Positions 1 to 64,000 of a stretch of DNA of 64,000 nt are shown here, piece by piece. The stretch is from Micromonospora sp. NBC_01796 (GTDB lineage: Bacteria; Actinomycetota; Actinomycetes; Mycobacteriales; Micromonosporaceae). The position numbers and the translations under genes are program-made. The stretch lies in assembly GCF_035917455.1 (NCBI RefSeq), contig NZ_CP109078.1, positions 2,418,001-2,482,000 of the forward strand. Reading direction: 5' to 3'. The first letter of the stretch is position 1. Each line of letters begins with the position of its first letter. The notes beneath the pieces were generated by a model that saw nothing but the letters and a program-made list of their open reading frames with translations, made no database searches and had not been told where the DNA came from.

Positions 1-1
1 C

Positions 2-2167
2 GCCCTGCGTCGCGAGGCGATCGCCGACCTGCTTTCCGGCAAGTCGGCACCGCAGCAGCGCAACGGCTCCGAGGTCGTCAAGGTCAAGGGCAACCGCTGG
101 GTCGAGGTGAAGAAGAAGCCGGCCAAGGTCGACCCCATCTTCTCCATCCTGGTGGAGTTCGGCGACCAGGTGAACCCGCTCTACGGCGGCGACGCGGGCC
201 CGAAGCACAACGAGATCGCCGAACCGGACCGGGTCTGGAACGGCGACGCCACCGACAACAACTCCACCATCTGGCAGGAGAACTTCAACCGCCAGAGCTA
301 CCTGGACCTCATGTACTCCAAGAAGAAGGAGTCCATGGCCTCCTTCTACCTGGACCAGTCCGGGGGCAAGTACACCGTCGGTGGCGACGTCAGCGACTGG
401 GTCACCGTGCCGTACAACGAGGCGCGTTACGGCAGCAACAATGTCGTGGAGTCCGAGGGCGAGGTCTACTGGCCGTTCGTCGAGGACACCGCCCAGGCGT
501 GGTACGACTCGCAGCTCGCGGCCGGCAAGACCAAGGCCCAGATCACCGAGTACCTGAAGCAGTTCGACATCTGGGACCGGTACGACTTCGACGGCGACGG
601 CAACTTCAACGAGTCGGACGGCTACATCGACCACTTCCAGGCGATCCACGCCGGTGAGGGCGAAGAGGCCGGCGGCGGTGCCCAGGGTGAGGACGCGATC
701 TGGTCGCACCGCTGGTACGCGTACCCGACCCGGATGGGCGACACCGGCCCGTCGTACAACGAGCGGGGCGGCGTGCCGCTGGGCGACTCCGGGATCTGGA
801 TCGGTGACTACACCACCGAGCCGGAGAACGGTGGCCTGGGCGTGTTCGCGCACGAGTTCGGCCACGACCTCGGTCTGCCGGACCTGTACGACACCACCAA
901 CCGTGCCGAGAACGGCACCGGTTTCTGGTCGCTGATGTCCGGTGGGTCGTGGCTGAACAAGGGCGGCGACAACATCGGCTCCACTCCGGGCTACATGGGC
1001 CCGTGGGAGAAGCTGACCCTCGGCTGGCTGGACTACAAGGTGGTCAACCAGGGCGACGGGGCGAAGTACGAGATCCTCGGCCCGGCGGGTGACAACGACG
1101 GGCTGCTGCCGCAGGCCGTGGTGGTCAACCTGCCCACCGCCCGGAAGTACATCGAGTACAACAAGCCCACCTCCGGACAGTACGAGTGGTGGACCGGCAG
1201 CGCCGACGACCTGGACATCAAACTGACCAGGGACCTCGACCTGACCGGCGCCACCACGGCCTCGCTGACCACCAAGGCCTGGTACGACATCGAAGAGGGT
1301 TACGACTTCCTCTTCGCCCAGGTGTCGGCCGACGGTGGGGAGAGCTGGATCCAGGTCGGTGACCGGATCGACGCGAACTCCGGTGGCTGGCAGGACCTGA
1401 GCTGGGACCTGTCCCCGTGGGCCGGTCAGTCGGTCAAGTTCCGGTTCCGTTACTACAGCGACGGCGGTTACCACCTGGCCGGCGCCTTCCTCGACGACAT
1501 CAAGCTGTTGAAGAACGGCGCGGTGGCGTGGAGCGACGACGTCGAGTCCGGTGACAACGGCTGGACCCCGGCCGGCTGGAGCCGCTTCGGCGGGACCGTG
1601 GACGAGCAGGTGCCGCGTTTCTACATCGCGGAGAACCGGCAGTACATCGGTTACGACAAGGGGCTCAAGGTCGGCCCGTACAACTTCGGTTGGTCGACCA
1701 CGAAGCCGGACTGGGTGGAGCGCTTCCCGTACCAGGACGGTCTGCTGATCTGGCAGGTCGACTACAGCCAGGAGGACAACAACACCTCGACCCACCCGGG
1801 TCAGGGTCTGGTGTTGCCGATCGACGCTCGGCCGGCCCCGATCGCGTGGCCGGGCACCTGCGCCGTGACTCCGTACAACCCGCAGGGGCTGTGCCTGCTG
1901 GCCAACCGCCGGCAGCCGTTCGACGCCACCTTCGGGCGGCAGAAGACGGACGCGCTCACCCTGCACCGCCTCGGGGTTCCGCTGGCGATCCCGTCGAAGC
2001 CGGGCATCCCGACCTTCGACGACTCGGACCCGAACCGCTACTGGTCCGCGGCGAACCCGACCGGCTCGGTCAAGGTTGCCGGCACCGGCACCAAGATCGA
2101 GGTTGTGCTGGAGCTGGGCATGCCGATCGGTACCAGCCTGATCAAGGTGAGCACCCCTCGGCGCTGA
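2..2167 (+). CDS. Immune inhibitor A-like M6 metalloprotease (5' truncated)
   Basis: Secreted zinc endopeptidase of the immune inhibitor A (peptidase M6) family. The frame is open from the left edge, so the signal peptide and propeptide lie outside the window. The zinc motif HEFGHDLGLPD (HExxHxxGxxD) is at nt 851-883 and the Met-turn-like SLMSGGSW starts at nt 929. Upstream is the DFDGDGNFNESDGYIDHF segment, acidic and probably Ca-binding. The C-terminal third (from about nt 1200) is rich in W, D, G and aromatic residues, as in the beta-sandwich domains of this family. No sorting signal follows, so it is probably released. The target is unknown. It ends against a strong terminator and faces a convergent gene. 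Confidence 0.93.
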   Translation, partial: ALRREAIADLLSGKSAPQQRNGSEVVKVKGNRWVEVKKKPAKVDPIFSILVEFGDQVNPLYGGDAGPKHNEIAEPDRVWNGDATDNNSTIWQENFNRQSYLDLMYSKKKESMASFYLDQSGGKYTVGGDVSDWVTVPYNEARYGSNNVVESEGEVYWPFVEDTAQAWYDSQLAAGKTKAQITEYLKQFDIWDRYDFDGDGNFNESDGYIDHFQAIHAGEGEEAGGGAQGEDAIWSHRWYAYPTRMGDTGPSYNERGGVPLGDSGIWIGDYTTEPENGGLGVFAHEFGHDLGLPDLYDTTNRAENGTGFWSLMSGGSWLNKGGDNIGSTPGYMGPWEKLTLGWLDYKVVNQGDGAKYEILGPAGDNDGLLPQAVVVNLPTARKYIEYNKPTSGQYEWWTGSADDLDIKLTRDLDLTGATTASLTTKAWYDIEEGYDFLFAQVSADGGESWIQVGDRIDANSGGWQDLSWDLSPWAGQSVKFRFRYYSDGGYHLAGAFLDDIKLLKNGAVAWSDDVESGDNGWTPAGWSRFGGTVDEQVPRFYIAENRQYIGYDKGLKVGPYNFGWSTTKPDWVERFPYQDGLLIWQVDYSQEDNNTSTHPGQGLVLPIDARPAPIAWPGTCAVTPYNPQGLCLLANRRQPFDATFGRQKTDALTLHRLGVPLAIPSKPGIPTFDDSDPNRYWSAANPTGSVKVAGTGTKIEVVLELGMPIGTSLIKVSTPRR

Positions 2168-2200
2168 CCTCCGTCAGGTAGAACCACCGGTTGAGAACCA

Positions 2201-2235
2201 CAGGGCCGGTGCCGCGTACCGCGGCACCGGCCCTG
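2201..2235. terminator. Bidirectional hairpin terminator
   Basis: A perfect 16-bp stem (2201-2216 with 2220-2235) with a 3-nt loop lies between the convergent M6 protease (stop at 2167) and C45 peptidase (stop at 2253). There is no U-tract, as is common in actinomycetes. Confidence 0.8.
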
Positions 2236-2252
2236 CTCGTCGTCGAGGCCGG

Positions 2253-3407
2253 TCAGCGGGTCAGGCTGAGCCAGCCGTACTCGTGGCCGCACGGCGGTCC
2301 GGCGGCGATCCCGAGCCGCAGGTCGTCCAGGTCGAGCAGGACCGAGTAGACGGTCTCGGACCGGTCCGCCACCGCGTCGCGCTCGTCCACGTGCCGGCAG
2401 ATGGCGTGCGGGAAACTGGCGTGGTCGCCGAAGAGTTCGGCCAGGTCGTCCTCGGTGACCTTGCCCGCAAGGGCGGCGGGTCCGAGCAGTCGCCGGGCAC
2501 GCGCCGAACGGAACATGGACGAGCCGCCGTAGTCCTTCATGGTGTCGTGCACGCGTACGCCGGACTCCAGGTGGTTGGCGTGCGTCAGCACCCCGTCGAC
2601 CGGATGCAGCCAGCCGGCGTCACCCGGCACCAACTCCAGGTCGATCAGCTCGCCACCGGACTCGCCGGCCTGGCCGAGGAGCAGGTTGATGGAACTGTTC
2701 CGGGTGCCCCGCATCGCCGCCTTGAACGCCCCGGCCAGGCTGTCCGCCTCCAGCGCGGCCCGCAGGAGCACGTGGTACGGCACCCCGGGCGGCGTACCGT
2801 CGGTCGGCAGGCCGTCCCGGTCGCAGCCGAGCATGTTGACGCAGACCCCGACACCGGCCGAGTTGAGCCCGGTCTTCGCCAGCATGCCCGCCTCGGCCAG
2901 GGCGAGTACGGTCAACCCCCGCTCGTCACGGGTGGCGAGCAGCACCATCGCCTCCCGCTGGTCCGGATGCCAGTCCCAGTTCTGCCCGAGCAGCAGGTTC
3001 CCGCTGGCGGTGTGGGTGCCGAGAACCCCGGCCGCGGTGCAACCGCCGTCGCGACCGTCCACCACGGCCGGCGCGGTCGTGCTCCCGTAGATCAGCTCGG
3101 TACGGGCGTTCAGCGCGTAGATCTCGCCCACCCCGACCCCGGCGCCCTCGGCCACCCCGTCGAGCATCTGCGCCACCCGAGGGTGCAGCTCGACGGTCGT
3201 ACGCCGGAACGCGTCACCGGCGGTGCGAACCGCCGCCAGGTCGAGTCCCGCCTCGACCCGGAACCTGCGCAGGTAGAGGTCCAGGTTGGCCCCGATCAGC
3301 GCCTGGGCGGCAACGCCGTACTCGAAGCCGCAGTACTCGGGTGTGCCCTGCACCCGGATCACCGGCACGGGCAGGTAGGAAAAGGTTCCGTCGTCAGCGG
3401 AAATCAT
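2253..3407 (-). CDS. C45-type peptidase / N-acyltransferase-like Ntn hydrolase
   Basis: 384-residue protein of the peptidase C45 (acyl-CoA:6-aminopenicillanate acyltransferase-like) Ntn-hydrolase family. The expected autocatalytic nucleophile Cys is C123 in RDGGCTAAG. It is followed by the family pattern GNLLLGQNWDW and by AKTGLNSAGVGVCVNMLG. Such enzymes self-cleave before the Cys and hydrolyse or transfer acyl groups on amides; the substrate here is unknown. The ATG at 3407 is chosen because the protein then begins near the family N-terminus (VIRVQGTPEYCGFEYG), while longer in-frame starts would run into the divergent promoter region. It is divergent from the hydrolase at 3544 with 136 bp between them. 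Confidence 0.85.
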   Translation of the reverse strand: MISADDGTFSYLPVPVIRVQGTPEYCGFEYGVAAQALIGANLDLYLRRFRVEAGLDLAAVRTAGDAFRRTTVELHPRVAQMLDGVAEGAGVGVGEIYALNARTELIYGSTTAPAVVDGRDGGCTAAGVLGTHTASGNLLLGQNWDWHPDQREAMVLLATRDERGLTVLALAEAGMLAKTGLNSAGVGVCVNMLGCDRDGLPTDGTPPGVPYHVLLRAALEADSLAGAFKAAMRGTRNSSINLLLGQAGESGGELIDLELVPGDAGWLHPVDGVLTHANHLESGVRVHDTMKDYGGSSMFRSARARRLLGPAALAGKVTEDDLAELFGDHASFPHAICRHVDERDAVADRSETVYSVLLDLDDLRLGIAAGPPCGHEYGWLSLTR

Positions 3408-3530
3408 GTCCGCACCATATCCGGATCGGTCGAAGACGTTCACCCGGAAAATCCGGCCCCGTTTCCGTGACATCCCCGACGATCCCCTGAACTGTCCCGC
3501 CGTACGGGACGCAGGCGCAGGTCCGGGGCC

Positions 3531-3536
3531 TAGGCT
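3531..3536 (+). promoter_or_regulatory. -10 element of a leaderless promoter
   Basis: TAGGCT (TANNNT) ends 7 nt before the ATG at 3544, so transcription should start at or next to the start codon. No Shine-Dalgarno sequence is visible. Confidence 0.6.
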
Positions 3537-3543
3537 GTGCGAC

Positions 3544-4488
3544 ATGAGCGATCAGCGAGGCGGTGGCCGCAAGCCGGTCGTCGACGAATCCCGGGTGCTG
3601 GTGGACGGGCCGTGGACGCATCGCTTCGTCGGCGCGAACGGCAGCAGGTTCCATGTGGTCGAGGCGGGCAGCGGTCCGCTGGTCCTTTTCCTGCACGGCT
3701 TTCCGGAGTTCTGGTGGGCCTGGCACGAGATGCTGCCCGCCGTCGCGGACGCCGGCTACCGGGCGGTCGCCGTGGATCTGCGCGGTTACGGTGCGAGCGA
3801 CAAGCCACCCCGGGGGTACGACGGCTACACGCTCGCCGCCGACGTGGCCGGACTGATCCGGTCGCTCGGTGAACGTTCCGCCGTGGTGGTGGGTGCCGGT
3901 TTCGGGGGAATGGTCGGTTGGACCACCGCCGCGTTCCATCCGGGCCTGGTCCGGCGGCTGGTGGTGCTCGGCGCACCGCATCCGCTGCGGCTGCGTACGG
4001 CCGTCTTCGCCGACCCGCGTGGTCAGTTCCTCGCCTCGACGCCCACGCTGAAGTTCCAGCTCCCCCGCTACGAACACGTGCTGACCAGGGACAACGCCGC
4101 CCTGGCCGGCGAGTTCCTGCGCCGGTTGGGCGGCGAGCGGTGGGTGGCCGGCGACTCGTTCGAGGCGTACGCGCAGCGGTGCCGGGAGGCGATGCAGATC
4201 CCGCAGGCGGCGTTCTGCGCACTGGAGGGCTACCGCTGGGCGTTCCGTTCGGTGCTGCGGTTGCAGGGCTACCGGTTCGTCCGGCTGATGCAGAAGCCGC
4301 TGGTCACGCCGACCCTGCAACTGCACGGCGCGCTGGACCGGGGCGTGCTGCCGCGTACCGCCCAGGGCTCCAGCCGCTACGTCACCGCCGCGTACGAGTG
4401 GCGCCTCCTGGACGACGTGGGCCACTTCCCCCACCTCGAAGCACCCGACCTCGTCCTAGGCGAAATCCTCCGCTGGGCCAAGTCCTGA
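3544..4488 (+). CDS. Alpha/beta hydrolase, nucleophile replaced by Gly
   Basis: 314-residue alpha/beta hydrolase most like the epoxide hydrolase/haloalkane dehalogenase branch: oxyanion motif HGFPEFWW (51-58), DLRGYGASDKP (79-88), a helical cap with PRYEH, then the acid D of GALDRG and the His of VGHFPHLEAP. The nucleophile elbow, normally G-x-D/S-x-G-G, reads GAGFGG (117-122), so residue 119 (GGT at 3898-3900) is Gly instead of Asp or Ser. The fold is intact but ordinary hydrolysis is doubtful. ATG 3544 is supported by the leaderless -10 box; a longer reading from 3406 would overlap the divergent gene's promoter. Confidence 0.85.
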   Translation: MSDQRGGGRKPVVDESRVLVDGPWTHRFVGANGSRFHVVEAGSGPLVLFLHGFPEFWWAWHEMLPAVADAGYRAVAVDLRGYGASDKPPRGYDGYTLAADVAGLIRSLGERSAVVVGAGFGGMVGWTTAAFHPGLVRRLVVLGAPHPLRLRTAVFADPRGQFLASTPTLKFQLPRYEHVLTRDNAALAGEFLRRLGGERWVAGDSFEAYAQRCREAMQIPQAAFCALEGYRWAFRSVLRLQGYRFVRLMQKPLVTPTLQLHGALDRGVLPRTAQGSSRYVTAAYEWRLLDDVGHFPHLEAPDLVLGEILRWAKS

Positions 4489-4522
4489 CGCCTCGGACTC
4501 CCCACTGCGCATAGGCCCCGGT

Positions 4523-5137
4523 TCACCGCCAGCGAGCGGACGTCAAGAGGTTCGTCGTGTCAATCGGCGGTAGACCGTCGTCGAGGCCGCGGAGCCGCTG
4601 ATAAACGTCGTGCATCGTGGCCTTGTCCGGCATGTGCACGCTGCCTGCCGCGCGCTCCAGAACTGTCAGCGTGCTCACCAGCTTGATCGATCCCACCGCA
4701 CGACCTTGAGCGCGAAGTCGCTGCAGGCGCCCCGCTTCGCGGGTGGCGATCCGCGCGCCGGACCCGTCGTCAATGAGCACCGTCATCGTCTCGCCCGCCT
4801 CGGCGGCGACGACAGCATGCGCCACGACCATCATCTCGCCCAGATCTCTTGGCTGCCTCAGCCGCTGTTGCATGGGTTGCTGGGTAATCCGGTGAACGAC
4901 TGCGGAAAGCTCGGGTGTCTCGTCGTCGGAGAGTATCTGGAGCCAGCGTGGGGACAACTTGCGCCAAACCGTTGCGGCAGCGCGGAAGCGCCTGTCCTCC
5001 TGGGACTTGCGCATTACCTCGGCCTGGACCGTCTCGGGGGCACTGAGCGCCCCGAGAACTCCGATGAGGAGCCGCTCCTTGTTGATCGAAAAGAAGTTCA
5101 GGCTGGGTCCGGCGTCGATGATCGGCCGTTGGCTCAT
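4523..5137 (-). CDS. PIN-domain protein, putative RNase of the XRE-ImmA-PIN cassette
   Basis: 204-residue protein with the acidic pattern of a PIN nuclease: D8 in PIIDAGPSLNF, E40 in VQAEV, D98/E101 in RDLGEMMVVAHA and D123/D124 in VLIDDGSGARIA. PIN domains are Mg-dependent RNases, mostly toxins of toxin-antitoxin systems. Its ATG overlaps the stop of the ImmA-like peptidase gene by 4 bp, so translation is coupled and this is the last gene of a three-gene unit. No separate VapB-like antitoxin is seen. I infer that the upstream regulator and peptidase control it. The family assignment rests on the motif pattern only. Confidence 0.72.
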   Translation of the reverse strand: MSQRPIIDAGPSLNFFSINKERLLIGVLGALSAPETVQAEVMRKSQEDRRFRAAATVWRKLSPRWLQILSDDETPELSAVVHRITQQPMQQRLRQPRDLGEMMVVAHAVVAAEAGETMTVLIDDGSGARIATREAGRLQRLRAQGRAVGSIKLVSTLTVLERAAGSVHMPDKATMHDVYQRLRGLDDGLPPIDTTNLLTSARWR

Positions 5138-5997
5138 CGTGCGTCGGTCTCGGCCGCCGGGTCCTGAGGCTCGTCCGATGCACTCAGGTCCGCATCCAGC
5201 GCCACCCAGTCCACCGGCACGTCGGGCAGTTCGGCTGGGTCGGCCCAGGCGATCGGACTCTCGGCGGGCGCGATCCCCGCCGACCGAAGCTCCGCTTCAG
5301 CGGTTTCCACCGCGATGCCGCGCAAGGTGGCGATCGCCTGTGCGGATAGCACGCCCTCCGCGTACCCCCTGGTCGCACGGGCGAGCAGCCGTTGTGGCGC
5401 CCTCCGCCTGTCGGAGTCGGCCTGCAACGCGTGATATTGATCGATCCACCCGAAGCGGACAGCCAACTGAGCCGTGGACAGGGTCATCCATTCCCTCTTC
5501 GTGGCCACGTCGAGGTATCCGTCCTGGTGCAGCGCGATGGCAGCGACGGCGGGCGAGACCAGGAATCGCTGGACGACCCCGGAGAGGGTGGACCGGGTTA
5601 CCTGGTCTCCCTCCCCGAGGAATTCCCGCAGGCCGTCCACAGGGAGAAGCAGATGTCTGGCGAAGACGTCGGCCCGGACCTCGGCCGGCGACCGATCGCT
5701 CCAGTTGCCCGCGTCGACCTCCGCCCAATCCCTGAACTGGACGTGACCGAGTTCGTGAGCAAGCGTGAAGCGTTGCCGCATCGGATTACGGGTACGCGCG
5801 ACACCGATGAACATGGTGTCCCGCTTCGGGTCCCGCATCGTCAGGCCGTGCTCGTCCGGCCCCGCGTCGAGCACGGCCACATCGATCCCGGTCGTCTGCT
5901 CGATGATCGCTACGAGGTCACCAAGAGGCTGTACGCCCAAGCGGTGGTCTTTCCGGAACCGTTCGGCAGCGCTACAGCCGTCGGCTTCAGCATTCAC
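5134..5997 (-). CDS. ImmA/IrrE-family metallo-endopeptidase
   Basis: 287-residue Zn peptidase (COG2856/ImmA-IrrE). The motif HELGH is at residues 81-85 (TLAHELGHVQF), and the third ligand is probably E106 in AEVRADVFARHLLLP, the usual second family signature. In ICEBs1 and Deinococcus such proteins cleave XRE-type repressors (ImmR, DdrO). Here the XRE gene lies 14 bp upstream and the PIN gene overlaps downstream. The C-terminal 100 residues are outside the peptidase core and may sense a signal. The GTG at 5997 follows GGTGAGAG. A role in cleaving the adjacent XRE protein is inferred. Confidence 0.85.
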   Translation of the reverse strand: MNAEADGCSAAERFRKDHRLGVQPLGDLVAIIEQTTGIDVAVLDAGPDEHGLTMRDPKRDTMFIGVARTRNPMRQRFTLAHELGHVQFRDWAEVDAGNWSDRSPAEVRADVFARHLLLPVDGLREFLGEGDQVTRSTLSGVVQRFLVSPAVAAIALHQDGYLDVATKREWMTLSTAQLAVRFGWIDQYHALQADSDRRRAPQRLLARATRGYAEGVLSAQAIATLRGIAVETAEAELRSAGIAPAESPIAWADPAELPDVPVDWVALDADLSASDEPQDPAAETDAR

Positions 5998-6011
5998 GGT
6001 CTCTCACCAAG

Positions 6012-6350
6012 TCAGTTAGCGGCAGGAATTGCCTGCTCGGCTAGGTAATCGTCCAGTTCCAGGAAATGCAGAAGTGCCTGACGCATGTCTTCCATGCCCG
6101 AGCCGTTGGTGGCCCTGGCCGCACACTGGGCTCGGTCGGCCACGGTCTGCGCCCCGGTGAGCTGAGCCACCGTGTGCCCGGTGGCCCATGCGATCGACAC
6201 GATCTCGGGCATCTTTGCCGCACGGTCGCCCGAGATGATCCGCGACAGGGTCGGCTGGGAAATGCCAGTCCTGTCCGCGAGAGCACGCTGACTCAGACCT
6301 GCGGCCGCCCGGGCACGCTCAATTGACGCACCCACGTCCACCCTGCTCAC
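6012..6350 (-). CDS. XRE-family repressor of the ImmA-PIN cassette
   Basis: 112-residue helix-turn-helix protein. The HTH is near the N-terminus (ARAAAGLSQRALADRTG followed by ISQPTLSRIISGD). The C-terminal half has no catalytic motif. The GTG at 6350 is preferred because a GGGGGTGGG stretch precedes it by a normal distance; in-frame TTG 6380 and ATG 6374 lie inside the palindromic operator. It is first in the unit XRE-ImmA-PIN. The operator overlapping its -10 box suggests autorepression that ends when the peptidase cleaves it. Confidence 0.82.
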   Translation of the reverse strand: MSRVDVGASIERARAAAGLSQRALADRTGISQPTLSRIISGDRAAKMPEIVSIAWATGHTVAQLTGAQTVADRAQCAARATNGSGMEDMRQALLHFLELDDYLAEQAIPAAN

Positions 6351-6364
6351 GACCCACCCCCAGC

Positions 6365-6395
6365 ACTGAATCATGATCAATTCCCGTGATTCAGT
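6365..6395. promoter_or_regulatory. Palindromic operator of the XRE-ImmA-PIN unit
   Basis: Perfect 9-bp inverted repeat ACTGAATCA (6365-6373) and TGATTCAGT (6387-6395) separated by 13 bp. One arm overlaps the predicted -10 box and the other sits between promoter and start codon, a classic repressor position. Confidence 0.65.
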
Positions 6396-6422
6396 CTACA
6401 CCGGTGCTCGTACACCCCGCAA
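6393..6422 (-). promoter_or_regulatory. Predicted promoter of the XRE-ImmA-PIN unit
   Basis: On the minus strand TTGCGG (6417-6422), an 18-bp spacer and TAGACT (6393-6398) form a good sigma-70-type promoter. Its -10 overlaps the upstream arm of the palindrome. Confidence 0.55.
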
Positions 6423-6565
6423 GCCTCGACCCGATCCTCAATCTCGACGTCCGATCCGTGGCAGAGCAGGTCGGACGTTATCCCCAAGGCATTGATCCAC
6501 CCCGTCGGGGATACGTGAATTGAATTTGCACTACCTCGGTGAAATCCCGGGCGTTCGGTTCCACG
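6423..6565. other. Intergenic stretch, nothing recognised
   Basis: Part of a 333-bp stretch without a credible gene between the XRE start (6350) and the DUF397 stop (6684). The promoter and operator occupy one end and a terminator the other. The middle is less GC-rich than its surroundings. A 66-codon minus-strand reading frame here lacks family features and would cross the promoter. Confidence 0.5.
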
Positions 6566-6629
6566 AAAAAACGTCATCCTCTGCTTCTTCCCTCGGGCGG
6601 TGTGCCTCGGGAGTGCTCGGAGGATGACG
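6566..6629 (-). terminator. Rho-independent terminator after DUF397 gene
   Basis: Perfect 10-bp stem (6572-6581 with 6620-6629), and on the minus strand a run of six T (6566-6571) directly after it. It lies 55 bp beyond the DUF397 stop. The 38-nt loop contains a direct repeat CCTCGGG. This is one of the few U-tract terminators in the window. Confidence 0.75.
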
Positions 6630-6683
6630 CTTTACTCGTTGTGGCAGGTCAGTTGCCCTGAGGGAGAGTCCGCTGAGGGCTGG

Positions 6684-6872
6684 TCAGCGCTGCTTTGTCA
6701 GACTGACGAACGCGCGCCACGCCTCGGGGCCGAAGCTCAGGGCCGGGCCGGACGGATCCTTGCTGTCCCGCACGGCCACGACGCCGGGCAGGTTGTCCGC
6801 GACCTCGACGCAGTTGCCGCCGCTGGTACCGCTGCGGGTGGCCTTACGCCAGGTGGCGCTGGTCAGGTCCAT
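6684..6872 (-). CDS. DUF397 protein, partner of upstream XRE regulator
   Basis: 62-residue DUF397 protein: ATWRKATRSG, then NCVEVADNLPG, VAVRDSKDPSGPAL and the closing PEAWRAFV. These are the conserved family blocks. Its start overlaps the end of the XRE-DUF5753 gene by 10 bp. In Streptomyces such pairs belong to the WhiJ/BldB-associated group of developmental regulators, the small partner probably modulating the DNA-binding protein. A paralogue is at 60273-60464. Confidence 0.9.
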   Translation of the reverse strand: MDLTSATWRKATRSGTSGGNCVEVADNLPGVVAVRDSKDPSGPALSFGPEAWRAFVSLTKQR

Positions 6873-7663
6873 GGCTTCACCACTTCCTTGATCAATTCCA
6901 GCGACTGCCGTCGTGACAGCGCCTCGTTACGCACGCTCTCCCACCGCTCCAAGACAATATCGAGCTGTGCCGGCCGATGCACCGCCGTGCCACCGAGCTG
7001 GTTTTCGAGATGGCCGATCCAGGTGCCGTCAGGCATCCGCGCCAGCGAGAGCGGTCCGGACAGGCCGGCATGGAGGACCACATCGCTCGGCAGGATGTGG
7101 ACGCTGACGTTGGGGCGCTCCGCGCAGTCCAGCAGGTGCACCAACTGCTCGATCATGATCTTCTCGTACGCCCCACCGATCCGTCGGATCGCCGACTCGT
7201 CGATCACCGCGATGAACTGCGGAGGGGGCTCGCGCAGCAGGGTCGCCTGCCGTTCCATCCGCGAGGCCACCTTCTGCTCGAGCTCGTGGTCGCTCAGTCG
7301 GGGGTCGAAGCGCAGCACCGCGCGGGCGTAGTCGGCGGTCTGGAGGAGCCCCGGGATCAGGTTGGGCTCGAATGCCCGAAGCTGGGTGGCCGACTGTTCG
7401 GCCTCCAGCCACGACTGAAACCACTCCGGAGCACCGAACCTGCGGACCAGCCGCTCGTAGACACCCCCGGTGTGTAACGCCCGATCGCCGCCGCGAACGA
7501 AGTCCATGGTCAGTGCCCGCGTGCCGTTCTCCACGGCACTCACGTGCGACGCGCTGAAGCCGGCAGCCTTGCCGAACGCCTCCTGGGTCGTACCGGCGGC
7601 GGCTCGCCCCCGGCGTAGCTCCCCAACGATGAATTCGGCAAGTGGACCCGGTACGTCAGTCAT
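6863..7663 (-). CDS. XRE-family regulator with DUF5753 (WhiJ-like)
   Basis: 266-residue regulator. The N-terminal HTH (about 12-65) contains TTQEAFGKAAGFSASHVSAVENG. The DUF5753 sensor-like domain follows (about 95-260) with the hallmark FEPNLIPGLLQTADYARAVL, then SVHILPSDVVLHAGLSGPLSL. Starts at ATG 7663 after GGGGGAAG. It forms a bicistron with the overlapping DUF397 gene. Family members repress developmental or secondary-metabolism genes; the target here is unknown. It is homologous in architecture to the gene at 60455-61249. Confidence 0.9.
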   Translation of the reverse strand: MTDVPGPLAEFIVGELRRGRAAAGTTQEAFGKAAGFSASHVSAVENGTRALTMDFVRGGDRALHTGGVYERLVRRFGAPEWFQSWLEAEQSATQLRAFEPNLIPGLLQTADYARAVLRFDPRLSDHELEQKVASRMERQATLLREPPPQFIAVIDESAIRRIGGAYEKIMIEQLVHLLDCAERPNVSVHILPSDVVLHAGLSGPLSLARMPDGTWIGHLENQLGGTAVHRPAQLDIVLERWESVRNEALSRRQSLELIKEVVKPWT

Positions 7664-7815
7664 TCAGCTTCCCCCAAATTATAAGATCAACTATTCACGG
7701 GCACCGCGCACGTACTCCTGATAGTGCGGCAGCACCCCGTTGCCCCCGATGCCATTTGAGGGTAGGCGTATCCATAGGAGACTGTCATCGACAGAAGCGC
7801 TCGAAGTTGTCGGAT

Positions 7816-7873
7816 CCCATGATCCCGGAGAGTTTGGCCGGCTATAGCGAGCCAAACTCTCCGGGATCATGGG
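7816..7873. repeat. Long perfect inverted repeat (23-bp arms)
   Basis: Arms 7816-7838 and 7851-7873 are perfect reverse complements over 23 bp with a 12-nt spacer. It sits between the divergent-side end of the XRE gene and the end of a secreted-protein gene. It is too long and symmetric for a simple operator; candidates are a dispersed hairpin repeat or a bidirectional terminator. Confidence 0.8.
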
Positions 7874-7895
7874 GAGCATTACCGATGGCGGTGGA

Positions 7896-8408
7896 TCAGC
7901 CGGAGATGATGTGCGAGCACCTGCTCGGGTTGCTCAATGGAGTCGCCCAACCCAGACACACATATACGGAAGGGGAACTGCCACCCGCCCATGATGGCTG
8001 GGAGATGGAAGCCCTCGTGGAGGTGGAAGTGTCGTCGGTGGCGTACTGCCCCGACTCGCGCCTTTCCGTGCCGATGTAATAGGTGGCCCAGGCGCGGGCC
8101 GCATAGCCATCGGCCTTCTGGTCCTTGACGTAGTTGTAGTACGTCGGGTCCAGGCGGTAGCTCCAGTTGTCGTAGCAGATCTTGGCCCCGGCCGTCGCGC
8201 CGAGTCCACCGGTCGGGCTCGGCACACTGGTCGATCGCGTCCAGCAGGTGGCGGCACTGGCGGCCGACGGAGCGACGAACACGGCCGTCGCCGCGAACAC
8301 GACTCCGACGACGATCCGGAGCATCGTCGATCCCGGGTGCCGCCGCCGGGACGAAACGGAAGCGTCGGACGCGATCAGTGCACGGACTGCGGGCGATCTC
8401 TTTTCCAT
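7896..8408 (-). CDS. Small secreted protein of unknown function
   Basis: 170-residue protein not recognised. A basic N-terminus with SSRRRHPG is followed by a hydrophobic stretch (about 30-50) ending in SAASA-A, a likely signal peptidase I site, so it is exported. The mature part has four Cys (TCWT, KICYD, VCLGW, RCSH), which could form two disulfides, and many Trp, Tyr, Ser and Thr. Start ATG 8408 follows GGAAGGTGG at good spacing. No anchor or catalytic motif is seen. It stands alone between a palindromic repeat and an oppositely placed terminator. Confidence 0.75.
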   Translation of the reverse strand: MEKRSPAVRALIASDASVSSRRRHPGSTMLRIVVGVVFAATAVFVAPSAASAATCWTRSTSVPSPTGGLGATAGAKICYDNWSYRLDPTYYNYVKDQKADGYAARAWATYYIGTERRESGQYATDDTSTSTRASISQPSWAGGSSPSVYVCLGWATPLSNPSRCSHIISG

Positions 8409-8585
8409 GTTGCCACCTTCCGATCGCGGGTAGCGATCATGAGTGGCGCCCAAGACAAGATGGCTTGCGCTGGCAGATCCCCGGTTCACACGTCAAGGGC
8501 GCACAAGATACGTGACCGAGGATTCTCGACCGGGTTGATGAGGGACGGAGTTTGGCCGCGTACCACGCCGTCGGGGAATCGAAAA

Positions 8586-8610
8586 GCTGTACGGGACAGT
8601 CCCGTACAGC
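8586..8610 (-). terminator. Rho-independent terminator of the Nudix/SseB operon
   Basis: Perfect 12-bp palindrome (8586-8597 with 8599-8610) around one base. On the minus strand TTTTC follows at once. It lies 17 bp after the Nudix stop, so it ends the 11874-8628 transcript. Confidence 0.75.
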
Positions 8611-8627
8611 GCCGGTGGTGCGTTGCG

Positions 8628-9053
8628 CTAGCGGATCAGAGCGTTGTACTGAGGGGACGTGAGGAAACGACGGACGACGTCGTTTACGCCGGGAGTCATC
8701 CGGCGGGTGAGGATTTCGGGCGGGGACAGGAAGACCATTGCGGCGCGCTCGCCGAGGATCACCTGATCCTGGTGGGCGCGGGTGGGCGCGTAGTAGACGT
8801 GCCAGTGGCCGTTGTCGTTGAGCGCCGGGCCGCTCCAGAACAGTTCCAACGGGCCGTCGACGCGCAGACCGGTCTCCTCCAGCAGCTCCCGGTGGGCCGC
8901 CTGCTCGGGTGTCTCCCCCGGTTCGATGTGCCCACCGGGTATCCCCCACAGGTTCGGGTGACGAGGGGCGTACTCGTCGCGTAGCTGCATCAGGACCGCG
9001 CCGGACGGGTCGACCAGCAGGACACCGGCGAGCAGGTGCACCGGATCGGACAC
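8628..9053 (-). CDS. Nudix hydrolase
   Basis: 141-residue Nudix phosphohydrolase. The full Nudix box begins at [18 protein letters not shown] and continues LEETGL (GX5EX7REUXEEXGU satisfied). These enzymes hydrolyse nucleoside diphosphates linked to another group; the substrate cannot be read from sequence. The GTG at 9053 gives the usual N-terminus ([14 protein letters not shown]) and lies 8 bp after the previous stop. It is last in a minus-strand operon with the SseB-domain protein and the hypothetical gene, ending at the hairpin at 8586. Confidence 0.88.
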
Positions 9054-9061
9054 GATCGCGG

Positions 9062-9424
9062 TCAGGCCCGTTGTTCGCGCAGGTCGATGACCTCGGCGGC
9101 GGGGGCCCAGCCCTGGTAGACGCCGAAGTCGAACGCCTCCAGGCCCATCGCCTCGGCGATCGGCCAACGGCCGCCGGTGTACTCCACCCGCAGCCAGGTG
9201 TCGTGTTCGGCGAGCACGATGAACGGCTCGCCCTTCCACCAGCAGGTGGTACGCACGTACGCCAGCTCGTCGACCTCGGTGGCCGGCACCACCCGGACGA
9301 ACCGGCCGGGGCGTACCTCGGTGAAGCCGTCGGCCGGCGCGCTCCGGTAGAGGCGGATCTCGTCCTGGTCCGGGCTGACCTCGTACTCCTGGCCGCGCCA
9401 GCGGGCGACGTAACCGTCCCGCAT
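9062..9424 (-). CDS. Hypothetical protein in T7SS-flanking operon
   Basis: 120-residue protein not recognised. It is predicted to be soluble, with no signal or membrane segment, and is rich in aromatic and acidic residues ([41 protein letters not shown]). ATG 9424 overlaps the stop of the SseB-domain gene by one base (TGATG), so translation is coupled and it may act with that protein. A shared role in or near type VII secretion is inferred from position only. Confidence 0.75.
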
Positions 9425-11874
9425 CACGGTGCCTCCACCCGCTGCCAACTCGGTGCGTCGCCGTCGAAGGTGGCGATGAGCTGTTCGGTGCCGTCCGAGC
9501 CGATCCGCCACAGTTCGGCGCCGTGCGGCAGCCGGGCACTGTCCACCTTGAACTCCGCCACCACGTCGCTGCTCTCGCCGGGGGCGAACCCGTTGCCCCG
9601 GAACGGGGGCCGCTCGATCACCCAGCCCTCCATCGCCCGCATCGCGGCCTCGTTCTGGCCGCCGTACGGGATCCGGTAGAGACTCGGCCGGTACGCCGGC
9701 CAGCGCAGTACGTAGATCTCGTCGGCGTCGCGGGCGAACGGCGAGCCGGCGTAACCCAGCCCGAGCGCGGCGTGCAGCTTGGCCGGGGTGTTGAGGTGTG
9801 CCACCTCGGGGGCGCGGTGCACGAAGCCGGAGACCCGGTCGTAGCCCCGTTCGAGGTAGTAGATGACCTGGCTCGGGGCGATGGTCTTCTGCATCATCGT
9901 CGGTCGGCCCGGATCCTCCTGCGCCGGCGCGTACGTCGACCGGGGCGTCTCCTCGACCGGGGACGCGGTCGGCTCGATCACCCCGGTGTCGTCACCGAGG
10001 CCCACCTCGGCAGCCCAGTTGGCCAGCGCGACGATCTGGGTACCGGGGAGTTTCGCACCGACCGGCGTGCCGGGGTTCACCGCGAACGACCACTCCATGT
10101 CCGGCCATTTACGAATCATCTGTACGAACTTGACGCTGATCGTCTCGACCGGGATCTCCGGGTGGTGGTCGGCGATCCGCTCCGGCGAGGTGAACACCAC
10201 CACGTACGTCTCGCCGTCCATCCGCTCGGTGTTCCAGACGAAGCCGTCGTCACCGGGTCGGCTGCCCGGCACGGCGGCGGCCGAGACCGGCAACAGCACC
10301 TTGGCCAGCAGCAACGTGGAGAGGAAGGTGTCCGTGCTGCCGTCACCGGCGGCGGTGAGCAGACTCTCCTCGACATCGTTCGCGGGAACGAAGTCCGGCG
10401 GGAGCGGCTGGGCCGGTGCGACCGGCTCCGGCTGCACCGGGGCGACATCGGAGTACGGCGCGGCCACCGACGAGAAGTCCGGGTAGACCGGTTCGGCCGC
10501 TGGTGCGGGCGTGACCAGGGTGTGGTCCGCTCCCACGGGATCGATCCGGGCGTACTCCGCGGTTCCCGGCTCGACCGGGGTGTAACCGGCCACCGTGGGC
10601 GGATAGCCGGCGGCCGGGGCCTGCACCACCGGCTCGGCCGGCGCCAGGTCGGTGACGCCCTGCTCGGCTGGTGCGTAGTCCGCCGGAGCCGGGTCGGGGA
10701 CCGCCGGGGCATAGTCGGCGTAGGCCGGGTCGGCCGGGGCGTGGGGCGTGACGGTGTGGTCGGTCGGGGCGTAGTCCGCGAAGGCCGGATCGGCCGGGGC
10801 GTAGTCACGGAGGACCGGTTCGGCCGGGGGTGACTCGGTGAAGGCCGACCCGGTGGGGGCGTACTGCGCCGGCATCGGTCCGACCGGGGACCCGGCCGGC
10901 ACGGGACGGGTCGGCAGGGGGCGGGCGAAGGTGGGCGGCGGATCGGCCGGTGCGGGCTCGAAGTGAACCGGGGCGGCCGGTGGCGGAATGGCCATCGTCG
11001 CCTCGGCCTCGGCGAGGGGACCCGTGACCGGGGTGATCGCCGGCAACATGGTCGTGCCCGGGTCCGGCGCCTGCGCCTGACCGGTCGACTTCGCGGCTGC
11101 CGCATACCAGCCGGACAGCTCCTGGGTGACGGCGGCGGCCGGGGTCACCGGCGGGGGCGGCGGGACCCTCGGCTGGCGCGGCGCGGAGGTGAAGAAGTCC
11201 GTCGTACGTTCCGGAGCGGCGGGACCGCGCCCGTTACCGGAAGTGGCGAACCCCCCACTCGGCGCGTATCCGGAGTCCGGTCGCTGGCCGGCGTAACCGC
11301 CGTTCGTACCGTTGATGCCGTCGGCGAGGGGTTGCCGTGCCGGCAGTGCCGGTTGCTGGTCCGATGCCGCCGGAAGCTGCTCGGCCTGCTCGTGCGGCGG
11401 GCGGCCCGGTACGACCGCGGTCGCCCGTGCCCGTGCGGCGCTCTCGGCCCGCTCCAGCCGCGCGCGGGCACCGATGGTGCGCCCCGGCAGCCGGACGTCG
11501 CCCCGGGCGAGTTGCGAGACGAACCAGGCGGGCAGATATCCCTCGACCGGCAGGCCGGGGTTCACCGCCAGCCACCACTCCAGATTCGGCCAGTTACCGG
11601 CCAACTCGTGGTACGGCGTACGCCGGGTGGAGCCCGCGTTGTCGCCGAGGCAGGCGCGCAACGAGTTGACGGACGTGAACGCGAGCACGTGCGTCCGCCC
11701 ACTGGTGGTCCAGGTGCCCCAGCCCATCGGCGCGTGTCCGGCCAACGCGTTCGCGGAGACGGGTAACAGCAGCTCGGTACGGGCGAGAATCCGGAAGTAG
11801 CGCTCCTGGTCATTCGCGCGGAGCGCGTCCCGCATTGCCGCCTCGGCCTCGGTGGCCGGCTCCCATTCCGTCAC
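9424..11874 (-). CDS. SseB-domain protein with long Pro/Ala-rich linker
   Basis: 816-residue protein. Two related SseB-type modules frame a low-complexity region. The first (about 10-130) contains [18 protein letters not shown] and [20 protein letters not shown]. The second (about 500-620) contains [12 protein letters not shown] and [21 protein letters not shown]. The linker (about 135-490) is degenerate repeats such as [14 protein letters not shown], probably disordered. A third C-terminal part (about 650-816) is unlike both. SseB domains are found in type III secretion accessory proteins and, in actinobacteria, next to T7SS genes. GTG 11874 is chosen because AAGGAAGG precedes it; an in-frame GTG at 11892 overlaps that site. 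Confidence 0.82.
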
Positions 11875-11915
11875 GGCCACCTTCCTTTCCACGAAGAGGC
11901 CACAGGCATCGCGTA

Positions 11916-11930
11916 CAACCTACAAGGTTG
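11916..11930. promoter_or_regulatory. Inverted repeat upstream of SseB-domain gene
   Basis: CAACCT-ACA-AGGTTG, a perfect 6-bp inverted repeat 41 bp before the start. On the minus strand it lies just downstream of TTGTTC and upstream of TACGCG, where an operator would be. No regulator is identified. Confidence 0.4.
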
Positions 11931-12027
11931 GAACAAGATCACGATGTCAGCCCGGCGGTGGGTGCCGCGCACAGTGGCACACAGATAGCATCCGGTCGCG
12001 AAACCGACACACATTCGGAGGCGGACG

Positions 12028-13257
12028 ATGCCGGGGCGCGGATCATTTCTCGCACTCACGTACGTCGCCCTGGCGGCGGTGGTGCTCCCCGCCGCCCCCG
12101 CACCCGCGGCAGCCGCACCGGTTCCGGTGAACCGCCGGGCCGCGCCCCAGTGCGACGCCAGGGCCGACCCCGCCAAGTTCGTCGCCGAGGATCCCTGGGC
12201 CCAGCGACGTTACCCACCGGACCGGCTGGCCCCGCTCGCCACCGGCGCCGGGGTCACCGTCGCCGTCATCGACTCCGGGGTCGACGTCGACCATCCCCAG
12301 TTGCGCGGGCGGGTGGCCGACGGCACCGACCTGCTCGACTCCGGCGGCGACGGCACCCACGACTGCGTCTACCACGGCACGGCCGTCGCCAGCATCATCG
12401 CCGCGACCCCGCGCGACGGCGTACGTTTCCACGGGCTCGCCCCGCTGGCCACGATCCTGCCGGTACGGGTCAGCGAGCAGCAGGACCTCGACGGTGAGCA
12501 GAAGGCGCGCAACGTCACCCAGCAGGAGTTCGCCCAGGCGATCCGGTGGGCGGTCAACCACGACGCCGACGTCATCAACCTCTCCGTGGTGCTCTACGAG
12601 GACAACCCGGCCATCCGTGACGCGATCGGTTACGCGCTCGAGCGGAACGTGGTGGTGGTCGCCGCCGCGGGCAACCGGTACGAGAAGGGCAACCCGCGCC
12701 CCTACCCCGCCTCCTACGACGGGGTGCTGGGCGTCGGTGCGATCGACGAGAACGGCGTACGGGCCTCGTTCTCGCAGACCGGGCCGTGGGTTGACCTGGT
12801 CGCGCCCGGTGTCGGGGTGCTGGCGGCGACCGCCGGCCCCGGACACAGCAAACACGACGGCACCAGTTACGCCGCACCGTTCGTCGCCGCCACGGCCGCG
12901 TTGCTGCGGCAGTACCAGCCACAACTGTCGGCCGCCGAGGTGGTCGCGAGGATCGTGGCCAGCACCGATCCGGCACCGGACGGTGGGCGCAGCGACGCGT
13001 ACGGCAGTGGCGTGCTCAACCCGTACCGGGCGCTCACCGACACCAGGCCCGCCGGGGCGGCGCCGACCGCCGCGGCGCTGCCGGTGGAACAGGGCGATCC
13101 GGTCGCCGTCGCGGCGCAGCAGCGACGCGACCGGGCCGGGGAGCGGTCTCTATGGGTGGCCGGGGGGGCCGGTGGGCTGGCCGCGCTGGCCCTGTTCCTG
13201 GCCGTGGTCCTGCCCCGGGGTGCACGGCGGGGCTGGCAGCCGGCCGGGCGCGGATAG
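12028..13257 (+). CDS. mycP: Mycosin-type S8 protease of type VII secretion
   Basis: 409-residue membrane-anchored subtilisin-like protease. It has a signal peptide (about 1-30) and the catalytic triad D82 (VIDSGVDVDHP), H116 (YHGTAVAS) and S280 (GTSYAAPFVAA). A Pro/Ala linker precedes one transmembrane helix (about 373-395) and a short basic tail. In mycobacteria mycosins stabilise the ESX membrane complex and clip substrates. ATG 12028 follows GGAGG. It converges on the two WXG100 genes and is 153 bp from the divergent SseB-domain gene, placing it at the centre of the T7SS locus. Confidence 0.93.
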   Translation: MPGRGSFLALTYVALAAVVLPAAPAPAAAAPVPVNRRAAPQCDARADPAKFVAEDPWAQRRYPPDRLAPLATGAGVTVAVIDSGVDVDHPQLRGRVADGTDLLDSGGDGTHDCVYHGTAVASIIAATPRDGVRFHGLAPLATILPVRVSEQQDLDGEQKARNVTQQEFAQAIRWAVNHDADVINLSVVLYEDNPAIRDAIGYALERNVVVVAAAGNRYEKGNPRPYPASYDGVLGVGAIDENGVRASFSQTGPWVDLVAPGVGVLAATAGPGHSKHDGTSYAAPFVAATAALLRQYQPQLSAAEVVARIVASTDPAPDGGRSDAYGSGVLNPYRALTDTRPAGAAPTAAALPVEQGDPVAVAAQQRRDRAGERSLWVAGGAGGLAALALFLAVVLPRGARRGWQPAGRG

Positions 13258-13283
13258 CGACGCCGGCCGGTCCGCCAATCCGC

Positions 13284-13577
13284 CTACTGGAACAGGCTGG
13301 TGTTCTTCTTCTCGGTGCTCTGGTAGTCGGCCGCCGAGTCGTCCACCGCGATCTTGATGTCCCGGAGCATGCTCTGCAGATCCTGCGAGGCCGAACGCCA
13401 GGCCGCCTGCCGCTGCTCGTAGGCCTCCTTGGCGTCGCCGCTCCAGGTGGAGACGAGCGGCGCGGCGTCGCGCTCGAGCTGGCCGAGCTGCGAGTCGAGC
13501 GTGTTCAGCGCCCGCTGGATGTCCGCGCTCGCCTGCTGCAACGCGGTGAAACTGACAACAAGTACGCCATCGTTCAT
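13284..13577 (-). CDS. WXG100-family T7SS substrate (WSG variant)
   Basis: 97-residue helical hairpin protein of the WXG100/EsxA-B family. The turn motif is W45-S-G (STWSGDAKEAY), and the C-terminal secretion signal YxxxE is present as YQSTE near residue 87. No signal peptide, as expected. ATG 13577 follows GGGGGAGGA. It lies 22 bp after the stop of a second WXG100 gene; such neighbours usually form a heterodimer that is exported together. It is last in the eccB-esx-esx minus-strand group. Confidence 0.9.
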   Translation of the reverse strand: MNDGVLVVSFTALQQASADIQRALNTLDSQLGQLERDAAPLVSTWSGDAKEAYEQRQAAWRSASQDLQSMLRDIKIAVDDSAADYQSTEKKNTSLFQ

Positions 13578-13599
13578 CGGTTTTGTCCTCCCCCGAGGA

Positions 13600-13929
13600 T
13601 CAGAGCGGCAGCGAGATGCCGCGGTTGGTGTTGGCGACCCGGCTGGCCGCCTCACTGTCGGACGCGTCGTACTGCTGACCGGAGGTACGGACCGCGCCCG
13701 CCGTCTCCCGAAGCGCCCGACCCAGCTTCGCCTGGTCGCTCGCCCACTGCTGCTTGACCTGCCCGAACGAGCGGCCGCCGGCGCCCTGCCAGGCCTGCTG
13801 GAGCCCTTCCAGCTCGCTCATGAGGCTGTTGAGCATCGACTGGAGAGACTGGTCGACCTCTTCGAACTTCTTCGCGGTCTGTTGCATCACCGCGGCTTCT
13901 GCCTGCGTCTGGGACACCCCGGACGTCAC
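13600..13929 (-). CDS. WXG100-family T7SS substrate (WQG variant)
   Basis: 109-residue WXG100 protein. W47-Q-G is in the turn (QQAWQGAGGRSF) between two amphipathic helices. The YxxxD signal appears as YDASD near residue 90. GTG 13929 is set by AAGGGA a few bases upstream. It is probably the partner of the gene at 13284-13577. EccB is 179 bp upstream on the same strand, so all three may be cotranscribed. Confidence 0.9.
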   Translation of the reverse strand: MTSGVSQTQAEAAVMQQTAKKFEEVDQSLQSMLNSLMSELEGLQQAWQGAGGRSFGQVKQQWASDQAKLGRALRETAGAVRTSGQQYDASDSEAASRVANTNRGISLPL

Positions 13930-14108
13930 CCCGTTCCCTTGATCGTGGCACCCCCGGCGACCACTGTGGACGCCGCGGCGGATCGGTCCGCCCATCGACC
14001 GGCACCCGCGCCGGTACGGCGAACTCCGTCGCTGACCGTAGCGGGCCGGGACCATGCCCGGTAGCCCCTGCCAGCGGCCTGTGGAAAACTCCGGCCCTGA
14101 TGGGCGGC

Positions 14109-15503
14109 TCAGTCCTGGGTGGCCGGTGACCGTGCCGCGGCCGGATCCAACGCCTTGCCCGCCGGGACCAGCGCCACCAGACTCGCCGGCAGGCGCAGGG
14201 GTTTCGCGTTGCCGAAGCCGAGCATGCCGAGCACGTCCGCACCCGTCACCGCGTGCCGCCGGCCCAGGTCGGTGACCACCGAGATGGCTCCACCGGACAG
14301 TCCCGGTGCCGCCACCGCCTCCACCACCGCGCCCCGACCCGGCTCGACCAGGATGTGGTCGGCGAGCGCCGCGCCCTGCACCGACTGGGCCGCCGTACGC
14401 GCCGCGTCGGTGAGGTCCGGCAGGTTCGCCCCGACCAGCATCTGCCGTACGCCGCTGTCGTCGCGGACCTGCGCGCAGAGCCCCCCGCTCTCGGCCGGCA
14501 CCAACTCCGGCCGGTTCGCCGGGGGCGCCCCCGGATCCTCGGAGACCAGCGAGTCCACCTTCGGGACCCGGGCGTACGTGCCCTGGGACATCGGCGTCGG
14601 ATCGTCCTGCCGACCGGCGGTGAGCAGCAGGTCCGCCTGTACCTGGGTGATCCCGGCCAGTCCCTCGCGCTTGGCTACCGCGTACTGGCGGCCACCGCCC
14701 TGGCTCTCCACCACGAAGACCTCACCGACCCGGGCGTCATCCACCCCCTGCGACTCCCGGCCCTGGTCGGCGATCGGGACCCGACCCAGGTCCGAACCTG
14801 CCGGCAGCGCGTTGAGCAGCGCCGGGGCCACCGGCACCGGACGCTCACTGGCCCAGGTCAGCGCGGGCAGCACCAGGTCGGAGTCCCGGATCAGGTGCCG
14901 ACGGTTGTGCCAGACCAGGTACAGGCTGCCGTCGGGGTGGCGGACCAGGACACCGTTGTCGCCCAGTGGCGTACCGCCGGCGACGTCGCCGCCGACGAGC
15001 AGCGCCGAGCGGGGTGCCACAGGGCCGTCGCCGGTGACCAGGGTGGAGCAGACCGTCCACGGTGCGGTGGAGAGCCGGTCGGCGGCCGGCAACGAGTCGG
15101 GGGCCCCACTGATGCCGAGCGTGTTCCCGCGCGGCACCCCCTCGATCGACTTACGCGACACCAGTACGGTCTTCGGCTGCGCGCCACCGACGATCAGCAG
15201 GGCGGACGCGTAGTTGAGCACCAGGTGGAGTTTTTCCTCGCGGAAGACGTACCGGGCGCCGGACTCCTTCTCGACGATCACCGCCGCCGGATCGCGCCAG
15301 CTCTTGGCGCCACCGCCGACGATCGCGCCGTAGACGGTGACCCCGCCGAGCGCGATCGCCGCGATCAGCACACTGGCCAGGGTCGCACCGGCCGCCCGCC
15401 GGAACGGTGACTGCGCCGGGTCGGTCTCCCGCATGACCAGTGCGGCCACCACGCGTTGGACCATGAACTGGTAAGAGTGCAACTGGTCCTGCCGAGACGG
15501 CAT
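14109..15503 (-). CDS. eccB: Type VII secretion membrane protein EccB
   Basis: 464-residue EccB-type core component of the T7SS inner-membrane channel. The N-terminal cytosolic start (PSRQDQLHSYQFMVQRVVAA) is the family signature. It is followed by one transmembrane helix (about 42-64) and a large extracytoplasmic domain with repeat-like R1-R4 segments (GARYVFREEKLHLVLNYA, IGGA/VGG patterns). ATG 15503 follows GGGGAGGGG. It is divergent from eccE with about 100 bp between starts, in which promoters for both should lie. Confidence 0.93.
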   Translation of the reverse strand: MPSRQDQLHSYQFMVQRVVAALVMRETDPAQSPFRRAAGATLASVLIAAIALGGVTVYGAIVGGGAKSWRDPAAVIVEKESGARYVFREEKLHLVLNYASALLIVGGAQPKTVLVSRKSIEGVPRGNTLGISGAPDSLPAADRLSTAPWTVCSTLVTGDGPVAPRSALLVGGDVAGGTPLGDNGVLVRHPDGSLYLVWHNRRHLIRDSDLVLPALTWASERPVPVAPALLNALPAGSDLGRVPIADQGRESQGVDDARVGEVFVVESQGGGRQYAVAKREGLAGITQVQADLLLTAGRQDDPTPMSQGTYARVPKVDSLVSEDPGAPPANRPELVPAESGGLCAQVRDDSGVRQMLVGANLPDLTDAARTAAQSVQGAALADHILVEPGRGAVVEAVAAPGLSGGAISVVTDLGRRHAVTGADVLGMLGFGNAKPLRLPASLVALVPAGKALDPAAARSPATQD

Positions 15504-15604
15504 GCGGGCCCCTCCCCGGTGTGTCCGGCCCATACGATAGGCCCCTGCGGGAGTGTCGCGGGGGGACGCCCGTGGGGCGGGCCCATGCACGGGAGGCTAT
15601 CGCG

Positions 15605-17479
15605 GTGACGGTGAGTGTGGCGGATGACGTGGCCCGTTCCGGCGGGTCCGAGGCGACCGGCTGGAGCGGTGACCCTCGGACGCCCGACCCGGTCCGCACC
15701 CCCACCGCGTCGGGCCCGGTACGCCGCCGGTCGTTCGGTGTCCGGGCGGGACAGATCGTGGCCGCCCAGACCGCGGTGGCCCTGCTGCTCGCCGCCGCCG
15801 GACGCGGACCACTCGTCATGGTCGCGGCCGTGTTCGGCGCCGCCGTGCTGGTGCTCACCGCGTGGCTGCGGCTGCGCCGCCGGTGGCTGTTCGAGTGGAT
15901 CCGGATCGGCGTGCGTTATTCGCTGCGCCGGCACGCCCTCGCCCCGTCCGCCGAGCCCGAGTCCCTGCTCGACCTGCTGGTCCCGGGTGCGCGGGTGTTC
16001 CCGGCCGAACTCGGTGGCGACGCGGCGGCGGTGATCAGCGACGGGTACGGGCTGACCGCCGTACTCGAACTCGGGGATCCGACCGGGCTGCTCGCCGACA
16101 CGCCCCTGGCTCTGCCCAGTCCGGCGAGCCTGCTCCCGGCGGCCGGCGCGCAGACTCCACCGATCCGGATCCAACTGGTCCTCACCGGAGCACCGGCGCC
16201 GACCCTGCGTGCCGGTGCCGGCACCCCGGCGACCTCGTACCGGCAGCTCACCGACGGGCGGCTGCTCGGGCACGAGCGGGCCCTGCTCGCAGTCCGGGTG
16301 CTGCGGGCCGAGGGGTGGTCCGAGACGGACCTCCGCCGGGCCCTGTCCAGCACCGTTCGGAAGGTGTGCCGCCGGCTCGCCCCGGTGCCGGCGCGCCCGC
16401 TGGGGGATCGGGCCGCGTTGGGCGTACTCGCCGAACTGGCCCACCACGACGGCGCGTCACCGGCCCAGGAGAGCTGGCAGGCGGTGCGGCTGGGCGGGCT
16501 GTTGCAGACGACGTTCCGGCTGCGTCGCTGGCCGGAGGCCCGGTCGGAGACCGCTCGCCGGCTGGTGCCTCGGCTGCTCGCCCTGCCGGCGACCGCGACC
16601 ACGGTCTCGGTGAGCGCCGGTCCGCGGGTCGGCGCCGCCACCGACCCGGTTCCGCTGGATCTCACCGTACGGCTGGCCGCCGAGAACGCGGCCGGTCTCT
16701 CCACCGCCATGCAGGCGATGCGGCGGCTGCTCGCCGCGGAGAACGCGACCGGTCGGCGGCTCGACGGCGAGCACCTGGACGGCTTCGCCGCCACCCTCCC
16801 GGTCGGTACGGCCGAGACCGGTCCACCGCGGCAGTCGTCGAACGCCCTGCTGGACGTCCTCGACCTGCCGTTCGGCACGGCCGGGCTGATGATCGGCGCG
16901 AACCGGCACGGTGCGGCGGTGACGGTCCGGTTGTTCCGGGCCGAGGCGACCCGGGTGATGTTGATCGGTGGGGTGGCGGCGGCGCAGCTCATCGCGCTGC
17001 GGGCGATGGCCCTGGGTGCGCGGGTGGTGGTGCAGACGGCGAGGCCGCGCGCCTGGGAGCCGTTCGTCCGGGCGGTGAGCGCACCGGGTGAGACGATCCC
17101 GCTGATCCCGCCCGGTCGGCAGGTCGGCGGCCCGGCCGGCACCCCGCTGCATCCGCTGCTGGTCGTGGTCGACGTGGGGCCGGTCAACGCGGACGCCCAG
17201 CCCGGACCGGGTTGGCAGGCCACTCTGGTGGTCCGGGACGGGCTGACCCCGGCGGACACCGATGCCGTCTCCCGCGCCGACCTGGTGGTGTTGCAACCGC
17301 TGCGGCCGGACGAGGCGGCCCTGGCCGGGGTGGCGCTCGGGCTCGGTGACTCGGCGGAGTGGCTGACCCGGATCCGCGGCGACATGGTGGGCGTGGTCAA
17401 CCGGCGGGTGCTGCGTTGGGCGCTGCTGTCGGCGACCCCGATCGAGGTCCAGTTGGTCGGCCCGCCCACGCGTCACTGA
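15605..17479 (+). CDS. eccE: Type VII secretion protein EccE
   Basis: 624-residue EccE-type component on the outer edge of the T7SS membrane complex. Two transmembrane helices sit near the N-terminus (about 45-85: VRAGQIVAAQTAVALLLAAA, then VMVAAVFGAAVLVLTAWL), then a basic RLRRRWLFEWIRIG stretch and a long cytosolic domain. GTG 15605 follows GGGAGG. The length is greater than mycobacterial EccE. Neither EccC nor EccD is found within the window. Confidence 0.88.
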   Translation: MTVSVADDVARSGGSEATGWSGDPRTPDPVRTPTASGPVRRRSFGVRAGQIVAAQTAVALLLAAAGRGPLVMVAAVFGAAVLVLTAWLRLRRRWLFEWIRIGVRYSLRRHALAPSAEPESLLDLLVPGARVFPAELGGDAAAVISDGYGLTAVLELGDPTGLLADTPLALPSPASLLPAAGAQTPPIRIQLVLTGAPAPTLRAGAGTPATSYRQLTDGRLLGHERALLAVRVLRAEGWSETDLRRALSSTVRKVCRRLAPVPARPLGDRAALGVLAELAHHDGASPAQESWQAVRLGGLLQTTFRLRRWPEARSETARRLVPRLLALPATATTVSVSAGPRVGAATDPVPLDLTVRLAAENAAGLSTAMQAMRRLLAAENATGRRLDGEHLDGFAATLPVGTAETGPPRQSSNALLDVLDLPFGTAGLMIGANRHGAAVTVRLFRAEATRVMLIGGVAAAQLIALRAMALGARVVVQTARPRAWEPFVRAVSAPGETIPLIPPGRQVGGPAGTPLHPLLVVVDVGPVNADAQPGPGWQATLVVRDGLTPADTDAVSRADLVVLQPLRPDEAALAGVALGLGDSAEWLTRIRGDMVGVVNRRVLRWALLSATPIEVQLVGPPTRH

Positions 17480-17497
17480 CCCCGGCCGAGGCCGGGG
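17480..17497 (+). terminator. Hairpin after eccE
   Basis: 8-bp GC stem CCCCGGCC/GGCCGGGG with a 2-nt spacer starts at the base after the eccE stop. There is no U-tract. Confidence 0.5.
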
Positions 17498-17540
17498 GCC
17501 AGGGCAGCGGATCACAGCTTGCCGTGGCACGATCCGCGGC

Positions 17541-17927
17541 ATGAATTTCCTGACCGGGCTGCTGATCCGCCTCGCCACCACCGCGTTCGCGTTCTGGCTG
17601 GCGACGCTGTTCATTCCGGGCATCACCCTGGGTACGGACTCGATCGGCGAAGCGGTCCTCACCCTGCTCCTGGTGGCCGTGATCTTCGGGGTCGTGAACG
17701 GGGTGCTCCAGCCCGTCATCAAGACCCTGGGCTGCGGGTTCTACCTGCTCACCCTGGGTCTGATCGCGATCGTGGTGAACGGGCTGCTGTTCCTGTTGAC
17801 GAGTTGGATCGCGGGTCAGTTGGACCTGCCGTTCTCGGTCGACGGGTTCTGGCCGTCCGCCGTACTCGGTGCGCTGTTCGTGAGCGTGGTGACCTGGGTG
17901 CTCGGGATGGTGACCAACCGGGACTGA
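17541..17927 (+). CDS. Phage holin superfamily IV-like membrane protein
   Basis: 128-residue integral membrane protein of the PF04020 group (annotated as phage holin family IV/YvlD-like). Four hydrophobic helices are seen at about 4-27, 35-58, 62-88 and 103-123, with LGCGFYLLTLGLIAIVVNG as the family core. Members are common chromosomal genes without phage context, and the holin name should not be read as function. A CACGAT box 7 nt before the ATG suggests little or no leader. Confidence 0.85.
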   Translation: MNFLTGLLIRLATTAFAFWLATLFIPGITLGTDSIGEAVLTLLLVAVIFGVVNGVLQPVIKTLGCGFYLLTLGLIAIVVNGLLFLLTSWIAGQLDLPFSVDGFWPSAVLGALFVSVVTWVLGMVTNRD

Positions 17928-17987
17928 GACGCCCCCACCGGTCCAGAGTTCGGGAATTGGCCTGGCGCGGACCACCGGTGGTGGCGA

Positions 17988-17993
17988 TACGGT
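17988..17993 (+). promoter_or_regulatory. -10 element of a leaderless promoter (GNAT)
   Basis: TACGGT followed by 6 nt and GTG at 18000. No Shine-Dalgarno sequence. The same arrangement recurs before rarD. Confidence 0.55.
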
Positions 17994-17999
17994 CTGCCC

Positions 18000-18530
18000 G
18001 TGTTGACCATCACCCGCAGCGACGGTTACGAAATCTCCACCGATCCCGACCGGCTCGACCTGGACCGGGTGCACCGGTGGCTGTCGACCGAGTCCTACTG
18101 GGCGTTGGGCCGGCCGTACGAGGTCACGGCTCGGGCCGTCGCCGGCTCGATGGTGTTCGGGGTCTACCGGCCGGGTGACGGGGTCCAGGTGGCGTTCGGC
18201 CGGATGATCACGGACGGTGCGACCTTCGCCTGGCTCGCCGACGTGTTCGTGGACCCGGAGCAGCGGGGGCGCGGGCTCGGCGGCTGGTTGGCCGAGACCG
18301 CGCGGGACGAGGCGACGAAGCTCGACGTGCACCGGATCATGCTCGTCACCGTCGATGCGCACGACGTGTACGCGAGGATCGGCTTCACCCCGCCGGCCAC
18401 GCCGCACATGCTGATGGAACTGATCCGGCCGCGTCCGGTGGACGGGCTGCCGGGGTCCACAGCGGATCTGGTGACGCCGGTCACCGATAAGGAGAGGACT
18501 GCGGGTTCACCCCTTACGGTGAGGGAGTGA
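18000..18530 (+). CDS. GNAT-family N-acetyltransferase
   Basis: 176-residue acetyltransferase. The acetyl-CoA binding motif A is VDPEQRGRGLGGWLAET (Q/RxxGxG/A) in the middle, preceded by FAWLADVFV and followed by LVTVDAHDVYARIGF. The N-terminal part matches the subgroup with LSTESYWALGRP often annotated as a small-molecule acetyltransferase. The substrate is unknown. Its 3' end overlaps the rarD start by 4 bp, although rarD also seems to have its own promoter. Confidence 0.88.
   Translation: MLTITRSDGYEISTDPDRLDLDRVHRWLSTESYWALGRPYEVTARAVAGSMVFGVYRPGDGVQVAFGRMITDGATFAWLADVFVDPEQRGRGLGGWLAETARDEATKLDVHRIMLVTVDAHDVYARIGFTPPATPHMLMELIRPRPVDGLPGSTADLVTPVTDKERTAGSPLTVRE
18515..18520 (+). promoter_or_regulatory. 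-10 element inside GNAT gene, for rarD
   Basis: TACGGT, 6 nt, GTG at 18527: the same box and spacing as for the GNAT gene itself, placed within the last codons of that gene. It suggests a leaderless rarD transcript independent of the GNAT one. Confidence 0.45.
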
Positions 18531-19447
18531 GCCAGCTCCGCCTCGGCTATGTCTTCGGACTCAGCGCGTACGTCCTCTGGGGTTTCTTCCCCTTCTACAT
18601 CAAGCTGCTCCGGCCGTCCGGGCCGGTGGAGATCCTGGCCCACCGGGTGATCTGGTCGGTGGTGTTCGTCGCGCTGGTCCTGGCCGTCACCCGGCACTGG
18701 GCGTTCCTGCGCCGGTTGGTCCGGCAGCCCCGGCTGCTGGCCGGGATCGCCGCCGCCGCCGCGCTGATCGCGATCAACTGGGGCACCTACATCTACGGGG
18801 TGAACTCCGACCGGGTGGTGGAGACCGCGCTCGGCTACTTCATCAACCCGCTGGTGGTGGTCCTGCTCGGCGTCACCGTGCTGAGCGAGCGGCTCCGTAC
18901 GGTGCAGTGGACCGCCCTCGGCATCGGCGGCCTGGCCGTGGTGGTCCTCGCGATCGACTACGGTCAGCCGCCGTACATCGCGCTGACCCTGGCCCTCAGC
19001 TTCGGCGGCTACAGCCTGCTGAAGAAGCGGCTCGGCCTGCCCGCCGCCGAGGGACTGTTCGTCGAGTCCGCGCTGCTGGCGCTCCCCGCCCTCGGTTACC
19101 TCGGCTGGCTCACCTGGCACTCCGGGTCGAGCTTCGGCAACGGCTCGACCGGACACACCCTGCTGCTGGTGTTCGCCGGTGCGGCCACCGCCATCCCGCT
19201 GCTGCTGTTCGCCGGTGCCGCGAACCGGCTGCCGCTGACCAGCCTGGGCGTGCTCCAGTACACCGCGCCGATCCTGCAACTGGGCCTGGGCGTACTGGTC
19301 TTCCACGAACCGATGCCGCCGGCCCGGCTGGCCGGCTTCGCCCTGGTCTGGCTGGCACTGATCGTCTTCACCGTCGACGCGGTCCGCAACGCCCGCCGCC
19401 CCGCCCGGTCCGCCGCCCCGGTCACCCCGGTCGCCGAACCGGTCTAG
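18527..19447 (+). CDS. rarD: EamA-family transporter RarD
   Basis: 306-residue permease of the drug/metabolite transporter superfamily, RarD subgroup. About ten transmembrane helices, with the signature start LGYVFGLSAYVLWGFFPFYI, WGTYIYGVNSDRVVETALGY after helix 3 and a second EamA repeat ending LGVLVFHEPMPPARLAGF. RarD was named for chloramphenicol sensitivity, but its physiological substrate is unsettled. It ends 55 bp from the convergent metH with a strong hairpin between them. Confidence 0.93.
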   Translation: MSQLRLGYVFGLSAYVLWGFFPFYIKLLRPSGPVEILAHRVIWSVVFVALVLAVTRHWAFLRRLVRQPRLLAGIAAAAALIAINWGTYIYGVNSDRVVETALGYFINPLVVVLLGVTVLSERLRTVQWTALGIGGLAVVVLAIDYGQPPYIALTLALSFGGYSLLKKRLGLPAAEGLFVESALLALPALGYLGWLTWHSGSSFGNGSTGHTLLLVFAGAATAIPLLLFAGAANRLPLTSLGVLQYTAPILQLGLGVLVFHEPMPPARLAGFALVWLALIVFTVDAVRNARRPARSAAPVTPVAEPV

Positions 19448-19454
19448 CCGTCGT

Positions 19455-19488
19455 CCCGTGGACCCGGATTCCCATCCGGATCCACGGG
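19455..19488. terminator. Bidirectional hairpin between rarD and metH
   Basis: 15-bp stem with one mismatch (19455-19469 with 19474-19488) and a 4-nt loop, centred between the two convergent stops. Confidence 0.7.
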
Positions 19489-19502
19489 CAGCCCGGCCGG
19501 GC

Positions 19503-23162
<3,660 letters not shown>

Positions 23163-23168
23163 AGGCCA

Positions 23169-23188
23169 CCTCCGCTGTTCAACGGAGG
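23169..23188 (-). promoter_or_regulatory. RBS-sequestering hairpin of the metH riboswitch
   Basis: CCTCCG (23183-23188, minus strand) can pair with CGGAGG (23169-23174), which contains the ribosome binding site. Its first three bases are also the end of riboswitch stem P1, so the two pairings exclude each other. Confidence 0.7.
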
Positions 23189-23262
23189 CGCCCTTGCAGT
23201 CTGCGGTGAAGATCCGGGTCGAGCGTGGCGGGCGTCTTCGCCCGTTGCAGCGCCTCTCGACC
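23183..23262 (-). promoter_or_regulatory. S-adenosylhomocysteine (SAH) riboswitch
   Basis: Minus-strand leader of metH. The conserved SAH-riboswitch core AGGCGCTGCAACGGGC is present, then GCCCGCCACGCTCG. Pairings: P1 AGGCGC (23250-23255) with GCGCCT (23186-23191); P2 CGGGCG (23239-23244) with CGCCCG (23229-23234) over loop AAGA; pseudoknot GGTCGAG (23256-23262) with CTCGACC (23217-23223). This matches the known LL-type pseudoknot. Ligand binding would hold P1 and release the ribosome binding site, giving an ON switch, sensible for a gene that clears homocysteine derived from SAH. Confidence 0.85.
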
Positions 23263-23272
23263 TGAGAGATCC

Positions 23273-23278
23273 AGGGTA
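23273..23278 (-). promoter_or_regulatory. -10 element of metH promoter
   Basis: TACCCT on the minus strand, 10 bp before the riboswitch begins, so the aptamer would start near +1. The -35 region is weak. Confidence 0.4.
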
Positions 23279-23349
23279 CGGGATGCAACGCCGGGACGCC
23301 GAAACTCGGCATTCCGTGGGACGGCGGATTCGGCGGAGGGTGGAACGGT

Positions 23350-24093
23350 TCAGCGGACGTCGTAGCCGAGCAGCGGGGTGCCGTTGGAGCGGAGGACCTC
23401 CAGCCGGACCAGGTCCATGCCGGAGAACCGGGTCGCCCCGGTGAAGGTGACCTCCTCGCCGGGGGCGGCCAGCCAGGATCCGACCTGCTCGGCGGCACCG
23501 TCCGGCCCGTACGCGACCAGGCGGTAGGTGTAGGTCCTCGGGTGGGTGCCGCTGCTGACGTACTCGCAGCGCATGATCACCTCGGTACCCCATCTGGTGC
23601 CGTTGAGTCCGATCTCGGCGCGTACCGGCACGGCGCCGGCCACCGGTTCCATCGCGACCATCCGTACCTGGACGTCGGTGGTGGTCGGGGTGGCGCTGGG
23701 CGGGGCGGCGGCGGGGGTCCCCGGATCGCCGCCGAGGAGCCGGTCCGTACCGAGCCCGAGCACGACCGCCAGGCAGGCGGCGGCGAGCACGGTGCCGGCG
23801 TACCGGGCGCGGGTGACCCGGCGTTGGCGGCGTTGCGCCGTCCGGGCGGCCGTCAGCAGCTCGGGCAGTCGGGACTCGACGGTCGGCGACGGCGCGGTGA
23901 TCAGCGCCAACCCGTCGGCGTCCAGCCGGCTCAGCAGCCCCGGCAGGGCCGCGATCTCGGCGACCGCCTGCCGGCAGGACGGGCAGCTCGCGAGATGACG
24001 TTCGTACGCGGCGCGGTCGGCCGGAGCGAGCGCACCCAGCACGTACGCGCCGTCGTCGAAGGCGAAGTCACACCGCTCGTCGGGCTCGCTCAT
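23350..24093 (-). CDS. Anti-sigma factor with zinc-finger (ZAS) domain
   Basis: 247-residue membrane anti-sigma factor. The cytosolic N-terminus has the ZAS motif H33-x3-C37-x2-C40 ([10 protein letters not shown]). A transmembrane helix spans about 98-116, and an extracytoplasmic sensor domain of about 120 residues follows a Thr/Pro linker. Its ATG directly follows the TAG of the sigma gene (TAGATG), giving coupled synthesis. It should hold the ECF sigma at the membrane until a signal arrives; the signal is unknown. Confidence 0.9.
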
Positions 24094-24609
24094 CTATTGG
24101 GTCACCCCCATCTCCGCCAGCACCAACCGTAGGGATCGCAACGCGTAGTGCGTCCGCGACTTCACCGTGCCCGGCGGTACGCCCAGCCGCGCCGCCGCCT
24201 CGGCAACCGACCGCCCCTGGTAGAAGCACTCCACCAGCACCTCGCGGTGGGTGGAGGAGAGCCGGGCGAGGGCCTCGGCCACCATCCACGCCTCCACCGC
24301 CCGGTCCGCCTCGTCGGTCAACTGCGGCGGCTCGGGCAACTCGTCGGTGATCACCTCACCGATCCGGGACGTACGCCGCCGCCAGGCGTCGATCGCCAGG
24401 TTGCGGGCGGTGGTGAACAGCCAGGCCCGGACCGAGCCGCGCGCCGGATCCAGCGCCTCCGGATGGCGCCAGGCCCGCAGCAGGGTCTCCTGAACCAGGT
24501 CCTCCGCCCGCTGGCGGTCGCCGTTGACCAGGCGCAGGGAGTGCGCGAAGAGCGCCTCGGCGTGCTCGTCGTGCAGCGCGCGCAGGAGTTCGGCGTCCCG
24601 GTCGCTGAT
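24094..24609 (-). CDS. ECF sigma factor with apparent ATC start codon
   Basis: 171-residue ECF sigma-70 factor: region 2 contains GDRQRAEDLVQETLLRAWRH and WLFTTARNLAIDAWRRR, region 4 contains LSSTHREVLVECFYQGRS and VPPGTVKSRTHYALRSL. The frame is intact from an upstream stop near 24739, yet has no ATG, GTG or TTG before GTG 24354, which would delete region 2. A strong Shine-Dalgarno GAGGAGG (24615-24621) stands 5 nt before ATC 24607-24609, after which the protein reads SDRDAELLRALHDEHAE, a normal family start. I therefore call ATC as start; a base error or recent mutation from ATG is the alternative. It is followed directly by its anti-sigma gene. Confidence 0.8.
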   Translation of the reverse strand: MSDRDAELLRALHDEHAEALFAHSLRLVNGDRQRAEDLVQETLLRAWRHPEALDPARGSVRAWLFTTARNLAIDAWRRRTSRIGEVITDELPEPPQLTDEADRAVEAWMVAEALARLSSTHREVLVECFYQGRSVAEAAARLGVPPGTVKSRTHYALRSLRLVLAEMGVTQ

Positions 24610-24614
24610 GGCAA

Positions 24615-24621
24615 CCTCCTC
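24615..24621 (-). promoter_or_regulatory. Ribosome binding site before an ATC codon
   Basis: GAGGAGG with a 5-nt spacer to ATC at 24607-24609. It decides the start of the ECF sigma gene because no usual start codon exists nearby in frame. Confidence 0.6.
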
Positions 24622-24736
24622 GGTGCCGCACCCGGCGCCGGCGCTCCCGACACCCTTGCGAACTGTTCCACGTAATCCACGGGCGATCGGTTCACCCGCC
24701 CTGCCGGTGATCCACCCGTCCCCCCTCGGCGCACTT

Positions 24737-24791
24737 GTTCATGTGGGGTTCACCACAGCGCTGACAGGCGCTCACAGCGCACTCCTAGCGT
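24737..24791 (+). promoter_or_regulatory. PHO-box-like repeats and promoter of phoX
   Basis: GTTCA at 24737 and 24748 and GCTCA at 24770 lie at 11-bp multiples, with a degenerate unit between, as in Streptomyces PhoP-binding PHO boxes. A -10 box TAGCGT (24786-24791) follows, so bound PhoP would cover the -35 region. The rest of the 302-bp gap between the sigma gene and phoX (24610-24911) shows only a ribosome binding site GGAGG near 24900. Confidence 0.6.
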
Positions 24792-24911
24792 GCGGCTCAC
24801 CCACCCACGCGCTTGTCACCGGGTGCGGCCAGCACTTTTACGTGTAAATGCCTTGATCGCTGACAAAGTGCCCCACCCGATCGTCTGATCCAGCCAAGGA
24901 GGCCATCCCAC

Positions 24912-27044
24912 ATGAGCGACCGTCCCCGGCTGCTCCCCCTGCTCGGCCAGACCGGCCCCCACGGTGGCCGCGACGCAATGACCTGCCTGTACCGCTGCGG
25001 CAACGCCTGCGACCACCCGGTACCGAACGAGTCGGACAACGAATACTTCGGTGACGTGGTCAAGGCCGAGGTCACCCGGCGCGGTGTGGTCCGGGCCGGC
25101 GCGGTCGGTGCCCTGGTGCTCGGCTTCGGCGGTGCCGCCGCCGGTGCGCTGGCCGGCGCGGCTCCCGCCCTCGCCGCCCCGGGCGGAACCCCGGCCCTGC
25201 CGGACGTCGAGTCGTTCACCGCCCGCAAGCCCCCGGCCGGCAACGGCGCACTGACCTTCAAGGCGATCCCGCCGAACAAGCTCGACACCCTGGTGGTCCC
25301 GAACGGGTACGACCACGCCGTGGTGGCCCGCTGGGGCGACCCGGTCGTGCCGGACGCGCCCGAGTTGGACGTCCACCACCAGACCGCGGCCCGGCAGTCG
25401 AAGCAGTTCGGTTACAACAACGACTTCGTCGCCGTCCTGCCGCTGGACAACAAGGGCAACCGGGCGCTGCTCGTGGTCAACCACGAGTACACCAACGAGG
25501 AGCTGATGTTCCCGGGCTTCACCTCGCTGGACGCGCTCACGGTCGAGCAGGTCCGGGCCACCATCGCCGCGCACGGTCTGTCCGTGGTGGAGTTGGAGCG
25601 GGTCGACGGCACCGGCGAGTGGAAGCTGGTCCGCAGCGGCAAGCGGCCGTACAACCAGCGGATCACCGCCCTGAACACCCGGTTCGACTTCACCGGCCCG
25701 GCCGCCGGCTCGGCCTGGTTGAAGACCGCGGCGGACCCGCGCGGCAAGGTCGCCATCGGTACGCTCAACAACTGCGCCGGTGGGGTCACCCCGTGGGGCA
25801 CCGTGCTCTCCGGCGAGGAGAACTTCAACCAGTACTTCGTCGGCGGCGACGGTGCGCCCGAGGCGCTCAAGCCGAAGCTGGCCCGGTACGGCATCCCGGT
25901 CACCGAGCGCTACCCGAGCGGCAGCCGCAAGTGGGACCGCGCCGACGAGCGCTTCGACCTGGCCAAGCACCCCAACGAGGCGCACCGGTTCGGCTGGGTG
26001 GTCGAGGTGGACCCGCTCGACCCGGAGGCGAAGCCGCGCAAGCACACCGCGCTCGGCCGGCTCAAGCACGAGGGCGCGAACGTCATCATCGCCAAGTCCG
26101 GCCACGTGGTCGCGTACATGGGTGACGACGAGCGGTTCGACTACATGTACAAGTTCGTCTCCGACAAGAAGTACATCAAGGGCAACTCCTGGACCGCCCG
26201 GCAGCACAACCTGACCCTGCTGGAGTCCGGCACCCTGTACGTCGCCAAGCTCGACTACACCAGCGCCGACGAGATCGACGGTTCGGGCAAGCTCCCGACC
26301 GACGGCGCGTTCAACGGCCGGGGCCGGTGGATCAAGCTCGTCCGGGGCAACACCTCGTACGTGCCCGGCATGACCGCCGCGGACGTACTGACGTTCACCC
26401 GGCTCGCCGGTGACGCGGTCGGTGCGACCAAGATGGACCGGCCGGAGGACGTCGAGCCGTCGCAGGTCACCGGCAAGATCTACGTCGCGTTGACCAACAA
26501 CACCAACCGGGGTGTTGGCACGAACCCCAAGGTCGACGAGGCGAACCCGCGCAACGCCAACAAGCACGGGCAGATCCTGGAGATCGTCGAGGACAAGGGC
26601 GACCACACCGGCGAGAACTTCGCCTGGTCGCTGCCGATCGTCTGTGGGGACCCGACCGACCCGTCGACCTTCTTCGCCGGGTACGACAAGACCAAGGTCT
26701 CGCCGATCTCCTGCCCGGACAACGTGGCCTTCGACGGCGCGGGCAACCTCTGGATCTCCACCGACGGCAACGCGCTGGGCAGCAACGACGGCCTCTTCGC
26801 CACCCCGATCGAGGGTCCGGAGAAGGGTCACCTGAAGCAGTTCCTGACCGTACCGATCGGTGCCGAGACCTGCGGCCCGTTCATCAGCACCGACAACCGC
26901 TCGGTCTTCGTCGCCGTACAGCACCCGGGCGAGATCAGCGGGGCCTCGATCGAGAAGCCGGCGTCGAACTGGCCGGACGGCGACTTCGCCAAGCCGGGTG
27001 TGGTCGTCACCTGGCGCCTGGACGGCGGCCCGGTGGGAAGCTGA
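24912..27044 (+). CDS. phoX: PhoX-type alkaline phosphatase, Tat-exported
   Basis: 710-residue PhoX (DUF839) phosphatase, a Ca/Fe-dependent periplasmic or secreted phosphomonoesterase. A twin-arginine signal, VTRRGVVRAGAVGALVLGF, starts about residue 54 after an unusually long N-region containing Cys and His, and ends at ALA-A. Family blocks include VVNHEYTNEELMFPG, NNCAGGVTPWGTVLSGEENF, DRPEDVEPS and FISTDNRSVFVAVQHPGE. ATG 24912 follows AAGGAGG. PHO-box-like repeats upstream point to PhoR-PhoP control in phosphate starvation. A hairpin ends the transcript. Confidence 0.93.
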   Translation: MSDRPRLLPLLGQTGPHGGRDAMTCLYRCGNACDHPVPNESDNEYFGDVVKAEVTRRGVVRAGAVGALVLGFGGAAAGALAGAAPALAAPGGTPALPDVESFTARKPPAGNGALTFKAIPPNKLDTLVVPNGYDHAVVARWGDPVVPDAPELDVHHQTAARQSKQFGYNNDFVAVLPLDNKGNRALLVVNHEYTNEELMFPGFTSLDALTVEQVRATIAAHGLSVVELERVDGTGEWKLVRSGKRPYNQRITALNTRFDFTGPAAGSAWLKTAADPRGKVAIGTLNNCAGGVTPWGTVLSGEENFNQYFVGGDGAPEALKPKLARYGIPVTERYPSGSRKWDRADERFDLAKHPNEAHRFGWVVEVDPLDPEAKPRKHTALGRLKHEGANVIIAKSGHVVAYMGDDERFDYMYKFVSDKKYIKGNSWTARQHNLTLLESGTLYVAKLDYTSADEIDGSGKLPTDGAFNGRGRWIKLVRGNTSYVPGMTAADVLTFTRLAGDAVGATKMDRPEDVEPSQVTGKIYVALTNNTNRGVGTNPKVDEANPRNANKHGQILEIVEDKGDHTGENFAWSLPIVCGDPTDPSTFFAGYDKTKVSPISCPDNVAFDGAGNLWISTDGNALGSNDGLFATPIEGPEKGHLKQFLTVPIGAETCGPFISTDNRSVFVAVQHPGEISGASIEKPASNWPDGDFAKPGVVVTWRLDGGPVGS

Positions 27045-27069
27045 TCCACCGGAAACTGATCTGACCGAC

Positions 27070-27105
27070 CCCGCCCGGACCGGCACACCGCCGGCTCCGG
27101 GCGGG
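27070..27105 (+). terminator. Terminator after phoX
   Basis: 10-bp stem CCCGCCCGGA/TCCGGGCGGG (27070-27079, 27096-27105) followed by TTCGTGTTCG, 25 bp after the phoX stop. Confidence 0.65.
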
Positions 27106-27217
27106 TTCGTGTTCGCGGTCGTCAGCGGCTTGTCTGCTCGGCGGACCGGCGCAGCAAAGTCAGGCCTTCGGCTTCGACGCACCAGGGCCTACCGTCGACC
27201 CCGAGGACCGCCCCCGG

Positions 27218-28000
27218 TCAGGTCTCGGTGGCGAGGCCGTCGGCGACCGCGCGGGCCACCGTCAGCAGCTTGGCCCGGACCACCCGCGCCGAGGTCATCA
27301 TCTCCGCCGCCGGCAGGGCGCAGGCCAGCACGACCCGGCGTTCCATGTCCTTGTCCGGGGTGACCAGCACTGCGGCACAGGCGACCCCCTGGCGGTACTG
27401 CCCCAGCTCCAGGTGCATCCCCCGCCGGTCACCGGCGGTCAGGTCGGCCTCGAAGGTGTCGGTCGCGGTCAGCGTCGCGGTGGTGAACGGGCGCATCCCG
27501 TACTCCCGGAGGTACCGGAAGCGCTGCTCGGGCGTGAGCGTGGCGAGCAGGGCCTTGCCGAGGGCGGTCGCGTGGGCACCCTCGTCGAAGCCGGGCACAA
27601 GATCCTCGAGGTACGGCGACCGTGGACCCTCCGCGACCGCGGTGATCGCCACCTGCCCGCCGACGAACCGGCCGAGGAAGTGGCTGTAACCGCTGTCCGA
27701 GGCGGCCCGACGCAGCGCCTCGCCGACCACCGGCGGCCCCCGGAACGCCGTCACCAGCTCCCGGTAGCGGTCGGCCACCTCCAGCCCGACGATGTACGTG
27801 CCGTCCTCGCGCCGGATCACGTAACCCTCGTACGCGAGCGTGCGCACCAGGTGGTAGGTGGTGGCCACGGTCAGCTCGCAGCGCCGCGCGATCTGCTTCA
27901 CGGTCAAGCCTTTGGGGGCACGTCCGACCGCTTCGAGGACACGTAGCGCACGCGACACGCTACGGATCAGGTCCGAAGGTTCCGCCAGAGGGTCGCGCAC
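27218..28000 (-). CDS. IclR-family transcriptional regulator
   Basis: 260-residue IclR regulator. The N-terminal winged HTH (about 10-70: SRALRVLEAVGRAPKGLTVK, then LTVATTYHLVRTL) is followed by the C-terminal effector domain with HATALGKALLATL and GVACAAVLV. Many members sense small organic acids, but no metabolic gene is adjacent, so the target is unknown. GTG 28000 is chosen for its spacing to GGAGG; another in-frame GTG at 28006 is possible. The upstream ATTACACCATATGAAAAAT stretch (28021-28039) is AT-rich and is likely its promoter. Confidence 0.9.
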   Translation of the reverse strand: MRDPLAEPSDLIRSVSRALRVLEAVGRAPKGLTVKQIARRCELTVATTYHLVRTLAYEGYVIRREDGTYIVGLEVADRYRELVTAFRGPPVVGEALRRAASDSGYSHFLGRFVGGQVAITAVAEGPRSPYLEDLVPGFDEGAHATALGKALLATLTPEQRFRYLREYGMRPFTTATLTATDTFEADLTAGDRRGMHLELGQYRQGVACAAVLVTPDKDMERRVVLACALPAAEMMTSARVVRAKLLTVARAVADGLATET

Positions 28001-28237
28001 AACCACCTCCGCCGCTGGGGATTACACCATATGAAAAATCCGCCGACTACGAAATGCCCGTTCGGATCGAGGATGCCAGATCTACGGCGACAGTGCGTGC
28101 AGCGACAGACACGGTAAGTCCCTCCGCTCGGCTTTCCCGAGCACTCCCGCACCGCCCGGAGGGCCCGTGTCCGGGGTCACGTCAACCCGCCGCAGCCCCG
28201 CCCGCGTTGTATCCCCGTACGGCGGGAGGGAGCAGGG

Positions 28238-28771
28238 ATGGGGACGGCCAAGGATCCGGCCGCCGCGCGGGACCAGGGCTTCCGGGACTTCTACCTCGCG
28301 CGCGGCGCACGTCTGCGCGGCACCGCCTACCTGCTGTGCGGCGACTGGCACCTGGCCGAGGACCTCGTACAGGCTTCCTTCACCAAGCTGTACCTGGCCT
28401 GGCCCAGGATCTACCGGTACGAGCACCTCGACCAGTACGCCCACCGCACCCTGCTGAACACCTTCTTCAGCGAACGACGCCGCTCCTGGCGACGGGAGGA
28501 CCCGGTACGGGAACTTCCCGTCACCCCGGCCACCGCCACCGGCGGGGACACCGAGGACCGGCTGGTACTGCTCGGAGCACTCGCCGGCCTGCCGGACCGG
28601 CAACGCGCCACCCTCGTCCTGCGCTTCTTCGAGGACATGTCGGTCGAGCAGACCGCCGACCTGCTCGGGATCTCCCCCGGCGCGGTCAAGACACACACGT
28701 CCCGGGCGCTGGCGACACTGCGTACCCGGCTGGGCTCGCTGGCCCTGGTGCCGACGGAGGAGAGCCGATGA
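28238..28771 (+). CDS. SigE-family ECF sigma factor
   Basis: 177-residue ECF sigma of the actinobacterial SigE-like subgroup: region 2 FRDFYLARGARLRGTAYLLC and DWHLAEDLVQASFTKLYLAW, region 4 LPDRQRATLVLRFFEDMS and ISPGAVKTHTSRAL. Start ATG 28238 follows GGGAGGGAG. The next gene overlaps by 4 bp and encodes a single-pass membrane protein, the usual arrangement for this subgroup, where that protein may be the anti-sigma. No zinc-finger anti-sigma is present. Confidence 0.92.
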   Translation: MGTAKDPAAARDQGFRDFYLARGARLRGTAYLLCGDWHLAEDLVQASFTKLYLAWPRIYRYEHLDQYAHRTLLNTFFSERRRSWRREDPVRELPVTPATATGGDTEDRLVLLGALAGLPDRQRATLVLRFFEDMSVEQTADLLGISPGAVKTHTSRALATLRTRLGSLALVPTEESR

Positions 28772-29550
28772 CCGAGACCTCGATCCGGGACCTGATGGCG
28801 CGGGCCGTCGAGGATGGACCGCCGTCGGGCATCCAACTGCCGGTCGACGACGTACTGGCCCGCAACGCGCGGATGCTGCGCCGTCGCCGGATCGGCCAGG
28901 CGCTCGTCGCGGTCGTGCTGCTGGCGGGCGCGGCCGGGCTCTCCGCCCTGCTCCCCGGACGACCACCGTCGGCCCTGCCACCACCGGCACCGGCCGCCAC
29001 CGGACCGCTCGTCGTGACGCCGACACCGCCGATCGACCTCGAGAGCCGGGCGAAGGCGGCGCTGGGCCTGCTCGTCGCCGCCGCACCGCCCGGATACCGG
29101 GTTCAGAAGGGCGAGACGGCGCCCGGTCCGGGCGGGAGCACCTACGCGGTACGGGAAACGAGCTGGCGCGGCCCGGAGCGGCCGTTCAAGGAGCTGTACT
29201 GGGCGTTGCTCGAAGTCCAGCTCGACGGCCGCGCCGCCGTACTGACCGTGCGGGTCACCGACCAGGTCCCCGTCAACCTGCTCTCGGCGGCCGACCCCTG
29301 CGCGGTCCGGATCAACCCCGACGAGCAGAGCTGCCGGGTGGTGCCCGCCTCCGACAACACCCCCGTACGCATCGCCAGTTGGCATCCCGTGACCGGTCCG
29401 GTGGACGAGGCCACCCGCGTCGTGAACGGGGTGCTGGTCACGGTCCAGCAGGCGGGTCGGCCACGCCCCAACGTGTACGCACTCGGCCGTCCCGTCCTGG
29501 ACGACCGGCAGTTGGCCGACCTGACCACCAACCCGACCCTGCTCCCCTGA
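28768..29550 (+). CDS. Single-pass membrane protein, putative sigma regulator
   Basis: 260-residue protein of unknown family. A cytosolic N-terminus (1-40) has TSIRDLMARAVEDGPPSGIQ and the basic RMLRRRR, then one transmembrane helix (about 43-62), a Pro/Ala linker and an extracytoplasmic domain of about 180 residues. ATGA overlap with the sigma gene means coupled translation. The layout fits an anti-sigma factor or sensor for the SigE-like protein, but the N-terminus lacks the HxxxCxxC zinc motif, so this is inference from context. Confidence 0.75.
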   Translation: MTETSIRDLMARAVEDGPPSGIQLPVDDVLARNARMLRRRRIGQALVAVVLLAGAAGLSALLPGRPPSALPPPAPAATGPLVVTPTPPIDLESRAKAALGLLVAAAPPGYRVQKGETAPGPGGSTYAVRETSWRGPERPFKELYWALLEVQLDGRAAVLTVRVTDQVPVNLLSAADPCAVRINPDEQSCRVVPASDNTPVRIASWHPVTGPVDEATRVVNGVLVTVQQAGRPRPNVYALGRPVLDDRQLADLTTNPTLLP

Positions 29551-29839
29551 TCCCACCCGCCCCGCGCCTGTCCCACCACCCGAAGGGCTCCGCCACCACC
29601 CGCAGCACACCGCACCGACCGGCCTGACCGGTCCCGCCCCGGCACCACCCGAAGAACCGACCCGACCGACACAACCGGGCCGGCCGGTCCCGCACGCCCA
29701 CAACCGGCCGCGCGCCCACAACCGGCCCGGAACGCCAACGACCCGCAACGCCCCGTCCACGACCGGCCGGATCCGCCCACGGCCGGCCGCGACCGCCACG
29801 GCACCGCCGCCGGCCACCCGTACCCCCGAGGAGCAGCAG
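29551..29839 (+). other. C-rich, T-poor intergenic stretch
   Basis: 289 bp whose plus strand is dominated by C with few T and few long G runs. It includes a 15-bp direct repeat CGCCCACAACCGGCC at 29695-29709 and 29713-29727. Such C-over-G excess could be a Rho-utilisation region ending the sigma operon. A ribosome binding site GAGGAGCAG is at the right end. No gene recognised. Confidence 0.4.
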
Positions 29840-30670
29840 ATGTCCGCCCGCCGTACCGGATCCGACCAGCGTTCCGCCAGTCGTCGCCTGCTGCTGCCGG
29901 CGGTGGGTGCGGTGGTGATCGGCCTGGTGGTCGCCCTCCTCGGGGTGGCCGGCGAGGCCGGCGGCAAGCCCGACCCCGCGCCCACCGGTACGACGAACGC
30001 CGTCACCGCCGAGCCCTCGTCGGCCGGTCCCGCCCCGGAACCCACCACACCCCGACCGGAAACCCCCGTCACGCCGCCGGTGACGTACCCGGAGAGCGGA
30101 CCCCGGACCTGGCACACCGCCGACGGCCGCAGTCCCGTCCTCGGGACCTCGGGCCAGCTACTGCGCTTCCGGGTGGCGGTCGAGGGCGGGATCACCGGTA
30201 TCACGCCGGCCGCGTTCGCCGAGGCGGTGGTGACCACCCTGGGCGACCCGCGCAGTTGGACCGGGAACGGTCAGCGACGGCTCCAGCGGGTCGGCCCGAA
30301 CGAGGCTGCCTCGTTCACCGTCTACCTCGCCACCCCGGCGACCCGGGACCGGCTCTGCGACGACGGTTATGACCGCTACACCTCCTGCCGCAACGGCAAC
30401 CAGGTGGTTGTCAACGTCGCCCGCTGGGTGCACGGTGTACCGAACTACGGCGCTCCCCTGGCCACGTACCAGCAGTACGTCATCAACCACGAGGTCGGTC
30501 ACCGCCTGGGTCAGGGCCACCAACTCTGCCCCGGCCCCGGCAAACCCGCCCCGGTCATGCAACAACAGACCCTGGCCCTACACGCCTGCACCCCAAACCC
30601 GTACCCACTCCTGAACGGCAAGTTCTACGCCGGCCGCCCCGGCCAGTACAACGACCCCGTACCCCACTGA
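29840..30670 (+). CDS. DUF3152 putative secreted zinc protease
   Basis: 276-residue DUF3152 protein. One N-terminal hydrophobic helix (about 16-40) could be a signal anchor, followed by a Pro/Thr/Glu-rich linker (about 43-85). The extracellular domain ends with the metzincin-type motif HEVGHRLGQGH and a Met-turn-like PVMQQQTL. Paired Cys (DRLCDDGYDRYTSCRNG; QLCPGPG; HACTPN) suggest disulfides. The family is actinobacterial, mostly uncharacterised, and its peptidase activity is predicted rather than shown. Confidence 0.9.
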   Translation: MSARRTGSDQRSASRRLLLPAVGAVVIGLVVALLGVAGEAGGKPDPAPTGTTNAVTAEPSSAGPAPEPTTPRPETPVTPPVTYPESGPRTWHTADGRSPVLGTSGQLLRFRVAVEGGITGITPAAFAEAVVTTLGDPRSWTGNGQRRLQRVGPNEAASFTVYLATPATRDRLCDDGYDRYTSCRNGNQVVVNVARWVHGVPNYGAPLATYQQYVINHEVGHRLGQGHQLCPGPGKPAPVMQQQTLALHACTPNPYPLLNGKFYAGRPGQYNDPVPH

Positions 30671-30692
30671 CCCTTCCGGGCCCCTGTTCCGG

Positions 30693-30764
30693 CGATCTTG
30701 CAGTTGTGGCGCCCCGAATCACGGTGTTGACCCCGATTTGCGCGCGACCACAACTGCAAGATCG
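30693..30764. repeat. Long inverted repeat (17-bp arms)
   Basis: CGATCTTGCAGTTGTGG (30693-30709) and its exact reverse complement (30748-30764) with a 38-nt centre, between the convergent DUF3152 and polyprenyl synthase genes. It may serve as a terminator, and looks like a dispersed actinobacterial hairpin repeat. Confidence 0.75.
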
Positions 30765-30780
30765 ACGCGGTGCCCGACGC

Positions 30781-30803
30781 GGGGGGGAGGGGGAGGGAGG
30801 GGG
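30781..30803 (+). other. G-tract with G-quadruplex potential
   Basis: Four or more runs of three to seven G separated by single A, directly against the stop codon of the minus-strand polyprenyl synthase gene. The plus strand could form a G-quadruplex. Confidence 0.5.
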
Positions 30804-31835
30804 TTAGCTGGTGCGGTCGGCTATGAAGTCGCAGAGGGATTCGAGGGCCTGGCGGGAGGAGGTGTTGGGGAGGGGGGCCAACTGTTCGCGGGCTTCCTCG
30901 GCGTAGCTGCGTACGGTCTCGCGGGCGCGCTTGAGGGCGGGTGACTCCCGGAGCAGGCCGAGGGCCTCGGCGTGCAGGGCGTCGTCGGTCACCGGGCCGG
31001 CGGAGAGGATCTCGCGGAGGCGTACGGAAGCCGCGTCGTCGTCGTCGGAGGCGAGCGCGTACAGCACCGGCAGGGTCGGTACGCCCTCACGCAGGTCGGT
31101 GCCGGGGGTCTTGCCGGACTGGACCGACTCCGAGGCGATGTCGAGCAGGTCGTCGGAGAGCTGGAACGCCACACCGATGGTTTCGCCGTAGCCGGCGAGG
31201 GCCTCGGTGTGTGCCTGGGTGGCGCCACCGAACATGCCGCCGAACCGGGCCGAGGTGGCGATCAGGGAACCGGTCTTCTCGCTGATCACGTGCAGGTAGT
31301 GGCCGACCGGATCCTCACCGGCGCGTACGCCGACGGTTTCCGCGATCTGGCCGTGCACCAGCCGGGCGAAGGTACGGGCCTGGAGGCGTACGGCTTCCGG
31401 GCCGAGGTCGGCGGCGATGTCGGCCGCTCGGGCGAAGAGGTAGTCGCCGACCAGGATCGCCACCGAGTTGGTCCACCGGGAGTTGGCGCTCGGTGCGCCC
31501 CGGCGCACCGCGGCCTCGTCCATCACGTCGTCGTGGTAGAGCGTCGCCAGGTGGGTGAGCTCCATCACCACCGCGGCCGGGACCACCAGCGGATTCGTCG
31601 GATCGCCGAACTGGGCGCCGAGTGCGACCAGCAGCGGGCGGAACCGCTTGCCACCGGCCTCCACCAGATGCCGGGCCGCCTCGGTCACGAGCGGGTCCGC
31701 GCTCGCCACACTGGCCCATAGCTCGGTCTCGACCGAGGCCAGGACCGCTAGGGCCGACGCTTCCACTTCAGCGTCGACAAAGTCGAGCCCAATCCCCGTC
31801 AGGCCGTCAGCCGGTCTCCCCACGCTCTCAACCAT
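30804..31835 (-). CDS. Polyprenyl diphosphate synthase (menaquinone side chain)
   Basis: 343-residue trans-prenyltransferase. First aspartate-rich motif DDVMD in LATLYHDDVMDEAAVRRG, second in FQLSDDLLDIAS, plus GGKRFRP and GDYLFARA. Such enzymes extend FPP or GGPP with IPP to long chains (heptaprenyl to decaprenyl); the exact length cannot be read. It follows nuoN by 81 bp on the same strand, and with GGR, MenG and MqnC nearby a role in menaquinone synthesis is likely. A conserved Asp/Asn site and full length indicate an active enzyme. Confidence 0.92.
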   Translation of the reverse strand: MVESVGRPADGLTGIGLDFVDAEVEASALAVLASVETELWASVASADPLVTEAARHLVEAGGKRFRPLLVALGAQFGDPTNPLVVPAAVVMELTHLATLYHDDVMDEAAVRRGAPSANSRWTNSVAILVGDYLFARAADIAADLGPEAVRLQARTFARLVHGQIAETVGVRAGEDPVGHYLHVISEKTGSLIATSARFGGMFGGATQAHTEALAGYGETIGVAFQLSDDLLDIASESVQSGKTPGTDLREGVPTLPVLYALASDDDDAASVRLREILSAGPVTDDALHAEALGLLRESPALKRARETVRSYAEEAREQLAPLPNTSSRQALESLCDFIADRTS

Positions 31836-31916
31836 GCCACACCGGCCCGACCACCCCTGGCCGGGGGCGGTCGGCGGCCTTCGTGCGCTGGTACGGGGCC
31901 CGGGCGGTGGTGCCGG

Positions 31917-33485
31917 TCACTTCACGAATTCTGCCGCGCCGTTGGCGAGGTCCAGCAGCGGTGCCGGCACCACTCCGAGGGCGAGCGTGGCCACTACGCC
32001 GATCATGAGCGCGGCGGAGGTCAGCCCGCCCGGGATCGAGACCGTCGGGGTGGACTCGCCGGGCTCGGAGAGCCACATCATGACCACGACCCGCAGGTAC
32101 GGGAACGCCAGGATCATGCTGGTCAGCACACCGGCGATCACGAGCCAGGTCTGCCCGCCGTCGAGGGCCGCCCCGAAGACCGCGAACTTGCTGGTGAAGC
32201 CACTGGTCAGGGGGATGCCGGCGAAGGCGAGCAGGAGGAACGTGAACACCCCGGCGAACAGCGGGGACCGCTTGCCCAGCCCGGCCCAGCGGGACAGGTG
32301 GGTGGCCTCCCCGTCGGCGTCCCGGACCAGGCTCACCACGCCGAACGCGGCGAGCACGGTGAAGCCGTACGCGACCAGGTAGAACATGGTGCTGGACAGG
32401 CCGTCGCGGGTTAGCGCGAGTACGCCGACGAGCAGGTAACCGGCGTTCGCCACCGACGAGTACGCGAGCAGCCGCTTGATGTCGGTCTGGGTGACCGCGA
32501 GCACCGCTCCGACCAGCATGGTCAGGATCGCGATGGTGCCGAGGATCGGGGTGAAGTCCCAGGCGGCACCGGCGAACGCCACGTAGAGCACCCGGAGCAG
32601 ACCACCGAACGCGGCGATCTTCGTGCAGGCGGCCATGAAGGCGGTGATCGGCGTCGGGGCGCCCTGGTAGACGTCGGGGGTCCAGACGTGGAACGGCGCC
32701 GCGGCGGCCTTGAACAGCAGGCCGATGCTGATCATCGCGATTCCGGCGACCAGCAGCGTACGGCTGGCGGTGGAGTCGGTGACGGCGGCGCTGATGGTCG
32801 CGAAGTCGACACCGCCCGGCTCGTCGCCCGGCTGCCCGTTGGTCACACCGGCGGTGAAGCCGTAGGTGAGCGCGATCCCGAAGAGGAAGAACGCGGAGGC
32901 GTACGCGCCGAGCATGAAGTACTTCAGCGCCGCCTCCTGGCTCAGCAGCCGCCGCCGACGGGCCAGCGCGCAGAGCAGGTAGAGCGGGAGCGAGAAGACC
33001 TCGAGCGCGATGAACATGGTGAGCAGGTCGTTGGCGGCGACGAAGAGCAACATGCCACCGACCGCGAACATGGTCAGCGGGAAGACCTCGGTCGACCCGC
33101 CCTCCTCGGCCGCCTGCCGGCGGTCCTCCTCGGAGCCGACGGTGATCGCGGCGTGGGCCACGAAGGGCCCGCCGTGCTCCAGGGTGCGTTCGCCGATCAT
33201 CAGCAGCGCCATCCCGGCGAGCACGATGATCGCGCCCTGCAGGAACAGGGTCGGACCGTCGACCGCGACCGCCTCACCGGCGGTGACCGTCTGGGTGGTC
33301 CGTTCGACCACCACCACGATCAGCGCGGCGACGAGGGCGGCGAGGCCCAGGACGAGCTGCACCACGTGCCGGAAGCGCCGGGGGACGAACGCCTCGACCA
33401 GGATCCCGACGCAGGCCGCGCCGACCAGGATCAGGATCGGTGCGAGGGCCGCGTAGTTGATGGAGGGCAACTGCAGCGTGTTCAT
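31917..33485 (-). CDS. nuoN: NADH-quinone oxidoreductase subunit N
   Basis: 522-residue antiporter-like membrane subunit of complex I, with about 14 helices. The conserved charged helices are seen, for example MFIALEVFSLPLYLL and the Lys-containing LLFKAAAAPFHVWTPDVYQG. It forms one of three proton channels in the membrane arm. Its ATG overlaps the nuoM stop by 4 bp. An extra hydrophilic segment (about residues 105-135, EEDRRQAAEEGGSTE) is longer than in E. coli NuoN. It is last of the 14 nuo genes. Confidence 0.95.
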   Translation of the reverse strand: MNTLQLPSINYAALAPILILVGAACVGILVEAFVPRRFRHVVQLVLGLAALVAALIVVVVERTTQTVTAGEAVAVDGPTLFLQGAIIVLAGMALLMIGERTLEHGGPFVAHAAITVGSEEDRRQAAEEGGSTEVFPLTMFAVGGMLLFVAANDLLTMFIALEVFSLPLYLLCALARRRRLLSQEAALKYFMLGAYASAFFLFGIALTYGFTAGVTNGQPGDEPGGVDFATISAAVTDSTASRTLLVAGIAMISIGLLFKAAAAPFHVWTPDVYQGAPTPITAFMAACTKIAAFGGLLRVLYVAFAGAAWDFTPILGTIAILTMLVGAVLAVTQTDIKRLLAYSSVANAGYLLVGVLALTRDGLSSTMFYLVAYGFTVLAAFGVVSLVRDADGEATHLSRWAGLGKRSPLFAGVFTFLLLAFAGIPLTSGFTSKFAVFGAALDGGQTWLVIAGVLTSMILAFPYLRVVVMMWLSEPGESTPTVSIPGGLTSAALMIGVVATLALGVVPAPLLDLANGAAEFVK

Positions 33486-35026
33486 TTAGCGGCCTCCGGA
33501 AGGTGCCCGACCGTCGGAGCGGGGTCGGTCTTGCCGACGTTCTCCATCGTGGCCTGTACGGCGGGGTTGATGACGTCGGTGACCGGCTTCGGGTAGAAGC
33601 CGAGCAGCAGGAGCAGCGCGATCAGTGGCGCGACCACGACCTTCTCCCGCAGGGTGATGTCACGCCGCATCCCCGGCACCTCGGACAGCTCCGGGTTCAG
33701 GGTTCCCTGGGTGGTGCGCTGCACCATCCAGAGGACGTACGCGGCGGCCAGGATGATGCCCAGGGTGGCGATGATCGCGACCGGCTTGTTCACCGTGTAG
33801 GTGCCGACCAGCACCAGGAACTCGGAGATGAACGGGGCCGTTCCGGGCAGGGCCAGCGAGGCCAGACCGGCGAAGAAGAACACCCCGGCCAGCACCGGAA
33901 CCAGCTTGCCGGCGCCGCCGAAGTCGCTGATGAGCGCGGAGTTGCGGCGGGCGACGAACATGCCGACCACCAGGAAGAGCAGGCCGGTGGCGAGGCCGTG
34001 GTTGAGCATGTAGAGCACCGCACCGGTGCCGGCCTGGCTGGTGAAGGCGAAGATGCCGACCCCGATGAAGCCGAAGTGCGCGATCGAGGTGTACGACACC
34101 AGGCGCTTCAGGTCGTTCTGACCGACCGCCAGCAGCGCCGCGTAGATGATGCCGATCACCGCGATGGCGATCGCGTACGGGGCGAACCAGCGGGACGCCT
34201 CGGGGAACAGCGGGAGACAGTACCGGAGGATGCCGAACGTGCCGACCTTGTCCATCACGCCGACCAGCAGCGCGGCGGCACCGGCCGGGGCGGCGCCACC
34301 GGCGTCCGGCAGCCAGGTGTGGAACGGGAAGAACGGCGCCTTGATCGCGAAGGCGATGAAGAAGCCCAGGAAGAGCCAGCGTTCGGTGCCGGTGGAGATG
34401 TCCATGTTCGGCAGCGTCTGGATCAGCGTCTGCCAGTCGAAGGTCTTGCCGCCGACGACCCAGAGGCCGATCACGGCGGCGAGCATGAACAGACCGCCGA
34501 CCAGCGAGTAGAGGAAGAACTTCACCGCGGCGTACTGGCGCTGGTGCCCGCCGTAGCTTCCGATCAGGAAGTACATCGGGACGAGCATGACCTCGAAGAA
34601 GACGTAGAACAGGAACACGTCGGCGGCGGCGAAGACGCCGATCATCGTGCACTCGAGGAGCAGCAGCAGGGCGAAGTAGACCGGGACCGACCGCTTCGAC
34701 TTGTCCGCGTCGTGCCAGCTCGCCAGGATCACCAGCGGCACCAGGAGCGCGATCAGCATCAGCATGACCAGCGCGATGCCGTCGGCCGCGAAGGTGAAGT
34801 TGACGCCCCAGCGCGGGATCCAGGAGTACGACTCGCGGAACTGGAGCCGGTCACCGCCGGCCTGGAACGCCACCCACATGAAGATCGAGAGCACCAGGAC
34901 CGCGACCGACCAGACGAGCGCGACCCGCTTGGCCAGCTCCGGCTGGCTACGTGGCAGGAACGCCACGATCACGGCACCGACCAGCGGCGCCACCGTCAGT
35001 ACGGAGAGGAAGGGAAAGTCCCCCAT
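33482..35026 (-). CDS. nuoM: NADH-quinone oxidoreductase subunit M
   Basis: 514-residue antiporter-like membrane subunit with about 14 helices. Key charged sites include the Glu in FFEVMLVPMYFLIG and the Lys in AIKAPFFPFHTWLPDAGGAAP. ATG 35026 overlaps the nuoL stop (TAATG); a second in-frame ATG at 35038 (MAGLM) lies inside nuoL. It passes a proton through the middle of the membrane arm together with NuoL and NuoN. Confidence 0.95.
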   Translation of the reverse strand: MGDFPFLSVLTVAPLVGAVIVAFLPRSQPELAKRVALVWSVAVLVLSIFMWVAFQAGGDRLQFRESYSWIPRWGVNFTFAADGIALVMLMLIALLVPLVILASWHDADKSKRSVPVYFALLLLLECTMIGVFAAADVFLFYVFFEVMLVPMYFLIGSYGGHQRQYAAVKFFLYSLVGGLFMLAAVIGLWVVGGKTFDWQTLIQTLPNMDISTGTERWLFLGFFIAFAIKAPFFPFHTWLPDAGGAAPAGAAALLVGVMDKVGTFGILRYCLPLFPEASRWFAPYAIAIAVIGIIYAALLAVGQNDLKRLVSYTSIAHFGFIGVGIFAFTSQAGTGAVLYMLNHGLATGLLFLVVGMFVARRNSALISDFGGAGKLVPVLAGVFFFAGLASLALPGTAPFISEFLVLVGTYTVNKPVAIIATLGIILAAAYVLWMVQRTTQGTLNPELSEVPGMRRDITLREKVVVAPLIALLLLLGFYPKPVTDVINPAVQATMENVGKTDPAPTVGHLPEAAK

Positions 35027-36966
35027 TAGGCCAGCCATCCCATCTGCAGGGCCAGGAACGCCGCCACCACCAGCAGGGCGCCGGTGAGCATCGACATCGC
35101 GTACGACCGGACGAACCCGGTCTGCAGCCGGCGCAGCCGGCCGGAGCCGCCGCCGACCGCCGCGGCGAGCCCGTTGACGAGCCCGTCGATGCCGCGGTTG
35201 TCGAGGTAGACCAGGGCCCGGGTGAGGAAGATGCCGGGCTTCTCGAAGACGGCCTGGTTGAACGCGTCGGTGTAGAGGTTGCGCCGTGCGGCCCGTACGA
35301 CCGGGCCGACCGGCTGTTCCGTGAGCGCGGTGCCGTTGCGGAACAGCAGCCAGGCCAGTCCGGCACCGAGCACGGTGAGGATCAGCGACAGCGCGGTGAT
35401 CACCCCGTGCGAGAGCACACCGTGTACGCCCTCCTCGGCCTCCGGCAGTACGGCCGGGGCCAGCCAGTCCGGGACCGAGGTGGCGAGCAGCGCACCGGCG
35501 CCGAGCGACCCGATGCCGAGCAGGATCAGCGGGATGGTCATCACCGCGGGCGACTCGTGCGGGTGCTCGATGTCGTCGGTCCAGCGCTTCGGGCCGTGGA
35601 AGGTGAGCACGAACAGCCGGGTCATGTAGAACGCGGTCAGACCGGCGCCGAGCAGGGCCGCGCCGCCGTAGAGCCAGGCGGTCCAGCCGTGCCGCTCGAA
35701 CGCGGCGGCGATGATCGGCTCCTTGGAGAAGTACCCGGAGAACGGGAACATGCCGATGATCGCCAGCCAGCCGGCCCCGAAGGTCAGCCAGGTGATCTTC
35801 ATGTACTTGGCGAGACCACCGAAGCGGCGGATGTCGACCTGGTCCTTCATGCCGTGCATGACCGAGCCGGCGCCGAGGAACATGTTGGCCTTGAAGAAGC
35901 CGTGCGCCAGCAGGTGGATGATCGCCAGCGCGTACGCGCCCCCGCCGAGCCCGACGCCGAGGAACATGTAGCCGATCTGGCTCACCGTCGACCAGGCGAG
36001 GACCCGCTTGATGTCGTCCTTGGCCGCGCCGATGATGCAGCCCATCAGCAGGGTGAGCGCACCGACACTGACCACCACGGTCTGCAGCGTGTGGTCGGCG
36101 GAGAAGATCGGGTTGGACCGGGCGATCAGGTAGACGCCCGCGGTCACCATGGTCGCGGCGTGGATCAGGGCGGAGACCGGGGTCGGGCCCTCCATCGCGT
36201 CGGGCAACCACGCCTGGAGCGGGAACTGACCGGACTTGCCGGCCGCGCCGAGCAGGAGCAGCAGCCCCATCACCAGTACGGTGCTCCCGGCCAGCGAGCC
36301 GGCGTCGATGCCGCCGATCACCCCGTTGAAGACCTCGTTGTACTGGGTGGTGCCGAAGGACGCGAACATGATGAAGATCGCGATCGCCAGGCCGGCGTCG
36401 CCGACCCGGTTCATCAGGAACGCCTTCTTACCGGCGGTGGCCGCGGACGGCCGCCCGTACCAGAACGAGATCAGCAGGTACGACGCCAGACCGACGCCCT
36501 CCCAGCCGAAGTAGAGCATCACGTAGTTGTTGCCGAGCACGAGCATCAGCATCGCGGCGACGAACAGGTTGAAGTACGCGAAGAACCGACGCCGGCCCGG
36601 GTCGTGCTCCATGTAGCCGACCGCGTACACGTGGATCAGGAAACCCACGCCGGTGATCAGCAGCACGAAGACCCCGGACAGCGGGTCGAAGAGCAGGCCG
36701 AAGTCGACCTTGAAATTGCCGACCGAGATGAACTCCCAGAGGCTGCTCTCGACGGACTTGTTGTCCAGGCCGCGCAGCTGGAAGAAATAGGTCAGGCCAA
36801 GTACGAAGGCGGCACCGATACTCGCCACGCCAAGCCAGTGACCCCACCGGTCGGCCCGCCGGCCGAGCAGCAGGAGGATCGCCGCGCTGGCCAGCGGGAT
36901 GGCCACCAGCAGCCACACGCTGCTCAGTAGCCCCGTGGCCTGGGCGTACTCCACAGTCTCTTCCAC
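35026..36966 (-). CDS. nuoL: NADH-quinone oxidoreductase subunit L
   Basis: 646-residue distal antiporter-like subunit of complex I. The proton-channel motif GKSGQFPLQAWLPDAMEGPTP and the Asp/Glu-rich FFSKEPIIAAAF are present, and the C-terminal lateral helix region (about 480-646) reaches along NuoM and NuoN. GTG 36966 lies 13 bp after the nuoK stop, after AAAGGGG. No truncation is seen. Confidence 0.95.
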   Translation of the reverse strand: MEETVEYAQATGLLSSVWLLVAIPLASAAILLLLGRRADRWGHWLGVASIGAAFVLGLTYFFQLRGLDNKSVESSLWEFISVGNFKVDFGLLFDPLSGVFVLLITGVGFLIHVYAVGYMEHDPGRRRFFAYFNLFVAAMLMLVLGNNYVMLYFGWEGVGLASYLLISFWYGRPSAATAGKKAFLMNRVGDAGLAIAIFIMFASFGTTQYNEVFNGVIGGIDAGSLAGSTVLVMGLLLLLGAAGKSGQFPLQAWLPDAMEGPTPVSALIHAATMVTAGVYLIARSNPIFSADHTLQTVVVSVGALTLLMGCIIGAAKDDIKRVLAWSTVSQIGYMFLGVGLGGGAYALAIIHLLAHGFFKANMFLGAGSVMHGMKDQVDIRRFGGLAKYMKITWLTFGAGWLAIIGMFPFSGYFSKEPIIAAAFERHGWTAWLYGGAALLGAGLTAFYMTRLFVLTFHGPKRWTDDIEHPHESPAVMTIPLILLGIGSLGAGALLATSVPDWLAPAVLPEAEEGVHGVLSHGVITALSLILTVLGAGLAWLLFRNGTALTEQPVGPVVRAARRNLYTDAFNQAVFEKPGIFLTRALVYLDNRGIDGLVNGLAAAVGGGSGRLRRLQTGFVRSYAMSMLTGALLVVAAFLALQMGWLA

Positions 36967-36978
36967 TCCAGGGCCCCT

Positions 36979-37278
36979 TTAGTACTTCAGCAGGTTGGCG
37001 TCGTCGACGCTCGCGGAGCGTCGAGTCCGGAAGATCGACATGATGATCGCGAGCCCGACGACAACCTCGGCCGCGGCGACCACCATCACGAAGAACGCCA
37101 TGATCTGGCCGTTGAGGTCGCCGTTGATCCGGCTGAAGGTGACCAGCGCCAGGTTGGCGGCGTTCAGCATCAGCTCGACGCACATGAACAGCACGATCGC
37201 GTTGCGTCGGATCAGGACCCCGACCGCGCCGATGGTGAACAGCACCGTGGCGAGGACCAGGTAGTAGTCAGGACTCAT
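36979..37278 (-). CDS. nuoK: NADH-quinone oxidoreductase subunit K
   Basis: 99-residue, three-helix MrpC-like subunit. The conserved Glu residues in the membrane are E35 ([17 protein letters not shown]) and E71 ([13 protein letters not shown]). Its start overlaps nuoJ by 4 bp. The length is normal. Confidence 0.95.
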
Positions 37279-38045
37279 TTCTCGGTCCCCTTCAGCGCGG
37301 TCTCCGACTCGGTCATCTCCCGCGTCGGAAGGATCTCGGGCACGCTGCGCTCGCTGAGCGTTCCGTCCGGCAGGCGGCCGGGGGTGGCGACCGAGCTCGA
37401 GGTGGCGAAGACACCGGGGCCCGCCTTCGGGCCGGGGTAGTTACCCGGTGCGAAGCGCGCCTTCATCGTCGCCACCTGGTCCATCCGCTCGCCCTTGCGC
37501 CGCTCGACGTGAGCCAGCACCATCGCCCCGACCGCCGCCGTGATCAGCAGCGCCGAGGTGATCTCGAAGGCGAAGACGTACTTGGTGAACAGCAGCGAGG
37601 CGATGCCCTGGACGTTGCCGTCGGCGTTCGCCTCGTCCAGCCCGACCGCCGTCGTGCCGTGTACGGCCCGGTAGACCCCGGTCCCCACCAGCGCGGCGAA
37701 GCCGAGGCCGAGGGCGATCGCGGCGACCCGCTGGCCGCGCAGCGTCTCGATCAGCGAGTCCGAGGCGTCCCGGCCGACCAGCATCAGGACGAACAGGAAC
37801 AGCATCATGATCGCGCCGGTGTAGACGATGATCTGCACCATGCCGATGAACGGACCGGCCTGGAGCACGTAGAACACGCCCAGGCAGAGCATGGTCAGGA
37901 CCAGCCAGAGCGCCGAGTGGACGGCGTTGCGGGCCGCGACCATGCCGATCCCGCCGATCAGGGCGAGTGGGGCGAGGATCCAGAAGGTCACCGCCTCGCC
38001 GGTGGAGACGTCACCGGCCGCGGCGAGCACCGTCTGCGTCGTCAT
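37275..38045 (-). CDS. nuoJ: NADH-quinone oxidoreductase subunit J
   Basis: 256-residue membrane subunit with five helices in the first 165 residues, including [21 protein letters not shown], the family signature. An actinobacterial hydrophilic tail of about 85 residues ([20 protein letters not shown] and onward) follows and is absent from E. coli NuoJ. ATG 38045 overlaps the nuoI stop by 4 bp. Confidence 0.95.
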
Positions 38046-38632
38046 TTCGTGTCTCCAGTCGCGCCGGAGCCGTCCACCGTGCGGGTTTCCGACCAGGGCG
38101 CCCGTTCGGCGCCGGCGGACGTACCCGGATTGGTCAGTGCACCGACGTAGTAGTCCTTCTCGGTGTCCCCGAGCCGCATCGGGTGCGGCGGCTGCTCCAT
38201 GCCGGGCAGCAGCGGAGCGAGCAGCTGTTCCTTGGTGAAGATCAGGTCCTGCCGGTTGTCCCGCGCCAACTCGTACTCGTTGCTCATCGTCAACGAGCGG
38301 GTCGGGCAGGCCTCGATGCAGAGCCCGCAGAAGATGCACCGGGCGTAGTTGATCTGGTAGGTGCTGGCGAACCGCTCACCCGGCGAGAAGCGCTGCTCGT
38401 CGGTGTTGTCGCCGCCCTCGACGTAGATCGCGTCCGCCGGGCAGGCCCAGGCGCACAGCTCGCAGCCGATGCACTTCTCCAGCCCGTCCGGGTGCCGGTT
38501 GAGGATGTGCCGCCCGTGGTAGCGGGGAGCGGAGACCGGCGGCTTGAACGGGTAGTCGGTGGTGACCACCTTCTTGAACATGTGCGAGAAGGTGACCCCG
38601 AAACCCTTGAACGTGCCCGAGATCGCGCTCAC
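38042..38632 (-). CDS. nuoI: NADH-quinone oxidoreductase subunit I
   Basis: 196-residue peripheral-arm subunit carrying two [4Fe-4S] clusters (N6a, N6b): [12 protein letters not shown] and [15 protein letters not shown] 38632 is placed by AGGAGGTG upstream; a longer reading would enter nuoH. The C-terminal 50 residues are hydrophilic and typical of actinobacteria. Confidence 0.95.
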
Positions 38633-38633
38633 G

Positions 38634-39992
38634 TCACACCTCCTTCTCGTCCGCGCCGGCAACAACGTTGGCCGGCTCCCGCTCGGCGACCGCGCGCTTG
38701 AGCCGCGGACTCGGCGGGACCTGCAGGTCCATGGGCGGCAGCGGGAAGCTGCCGGTGGGCCGGTTACGCACCTGCTGTTGCAGGGTCTCGGTCGGTTCCG
38801 GCTTGCGGCTCGGCCAGAAGAGCACGATCAGCAGCAGGACCAGCAGGACCACCCCGAAGATGATCCAGCGGTCGGTCGCGCCGCGACCGTCGACCGAGCG
38901 GATGCCGGCGAGCGCCAGGATCCAGACCAGGTTGATCGGGAGCAGCACCTTCCAGCCGAACCGCATGAACTGGTCGTACCGGAGCCGGGGCAGCGTGCCG
39001 CGCAGCCAGACGAAGACGAAGACCAGCAGGATGACCTTGCCGAGGAACCAGAGCAGCGGCCACCAGCCGGAGTTGGCACCGGACCAGAAGGTGATCGGCC
39101 AGGGTGCCCGCCACCCGCCCAGGAAGAGCGTCACGGTCACCGCCGACATGCTCACCATCGCGACGTACTCGGAGAGCATGAAGAGTGCGAACTTCAGCGA
39201 GCTGTACTCGGTCATGAAGCCGGCGACCAGCTCCGACTCCGCCTCGGGCAGGTCGAACGGCGCCCGGTTGGTCTCGCCCACCACCGCGATGAAGAAGATG
39301 ATGAAGCTCGGGAAGAGCAGCAGCGCGTACCAGCTCGGGGCGGTGGGGTGCCAGCCGAAGATGTCCCAGCTCGCCGCCGAGTTGCCCGACTGGGCGGCGA
39401 CGATACCGCTGGTCGACATGGTGCCGGCGCTCATGAAGACGGCGACGATGGAGAGTCCCAGCGCGATCTCGTACGAGATCATCTGGGCACTCGACCGCAG
39501 ACCGCCGAGCAGCGGGTACGTCGAACCGGAGGCCCAGCCACCGAGCACGATGCCGTAGACGCCCATCGCGGAGCAGGCCAGGATCACCAGGACGGCCACC
39601 GGCACGTCGGTCACCTGCAACGGCGTCCGCTCACCGAAGATGCTGACCATCGGTCCGAACGGGACCACCGACAGCACCGTCACCGCGCTGATCACCGAGA
39701 TGGTCGGCGCGAAGAAGAAGACCACCTTGTCCGACGCCTTCGGGAGGATGTCCTCCTTGAAGGCCATCTTCAGACCGTCGGCGAGGGTCTGCAGCAGACC
39801 GAACGGGCCCACCTGGTTCGGACCCGGGCGGACCTGCATCCGACCGACGACCCGGCGCTCGAACCAGACCCCGAGCAGGGTGGCGAGCACCGCGAAGACG
39901 AAGGCGAGAACGATCTTGAGCAGCACCAGCCACCAGGTGTCCTGGCCGAAGTCGGCCAGGGTCGGGTCCTGGGCCAGATAGTCGAGCCTCAC
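38634..39992 (-). CDS. nuoH: NADH-quinone oxidoreductase subunit H
   Basis: 452-residue membrane subunit next to the quinone site, with about eight helices. The conserved [19 protein letters not shown] loop and [20 protein letters not shown] are present. A C-terminal hydrophilic extension (about 400-452) follows. GTG 39992 overlaps the nuoG stop by 4 bp and follows AGAGGTG. Confidence 0.95.
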
Positions 39993-42474
39993 TGAGCACC
40001 TCTTCCACTGCCTGTGGACAGCCGGACGACCGCGCCGGAGGTCGCGCCGAGGCTGCGCCGGACCGTCGAGCCGGGCGAGTTGGTCGGCAGCCAGACCACA
40101 CCGTCGGGCATGTCGGTGATCTCCAGCGGCAGGGTCAGCGCGCCCCGGTCGGTGCCGACCGTGACCGCTTCGCCGTCGGCCACGCCGAGCGCCTCGGCCG
40201 CCGCCTTGCCGAGCCGGACGACCGGCGGGCGGGCGGTGCCGCCCAACTGCTCGTCGCCCTCGGTCAGGGTGCCCAGGTCGATCAGGTGGTGCCAGGTGGC
40301 GAGCACCGCTTCGTCCGTACCGAGGGTGGCCGCCTCGGCCGGCTCGACCGCCGGGCTGGCCGGGCGGTCGGCCCGGGTCACCGGCAGTCCGCCCAGCTCG
40401 CGGCGGATGCTGTTCACGTCGCCCGCGTTGAGGTTGACGCCGAGCTGCGCGGCGAGCGCGTCGAGCACCCGGGCGTCGGTCATCGCGGTGGTGTCGAGCA
40501 CGGCCTCGAAGGTGCGCAGCCGGCCTTCCCAGTCGAGGAAGCTGCCGGCCTTCTCGACCACCGGGGCGACCGGGAAGACCACGTCGGCGCGCCGGGTGAC
40601 CGGTCCGCCCTTGATCTCCAGGCTGACCAGGAACTGGACCTTCTCCAGTGCTTCCTCGGCCAGTCGCGGGTCGGCCAGGTCGGACGGGTCGACCCCGGCC
40701 ACCACCAGGGCACCGATCTTGTCGGCGGCGACCGCGGCGATGATCTGGTCGGTGTCCCGACCGGTCTGGCTCGGGATGACTCCGGCGGCCACGTCCCAGG
40801 CGCCGGCCAGTTCGGCCCGCGCGCCGGGGTCGGCCACCGGGCGTCCGCCGGGCAGCAGGTTGGGCAGGCAGCCCGCGTCGACCGCACCCCGGTCGCCCGC
40901 TCGCCGCGGCACCCACGCCAGCTTGGCACCGGTACGCTCCGCGACCGCGGCGGCGGCGGAGAGCCCGCCCGGTACGGAGGCGAGCCGCTCGCCGACGAAC
41001 AGGATCGCTCCCGGCTGGCTCAGCGCGTCGGCGACCGTGTCGTGCTCGGCCAGCACCTGCGCCTCCTCACCCGGTACCACCCGGGCGAGCTTGGCGCCGA
41101 GCTTCTCCAGCCCACGGGTGGCGAACGGGGCCAGCGCGTAGACCTTGAGGCCCTTCTTCTGGTACGCCTTGCGTAGCCGGAGGAAGAGGATCGGGCACTC
41201 CTCCTCGGGCTCCAGCCCGGCCAGGACCACCGTGGACGCCCGCTCGATGTCGGCGTACGTCACGTCGGTCACGCCGGCCACGTTGCTCGCCAGGAACTGG
41301 GTCTCCTCGACGGCGACCGGGCGGGCCCGGAAGTCGATGTCGTTGGTGTTCAGGGCGACCCGGGCGAACTTCGAGTACGCGTACGCGTCCTCGACCGTGA
41401 GCCGGCCGCCGGTGAGCACCCCGACCCCGTACGCGCCGTCGCGGGCAAGCCGCAGTCCCTCGGCGGCGAAGGCGAACGCCTCGCTCCAGGACGCCTCGCG
41501 CAGCTCACCGGTCTTGGCGTCCCGGATCAGCGGGTGGGTGAGCCGCTCGGTGGCGGTGCTGTAGCGGAAGCCCCAGCGGCCCTTGTCGCAGTTCCACTCC
41601 TCGTTCACTGCGGCGTCGTCACCGGCGAGGCGGCGCTGGACCTTGCCCCGGCGGTGGTCGGTGCGCTGGGCGCATCCGGCGGAGCAGTGCTCGCACACGC
41701 TCGGGGTGGAGACCAGGTCGAACGGGCGGGCCCGGAACCGGTACTGGGCTCCGGTCAGCGCGCCCACCGGGCAGATCTGCACGGTGTTGCCGGAGAAGTA
41801 CGAGTTGAACGGGACGTCGCCGACCCCGCCCGCGTCCCGGCCGCTGCCGTCGCCCTCGCCGCCGTAGACCTCGTCCCGGTAGACGTTGATCTGCTCGCCG
41901 GAGGAGCGGTCCATCAGGTCGATGAACTTGTCTCCGGCGATCTCCTCGGAGAACCGGGTGCAGCGCTGGCAGAGCACGCAGCGCTCGCGGTCGAGCAGCA
42001 CCTGGGAGGAGATGTTGATCGGCTTCTCGTATTCCCGCTTCGTCTCGTGGAAGCGGGTCTCGGGGCGGCCGGTCGACATCGCCTGGTTCTGCAGCGGGCA
42101 CTCGCCGCCCTTGTCGCACATCGGGCAGTCGAGCGGGTGGTTGACCAGGAGCAGCTCCATGATCCCCTCCTGCGCCTTCTTGGCGACCGGAGAGGTGAGC
42201 TGGGTCTTGACCACCATGCCCTCGGCGACCGTCTGGGTGCACGAGGCGACCGGCTTGCGCTGGCCCTCCACGTCGACCAGACACTGCCGGCACGCCCCGG
42301 CGGGCGCGAGCAGCGGGTGGTCGCAGAACCGGGGGATCTCGATGCCGAGCTTCTCGGCGGCCCGGATGAGCAGCGTGCCCTTCGGCGCGGTCACCTCGAT
42401 GCCGTCGATGGTCAGGGTCACGGTCTCGACCGGCGCGACGGCACCGGCCGGGTTGACAGCCTTCAGGTCGGTCA

Positions 42475-42475
<1 letters not shown>
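39989..42475 (-). CDS. nuoG: NADH-quinone oxidoreductase subunit G
   Basis: 828-residue Fe-S subunit of the NADH module. The N-terminus has the [2Fe-2S] ligands (RFCDHP, GACRQC, SCTQ), then [14 protein letters not shown] and [10 protein letters not shown], and the extra N7-type motif CEHCSAGC about residue 260. The molybdopterin-oxidoreductase-like domain (about 300-690) is without cofactor ligands, followed by a C-terminal barrel. It relays electrons from NuoF to NuoI. ATG 42475 overlaps the nuoF stop (TAATG). Confidence 0.95.
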
Positions 42476-43787
<1,312 letters not shown>

Positions 43788-43791
<4 letters not shown>

Positions 43792-44780
43792 GATTGAGCC
43801 TCCTTCAACGAACGCTGCTGCTGCTCGGCGTCGTCGCCGGCCGGCTTGCCATCGCTGGCCGGCTTGTTGGCGGCGACGCCGGCATCGGCGGCGGCCTTGG
43901 CGTCCGCCGGTGCCGGCGGTTCGCCGTCGACCGGGGTGGCAACCCCCGGCGCGTCCGGTGCCGGCGTCTTCGCGTCCGGCGCGCGGGTCTCCGCGGTACG
44001 CAACTGCGGCGACTTCTGGTCCGGTGCCGGCAGGTCCGGCGCGGTGGTGCCGGTGGCGGCGGCCGGTCGGGTGGTGGCCGGGGCCGGTGCGGCGGCGGCC
44101 TTCGTGCTCTTGATCGGGGTGTTCGGGTCGAAGCCCGGCACCGAGATCCCGTGCTGCTCGGCCAGGCGCAGCCCGCGCAGCGTCGCGTCGCCGGCCGGTC
44201 CGTCGGCCACCGCGCCCTCGCGCTCGTCGGCGAAGCCGGCGAGTTGCAGCGACATCTCCTTGAGCGTGCAGAGCCGGGCCCCACGGGTCGGCATCGGCCG
44301 GTTGCCGGCGCGCAGCTCGTTGACCACGCCGACCGCGCTGTCCGGGTCGACCTTGTCGAAGAAGTCGTAGTTGACCGTCATCACCGGGCCGTAGTCGCAC
44401 GCGGCCAGGCACTCGGCGTGTTCGAGGGTGATCGTGCCGTCGGTGGTGGTCTCGTCGTGCCCGACGCCGAGGTGCTCGGAGAGGGAGTCGTAGACCTGCT
44501 GCCCGCCGAGCACGTTGCACATCGTGTTGGTGCAGACGCTGACCAGGTAGTCACCGGTCGGCCGGCGCTTGTACATGGTGTAGAAGGTCGCCACCGCGCC
44601 GACCTGCGCCTTGTTCAGGCCGAGGACCTCGGCACAGAACGACACGCCGGCCGGGGATACGTACCCCTCCTCGGACTGCACCAGGTGCAGCAGCGGCAGC
44701 AGGGCCGAGCGGGACCGGTCGGCCGGGTAGCGGGCGACGATCTCCCGCGCCCGCCCGTACGTCTCTTCACTGAAGGCCAC
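43788..44780 (-). CDS. nuoE: NADH-quinone oxidoreductase subunit E, long acidic/Ala tail
   Basis: 330-residue thioredoxin-like [2Fe-2S] subunit (cluster N1a): ligands in SVCTNTMC and AECLAAC. The conserved fold ends about residue 185. The remaining 145 residues are rich in Ala, Pro, Asp, Lys and Thr with no hydrophobic core and are presumably disordered, about twice the usual NuoE length. GTG 44780 overlaps the nuoD stop by one base. Codon use of the tail is like the rest, so it is real coding sequence and not a frameshift. Confidence 0.94.
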
Positions 44781-46105
44781 TAGCGATCACACCCACCCAT
44801 CACCGGATCCAGAGAGGCACCGCCCGCGATCACGTCCGCGATCAGGCCGCCCTCGGCCATTGCCGGGAGGGCCTGGAGGTTGACGAAGCTCGGTTCGCGG
44901 TAGTGCACCCGGTAGGGCCGGGTCCCGCCGTCCGAGACCGCGTGTACGCCCAGTTCGCCGCGAGGCGCCTCGATCGCGACGTAGACCTGGCCCGGCGGCA
45001 CCCGGAAGCCCTCGGTGACGAGCTTGAAGTGGTGGATCAGCGACTCCATCGACTGACCCATGATCTTCGCTACGTGCTCGAGGGAGTTGCCCATGCCGTC
45101 GACGCCGATGGCGAGCTGCGCCGGCCAGGCGATCTTCTTGTCGGCCACCATGATCGGGCCGGGCCGGAGCCGGTCCAGCGCCTGCTCGATCAGCTTGAGC
45201 GACTCGCGGATCTCGCCGAGCCGGACCTGGTAACGACCCCACACGTCGGCGTCGGTCGAGGTCGGCACGTCGAACTCGTACGTCTCGTAGCCGCAGTACG
45301 GCATCGTCTTGCGCAGGTCCCACGGAAGTCCGGCCGAGCGGAGCACCGGACCGGTGACGCCGAGCGCGAGACAACCGGTCACGTCGAGGACGGCCACGTT
45401 CTTCGTCCGCTCGATCCAGATCGGCTGCCCGGAGAGCAGGTCCTCGTACTCCTTGAGCCGCTTCGGCATCATGTCGAGGAACTCGCGGATCTTGACGATC
45501 GCCGCGTCCGGTACGTCCTGGGCGACCCCGCCGGGGCGGACGTACGCCATGTTCATCCGCAGGCCGGTGATCATCTCGAAGATGTCGAGAATGTACTCAC
45601 GCTCGCGGAAGCCGTACAGCATGATGGAGATGGCGCCGAGTTCCATGCCGGTGGTGGCCAGCCAGACCAGGTGCGACGCGACCCGGTTCAGCTCCATCAT
45701 CAGCACCCGGATGGTGGTCGCCCGCTCGGTGATGTCGTCCGTGATGCCGAGCAGCTTCTCCACCGCGAGGCTGTACGCCGTCTCGTTGAAGATCGGTGCC
45801 AGGTAGTCCATCCGGGTCACGAACGTCGAGCCCTGCGTCCAGTTGCGGTACTCGATGCTCTTCTCGATGCCGGTGTGCAGGTAGCCGACGACGCTGCGGG
45901 CCTCGCGGACCGTCTCGCCCTCGAGTTCCAGCACCAGCCGCAGCACCCCGTGCGTGGACGGGTGCTGCGGACCCATGTTGACCACGATCCGCTCGTCGGC
46001 GATCGGGTCGTGTCCGGCCACCACGGTGTCCCAGTCGCCACCGGTGACGGTGAAGACCCGGCCCTCGGTGGTCTCGCGCTCAGCCGCGTATCCAGGAGTG
46101 GTCAT
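44780..46105 (-). CDS. nuoD: NADH-quinone oxidoreductase subunit D
   Basis: 441-residue 49-kDa-type subunit lining the quinone cavity. Conserved blocks are [37 protein letters not shown] and the C-terminal [16 protein letters not shown]. The quinone-ligand His is in the PSTHG loop. ATG 46105 overlaps the nuoC stop (TAATG). It is a separate gene, not a NuoCD fusion. Confidence 0.96.
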
Positions 46106-46839
46106 TACTGGTAACTCCTCCGCTTGTCGGGCGGTGGGATCTCGGCGCCCTTGTACTCGACCGGCACGCCACCGAGCGGGTAGTCCTTGCGCTGGGGGTG
46201 TCCCTCCCAGTCGTCCGGCATCAGGATCCGGGTCAGGCCGGGGTGGCCGTCGAAGACGATGCCGAACATGTCGTACGCCTCGCGCTCCTGCCAGTCCGCG
46301 GTCGGGTAGACCGTCGTGACGCTCGGCAGGTGCGGGTCCTCGACGCTCACGGCGGCTTCCAGCCGGATCCGGCGCCGGTAGGTCATCGAGGTCAGCTCGT
46401 AGATGACGTGCAGCCGGCGGTCGTCGGTGCCGAGGTAGTCGACGCCGGAGACCGAGGAGCAGAGCTCGAACCGGAGTGCCCGGTCGTCGCGCAGCACCTG
46501 GCAGACCTCGAAGATCCGCTCGGGTCGTACGTGCAGGGTCAGCTCACCCCGGTCGACCACGATCTTCTCGATCGCGTCGGCGAACGCGGGGTACGCCTCT
46601 TCGAGCGCGTCCCGTACCTCGTCGAAGTAGCCGCCGTACGGCCGGGGGCTGTCGATCAGGCCGACGTGCCGGCGGACCAGGCCGCCGAAGCCGGAGGTGT
46701 CACCGGAGCCGTGGATGCCGAACATGCCCTGCCCGGCCGGGCTGGCCGGGGGGTGTTCGGCGGGGGCTCCGCTGGTCGCGCCGACCGGGGGCGCGGCCAC
46801 CGGTACGCCGTTGCCGGGCTTGTCACTGGGCGTGGTCAC
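46105..46839 (-). CDS. nuoC: NADH-quinone oxidoreductase subunit C
   Basis: 244-residue 30-kDa-type subunit. The signature [17 protein letters not shown] is present, then [20 protein letters not shown]. An N-terminal Pro/Ala/Gly stretch of about 55 residues precedes the fold and is probably disordered. GTG 46839 overlaps nuoB by 4 bp (GTGA). Confidence 0.95.
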
Positions 46840-47510
46840 GGCTTGACACCCCCGGTGATGTGGTTCTGTGCGTTCATCCAGTTCTCGATCCGGAGCTGTT
46901 CCTCGCGGCCCTCGCGAACCGCCTGCGTCCACTCGGCCCGCCGGGCCTTGTCGGACCGGTACGACGACGGCATCGAGCCGTACGGCACCACCGGGACGTC
47001 ACCGCGCGCCTGCCGGGCCTCGAGCATCTTGCGGCCGTTCGGACCGAGCGGCTCGTGCATGATCTTCTCGCGGAGCTTCAGGATCGCGTCGATCAGCATC
47101 TCCGGCCGGGGCGGGCAGCCGGGCAGGTACATGTCGACCGGGACGATGTGGTCGACGCCCTGCACGATCGCGTAGTTGTTGAACATGCCGCCGCTGCTGG
47201 CGCAGACGCCCATCGACAGCACCCACCGGGGCTCGGCCATCTGGTCGTAGATCTGGCGCAGCACCGGGGCCATCTTCTGGCTGACCCGGCCGGCGACGAT
47301 CATCAGGTCGGCCTGGCGCGGCGAGGCGCGGAAGACCTCCATGCCCCAGCGGCCCATGTCGTAGTGCGGGCCACCGGCCGCCATCATCTCGATGGCGCAG
47401 CAGGCGAGGCCGAAGGTGGCACCCCAGACCGACGACTTGCGGGACCAGTTGACCAGCTTCTCCACCGAGGTGAGCAGGACACCGGCGGGGAGCTTCTCTT
47501 CGATACCCAT
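46836..47510 (-). CDS. nuoB: NADH-quinone oxidoreductase subunit B
   Basis: 224-residue subunit carrying terminal cluster N2, which reduces menaquinone. Ligands are C37 and C38 (LACCAIEM), C103 (MGVCASSGG) and C132 (LPGCPPRP). ATG 47510 follows GGGAGGA, 13 bp after nuoA. The C-terminal 50 residues are basic and actinobacteria-like. Confidence 0.96.
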
Positions 47511-47523
47511 CTGACGTCCTCCC

Positions 47524-47889
47524 TCAGTCCCAGTCCAGGCCGCCGCGCCGCCAGACATAGGCGTACGCGACGAAGACCGCGACGATGAACAGCACCATCT
47601 CCACGAAGCCGAAGATGGGCAGCGAGTCGAACACGACCGCCCACGGGAAGAGGAAGATGATCTCGATATCGAAGATGATGAAGAGCATCGCGGTCAGGTA
47701 GAACTTGATCGGGAACCGACCACCGCCCGGAGGCTGTGGGCTCGGCTCGATGCCGCACTCGTACGCTTCGAGCTTGGCCTTGTTGTAACGCAGCGGACCG
47801 GCGAACCGCGCGGCGCCGACGGAGAACAGCGCGAACGCCGCGGCGAGGGCCATGAGCCCGATGATGGGTACGTAAGGCGAGAGCGACAT
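47524..47889 (-). CDS. nuoA: NADH-quinone oxidoreductase subunit A
   Basis: 121-residue three-helix subunit. The cytosolic loop has [20 protein letters not shown] with the conserved Cys, then [19 protein letters not shown] 47889 follows AGGAGA. It is first of the nuo genes; the 93 bp to the reductase gene contain an AT-rich segment with repeated TGTGAAT and a hairpin, so nuo may have its own promoter in addition to readthrough. Confidence 0.95.
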
Positions 47890-47932
47890 CTCTTCTCCTG
47901 CTCGTCCTTCCCTGCCCTCGGTCATTAACAAA

Positions 47933-47948
47933 ATTCACACTATTCACA
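47933..47948 (-). promoter_or_regulatory. Tandem TGTGAAT repeats before nuoA
   Basis: Minus strand: two TGTGAAT units, 9 bp apart (47933-47939, 47942-47948), in the only AT-rich part of the reductase-nuoA gap. They resemble Rex half-sites but are direct, not inverted, repeats. Confidence 0.35.
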
Positions 47949-47953
47949 GTCCT

Positions 47954-47971
47954 CCGGGCGCCTTCGCCCGG
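47954..47971 (-). terminator. Hairpin after the reductase gene
   Basis: CCGGGCG/CGCCCGG stem (7 bp, 4-nt loop) 12 bp after the stop of the reductase gene, before nuoA. Weak without a U-tract; may only partly separate the two transcripts. Confidence 0.4.
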
Positions 47972-47982
47972 GGGGCCGCTGC

Positions 47983-49260
47983 TCACACCGCTGGTGCCAC
48001 CTTGGTCATCGCGTTGATCACCCGGTCCATCGCGTCCCCGCCGCGCGGGTCGGTCAGGTTGGCCAGCAGTTTCAGGACGAACCGCATCAGGGTCGGGTGC
48101 GGCATGCCGTGTTTGGTGGCGATCCGCATGATCTGCGGATTGCCGATGAGCTTCACGAAAATCCCGCCGAGCCGGTAGTAACCGCCGTAGCGGGCCTTCA
48201 ACTCGGCCGGGTAACCGGCCAGCGCCCGCTCCCGGTCGGGTCCCTCGGCGCGGGCCAGCGCCTGGACGATGACCTCGGCGGCGAGTTCGCCGGACTCCAT
48301 CGCGTACGCGATGCCCTCGCCGTTGAACGGGTTGACCATGCCACCGGAGTCGCCGACCAGCAGCACCCCGCGGGTGTAGTGCGGCACCCGGTTGAAGCCC
48401 ATCGGGAGGGCGGCCCCGAGGATCGGGCCCTCCGCGTTGGTCTCGTCGGTCATGCCCCACTCGGGCGGGGTGTTGGCCAACCAGTCCGTGAGCATCCGGC
48501 GGTAGTTGGTCTTGCCGAACGCGGACGACGAGTTCAGTACGCCGAGACCGACGTTGACCCGGCCGTCGCCCATGCCGAAGATCCAGCCGTAGCCGGGAAG
48601 CAGGTTGTCGCCGGAGTCCCGGCTGCGCAGTTCGAGCCACGACTCGAGATAGTTGTCGTCGTGTTTGGCCGGTGACTTGTAGTAGCGGCGTACCGCCACC
48701 CCGATCGGCCGGTCCTCGCGCTTGGCCAGGCCCATGGCGAGCGGCAGTCGACCGGAGACACCGTCGCCGGCCACGACCAGGGGGGCATGGAAGGTCACCG
48801 GTTCCTTGCCCGGTCCCGCCTCGCCGGTGACCCCGATCGCCCGGCCGGTCGCGTCCAGCACCGGCCCGGTGACGTTGATGCCCGTACGCAGCTCGGCTCC
48901 GGCACCGACCGCCTGCTTGGCGAGGAGGTCGTCGAAGTCCAGCCGGGTACGGACCAGGCCGTAGTTGGGGAAGCTGGCCAGGTCGGGCCAGTCGAGCTCC
49001 AGCCGCATCCCGCCGCCGATCACCCGCAGGCCGCGGTTGTGCAACCAGCCGGCCTCCGCGGAGGTGTCGACGCCGAGCCTGATGAGCTGCTTGACCGCGC
49101 GCGGGGTGAGGCCGTCGCCGCACACCTTCTCGCGCGGGAACTCGGTCTTCTCCAGTAGCAGGACCCGTAGTCCGTGCCGCGCCAGGTGGTAGGCGGTGGT
49201 GGAACCACCCGGTCCGGCGCCGACGACGATGACGTCCGCGTCGTACTCGACCGTGGCCAT
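47983..49260 (-). CDS. Geranylgeranyl reductase-family flavoprotein (menaquinone saturation)
   Basis: 425-residue FAD-dependent reductase. The dinucleotide fold is VIVVGAGPGGSTTAYHLARHG (split here after 20 residues as GAGPGG core), then FPREKVCGDGLTPRA, the family signature, and VGDSGGMVNPFNGEGIAYAM near the middle. Relatives reduce isoprenoid double bonds; the actinobacterial member MenJ saturates one unit of the menaquinone tail. Its place just before nuoA fits that role. ATG 49260 follows AAGGAGG. A Rex-like operator and iron box lie upstream. Confidence 0.9.
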   Translation of the reverse strand: MATVEYDADVIVVGAGPGGSTTAYHLARHGLRVLLLEKTEFPREKVCGDGLTPRAVKQLIRLGVDTSAEAGWLHNRGLRVIGGGMRLELDWPDLASFPNYGLVRTRLDFDDLLAKQAVGAGAELRTGINVTGPVLDATGRAIGVTGEAGPGKEPVTFHAPLVVAGDGVSGRLPLAMGLAKREDRPIGVAVRRYYKSPAKHDDNYLESWLELRSRDSGDNLLPGYGWIFGMGDGRVNVGLGVLNSSSAFGKTNYRRMLTDWLANTPPEWGMTDETNAEGPILGAALPMGFNRVPHYTRGVLLVGDSGGMVNPFNGEGIAYAMESGELAAEVIVQALARAEGPDRERALAGYPAELKARYGGYYRLGGIFVKLIGNPQIMRIATKHGMPHPTLMRFVLKLLANLTDPRGGDAMDRVINAMTKVAPAV

Positions 49261-49282
49261 CAGCGCCTCCTTCCCGAGGTGC

Positions 49283-49300
49283 TCGTGAAATGCTTCACAA
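49283..49300 (-). promoter_or_regulatory. Rex operator-like site
   Basis: Minus strand TTGTGAAGCATTTCACGA matches the Rex consensus TTGTGAA-N4-TTCACAA at 13 of 14 fixed positions. It starts 23 bp before the reductase ATG and just downstream of the predicted transcription start, a repressor position. Confidence 0.7.
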
Positions 49301-49314
49301 GCTGGTTCGGGAGG

Positions 49315-49320
49315 AGTCTA
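49315..49320 (-). promoter_or_regulatory. -10 element of the reductase-nuo promoter
   Basis: TAGACT on the minus strand, placing transcription start near 49308, between the iron box and the Rex site. Confidence 0.45.
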
Positions 49321-49344
49321 AGACCGCGTTAAGGGTGCCAGCGG

Positions 49345-49360
49345 GTTAGGTGAACCTAAC
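49345..49360. promoter_or_regulatory. Iron box-like palindrome (IdeR/DmdR type)
   Basis: Perfect palindrome GTTAGGTGAACCTAAC. Read on the minus strand, its neighbourhood AAGTTAGGTTCACCTAA matches 15 of 17 positions of the Streptomyces iron-box sequence AGGTTAGGCTCACCTAA. It sits about 40-50 bp upstream of the predicted start of the reductase transcript. Confidence 0.55.
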
Positions 49361-49408
49361 TTCCCGAGGTGGGCGCGGTGAGCCTCCCGGGCGAGCGGAC
49401 CGGTCGGA

Positions 49409-49909
49409 TCAGCCCGATCCGGTGGGACGCTCCTCGGACCCGGCAGCCTCCAGATCGGACAGTGTCACCGGCGGCTCGTCCTGCCCGGTCAACCTGTTGG
49501 CCGGTGGGCCGTCCTGGTCCGCCGACGAAGTCGACTCCGCGTCCTCGGCACCCGCCGGCAGATCGACCGGGGCGTTCTCGTACCCGTCGGGAAGATCGAC
49601 CGGCGGCTCCGCCCGCCCGGCGAGGTCGGCGTCACCCCCGGCCTGATCGGGGGCCGAACCCGCCGGCCCGTCGTATCCGGTCGCGCCGGGCAGACCCTTC
49701 GGCAACTGCTCACGCAACGCGCCGCCGGCCGCCCGGTCGAGCGCGGAGAGCACCTCGGCGACCACCTGCCGTACGCCGGCCGGGTCTGCATCGGCGGCCA
49801 GCTGCCGGATCTGTGCGATCAGTTCGGCCGCGTCCGTGTCGGCCGGCGCGCCGTGCTCCGCCGCTGCCGACCAGTCGTCGCCGTCCGGCTGCCGCTGTGC
49901 CCCCGCCAT
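49409..49909 (-). CDS. Hypothetical acidic protein
   Basis: 166-residue protein not recognised. The first 70 residues could form two helices (AAELIAQIRQLAADADPAG, VRQVVAEVLSALDRAAGG). The rest is Asp/Glu/Pro/Gly-rich and probably disordered, with a near repeat PVDLPDGYENAPVDLPAGAE. Support for translation: a leaderless -10 box (TACGCT, 6 nt, ATG) and a normal G/C third-position bias. It lies between menG and the reductase on the same strand. Confidence 0.6.
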   Translation of the reverse strand: MAGAQRQPDGDDWSAAAEHGAPADTDAAELIAQIRQLAADADPAGVRQVVAEVLSALDRAAGGALREQLPKGLPGATGYDGPAGSAPDQAGGDADLAGRAEPPVDLPDGYENAPVDLPAGAEDAESTSSADQDGPPANRLTGQDEPPVTLSDLEAAGSEERPTGSG

Positions 49910-49915
49910 TTGCGC

Positions 49916-49921
49916 AGCGTA
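49916..49921 (-). promoter_or_regulatory. -10 element of leaderless promoter
   Basis: TACGCT on the minus strand, 6 nt before ATG 49909; no Shine-Dalgarno sequence. Confidence 0.5.
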
Positions 49922-50058
49922 CTGCCCGAGAGAGCACGAAAAGGACGAAACGCGAAATGTTGCTCATCCGGGCGTGGCCGGGCCGTATCTATCCGACCCG
50001 CGCTACTTCCGGGCGGCGCGGTGCGGTGCGGCGCCACTCCGGACCGATCCGACCCGCG

Positions 50059-50787
50059 CTACTCGCGAACGGCGCGGTGCAGCGCCACGATGCCGCCGGT
50101 CAGGTTGCGCCAGCCCACCCGACCCCAGCCCGAGGCGGCGATCCGCGCGGCCAGCCCGGCCTGGTCCGGCCAGGCCCGGATCGACTCCGCCAGGTAGACG
50201 TAGGCGTCCGGGTTGCTCGACACCGACCGCGCCACCACCGGCAGGGACCGCATCAGGTACGACAGATAGACGGTACGGAAGACCGGGTTGGTCGGCGTAC
50301 TGAACTCGCAGACCACGAGCCGCCCACCCGGACGGGTCACCCGGGCCATCTCGCGCAGCGCCGCCTCGGTGTCGACCACGTTGCGCAGCGCCAGCGAGAT
50401 CGTCACCGCGTCGAAGGAACGGTCCGGGAACGGCAGCCGCAGCGCGTCACCAGCCAGCAGCGGCACGTCCGGACGGGTCCGCCGCCCGGCCTGCAACATC
50501 CCGATCGAGAGGTCGAGCCCCACCGCGTACGCGCCCGAGTGGGCCAGTTCCTCGGTCGAGACCCCGGTGCCGGCGCCCACGTCGAGCACCCGCTCGCCGG
50601 GACGCAACCCGAGGGCGGCGCGGGTGGCCCGGCGCCAGCCCCGGTCCTGCCCGAAGGAGACGATCGTGTTGGTCAGGTCATACCGGGACGCCACGCCGTC
50701 GAACATCGCCGCCACCTCATGCGGCTGCTTGTCCAGGCTCGCGCGCTGTCCGTGCGGGGTACGGGTCACGCCGTACAACTCTGCCAC
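50059..50787 (-). CDS. menG: Demethylmenaquinone methyltransferase (MenG/UbiE)
   Basis: 242-residue SAM-dependent methyltransferase, last step of menaquinone synthesis. Family signatures: [20 protein letters not shown] near the N-terminus, SAM site [11 protein letters not shown], and [23 protein letters not shown] 50787 is chosen because GGAGGGTGAG precedes it. It belongs with MqnC, the polyprenyl synthase and the reductase in quinone supply to complex I. Confidence 0.92.
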
Positions 50788-50850
50788 CTCACCCTCCCCC
50801 ACCCTCCTCCCCCACCCCACCCCGCGCCTCTCCCGTGGAACCGGACGCGC

Positions 50851-50908
50851 CTCTTGTAGAGAAAGAGTGGCTATCCGCGACGGGAAAGCCACTCTTTCTC
50901 TACAAGAG
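50851..50908. repeat. Long perfect inverted repeat (22-bp arms)
   Basis: Arms 50851-50872 and 50887-50908 are exact reverse complements over 22 bp with a 14-nt centre. It is in the 138-bp gap between the LPXTG gene stop (50926) and the menG start (50787), both minus strand, so it probably ends the LPXTG transcript. Confidence 0.8.
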
Positions 50909-50925
50909 TGCTCGGGGCTCGGGCC

Positions 50926-52086
50926 TCAGGGGGTGAGGAGGGGGTGGCGGCGGCGGGTCAGGAGGAGGAGGCCGCTGCCGGTGGCCAGGGTGCCGAGGCC
51001 GAGGGTGCTGAGTAGGGCGGTGGGTGAGCCGGTCTGCGGGAGGCCGCCGCTGGTACCGGACCGGGTGGTGGTCGACACGGTGAACCGGTCGTTGTCGTCG
51101 GTGCTGTCGAGATCGGTGGCGACCAGGCCGGTGATGTCCTCGGGCAGGTCCGTCGCGGGCGGCAACTGACCGGCCAGGAGGGGTTCGACGTCGAGCCGGC
51201 CACCGCCCAGCCGGGCCGGCGCGGGCGCGGACGGGTCCACCGACAGCGGATGCCGGAAACGAAGCGCCGAGTAGTTCAGGTCGTCCGGATCACGGTCCGC
51301 CTCCGCCGTGATCAACGACAGTTCGGGGTACGCACAGGTCGCGTTGCGCCGCCCGGTGTCGTACGTGCACCCCGGTCGATCATCGGCGAACGTCACGTGC
51401 GCCGGCAGGCCGACCGTGACCACCATCCCGCTGACCGGCTCGGTCCCGTGGTTGCCGATCTCGAACCGGAGGTCACCCCCGCCTCCGGGAACCGCCGGGG
51501 TGATCGCACCGGTCCGGTCCGCCGGCCCGTCCCAGGCCCGGGCGTAGAGGTCGGGCTCGCCCTCGGCGAAGGTGATCGGCGCGGTGGCGGAGTTGTTGTC
51601 CCCCACCGGATCGGTGCCGCCGTGCCAGACCCGTACGGTCACCTCGCCGACCGGACCGACCCCGTGTGCCGACCGGACGATGGTGCTGGTCAGCCGGGTC
51701 GACTGGCCGGGGGCGAGGTCCGGCAGGGTGCACTCCCCGTCGACCGTCACCTCCAGCGAGGGGGCCGAGGTGGGTGGGCCCGGTGCCGGACTGTTTGCCG
51801 ACGGTGGACAGAAGGCGACGCTGCTGGGATTGATCACTTCGCTGTCCACCCGGCCGTCGTAGCGCAGCCGGACGCCGTACGCGGTGGTGGCGCTCCGGTT
51901 GGTCACGGTCACGGTGGCGACCTTGTGCCGGGCCCGGTTGGTCAACGTGGTGCCGTCGATGGCGATCGTCAGGTCGACGTCGTCGGGCGACGGTAGGGCA
52001 GCGAACACCGGCGAGGCGACGGCCAGCCCGAGCGCGATGAGCAGACTTGCGCAGGCGGGCGCGGCCAGGAAAAGGTGTGTTCGCAT
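50926..52086 (-). CDS. LPXTG-anchored surface protein
   Basis: 386-residue exported protein. Signal peptide (about 1-29, ending VFAAL), two CARDB/DUF11-like beta-sandwich stretches (VATVTVTNRSATTAYGVRLR and LRFEIGNHGTEPVSGMVVTV) and a sortase signal LPQTG followed by a hydrophobic helix and RRRH. It should be linked to peptidoglycan by a sortase; none is in the window. A TACAGT box 8 nt before the ATG suggests a very short leader. Ligand unknown. Confidence 0.87.
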   Translation of the reverse strand: MRTHLFLAAPACASLLIALGLAVASPVFAALPSPDDVDLTIAIDGTTLTNRARHKVATVTVTNRSATTAYGVRLRYDGRVDSEVINPSSVAFCPPSANSPAPGPPTSAPSLEVTVDGECTLPDLAPGQSTRLTSTIVRSAHGVGPVGEVTVRVWHGGTDPVGDNNSATAPITFAEGEPDLYARAWDGPADRTGAITPAVPGGGGDLRFEIGNHGTEPVSGMVVTVGLPAHVTFADDRPGCTYDTGRRNATCAYPELSLITAEADRDPDDLNYSALRFRHPLSVDPSAPAPARLGGGRLDVEPLLAGQLPPATDLPEDITGLVATDLDSTDDNDRFTVSTTTRSGTSGGLPQTGSPTALLSTLGLGTLATGSGLLLLTRRRHPLLTP

Positions 52087-52481
52087 GACTGCGTACTGTA
52101 GTCAAATACCCGACGCGACGCGCCTGACCAATCGCGTTTCACCTGGGAAAACAACAAATTGGTGGCGGACACGGTACGGGCGGGGTGCCGAAGCACCCCG
52201 CCCGCGCCGCCGTGCGTTATGTGGACGGCCCCGCTGGGCCGATGGAGTACGAAGTGAGCCACCGTCGCGGTCGACACGATCGCGGCGGAGGGCAGGAGAT
52301 TCGGGATGTCGTCCCGGCAACGCGGGACCTGTAACCGACGTTAGCGATCTCTGCCGATCCGCCGCTACCCCAGTGATACATCCGTTATGACCTGCGGCGC
52401 AGCGGGTTCAGGATTGTCCCGATTGATCGGCCTTGCCGAACCGGAGTCCACCCGAACCGGTGTCTCGCACCGACCGTACGG
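52087..52481. other. 395-bp intergenic stretch with hairpins
   Basis: No convincing gene. It holds a -10-like TACAGT (52095-52100, minus) for the LPXTG gene, a strong hairpin at 52177-52204 and a second GTCCCG/CGGGAC hairpin at 52311-52328. I looked for riboswitch cores in it and recognised none. Confidence 0.5.
52177..52204 (-). terminator. Strong GC hairpin downstream of mqnC
   Basis: 12-bp perfect stem CGGGCGGGGTGC/GCACCCCGCCCG with loop CGAA. It lies 278 bp after mqnC and 91 bp before the LPXTG start, so it may end mqnC transcripts. Confidence 0.5.
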
Positions 52482-53672
52482 CTACTTCGCCTCCACCAAC
52501 GGCAACTGCTTTCCGACCCCTCCGCCGGGCAGCGCGATCGAGGAGAAGTGCGACACCACACGGTCGTCGTGCGGATCCTCGGCCGGCGTACGGTGCACCG
52601 CCAGGTGACGGTAGAGGGTGTCCCGCTGGGCCGGGATCCGGCCGGCGGAACGGATCATCCAGATCAGGTCCTGGAGGTTGGACCGGTGCCGGGCTCCGGC
52701 GGAGGAGATGACGTTCTCCTCCAGCATGATCGACCCCAGGTCGTCCACGCCCATGTGCAGGGCGAGCTGCCCCGCCTCCTTGCCCGTGGTCAGCCAGGAC
52801 GCCTGCAGGTGCGGCACGGTCTCGAAGAACAGCCGGGCCACCGCGATCAGCCGCAGGTACTCCAGCGTCGTCGCCTGCGTACGCCCCTTGAGGTGGTTGT
52901 TCTCCGGCTGGTACGTCCACGGGATGAACGACCGGAACCCGCCGGTACGGTCCTGCACGTCGCGGATCATCCGCATGTGCTCGATCCGCTCGGCGTTGGT
53001 CTCGCCGGTGCCCATCATCATCGTGGCGGTCGACTCGACCCCCTGGCGGTGGGCGAGTTCCATCACCTCGAGCCACCGCTGCCCGGACTCCTTGAGCGGG
53101 GCGATGGCCTTGCGCGGCCGGTCGGGCAGCATCTCGGCGCCGGCACCGGCGATGGAGTCCAGTCCGGCCGCCTTGATCCGGCTGATCGCCTCGTCGAGTG
53201 AGACCTTGGACACCTTCGCCATGTGCAGGATCTCACTCGGCCCGATCGAGTGGATCACGAGCTGCGGGTACGCGGTCTTGACCGAGGAGAAGAGTTCCTC
53301 GTAGTACTCCACCCCGTAGTCGGGGTGGTGCCCGCCCTGGAGCATCACCTGGGTCGCGCCCAGCTCGACCGCCTCGCCGCACCGGCGCAGGATCTCCTCG
53401 GTCGGGTGGGTCCAGCCCTCGGCGTGCTTCGGCGCCCGGTAGAAGGCGCAGAACTTGCAGGCCGTCACGCAGACGTTGGTGTAGTTGATGTTGCGGTCGA
53501 TCAGGTAGGTCACGATGTTGTCCGGGTACCGGCGTCGGCGTACGGCGTCGGCGGCCTCGCCGAGGGCGTGGAACGGCGCCTCGGTGTAGAGCAGCAGCGC
53601 CTCCTCGGGCGTGATCCGCCCGCCGTCGGCACCGCGCTGGAGAATGTTGTCGATCTCGCGGCTCCCAGTCAC
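52482..53672 (-). CDS. mqnC: Cyclic dehypoxanthinyl futalosine synthase
   Basis: 396-residue radical-SAM enzyme of the futalosine menaquinone route, cyclising dehypoxanthine futalosine. The cluster motif CVTACKFC (CxxxCxxC) is followed by AFYRAPKH, then QVMLQGGHHPDYGVEYYE and TATMMMGTGETNAERIEHM. GTG 53672 is set by the TACGCT box 7 nt upstream and a CGGAG. Its presence shows the organism uses the futalosine rather than the o-succinylbenzoate route. Confidence 0.95.
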   Translation of the reverse strand: MTGSREIDNILQRGADGGRITPEEALLLYTEAPFHALGEAADAVRRRRYPDNIVTYLIDRNINYTNVCVTACKFCAFYRAPKHAEGWTHPTEEILRRCGEAVELGATQVMLQGGHHPDYGVEYYEELFSSVKTAYPQLVIHSIGPSEILHMAKVSKVSLDEAISRIKAAGLDSIAGAGAEMLPDRPRKAIAPLKESGQRWLEVMELAHRQGVESTATMMMGTGETNAERIEHMRMIRDVQDRTGGFRSFIPWTYQPENNHLKGRTQATTLEYLRLIAVARLFFETVPHLQASWLTTGKEAGQLALHMGVDDLGSIMLEENVISSAGARHRSNLQDLIWMIRSAGRIPAQRDTLYRHLAVHRTPAEDPHDDRVVSHFSSIALPGGGVGKQLPLVEAK

Positions 53673-53679
53673 AGCTCCG

Positions 53680-53685
53680 AGCGTA
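53680..53685 (-). promoter_or_regulatory. -10 element of mqnC promoter
   Basis: TACGCT on the minus strand, 7 nt before GTG 53672; probably leaderless or nearly so. Confidence 0.5.
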
Positions 53686-53798
53686 CGTGCCCGACCCGGA
53701 CGGTCGCCCGGATGGTGCCGCCGACCGGCCCCGATCACACTCCACGGCTCCCCCGGTCCACCCGCACCCGCATCCGGCGGTGCCGAGTTGTACGCAGC

Positions 53799-55337
53799 AT
53801 GGGCGCAGCCAGCAGCAGGTCACCGGAGATCACCGCGGCCCGTCGGCGGGTGGTCGGCGTACTGCGCCGGCATGCCGGGATCGGGATGCTGCTCGGGGTC
53901 GGTGTGGTGCTCCGGGTGCTGTTCATGATCGCGTACCGGCCGGCGTTCTGGTTCCATGGCGACAGCGGGGTCTACCTCAACCTGGCCGGGTCGGCACTGG
54001 CACCGCACCCGACCCGCCCGCTCGGTTATCCGGTGCTGCTCAAGCTGCTCGCGCCCACCGGCACGCACCTGGCCGTGGTGGCCGTGCAGCACCTGCTCAG
54101 CCTGCTGCTCGCGCTCACCGTCTACCTCCTGCTGCAACGCCGGGGACTGTCCCGCCGGCTCTGCTGCCTCGCCGCCGCGCCGCTGCTGTTCGACTCGCTG
54201 ATCCTGACCACGGGTCACTACCTGCTGCCGGACATGCTCTTCACGGCACTTTTCGCGGGCGCTGTCGTACTGCTGCTCGGGCCGGGCACCCCCGGGCACC
54301 CGGCGGTGATCGGCGCCGGCCTGCTGATCGCGGCGGCCTGGATCACCAAACCCACCGCGCTCCCGGTGGCCCTCCTGCTCGGGCTCTACCTGCTGGTCCG
54401 CCGGGTCGGCTGGCGCCGGCTGGTCGGCTACGCGCTCGGCTTCACCATTCCGTACGTCGGGCTCCTGGTCTGGATCGGTGACCGCCCCAGCGTGTACGGC
54501 AGCCAGAGCGGAACCGCCCTGTACGGACGCGCCGCGATCATCGCCGACTGTGACCGCCTCCGGTTGACCGACCGGGAACGGGTCGCCTGCCCGGACCAGC
54601 CGCTGGGCCAGCGCTGGGACCGGGCCGACGCGTTCTTCTGGCGCCGCCCGGCCCGGCTCAACGACGTCTACACCGAGGCCGGCGCGCAACGGCTGGTCGA
54701 CTTCGCGGTGACGGTGGTCCGGCAGCAGCCGCTGGACTACCTGCGGATCGTGGGCAAGGAGAGCGCGGCGCACTTCGTACCCGGGCTGTACCTGGGGCCG
54801 ATGAACGAGTGCCTGCGCGAGCGCCTGGTCCCGCCGGCCGCGTTCCGGGGCACGCAACGGCTGCCCGACCGCTGCCCACCCGCCCAGGGCGCCGCCAACT
54901 TCGGCGGCGGCGCGACCTGGCCCGGCGCCGCGCCGGAGGGCACGGTCCTCACCACGGGACTGCACCGGTACGGCGAGTTGCTCCGGGTCGTGCCGATCGT
55001 GCTGCTCGTCGGCGTACTGCTCACCCTGGCGGCACTGGTCGTGCGCCGCCGCCGGGTCGACGGCATCCGACCACCCGGCGTACGCGTCGACGCGCGGGTC
55101 CGGCTGGACCTGGTGCTGCTAATGCTCGCCGGACCCGGCCTGACCGTGCTCACCGTCGCCGTCGGCATGTACGAGCCCAGGTACGCCCTGCCAGCCCTGC
55201 CGCTGTCCGCGATCGCGGCGGCGCTGGCCTGGCACGGACTGACCACCCGGCCGGCGGACGCACCACCACCGGTCACCATCCCTGCCACCCGCGAGCCGGA
55301 GCGCCGCGACAGCCTGAGTTCCGCCATTTACAGCTAG
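53799..55337 (+). CDS. Polytopic membrane protein, glycosyltransferase 39/C-like
   Basis: 512-residue membrane protein with about ten helices. The first extracytoplasmic loop has FWFHGDSGVYLNLAGSAL, with an acidic residue at the place of the DxD/E motif of GT-C lipid-linked sugar transferases. A hydrophilic domain (about 215-375) contains four Cys and lies before the last helices (LLRVVPIVLLVGVLLTLAAL). The MYEPRYALPALPL segment near the C-terminus is common in this group. The donor and acceptor are unknown. ATG 53799; divergent from mqnC by 126 bp. Confidence 0.75.
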   Translation: MGAASSRSPEITAARRRVVGVLRRHAGIGMLLGVGVVLRVLFMIAYRPAFWFHGDSGVYLNLAGSALAPHPTRPLGYPVLLKLLAPTGTHLAVVAVQHLLSLLLALTVYLLLQRRGLSRRLCCLAAAPLLFDSLILTTGHYLLPDMLFTALFAGAVVLLLGPGTPGHPAVIGAGLLIAAAWITKPTALPVALLLGLYLLVRRVGWRRLVGYALGFTIPYVGLLVWIGDRPSVYGSQSGTALYGRAAIIADCDRLRLTDRERVACPDQPLGQRWDRADAFFWRRPARLNDVYTEAGAQRLVDFAVTVVRQQPLDYLRIVGKESAAHFVPGLYLGPMNECLRERLVPPAAFRGTQRLPDRCPPAQGAANFGGGATWPGAAPEGTVLTTGLHRYGELLRVVPIVLLVGVLLTLAALVVRRRRVDGIRPPGVRVDARVRLDLVLLMLAGPGLTVLTVAVGMYEPRYALPALPLSAIAAALAWHGLTTRPADAPPPVTIPATREPERRDSLSSAIYS

Positions 55338-55396
55338 CCCGCCCCGACCCTGGGGTGCGCTCGGAGCTGCTGGAGTTCCGGCGGTGCGAGTCGGGC

Positions 55397-56380
55397 TCAG
55401 GACGTGCCCCGGGGCAGCATGAGGACCTTGCCGGTGGCCCGGTTCTCCTCCATGTACCGGTGGGCTTCGGCGATGTCGTCCAAGCCGAAGACCCGGTCGA
55501 CGTTCGGCCGGTAGACGCCGGTCTCGACATTGCGGACAACCCTTTCGAGTACGGCCGCCCCCGCCTTGCCCCTGGCGTCGTTGCTGTGGAAGGCCGTGAG
55601 CCGGGTTCCGGAGGGGATCATCGCGATCGGCTCGAAGTCCCGGATCAGCCATCCGCTGAGGGAGCCCGCCACGCAGACGGTCCCGCCCCGGCGGACCAGA
55701 CGCAGTGAGTCGACAACCGTGCTCGCCCCGACGAGATCCAGCACGTGGCTCGGCCCGTCGGCCCACGGGATGTCCAGCGACCCGCCGTCGTCGAGGAGAA
55801 CGTGGTCGACGCCCGCCGCGCTCAACGCGCGTTCCTTCTCGGGCCGGCGGGTCGTCGCCGCGACCTCGACGCCGTGGCCGCGCGCGATCGACGCGGCGGC
55901 CATGCCCACCGACGAGGTACCGCCACGGATCAGCAGCCGTTCACCCGGGCGGATCCCCAGCGCGTCGATGGCGCCCTGCGCGGTCAGGTACGTCTCCGGC
56001 AGCGCCGCCAGCGTCTCCCAGGGCAGCGTGGTGGTCACCGGCATGAGCAGCTCGTTGGGCAGCAACGCGTACTCGGCGTAACCGCCGTCGAACTCCCGGC
56101 CCATCTCGCCCATCACCGCCGCGACGGTCGTGCCCTCCGGCAGCGCGGGATCGGTCGAGGCCGCCACCACGCCCACGCATTCGATCCCCAGCACCCGTGG
56201 GAACCGCACGCTCGGCGAGTGCCCCTGACGGGTACGCAACTCCGAACGGTTGAGGCCCGCGCCCATCACCCGGACCAGGGTCCAACCCTCCCGTACCGCC
56301 GGCACCGGCAGCTCACGAATCTCCAGGACCTCGGGGCCGCCGGCCCGTACGCAGACCGCTGCTCGCATCGTCGTTCTCAT
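55397..56380 (-). CDS. Zinc-free MDR quinone oxidoreductase-like protein
   Basis: 327-residue medium-chain dehydrogenase/reductase of the quinone oxidoreductase type. The N-terminal GroES-like domain (MRAAVCVRAGGPEVLEIREL) is followed by the NADPH fold with GERLLIRGGTSSVGMAAASIA. No catalytic zinc Cys/His set. ATG 56380 is used; ATG 56368 (MRAAV) is an alternative. It is divergent from the AraC gene by 55 bp, so that regulator may control it. Confidence 0.88.
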   Translation of the reverse strand: MRTTMRAAVCVRAGGPEVLEIRELPVPAVREGWTLVRVMGAGLNRSELRTRQGHSPSVRFPRVLGIECVGVVAASTDPALPEGTTVAAVMGEMGREFDGGYAEYALLPNELLMPVTTTLPWETLAALPETYLTAQGAIDALGIRPGERLLIRGGTSSVGMAAASIARGHGVEVAATTRRPEKERALSAAGVDHVLLDDGGSLDIPWADGPSHVLDLVGASTVVDSLRLVRRGGTVCVAGSLSGWLIRDFEPIAMIPSGTRLTAFHSNDARGKAGAAVLERVVRNVETGVYRPNVDRVFGLDDIAEAHRYMEENRATGKVLMLPRGTS

Positions 56381-56421
56381 GCCCTGAACTGTCGTCATCG
56401 GGGCGTACGGCCGTCCACCGG

Positions 56422-56427
56422 TACAAT
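56422..56427 (+). promoter_or_regulatory. -10 element of AraC-family gene
   Basis: TACAAT, 8 nt, ATG 56436. It lies in the 55-bp divergent space with the oxidoreductase gene, so both promoters overlap. Confidence 0.5.
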
Positions 56428-56435
56428 GCCAAACT

Positions 56436-57206
56436 ATGCCCGTAGCACGCCAATCCCGGATCTGGCCGTCCGGCGGGGTGCACCTCTGGCCCACGGGCGG
56501 GACCAGCCCGGCACACTCCCACCCAAGCGGACACCTGGTGTACGCGGCCAGCGGCGTCCTGTCCGTGCACACCGAGCGGGGCACCTGGATCGTTCCGGCC
56601 AACCGGGTCGCCTGGATCCCGGCCGGGTCCACGCACCACCACCGCGCGCACGGTGAGACCGACATGCGGATCGTCTTCCTGCCGCCCTCGCTCACCCGGC
56701 TGGCGCCCGCGCATCCGGCGGTGCTGCTCACCTCCGGCCTCGCCCGCGAGGTCCTGCTCACCCTCACCGGCACCCGGCAGCTCGACCGTGGCGCCCGCGC
56801 CCGCCTGCACCGGGTCCTGGTCGACGAGCTCCGCGAGGCGCACGAGCAGCCCACCCACCTGCCCGAGCCGCACGACGACCGGTTGCGAGCCATCGCTCGC
56901 ATCCTGGACGACAACCCCGCCGACACCAGCCCGCTGGCCGCACTCGGCCAGCAGGTCGGAGCCGGCGCCCGTACGCTCAGCCGCCTCTTCCACGACGAGT
57001 TGGGAATGACGTTCTACGAGTGGCGCACCCAGCTACGCATCTGTCACGCGCTCGTCCTGCTCGCCGAGGGCCACGACACGACGCGCGTCGCCCACGCCTG
57101 CGGATGGGCCAACCCGAGCAGCTTCATCGCCGCCTTCACCGCGATCGTCGGTACCACCCCCGGCCGGCACCGCGCCGGGGCGTCGACACTTTCACCGGGT
57201 CGCTGA
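56436..57206 (+). CDS. AraC-family regulator with cupin sensor
   Basis: 256-residue AraC/XylS regulator. The N-terminal cupin has metal-type His (PAHSHPSGHLVY; STHHHRAHGE). The C-terminal double HTH (about 155-250) contains LGQQVGAGARTLSRLFHDEL and VAHACGWANPSSFIAAFTAI, and ends GTTPGRHR. It probably acts on the divergent oxidoreductase; the inducer is unknown. Confidence 0.9.
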   Translation: MPVARQSRIWPSGGVHLWPTGGTSPAHSHPSGHLVYAASGVLSVHTERGTWIVPANRVAWIPAGSTHHHRAHGETDMRIVFLPPSLTRLAPAHPAVLLTSGLAREVLLTLTGTRQLDRGARARLHRVLVDELREAHEQPTHLPEPHDDRLRAIARILDDNPADTSPLAALGQQVGAGARTLSRLFHDELGMTFYEWRTQLRICHALVLLAEGHDTTRVAHACGWANPSSFIAAFTAIVGTTPGRHRAGASTLSPGR

Positions 57207-57291
57207 GCAGCCGGGGCCGGTCAGTTACGTAGAGCCGGCCCGCGTGCCGGTCGCGTCGGCGCGCTCACGCAGCCGACGGTGACGAGCCACC

Positions 57292-57897
57292 TCAACGCGG
57301 CAGGACGGCTCGCAGGGCGACGTCCACGGAGGCCTGGAGTTCCTCGCGGCTGGCACCGGCGGCGGCGTGGACGGCGTGGCCCTCGCTGAGCGCCATCACG
57401 AATCTCGCCAGCGACCGGGCCTCGACACCGTCCGGGAGGTCCCCTTCCCGCGCCGCCCGGGACAGCCGTTCCACCAGCGCGGACTCGGTAGCGGCCCGGC
57501 CGGTGGCCAGGACCTCGGAGATCCGGGCGTTCTCGGGTGAGCAGGCCAGGCCACCCTGTACGGAGAGGCAACCGGCGGGGTGATCGTCGGCGGTGAGGCC
57601 GTCCGCACTGGAGCGCAGGAACGCCTCGATGGCGGCGTACGCCGTGGGTTGTTCCATCGCCGCGCGGGCCTTGGCCACCTGGGTCTCGTGGTAGCGGTCG
57701 AAGGCGCGCCGGAACAGTTGTTCCTTGCTGCCGAAGGTGGAGTAAAGGCTGGGCCGGTTTATGCCCATCGCTCCGGTGAGGGCGCTCAGCGACGCACCCT
57801 CGTAGCCGTGCCGCCAGAAGACCTCCGCGGCCCGATCGAGGACCGTCTCCTCGTCGAAAGCCCGAGGTCGACCGGGGGTGTGCGTCTCAGTGCCCAT
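57292..57897 (-). CDS. TetR-family repressor of SDR-SnoaL unit
   Basis: 201-residue TetR regulator. The HTH (about 15-60) contains [19 protein letters not shown], then [20 protein letters not shown]. The C-terminal domain has [15 protein letters not shown], typical of the subgroup that senses electrophiles or small organic compounds. It is divergent from the SDR gene; three TACCGNNCGGTA-type sites lie between them, the first overlapping its own -10 box (TAGGCT, 6 nt before the ATG). Autoregulation and repression of the SDR are therefore likely. Confidence 0.92.
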
Positions 57898-57903
57898 GAA
57901 CCC

Positions 57904-57909
57904 AGCCTA
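57904..57909 (-). promoter_or_regulatory. -10 element of tetR leaderless promoter
   Basis: TAGGCT on the minus strand, 6 nt before ATG 57897, overlapped by operator copy 1. Confidence 0.55.
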
Positions 57910-57987
57910 CCGCTCGGTACAAATCGTGACCCGGCCCACCTACCGAACGGTACAAAATCTGTTACGGTGGCCGTGCAACCGATCGGT
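57908..57987. promoter_or_regulatory. Three TetR operator copies
   Basis: TACCGCTCGGTA (57908-57919), TACCGAACGGTA (57941-57952) and ACCGATCGGT (57978-57987), each followed by ACAAA on the plus strand. Spacings are 33 and 36 bp, about three helical turns. They fill the 136 bp between the tetR and SDR genes. Confidence 0.8.
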
Positions 57988-58033
57988 ACAAAAACTGACC
58001 GGGCCCGGCCCGGCCGCATACCTGGGGAGACGC

Positions 58034-58720
58034 ATGACCGTCACACTCATCACCGGCGCCAACAAGGGCCTCGGTTACGAGACCGCCAAGCAGCTTCTCG
58101 AACTGGGCCACACCGTCTACGTCGGCGCACGCGACGTCGAGCGGGGCGAGAAGGCCGCCGCGACGCTGGGCGCACGATTCGTGCAGCTCGACGTGACCGA
58201 CGACGCGTCGGTACGCGACGCGCTGGCCACCATCGAATCGGCCGAGGGTCGACTCGACGTCCTGGTGAACAACGCGGGCATCCTCGGAGTCGGAACCGTC
58301 GACGGACCGACGGCCCTGCGGGTGTTCGACACCAACGTGGTGGGGATCGTCCGCGTCACGGAGGCGGCACTGCCCCTGCTGCGGAAGTCCTCGAATCCCA
58401 CGGTGGTCACCGTGTCGAGCAGCATGGGATCTTTCTGGGCGGTGACGAATCCGGACCGGCCGGAGTTCAACCTGTCGGCCACGCTCTACTCGGCGTCGAA
58501 GTCGGCAGCCACCATGCTCACCGTCCAGTACGCCAAGTCCCAGCCGGGTATCAAGTTCAACGCGATCGAGCCCGGCTACACCGCCACCGACATGATGGCC
58601 GCCATCGGGGGCGGACGGCCACCGGCGGAAAGCGCCAAGACCATCGTGCAGTTGGCCGCGCTCGGCGCGGACGGCCCGACGGGAACCTTCCAGGACGAAC
58701 TCGGGACGTTGGGCTGGTAG
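58034..58720 (+). CDS. Short-chain dehydrogenase/reductase
   Basis: 228-residue classical SDR. Cofactor motif TGANKGLG (TGxxxGxG) near the N-terminus, NNAG, catalytic Ser in VSSSMG and YxxxK as YSASKSA. The Arg after the first glycine motif (GARDVERG) favours NADPH. ATG 58034 follows GGGGAGA. Regulated, by inference, by the divergent TetR. The SnoaL-like gene follows by 4 bp. Confidence 0.93.
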
Positions 58721-58724
58721 ACGA

Positions 58725-59117
58725 ATGACCGACGACCATCTGCGGAACTGGTACCTGCGCTACATCGCGGCACTCAACGCCCACGAGTTCGACGGCATGG
58801 ACGAGTTCATCAGTGACCGGGTCCTACTGAACGGCGAGCCCGGCAACCGGGACGACGTCCTCGCGGTGCAGAAGCAGGACGTGGAAGCCGTTCCGGACCT
58901 TCACTGGGAGGTCAAGGAGCTGCTGTCCGACCGCGACCGACTCGCCGTACGCGTGATCAACACCGGGACTCCGGTGAAGGAGTGGCTCGGCGTCCCTCCG
59001 TCCGGGGCCTCGTTCGAGATCGTCGAGTACGCCATCTACAAGGTCAGCGACGGCCGGTTCGTACAGATGACGGCCCTGCACGACTCCGCCGAACTACTCC
59101 GGCAACTCACCACCTGA
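58725..59117 (+). CDS. SnoaL-like ester cyclase-family protein
   Basis: 130-residue SnoaL-like fold protein (NTF2 superfamily). Start [20 protein letters not shown], then [19 protein letters not shown] and the His/Asp-rich C-terminus [14 protein letters not shown]. Many homologues are cyclases in polyketide pathways, but stand-alone members near SDR genes are common with no known reaction. It is cotranscribed with the SDR. Confidence 0.85.
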
Positions 59118-59379
59118 GATCACGATCCATGGCCGGCCTCCAGAGACCAGCCCGAACGCCCCCCCGGAGCGGTCGCGGTGGCTGTACACAGGCGAGCGGA
59201 TCCGTGGTCCGGTGTTGTGCTCACCGCTGTGGCGTTCCACTGCCCCTATGGGGGCAGCAGATCGCCGCAGCCACGGGCGGATCTGTCAGCGGATGAGGAT
59301 TTCGACGGGAGAACCTCGCCAAGCACAGCACCGATCGCGCCCGGCCCGACGAAGTATCGAGCCGGACGCGTCGAGGGAG

Positions 59380-60108
59380 CTATGCCACGAAGCGAGAACG
59401 GCGTCGGCGTCCGATCAGGTAGCCCGCGCCGCCGAGGAGCAGAATCGCACCGCCAATGCCGGCCACGGTCGCTGCGTCGGCACCGGTCACGGGCAGCCCA
59501 CCGCCCTCGCCGCCGGGAGCGCCCGGGCTGGCGGAGGAAGCAGGGGTCGATGCAACGCTCGTCGTGGCGCTGGGCGTGGCGCTCGGTGTCGGTGTGGGCT
59601 GAGACGTCGGTGTCGGTGTCGGCTGAGACGCGCAGTCGGCCGCACGTGCGGCGTACAGGCCGTCGTTCAGGTAAGCCAGGTAGGTATCGATGGTCCCGTT
59701 CTTGAGCACCGTCTGCGTGGCCGCCTCCACGTTGGCACCAGCGCCCGTCAACGTCCGGACCACATTGATCCGCAGATCAGTTGACCAGGCGTTCTGCATG
59801 CCCGTCTTGAGGAACGCGCGGAGATCATCCGGGGTTCCCTTCAGCCGCTCCTGTATTGCGGGAGGCAGAACGATCAACGAGTCGGCCATTGCTGCGGCCA
59901 GGATATCGGCGGTCAACACCCGCACCTGTAGATCGGTGGCGGTGTCCAGGTCGATGGTGACAAGCTCGCGGATATCCTTGTACACCTTGCGCTCGACCGT
60001 TTGGCAGGCCTCGTTCAGCCCGGGCGCCTCGGTTTGAGCCACCGCCGGTGCTGCCGGAATGAAAAAGGCCAGCGCCACCAGGACGCCAGCCGGGACCTTC
60101 CATCGCAT
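59380..60108 (-). CDS. ALF-repeat LPXTG surface protein
   Basis: 242-residue exported protein. Signal peptide (about 1-24, ending AVAQ), an ALF-type helical repeat (LRAFLKTGMQNAWSTDLRIN, then VVRTLTGAGANVEAATQTVL), a Thr/Pro/Ser linker (PTPTPTSQPTPTPS) and a sortase-type end LPVTG with a hydrophobic helix and RRRRSRF. ATG 60108 follows GGGAGGAAG. ALF repeats occur in secreted actinobacterial proteins with no known role. Confidence 0.85.
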   Translation of the reverse strand: MRWKVPAGVLVALAFFIPAAPAVAQTEAPGLNEACQTVERKVYKDIRELVTIDLDTATDLQVRVLTADILAAAMADSLIVLPPAIQERLKGTPDDLRAFLKTGMQNAWSTDLRINVVRTLTGAGANVEAATQTVLKNGTIDTYLAYLNDGLYAARAADCASQPTPTPTSQPTPTPSATPSATTSVASTPASSASPGAPGGEGGGLPVTGADAATVAGIGGAILLLGGAGYLIGRRRRSRFVA

Positions 60109-60226
60109 GTAGATCTTCCTCCCCGTTACAGGCCAAAACACGGGGATACTACCGTCACCGGGCGGAAGATCAAGAAGAGATGAAAGCTCACTCGACGCGT
60201 GACCGACATGGCCCCGAACGCAGCGA

Positions 60227-60257
60227 CGCCCCCCGCGCTGGTGCAGCCGGGGGGGCG
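60227..60257 (-). terminator. Hairpin after second DUF397 gene
   Basis: 8-bp stem CGCCCCCC/GGGGGGCG (60227-60234, 60250-60257), 16 bp beyond the DUF397 stop. Confidence 0.5.
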
Positions 60258-60272
60258 CGTGAGGTCTGTCTG

Positions 60273-60464
60273 TTAGCCCTGCTTCGCCATGCCGACGAAG
60301 GCCCGCCACGCGTCGGGGGCGAAGGTCAGCGTGCCGCCGTCGCGGTTCTTCGTGTCACGGACCAGCACGCGGCCGGGAAGGTTGTCGGCAACCTCGACGC
60401 AGTCACCGCCCTGCCCGTTGCTGCGGGAGGACTTCCGCCAGCGCGGCGCATCGATCAGCTCCAT
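60273..60464 (-). CDS. DUF397 protein (second copy)
   Basis: 63-residue DUF397 protein: PRWRKSSRSNGQGGDCVEVA, DNLPGRVLVRDTKN and PDAWRAFVG. It overlaps the DUF5753 regulator gene by 10 bp, exactly as in the pair at 6684-7663, and differs from that copy at many positions, so the two loci are old paralogues and not a recent duplication. Confidence 0.9.
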   Translation of the reverse strand: MELIDAPRWRKSSRSNGQGGDCVEVADNLPGRVLVRDTKNRDGGTLTFAPDAWRAFVGMAKQG

Positions 60465-61249
60465 GATTCCGCTGCCTCCATGATCAGTTCGAGGGACGGA
60501 CGTCCGGGTAGAGCGTACTCGCGGATGGACTCCCAGATCTCCTCAAGGGCCGCCACCCGGTCCGGGTCCTCGACCACCCGGCCGTCCAGCGGATCGTCCA
60601 GGAACGCGACGGTCCGACCGTTGACGGTCGCGAGCGCCAGTGGTCCGTTGAGGCCGGGATACGCGCCCGCCGACGCCGGGACGACGGCGACGCTGACGGT
60701 CGGCAGGGCGCACGCCTGCACGATCGCGTGCAGTTGGTCGGCCATGACCTTCGGTCCGCCCACCGACCGGCGCAGCACCGCCTCGTCGAGCACCGCGAAC
60801 AGCCGGCACGGCTGCTCGTCCCGGCGCAGGACCGCCGCCCGCGCGATCCTGGTCGCCACCGTGACGTCCAGGTCCGGCACGCGCGTTCCGGCGTCCCGGA
60901 GGATGGCCCGGGCGTACGCCTCGGTCTGGAGCAGACCCGGGATTGCCGCCAGTTGGAAGCTTCGGACCATCGTGGCGTACTCCTCGTAGTCCAACCATGG
61001 CCTGATCCACACTGAGTCGCCGGACGTCGCCCGCGCCTCGGACGCGGATTCCTGGAACAGTTCCCCGGAGTCGAACACGATGTCGAGCTGTCGCGCTGTG
61101 TCCGATTGCGGCACCAGTCGGTTCGTCTCGATCTTGGCGATGAGCGATGTCGACACGTTCAGCCGATCGGCAAGCTGATCCTGCGTCATTCCGGACCTGG
61201 ATCGAGCGAACTTGAGGATTCTTCCCAGTCCTCCGTTGTGATTCGACAT
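60455..61249 (-). CDS. XRE-family regulator with DUF5753 (second WhiJ-like)
   Basis: 264-residue regulator. The HTH contains ARSRSGMTQDQLADRLN, then VSTSLIAKIETNR; the DUF5753 domain has FQLAAIPGLLQTEAYARAIL and AVVPASAGAYPGLNGPLAL. ATG 61249 is preferred for its GAAGGACTGGG; a longer reading from 61369 adds 40 residues without family similarity. It is divergent from the string of small genes beginning at 61464, as in WhiJ-type loci of Streptomyces. Confidence 0.9.
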   Translation of the reverse strand: MSNHNGGLGRILKFARSRSGMTQDQLADRLNVSTSLIAKIETNRLVPQSDTARQLDIVFDSGELFQESASEARATSGDSVWIRPWLDYEEYATMVRSFQLAAIPGLLQTEAYARAILRDAGTRVPDLDVTVATRIARAAVLRRDEQPCRLFAVLDEAVLRRSVGGPKVMADQLHAIVQACALPTVSVAVVPASAGAYPGLNGPLALATVNGRTVAFLDDPLDGRVVEDPDRVAALEEIWESIREYALPGRPSLELIMEAAESWS

Positions 61250-61402
61250 TCCCAGTCCTTCCCGGGCCCCCGTTGGGTCCGTCAGCTCTATTGCCGGTTG
61301 TTTATCTTCCGTCACTGACGGCTCTCGGTCCAGGGTGGAGAGCAGGCGCTTCCGCTCGAATCCAGTCACCGCGATAGATCAATAAGGACGGGCGGAAGCT
61401 GC

Positions 61403-61440
61403 GCGGGGCTGTCCCGTGGGGGACGACGGGACAGCCCCGC
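61403..61440 (+). promoter_or_regulatory. Hairpin in the leader of the small-gene operon
   Basis: Perfect 15-bp stem (61403-61417 with 61426-61440), 8-nt loop, ending 23 bp before ATG 61464. There is no gene end just upstream on this strand to terminate, so it may be an attenuator or mRNA-stabilising hairpin. Confidence 0.55.
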
Positions 61441-61463
61441 TTCCAGCTACCGAGGGAGTGCGA

Positions 61464-61661
61464 ATGTTCGTCGTTCAGGTCTGGTGGGACTTCGTACTAC
61501 GGTTGATCGCGCCGAGTCCGCCGCCGGAATCCACCGCACTTCCACCGCCGGTTCCGCCGTCCTGGGCGAACGAACCGACGGCCGTGCACCGGCCGTACGT
61601 AATCACGCTCGGCCAGCGACTGGGCTACGACGTCGCTCGGCGGAACGGGTACCGGCGGTGA
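61464..61661 (+). CDS. Small protein 1 of coupled operon
   Basis: 65-residue protein not recognised. The N-terminus is hydrophobic (FVVQVWWDFVLRLIAPSPPP), possibly membrane-associated, and the C-terminus basic (LGYDVARRNGYRR). ATG 61464 follows GAGGGAG. First of four genes joined by GTGA overlaps. Confidence 0.65.
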   Translation: MFVVQVWWDFVLRLIAPSPPPESTALPPPVPPSWANEPTAVHRPYVITLGQRLGYDVARRNGYRR

Positions 61662-61927
61662 ACGCGCGGGCGCTGGTGAGCGTCGGTGACATCGTCAACG
61701 CCGAAGCCGAGGACTACTACCGGGGCGGCCAGGTCGGCGTCCGGCACGGCGATGGTGACCTGCACATCCGCGTCACACACGTTCCGATGGACGCCGCGAC
61801 GTGGGCCGGCGACTGGGTGACTCTACGCGGCGTGGAGATGCCGCCTGGCCAGCCCGAACGACCCGAAGCGTGCTTCGTCGTACACGCTCGTGCCCTGCCC
61901 GGCTTCATCCCGGCGCCGCTGTCGTGA
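61658..61927 (+). CDS. Small protein 2 of coupled operon
   Basis: 89-residue soluble protein not recognised: VGDIVNAEAEDYYRGGQVGV then LHIRVTHVPMDAATWAGDWV, suggesting a small beta-barrel of the kind that ends with a valine-rich strand. GTG 61658 overlaps the previous stop by 4 bp. Similar genes are common next to DUF5753 regulators in actinomycetes, to my knowledge without known function. Confidence 0.72.
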   Translation: MNARALVSVGDIVNAEAEDYYRGGQVGVRHGDGDLHIRVTHVPMDAATWAGDWVTLRGVEMPPGQPERPEACFVVHARALPGFIPAPLS

Positions 61928-62208
61928 TCGACCCGAAGCCGGTCGCCACCCGGCCACTACACGTCCCGTTGCGGCCGATCTGGTGCTGCCGGGTCTGCGC
62001 CCAGCCGTGGCCGTGCGCGGATGCCCGGCTGGACCTGACGCAGAGCTTCCGGCATCAACACGTGGCCCTGACGATCTACCTCGCGACCCAGTTCGTGGAC
62101 GCCGTATCGGATCTCAACGTCTTCGACCCGGCCCTCGGTCCGCCCCCGGACACCCAAGCTCTCTACCAGCGCATGCTCGGGTGGGCACCCACCGGCCGCA
62201 CGAAGTGA
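61924..62208 (+). CDS. Small protein 3 of coupled operon, Cys motif
   Basis: 94-residue protein. The motif WCCRVCAQPWPCADARLDL (Cx2C...C) suggests a bound metal; the rest is helical (HVALTIYLATQFVDAVSDL). Proteins with this CxxC-PWPC pattern occur widely near XRE/DUF397 loci and are sometimes mislabelled flavin reductase. GTG 61924 overlaps the previous stop by 4 bp. Confidence 0.72.
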   Translation: MIDPKPVATRPLHVPLRPIWCCRVCAQPWPCADARLDLTQSFRHQHVALTIYLATQFVDAVSDLNVFDPALGPPPDTQALYQRMLGWAPTGRTK

Positions 62209-62312
62209 TCGACGTCCTGAAGGTCACAGTCGCCCTGGCCGTTCGCGCGACCGATGCCCTCGAAGACCTGTCTCGTGAGGCGCAGCCGCCCTCTGACCAG
62301 CACGACGAATAG
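62205..62312 (+). CDS. 35-residue protein 4 of coupled operon
   Basis: Very short gene: GTG 62205 overlaps the previous stop by 4 bp, in the same GTGA form as the two junctions before it, and ends in TAG at 62312. The product begins with a hydrophobic helix-like stretch (IDVLKVTVALAVRATDALED) and ends acidic. The repeated coupling is the main evidence. Confidence 0.55.
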   Translation: MIDVLKVTVALAVRATDALEDLSREAQPPSDQHDE

Positions 62313-62422
62313 AAAGGAGCGCCACAGTGACCGCCCGGTCGCGTGCCCCGCCTCTCGACGGGTGACAGACTAGTCGGGTGCTTCGATGATTGGCCCTATT
62401 TAGCACGATTGGATGGCTTTCA

Positions 62423-62629
62423 GTGAACGAGCCGGAGCTATTGGATCTGGTCGAAAACCTGTTCCGCGCTGCCGAGCACCCCGAGATCACCGAGGTTGGG
62501 CCGATTCCCGGCAGCGACCACGCCCCGGCGGGCGTAAAAGTGATGTTCGAGAGCGGCGCAAAGGGAATGCTGCTTGTCTTTCCTCGCGGCGGCTGGCCCA
62601 AGCAGTCAAGCCAGGGCGGGGGACGCTGA
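62423..62629 (+). CDS. Small protein, tandem paralogue A
   Basis: 68-residue protein of unknown function from GTG 62423 (an in-frame TTG at 62390 is possible). ELLDLVENLFRAAEHPEITE resembles LIDFTYQLLSRANHPDIAKV of the next gene, and both continue into a GV-V-G pattern, so the two are diverged duplicates. The stop and the next ATG share one base (TGATG). Confidence 0.65.
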   Translation: MNEPELLDLVENLFRAAEHPEITEVGPIPGSDHAPAGVKVMFESGAKGMLLVFPRGGWPKQSSQGGGR

Positions 62630-62916
62630 TGCGCGCACCCAGGCTCATCGACTTCACCTATCAGCTTCTCTCGCGCGCCAACCATCCCGACATCGCCAAG
62701 GTCGAGCTGCTGACTGACGTACCCGGAAACCAGATGTCCCCCTGCGGGGTGGTGGTCACCATGCGGGACGGCAAGGTCGTCCGTCTCAAGATCGTCCGCA
62801 CCTCCGGCCCCAGCGGGGACCGTCAGAGCGAGCCAGAACACATCCCCTACCCGGATTACGAGATCCCGGAGGTTCTGTCATGGCGCGAGGTAAGTGCAGC
62901 ACATGCGGAGTCGTAA
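62629..62916 (+). CDS. Small protein, tandem paralogue B
   Basis: 95-residue protein of unknown function. The first 55 residues match paralogue A in pattern (D-L/F, HP-D/E-I, GV-V, G-V at matching places). It then has an extra C-terminal part with EPEHIPYPDYEIPEVLSW. Translation coupled to A by TGATG. It overlaps the next Cys-rich small gene by 37 bp. Confidence 0.68.
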   Translation: MRAPRLIDFTYQLLSRANHPDIAKVELLTDVPGNQMSPCGVVVTMRDGKVVRLKIVRTSGPSGDRQSEPEHIPYPDYEIPEVLSWREVSAAHAES

Positions 62917-63008
62917 CCAGCGTTAACGCTGGTCAGCCAGCACCGATCCACCAGGAGAAGGGCAAGCGGAACACCTGCTCCGGCTCGGGAGCGGCGACCA
63001 CAAGCTAG
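62880..63008 (+). CDS. 42-residue Cys-containing small protein
   Basis: Short frame from ATG 62880 to TAG 63008: MARGKCSTCGVVTSVNAGQP at the start, one more Cys in NTCSGSG. CxxC suggests metal binding, perhaps half of a zinc ribbon. A GGAG-like site (CCGGAGG, about 62868) lies upstream at good distance. It overlaps the end of paralogue B, so the three small genes form one unit. Confidence 0.5.
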   Translation: MARGKCSTCGVVTSVNAGQPAPIHQEKGKRNTCSGSGAATTS

Positions 63009-63024
63009 CCGTCCCCACACCTGA

Positions 63025-63079
63025 CAGGCCCGCTCTGGACGTCCGTCGTCTTCCTCGCGGCGGCCCCAGAGCGGGTCTG
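63025..63079. terminator. Bidirectional hairpin terminator
   Basis: 14-bp stem with one wobble pair (63025-63038 with 63066-63079), between the small-gene unit and the convergent PaaE-like gene. Confidence 0.65.
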
Positions 63080-63112
63080 CATGGCCCTAACATGCTCGAA
63101 CGGACCGGCCGG

Positions 63113-64000
63113 TCAGGCGTCGTAGTCGACTACGAGGGTGTCGGTTACCGGGCTGGACTGGCAGGTTAGGACGTAGCCTCGGGCGACCTCGTCTGGTTCC
63201 AGGGCGTAGTTGCGGGCCATGGTCACCTCGCCGGTGACGACCTTCGCGCGGCAGGTCGAGCAGACGCCGCCCTTGCAGGCGTACGGGAGTTCGCCGCGTA
63301 CCTTGAGGGCCGCGTCGAGCACCCGTTCGGTGCGGCCCATCCGGAACGACGACGCCCGCCCGTCGAGCATGATCGTGACGTCGGTGCCGGCGGTGTCCGC
63401 CGTGGTCTGCCTGATCGGCGCCACGGGCGGCTCGTCGACATGGAACAACTCCGCGTGTACGGCGTCGCCGGGCACCCCGCGCGCGGCGAGCACCTCGCGG
63501 GCGTCGGTGACCATTCCGTACGGGCCGCAGAGGAACCATTCGTCGATCCGCTCGGCCGGCACCAGGTGCTCCAGCAGGCGGGTCAGCCGGTCGGCGTCCA
63601 CCCGGCCGGAGAGCAGTGCCGACTCGCCCGGTTCCCGGGACAGCACGTGGATCAGGTGCAGCCTCGTCGGGTAGCGGTCCTTCAGGTCTGCCAGTTCCTC
63701 GGTGAACATGACGCTGCGGGCGTTGCGGTTGCCGTACACCAGGGTGAAGGTGCTGGCCGGTTCGACGGCCAGGGCGGTCGCGACCAGGGCGAGCACCGGG
63801 GTGATGCCGGAGCCGGCGACCACCGCGCCGTAGTGGCGGGTCCGGTCCGGCCGGAATCCGGTGCTGAACTGGCCCAGCGGCGGCATCACCTCGACCGTGT
63901 CGCCGGCCCGCAGCAGCCGGCCGGCGAAGGCGGAGAACGCGCCACCGGGGATCTCCCGGACCCCGATCCGCAGCCGGCCGTGGTCGGCCAGGTCCGCCGG
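63113..64000 (-). CDS. paaE: PaaE-like ferredoxin/FAD oxidoreductase (5' truncated)
   Basis: Last 295 residues of a two-domain reductase; the start lies beyond the right edge. The FAD/NAD(P)H domain has VREIPGGAFSAFAGRLLRAG, GSGITPVLALVATAL and FLCGPYGMV. The C-terminal plant-type [2Fe-2S] domain has CKGGVCSTCRAKV and a last Cys in LTCQSSP. This order is that of PaaE, electron donor to the phenylacetyl-CoA epoxidase PaaABC. PaaE is usually the last paa gene, so others would lie beyond the edge. Other reductases of this class cannot be excluded. Confidence 0.85.
   Translation of the reverse strand, partial: PADLADHGRLRIGVREIPGGAFSAFAGRLLRAGDTVEVMPPLGQFSTGFRPDRTRHYGAVVAGSGITPVLALVATALAVEPASTFTLVYGNRNARSVMFTEELADLKDRYPTRLHLIHVLSREPGESALLSGRVDADRLTRLLEHLVPAERIDEWFLCGPYGMVTDAREVLAARGVPGDAVHAELFHVDEPPVAPIRQTTADTAGTDVTIMLDGRASSFRMGRTERVLDAALKVRGELPYACKGGVCSTCRAKVVTGEVTMARNYALEPDEVARGYVLTCQSSPVTDTLVVDYDA

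Follow-up and report, generated by a model that had tools for sequence, protein, structure and literature searches.

The minus-strand leader of metH in Micromonospora sp. NBC_01796 raises the question of whether it contains a riboswitch, and how such an element could act on the gene behind it. An earlier note on this DNA had assigned the leader to the SAH riboswitch class. We ran a covariance search with the Rfam models over the whole stretch of DNA analysed (64 kb, hereafter the window), and it upheld this assignment with a match to RF01057 (SAH riboswitch) at 23264-23179 on the minus strand, scoring 38.6 bits with an E-value of 0.0013 against all families. The score exceeds the gathering cut-off of 37 bits by just 1.6 bits; the alignment spans all 78 model positions without truncation, and RF01057 is the sole Rfam family above its gathering score in the window. 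The SAM/SAH riboswitch RF01727, which according to excerpts of PMC2864571 and PMC10907184 binds SAH, blocks the ribosome binding site (RBS) with a pseudoknot and is described as exclusive to Rhodobacterales, where it precedes metK, differs from the element found here: it gave no match above its cut-off anywhere in the window, the metH leader included.

The helices P1 and P2 and the pseudoknot P4 are all complete in the sequence and the Rfam alignment (Table 1), as they are in the RF01057 elements of Pseudomonas syringae and relatives, which likewise have a target in SAH recycling. All pairings listed in the earlier note are present, but their names had been exchanged, since the "pseudoknot" of 23256-23262 with 23217-23223 is P1 in Rfam. 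Taken together, the sequence evidence confirms that the metH leader carries a genuine SAH-type riboswitch aptamer.

Table 1. Features of the metH leader and of the second SAH riboswitch in the same genome.
Feature	Sequence or product	Position	Strand	Basis or remark
Likely -10 box	TACCCT	23273..23278	-	TANNNT, 10 bases before P1
P1 5' strand	GGUCGAG	23256..23262	-	Rfam alignment and sequence; "pseudoknot" of the earlier note
P4 pseudoknot 5' strand	AGGCGC	23250..23255	-	sequence and covariation
P2 5' strand	CGGGCG	23239..23244	-	Rfam alignment; covariation
P2 loop	AAGA	between CGGGCG and CGCCCG	-	sequence
P2 3' strand	CGCCCG	23229..23234	-	Rfam alignment; covariation
P1 3' strand	CUCGACC	23217..23223	-	Rfam alignment; covariation
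P4 pseudoknot 3' strand	GCGCCU	23186..23191	-	sequence and pair counts over loci
Anti-SD strand	CCUCCG	23183..23188	-	first three bases (CCU) also in P4
Shine-Dalgarno (SD) arm	CGGAGG	23169..23174	-	would pair with 23183-23188 in the OFF state
metH	cobalamin-dependent methionine synthase, 1219 aa	19503..23162	-	TIGR02082, NF007024
Second SAH riboswitch (L002)	before ahcY	G000:C1:6940231-6940305	+	outside the window; Rfam and R1

Because P4 is absent from the base pairs of the Rfam model, it provides evidence that is independent of the Rfam score. It differs by two compensatory changes from the Rfam consensus, in which P4 is GAGCGC/GCGCUC. We evaluated the three helices in an alignment of 24 actinobacterial sequences against 500 shuffles. 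In total, 98.4% of the P1, P2 and P4 cells are paired compared to 92.5% in shuffles, the covariation score is 0.256 compared to 0.145, and 32 cells are changed on both sides compared to 10.1; none of the 500 shuffles reached any of these three values. The number of pairs with double changes stands out little (6 vs 4.2, reached by 29 of 500 shuffles), and further pair types are not in excess (15 vs 14.2, reached by 200 of 500). By helix, 98.8% of cells are paired in P1, 96.4% in P2 and 100% in P4, with changes on both sides at 2 of 7, 3 of 6 and 1 of 6 pairs, respectively; the one in P4 is a C-G to U-A change, and four P4 pairs are invariant. In larger, overlapping sets, P4 is fully paired in all 104 distinct metH leaders, and 10 of 97 distinct ahcY leaders lack its first pair. 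Over 158 parsed loci, 23250/23191 is C-G in 156, U-G in one and U-A in one; the six loci, out of 164, that were not parsed have, by eye, U-A in four cases and U-G in the other two.

The core departs from the Rfam consensus at positions 23225 and 23193, which are C and G (CCA[C]GCUC and CAA[G]GG) in all 158 parsed loci in place of the consensus G and C. The exchange is possibly a compensatory swap, which would make the two positions a candidate tertiary pair. It could also be read as a sign that the aptamer recognises something other than SAH alone, whether SAM, SAM together with SAH, or a relative of SAH, whereas the rest of the core is as in RF01057 and the downstream genes are mostly metH and ahcY, followed by adenosine deaminase, that is, the SAH recycling route (metK was outside the reference set). 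We regard such a change of ligand as very improbable and retain SAH as the likely ligand; affinity data and a crystal structure (3NPQ) for SAH riboswitches are covered in an excerpt of PMC7057144.

In the window, the P4 3' strand runs directly into a full anti-SD CCUCC, which may set it apart from the proteobacterial elements. CCUCCG and CGGAGG form the central part of a hairpin of 10 pairs, two of which are G-U/U-G, and the ATG at 23162 lies six bases past GGAGG. The folding energy of the hairpin is -22.0 kcal/mol (z -5.2; none of 200 shuffles folds as well), compared to -10.0 kcal/mol for the six-pair P4 duplex alone, so that the OFF form is the expected rest state. The earlier note had given CCTCCG a dual role, in which it either hides the RBS or completes P1; the first half of this holds, but the other helix that involves CCUCC is P4 and not P1. 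CGGAGG occurs 70 times in the window (both strands), and CCTCCG lies within the 20 preceding bases in 2 of these 70 cases, both of which are the single metH-leader hairpin counted on each strand. For the shorter GGAGG/CCTCC combination, the count is 4 of 186 in the window, made up of the metH-leader site and one at 49057-49060. The anti-SD/SD pairing at the metH leader is not a chance occurrence.

The pair 23183/23174 lies outside both P4 and the GGAGG core. The set of 73 metH leaders contains 65 that match the pattern, and 60 of those are distinct; the pair forms in 58 of the 60 (G-C 38, C-G 16, G-U 4), compared to a mean of 34.9 in shuffles that ignore relatedness, with 0 of 20,000 as high. 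Enlarging the set by 38 listed named loci gave 111 metH leaders, 103 of them distinct, of which 93 match the pattern and 10 do not. Here the pair forms in 91 of the 93 (41 G-C, 40 C-G and 10 G-U), the exceptions being one C-A and one C-C. For 19 previously unused metH leaders, five of which duplicate an earlier segment, 18 match the pattern and all 18 pair (16 C-G, 1 G-C, 1 G-U). On a MetH tree of 101 leaders with duplicates kept, each side of the pair changes 13 times, and just 1 independent 23183/23174 pair falls on well supported branches.

Among the leaders outside the pattern, both arms change jointly, with CCUUCC facing GGAAGG, in L056, L100 and L201 and, by eye, in L044, L046, L055, L063 and L064. 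The pairing is retained via G-U in L099, L153 and L273 (by eye also in L038 and L047); in L153 and L273 (by eye L038 and L047), the anti-SD has changed to CCUUCC and is joined to an SD of the GGAGG type by G-U pairs only. The pairing register is shifted in L065 and L087, a different base follows the SD in L090 and L232, and L091 has a weaker anti-SD. For L087, the called metH start falls within the hairpin and must be doubted. In 77 of 102 distinct metH segments, the SD-side arm pairs with 9 or more of the first 10 bases of the P4 3' strand, and in the remaining 25 with fewer. The aptamer helices and the hairpin of anti-SD and SD both show compensatory changes in related leaders; together with the covariance match, these changes support the riboswitch class, the metH target and the RBS-masking switch that the note had proposed.

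Because CCU is common to P4 and the anti-SD strand, P4 and the anti-SD hairpin are mutually exclusive, an arrangement that would fit a ligand-ON switch. On an established aptamer that adjoins metH, and on two established pairings that exclude each other and are conserved with compensatory changes, we base the reading that this SAH riboswitch is very probably a translational ON switch for metH, for which we infer SAH as the ligand and ON as the direction. When SAH is absent, CCUCCG (23188-23183) would pair with the SD arm CGGAGG (23174-23169) and block ribosomes. When SAH accumulates, it would bind the aptamer and stabilise P4 (23255-23250 with 23191-23186), which presumably forms ahead of transcription of the SD. 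P4 would then take the CCU required by the anti-SD hairpin, leaving the hairpin unformed and the SD free, and MetH would be made and would convert into methionine the homocysteine that SAH gives rise to. A similar masking is known from P. syringae, where, according to an excerpt of PMC10992897, the start site is concealed without SAH and exposed with SAH; the ON direction proposed for metH would correspond to this. The metH leader may thus serve as a readable translational ON riboswitch and as a model for actinobacterial SAH control.

A hairpin at this position could alternatively act mainly on transcription, through intrinsic or Rho-aided termination, with translation as a secondary effect. 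In the ahcY leader of the same genome, the P4 strand does make a hairpin of 10 pairs with UUUUU behind it, and an mRNA whose translation is blocked can become exposed to Rho. However, none of 102 distinct metH segments has a U tail, compared to 27 of 80 for ahcY, which speaks against a terminator at metH, and the SD lies within the hairpin with the start codon immediately after it. The distance from the P4 3' strand to the metH start is at most 36 nt in all 70 leaders with a called start (73 leaders in the set). We consider a mainly transcriptional mode unlikely at metH and prefer masking of the SD.

The target named in the earlier note was correct: the gene directly behind the riboswitch encodes MetH, with 1548.8 bits for TIGR02082 (cut-off 1010.85) and 1858.1 bits for NF007024 (cut-off 1497). 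Reportedly, Wang et al. 2008 also studied a metH leader. In Comamonadaceae, metH is under a SAH riboswitch as well (PMC4239095), so the target gene is the same but the host is proteobacterial, unlike the one studied here; the expression platform is not described in the excerpt of that account. On the same strand, the preceding gene (24093-23350, minus) encodes a zinc-finger protein (zf-HC2) and ends 87 bases ahead of P1. All 71 distinct metH upstreams carry a TANNNT motif ending 5-11 nt ahead of P1, as do 120 of the 152 distinct upstreams overall, compared to a mononucleotide-shuffle mean of 6.7 of 152. The corresponding counts for the other targets are 33 of 60 for ahcY, 11 of 12 for ADA, 0 of 2 for MOSC and 5 of 7 for the remainder. 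From the placement of this box, the metH transcript probably starts at about P1, which would give a leader of about 100 nt. A match to sR32 inside metH (22.2 bits, cut-off 40) is below the cut-off and was taken as chance. The same genome encodes a second full-length MetH homologue that is 37% identical (G000:C1:7647490-7651002), and its fetched surroundings contain no SAH riboswitch match.

The earlier note had regarded the taxonomic setting as unusual, a view that did not survive the survey of related genomes. With the Rfam model, a match at E ≤ 0.001 is found in 131 of 354 Micromonosporaceae genomes (81 over the cut-off) and in 42 of 394 genomes of a class sample (20 over the cut-off). A lineage model, R1, that was built from 24 actinobacterial sequences including both copies of the window's genome matches 170 of the 354 family genomes at E ≤ 1e-4, weaker matches being counted as scored, and further actinobacterial families have matches too. 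The Rfam cut-off thus appears, on sequence comparison, to miss many actinobacterial SAH elements. A pattern derived from these leaders found 109 stretches in named genomes, all 109 of them actinobacterial; this pattern favours the actinobacterial form. A further pattern hit, at 436639 in genome G002, lies within an open coding frame, lacks the P2 stem and was dismissed as chance. The literature also places the class in actinobacteria, with SAH riboswitches in Mycobacteriaceae (PMC3766115) and similar SAH elements in actinobacteria (PMC10992897); class and phylum are the same as for the metH leader, and the excerpts of both papers are brief mentions that discuss no Micromonosporaceae leader. 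In class, phylum, target and logic, the metH-leader element is an added member of what is already known.

In the window's genome, the Rfam, R1 and pattern searches find the same two SAH riboswitch places only, before metH and before ahcY. Among three genomes of the genus, the ahcY copy is present in all three and the metH copy in two. In the other genus genome that keeps the metH copy, MetH is 93% identical to that of the window, and in G001, of the same genus, metH is 80% identical, its leader is without the SAH riboswitch and the ahcY copy is kept. The Rfam score just above the cut-off might suggest a decayed aptamer whose leftover hairpin merely sets a low, constant level of translation. 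Against this, all helices are intact, the metH-leader copy scores 76.7 bits with R1 (a model that contains this sequence), and one of the two other genus genomes retains the element; decay is thus very improbable, and we keep to the reading as an ON switch.

The ahcY copy scores 34.3 bits with the Rfam model, below the cut-off of 37, and 76.0 bits with R1, which contains it. Its leader reads GGGCGCCUCC-GAGCA-GGAGGUGCCC followed by UUUUU and folds into a 10-pair hairpin of -22.8 kcal/mol (z -4.8), with the ahcY start 132 nt beyond the 3' strand of P4. In sequence, this hairpin resembles an intrinsic terminator, and P4 would keep it from forming. A consensus terminator scan did not list it; our guess is that the scan extends the stem into A-U pairs and then counts too few Ts. 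The 80 distinct ahcY segments divide into 27 with the full arm and a T tail, 26 with the full arm but no tail and 27 that lack a full arm, and therefore no single platform holds for ahcY. A start is called in 20 of the 27 tailed segments, at 70 nt or more in six and at 32-34 nt in 14; in the latter, the T run immediately precedes the start, which would allow either output.

We lean towards the broader view, somewhat better than evenly balanced, that actinobacteria carry a lineage form of the SAH riboswitch whose P4 3' strand (GGGCGCCUCC) serves as a shared switch for two outputs in one genome, where it would mask the SD at metH (translation) and form the 5' arm of a terminator at ahcY (transcription), with one metabolite turning both on, and that in relatives the riboswitch acts on adenosine deaminase as well and, in rare cases, on MOSC, methyltransferase or HAD genes. 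If true, the SAH regulon would span homocysteine as well as adenosine, the two compounds that SAH cleavage yields. In actinobacteria, natural-product methylation makes the removal of SAH important, and metH and ahcY offer two expression platforms with the same aptamer and strand in one genome, which are directly comparable. The fresher points are the two-output strand and the adenosine deaminase targets: in the excerpts of the open-licence literature, neither a terminator at a SAH riboswitch nor the use of one SAH riboswitch strand in two platforms was met, and no open-licence paper joining the SAH riboswitch with adenosine deaminase was found.

Genes behind the riboswitch in relatives were classified by their similarity to a set of four reference proteins (MetH, AhcY, adenosine deaminase and MOSC; metK was not among them). 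Among 164 fetched family and class loci, 160 were placed, comprising 74 MetH, 63 AhcY, 12 adenosine deaminase, 2 MOSC and 9 unassigned; L038, L047, L055 and L064 were unplaced. Dropping L044, L046 and L063 for a misplaced core left 157 loci with 73 MetH, L063 having been among the 74. By eye, all seven of these loci (L038, L044, L046, L047, L055, L063 and L064) have metH-like frames behind them. The 109 named stretches, which are partly the same places, comprise 57 MetH, 46 AhcY, 2 adenosine deaminase, 1 MOSC and 3 unassigned. Pfam and NCBIfam confirm AhcY at L002 and adenosine deaminase at L035. Adenosine deaminase is likely a further target of the SAH riboswitch in relatives, to judge from loci such as L017, L033 and L035; a hairpin is predicted there, and the start lies at least 60 nt further in 9 of 12.

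In ahcY leaders of Actinomycetospora and Pseudonocardia (L165, L173, L200, L205), GGGCGCC is followed not by CCUCC but by GGGCGCCTGTGG or GGGCGCCTCAC, so that neither the anti-SD nor the terminator form fits. Rare copies precede MOSC-domain (L009, L098, L134, L072), methyltransferase (L124, L139, L164) and HAD (L120) genes; among the loci tested, Pfam identifies MOSC at L009 and L134, a methyltransferase at L124 and HAD at L120, and L098, L072, L139 and L164 were assigned by similarity or by eye.
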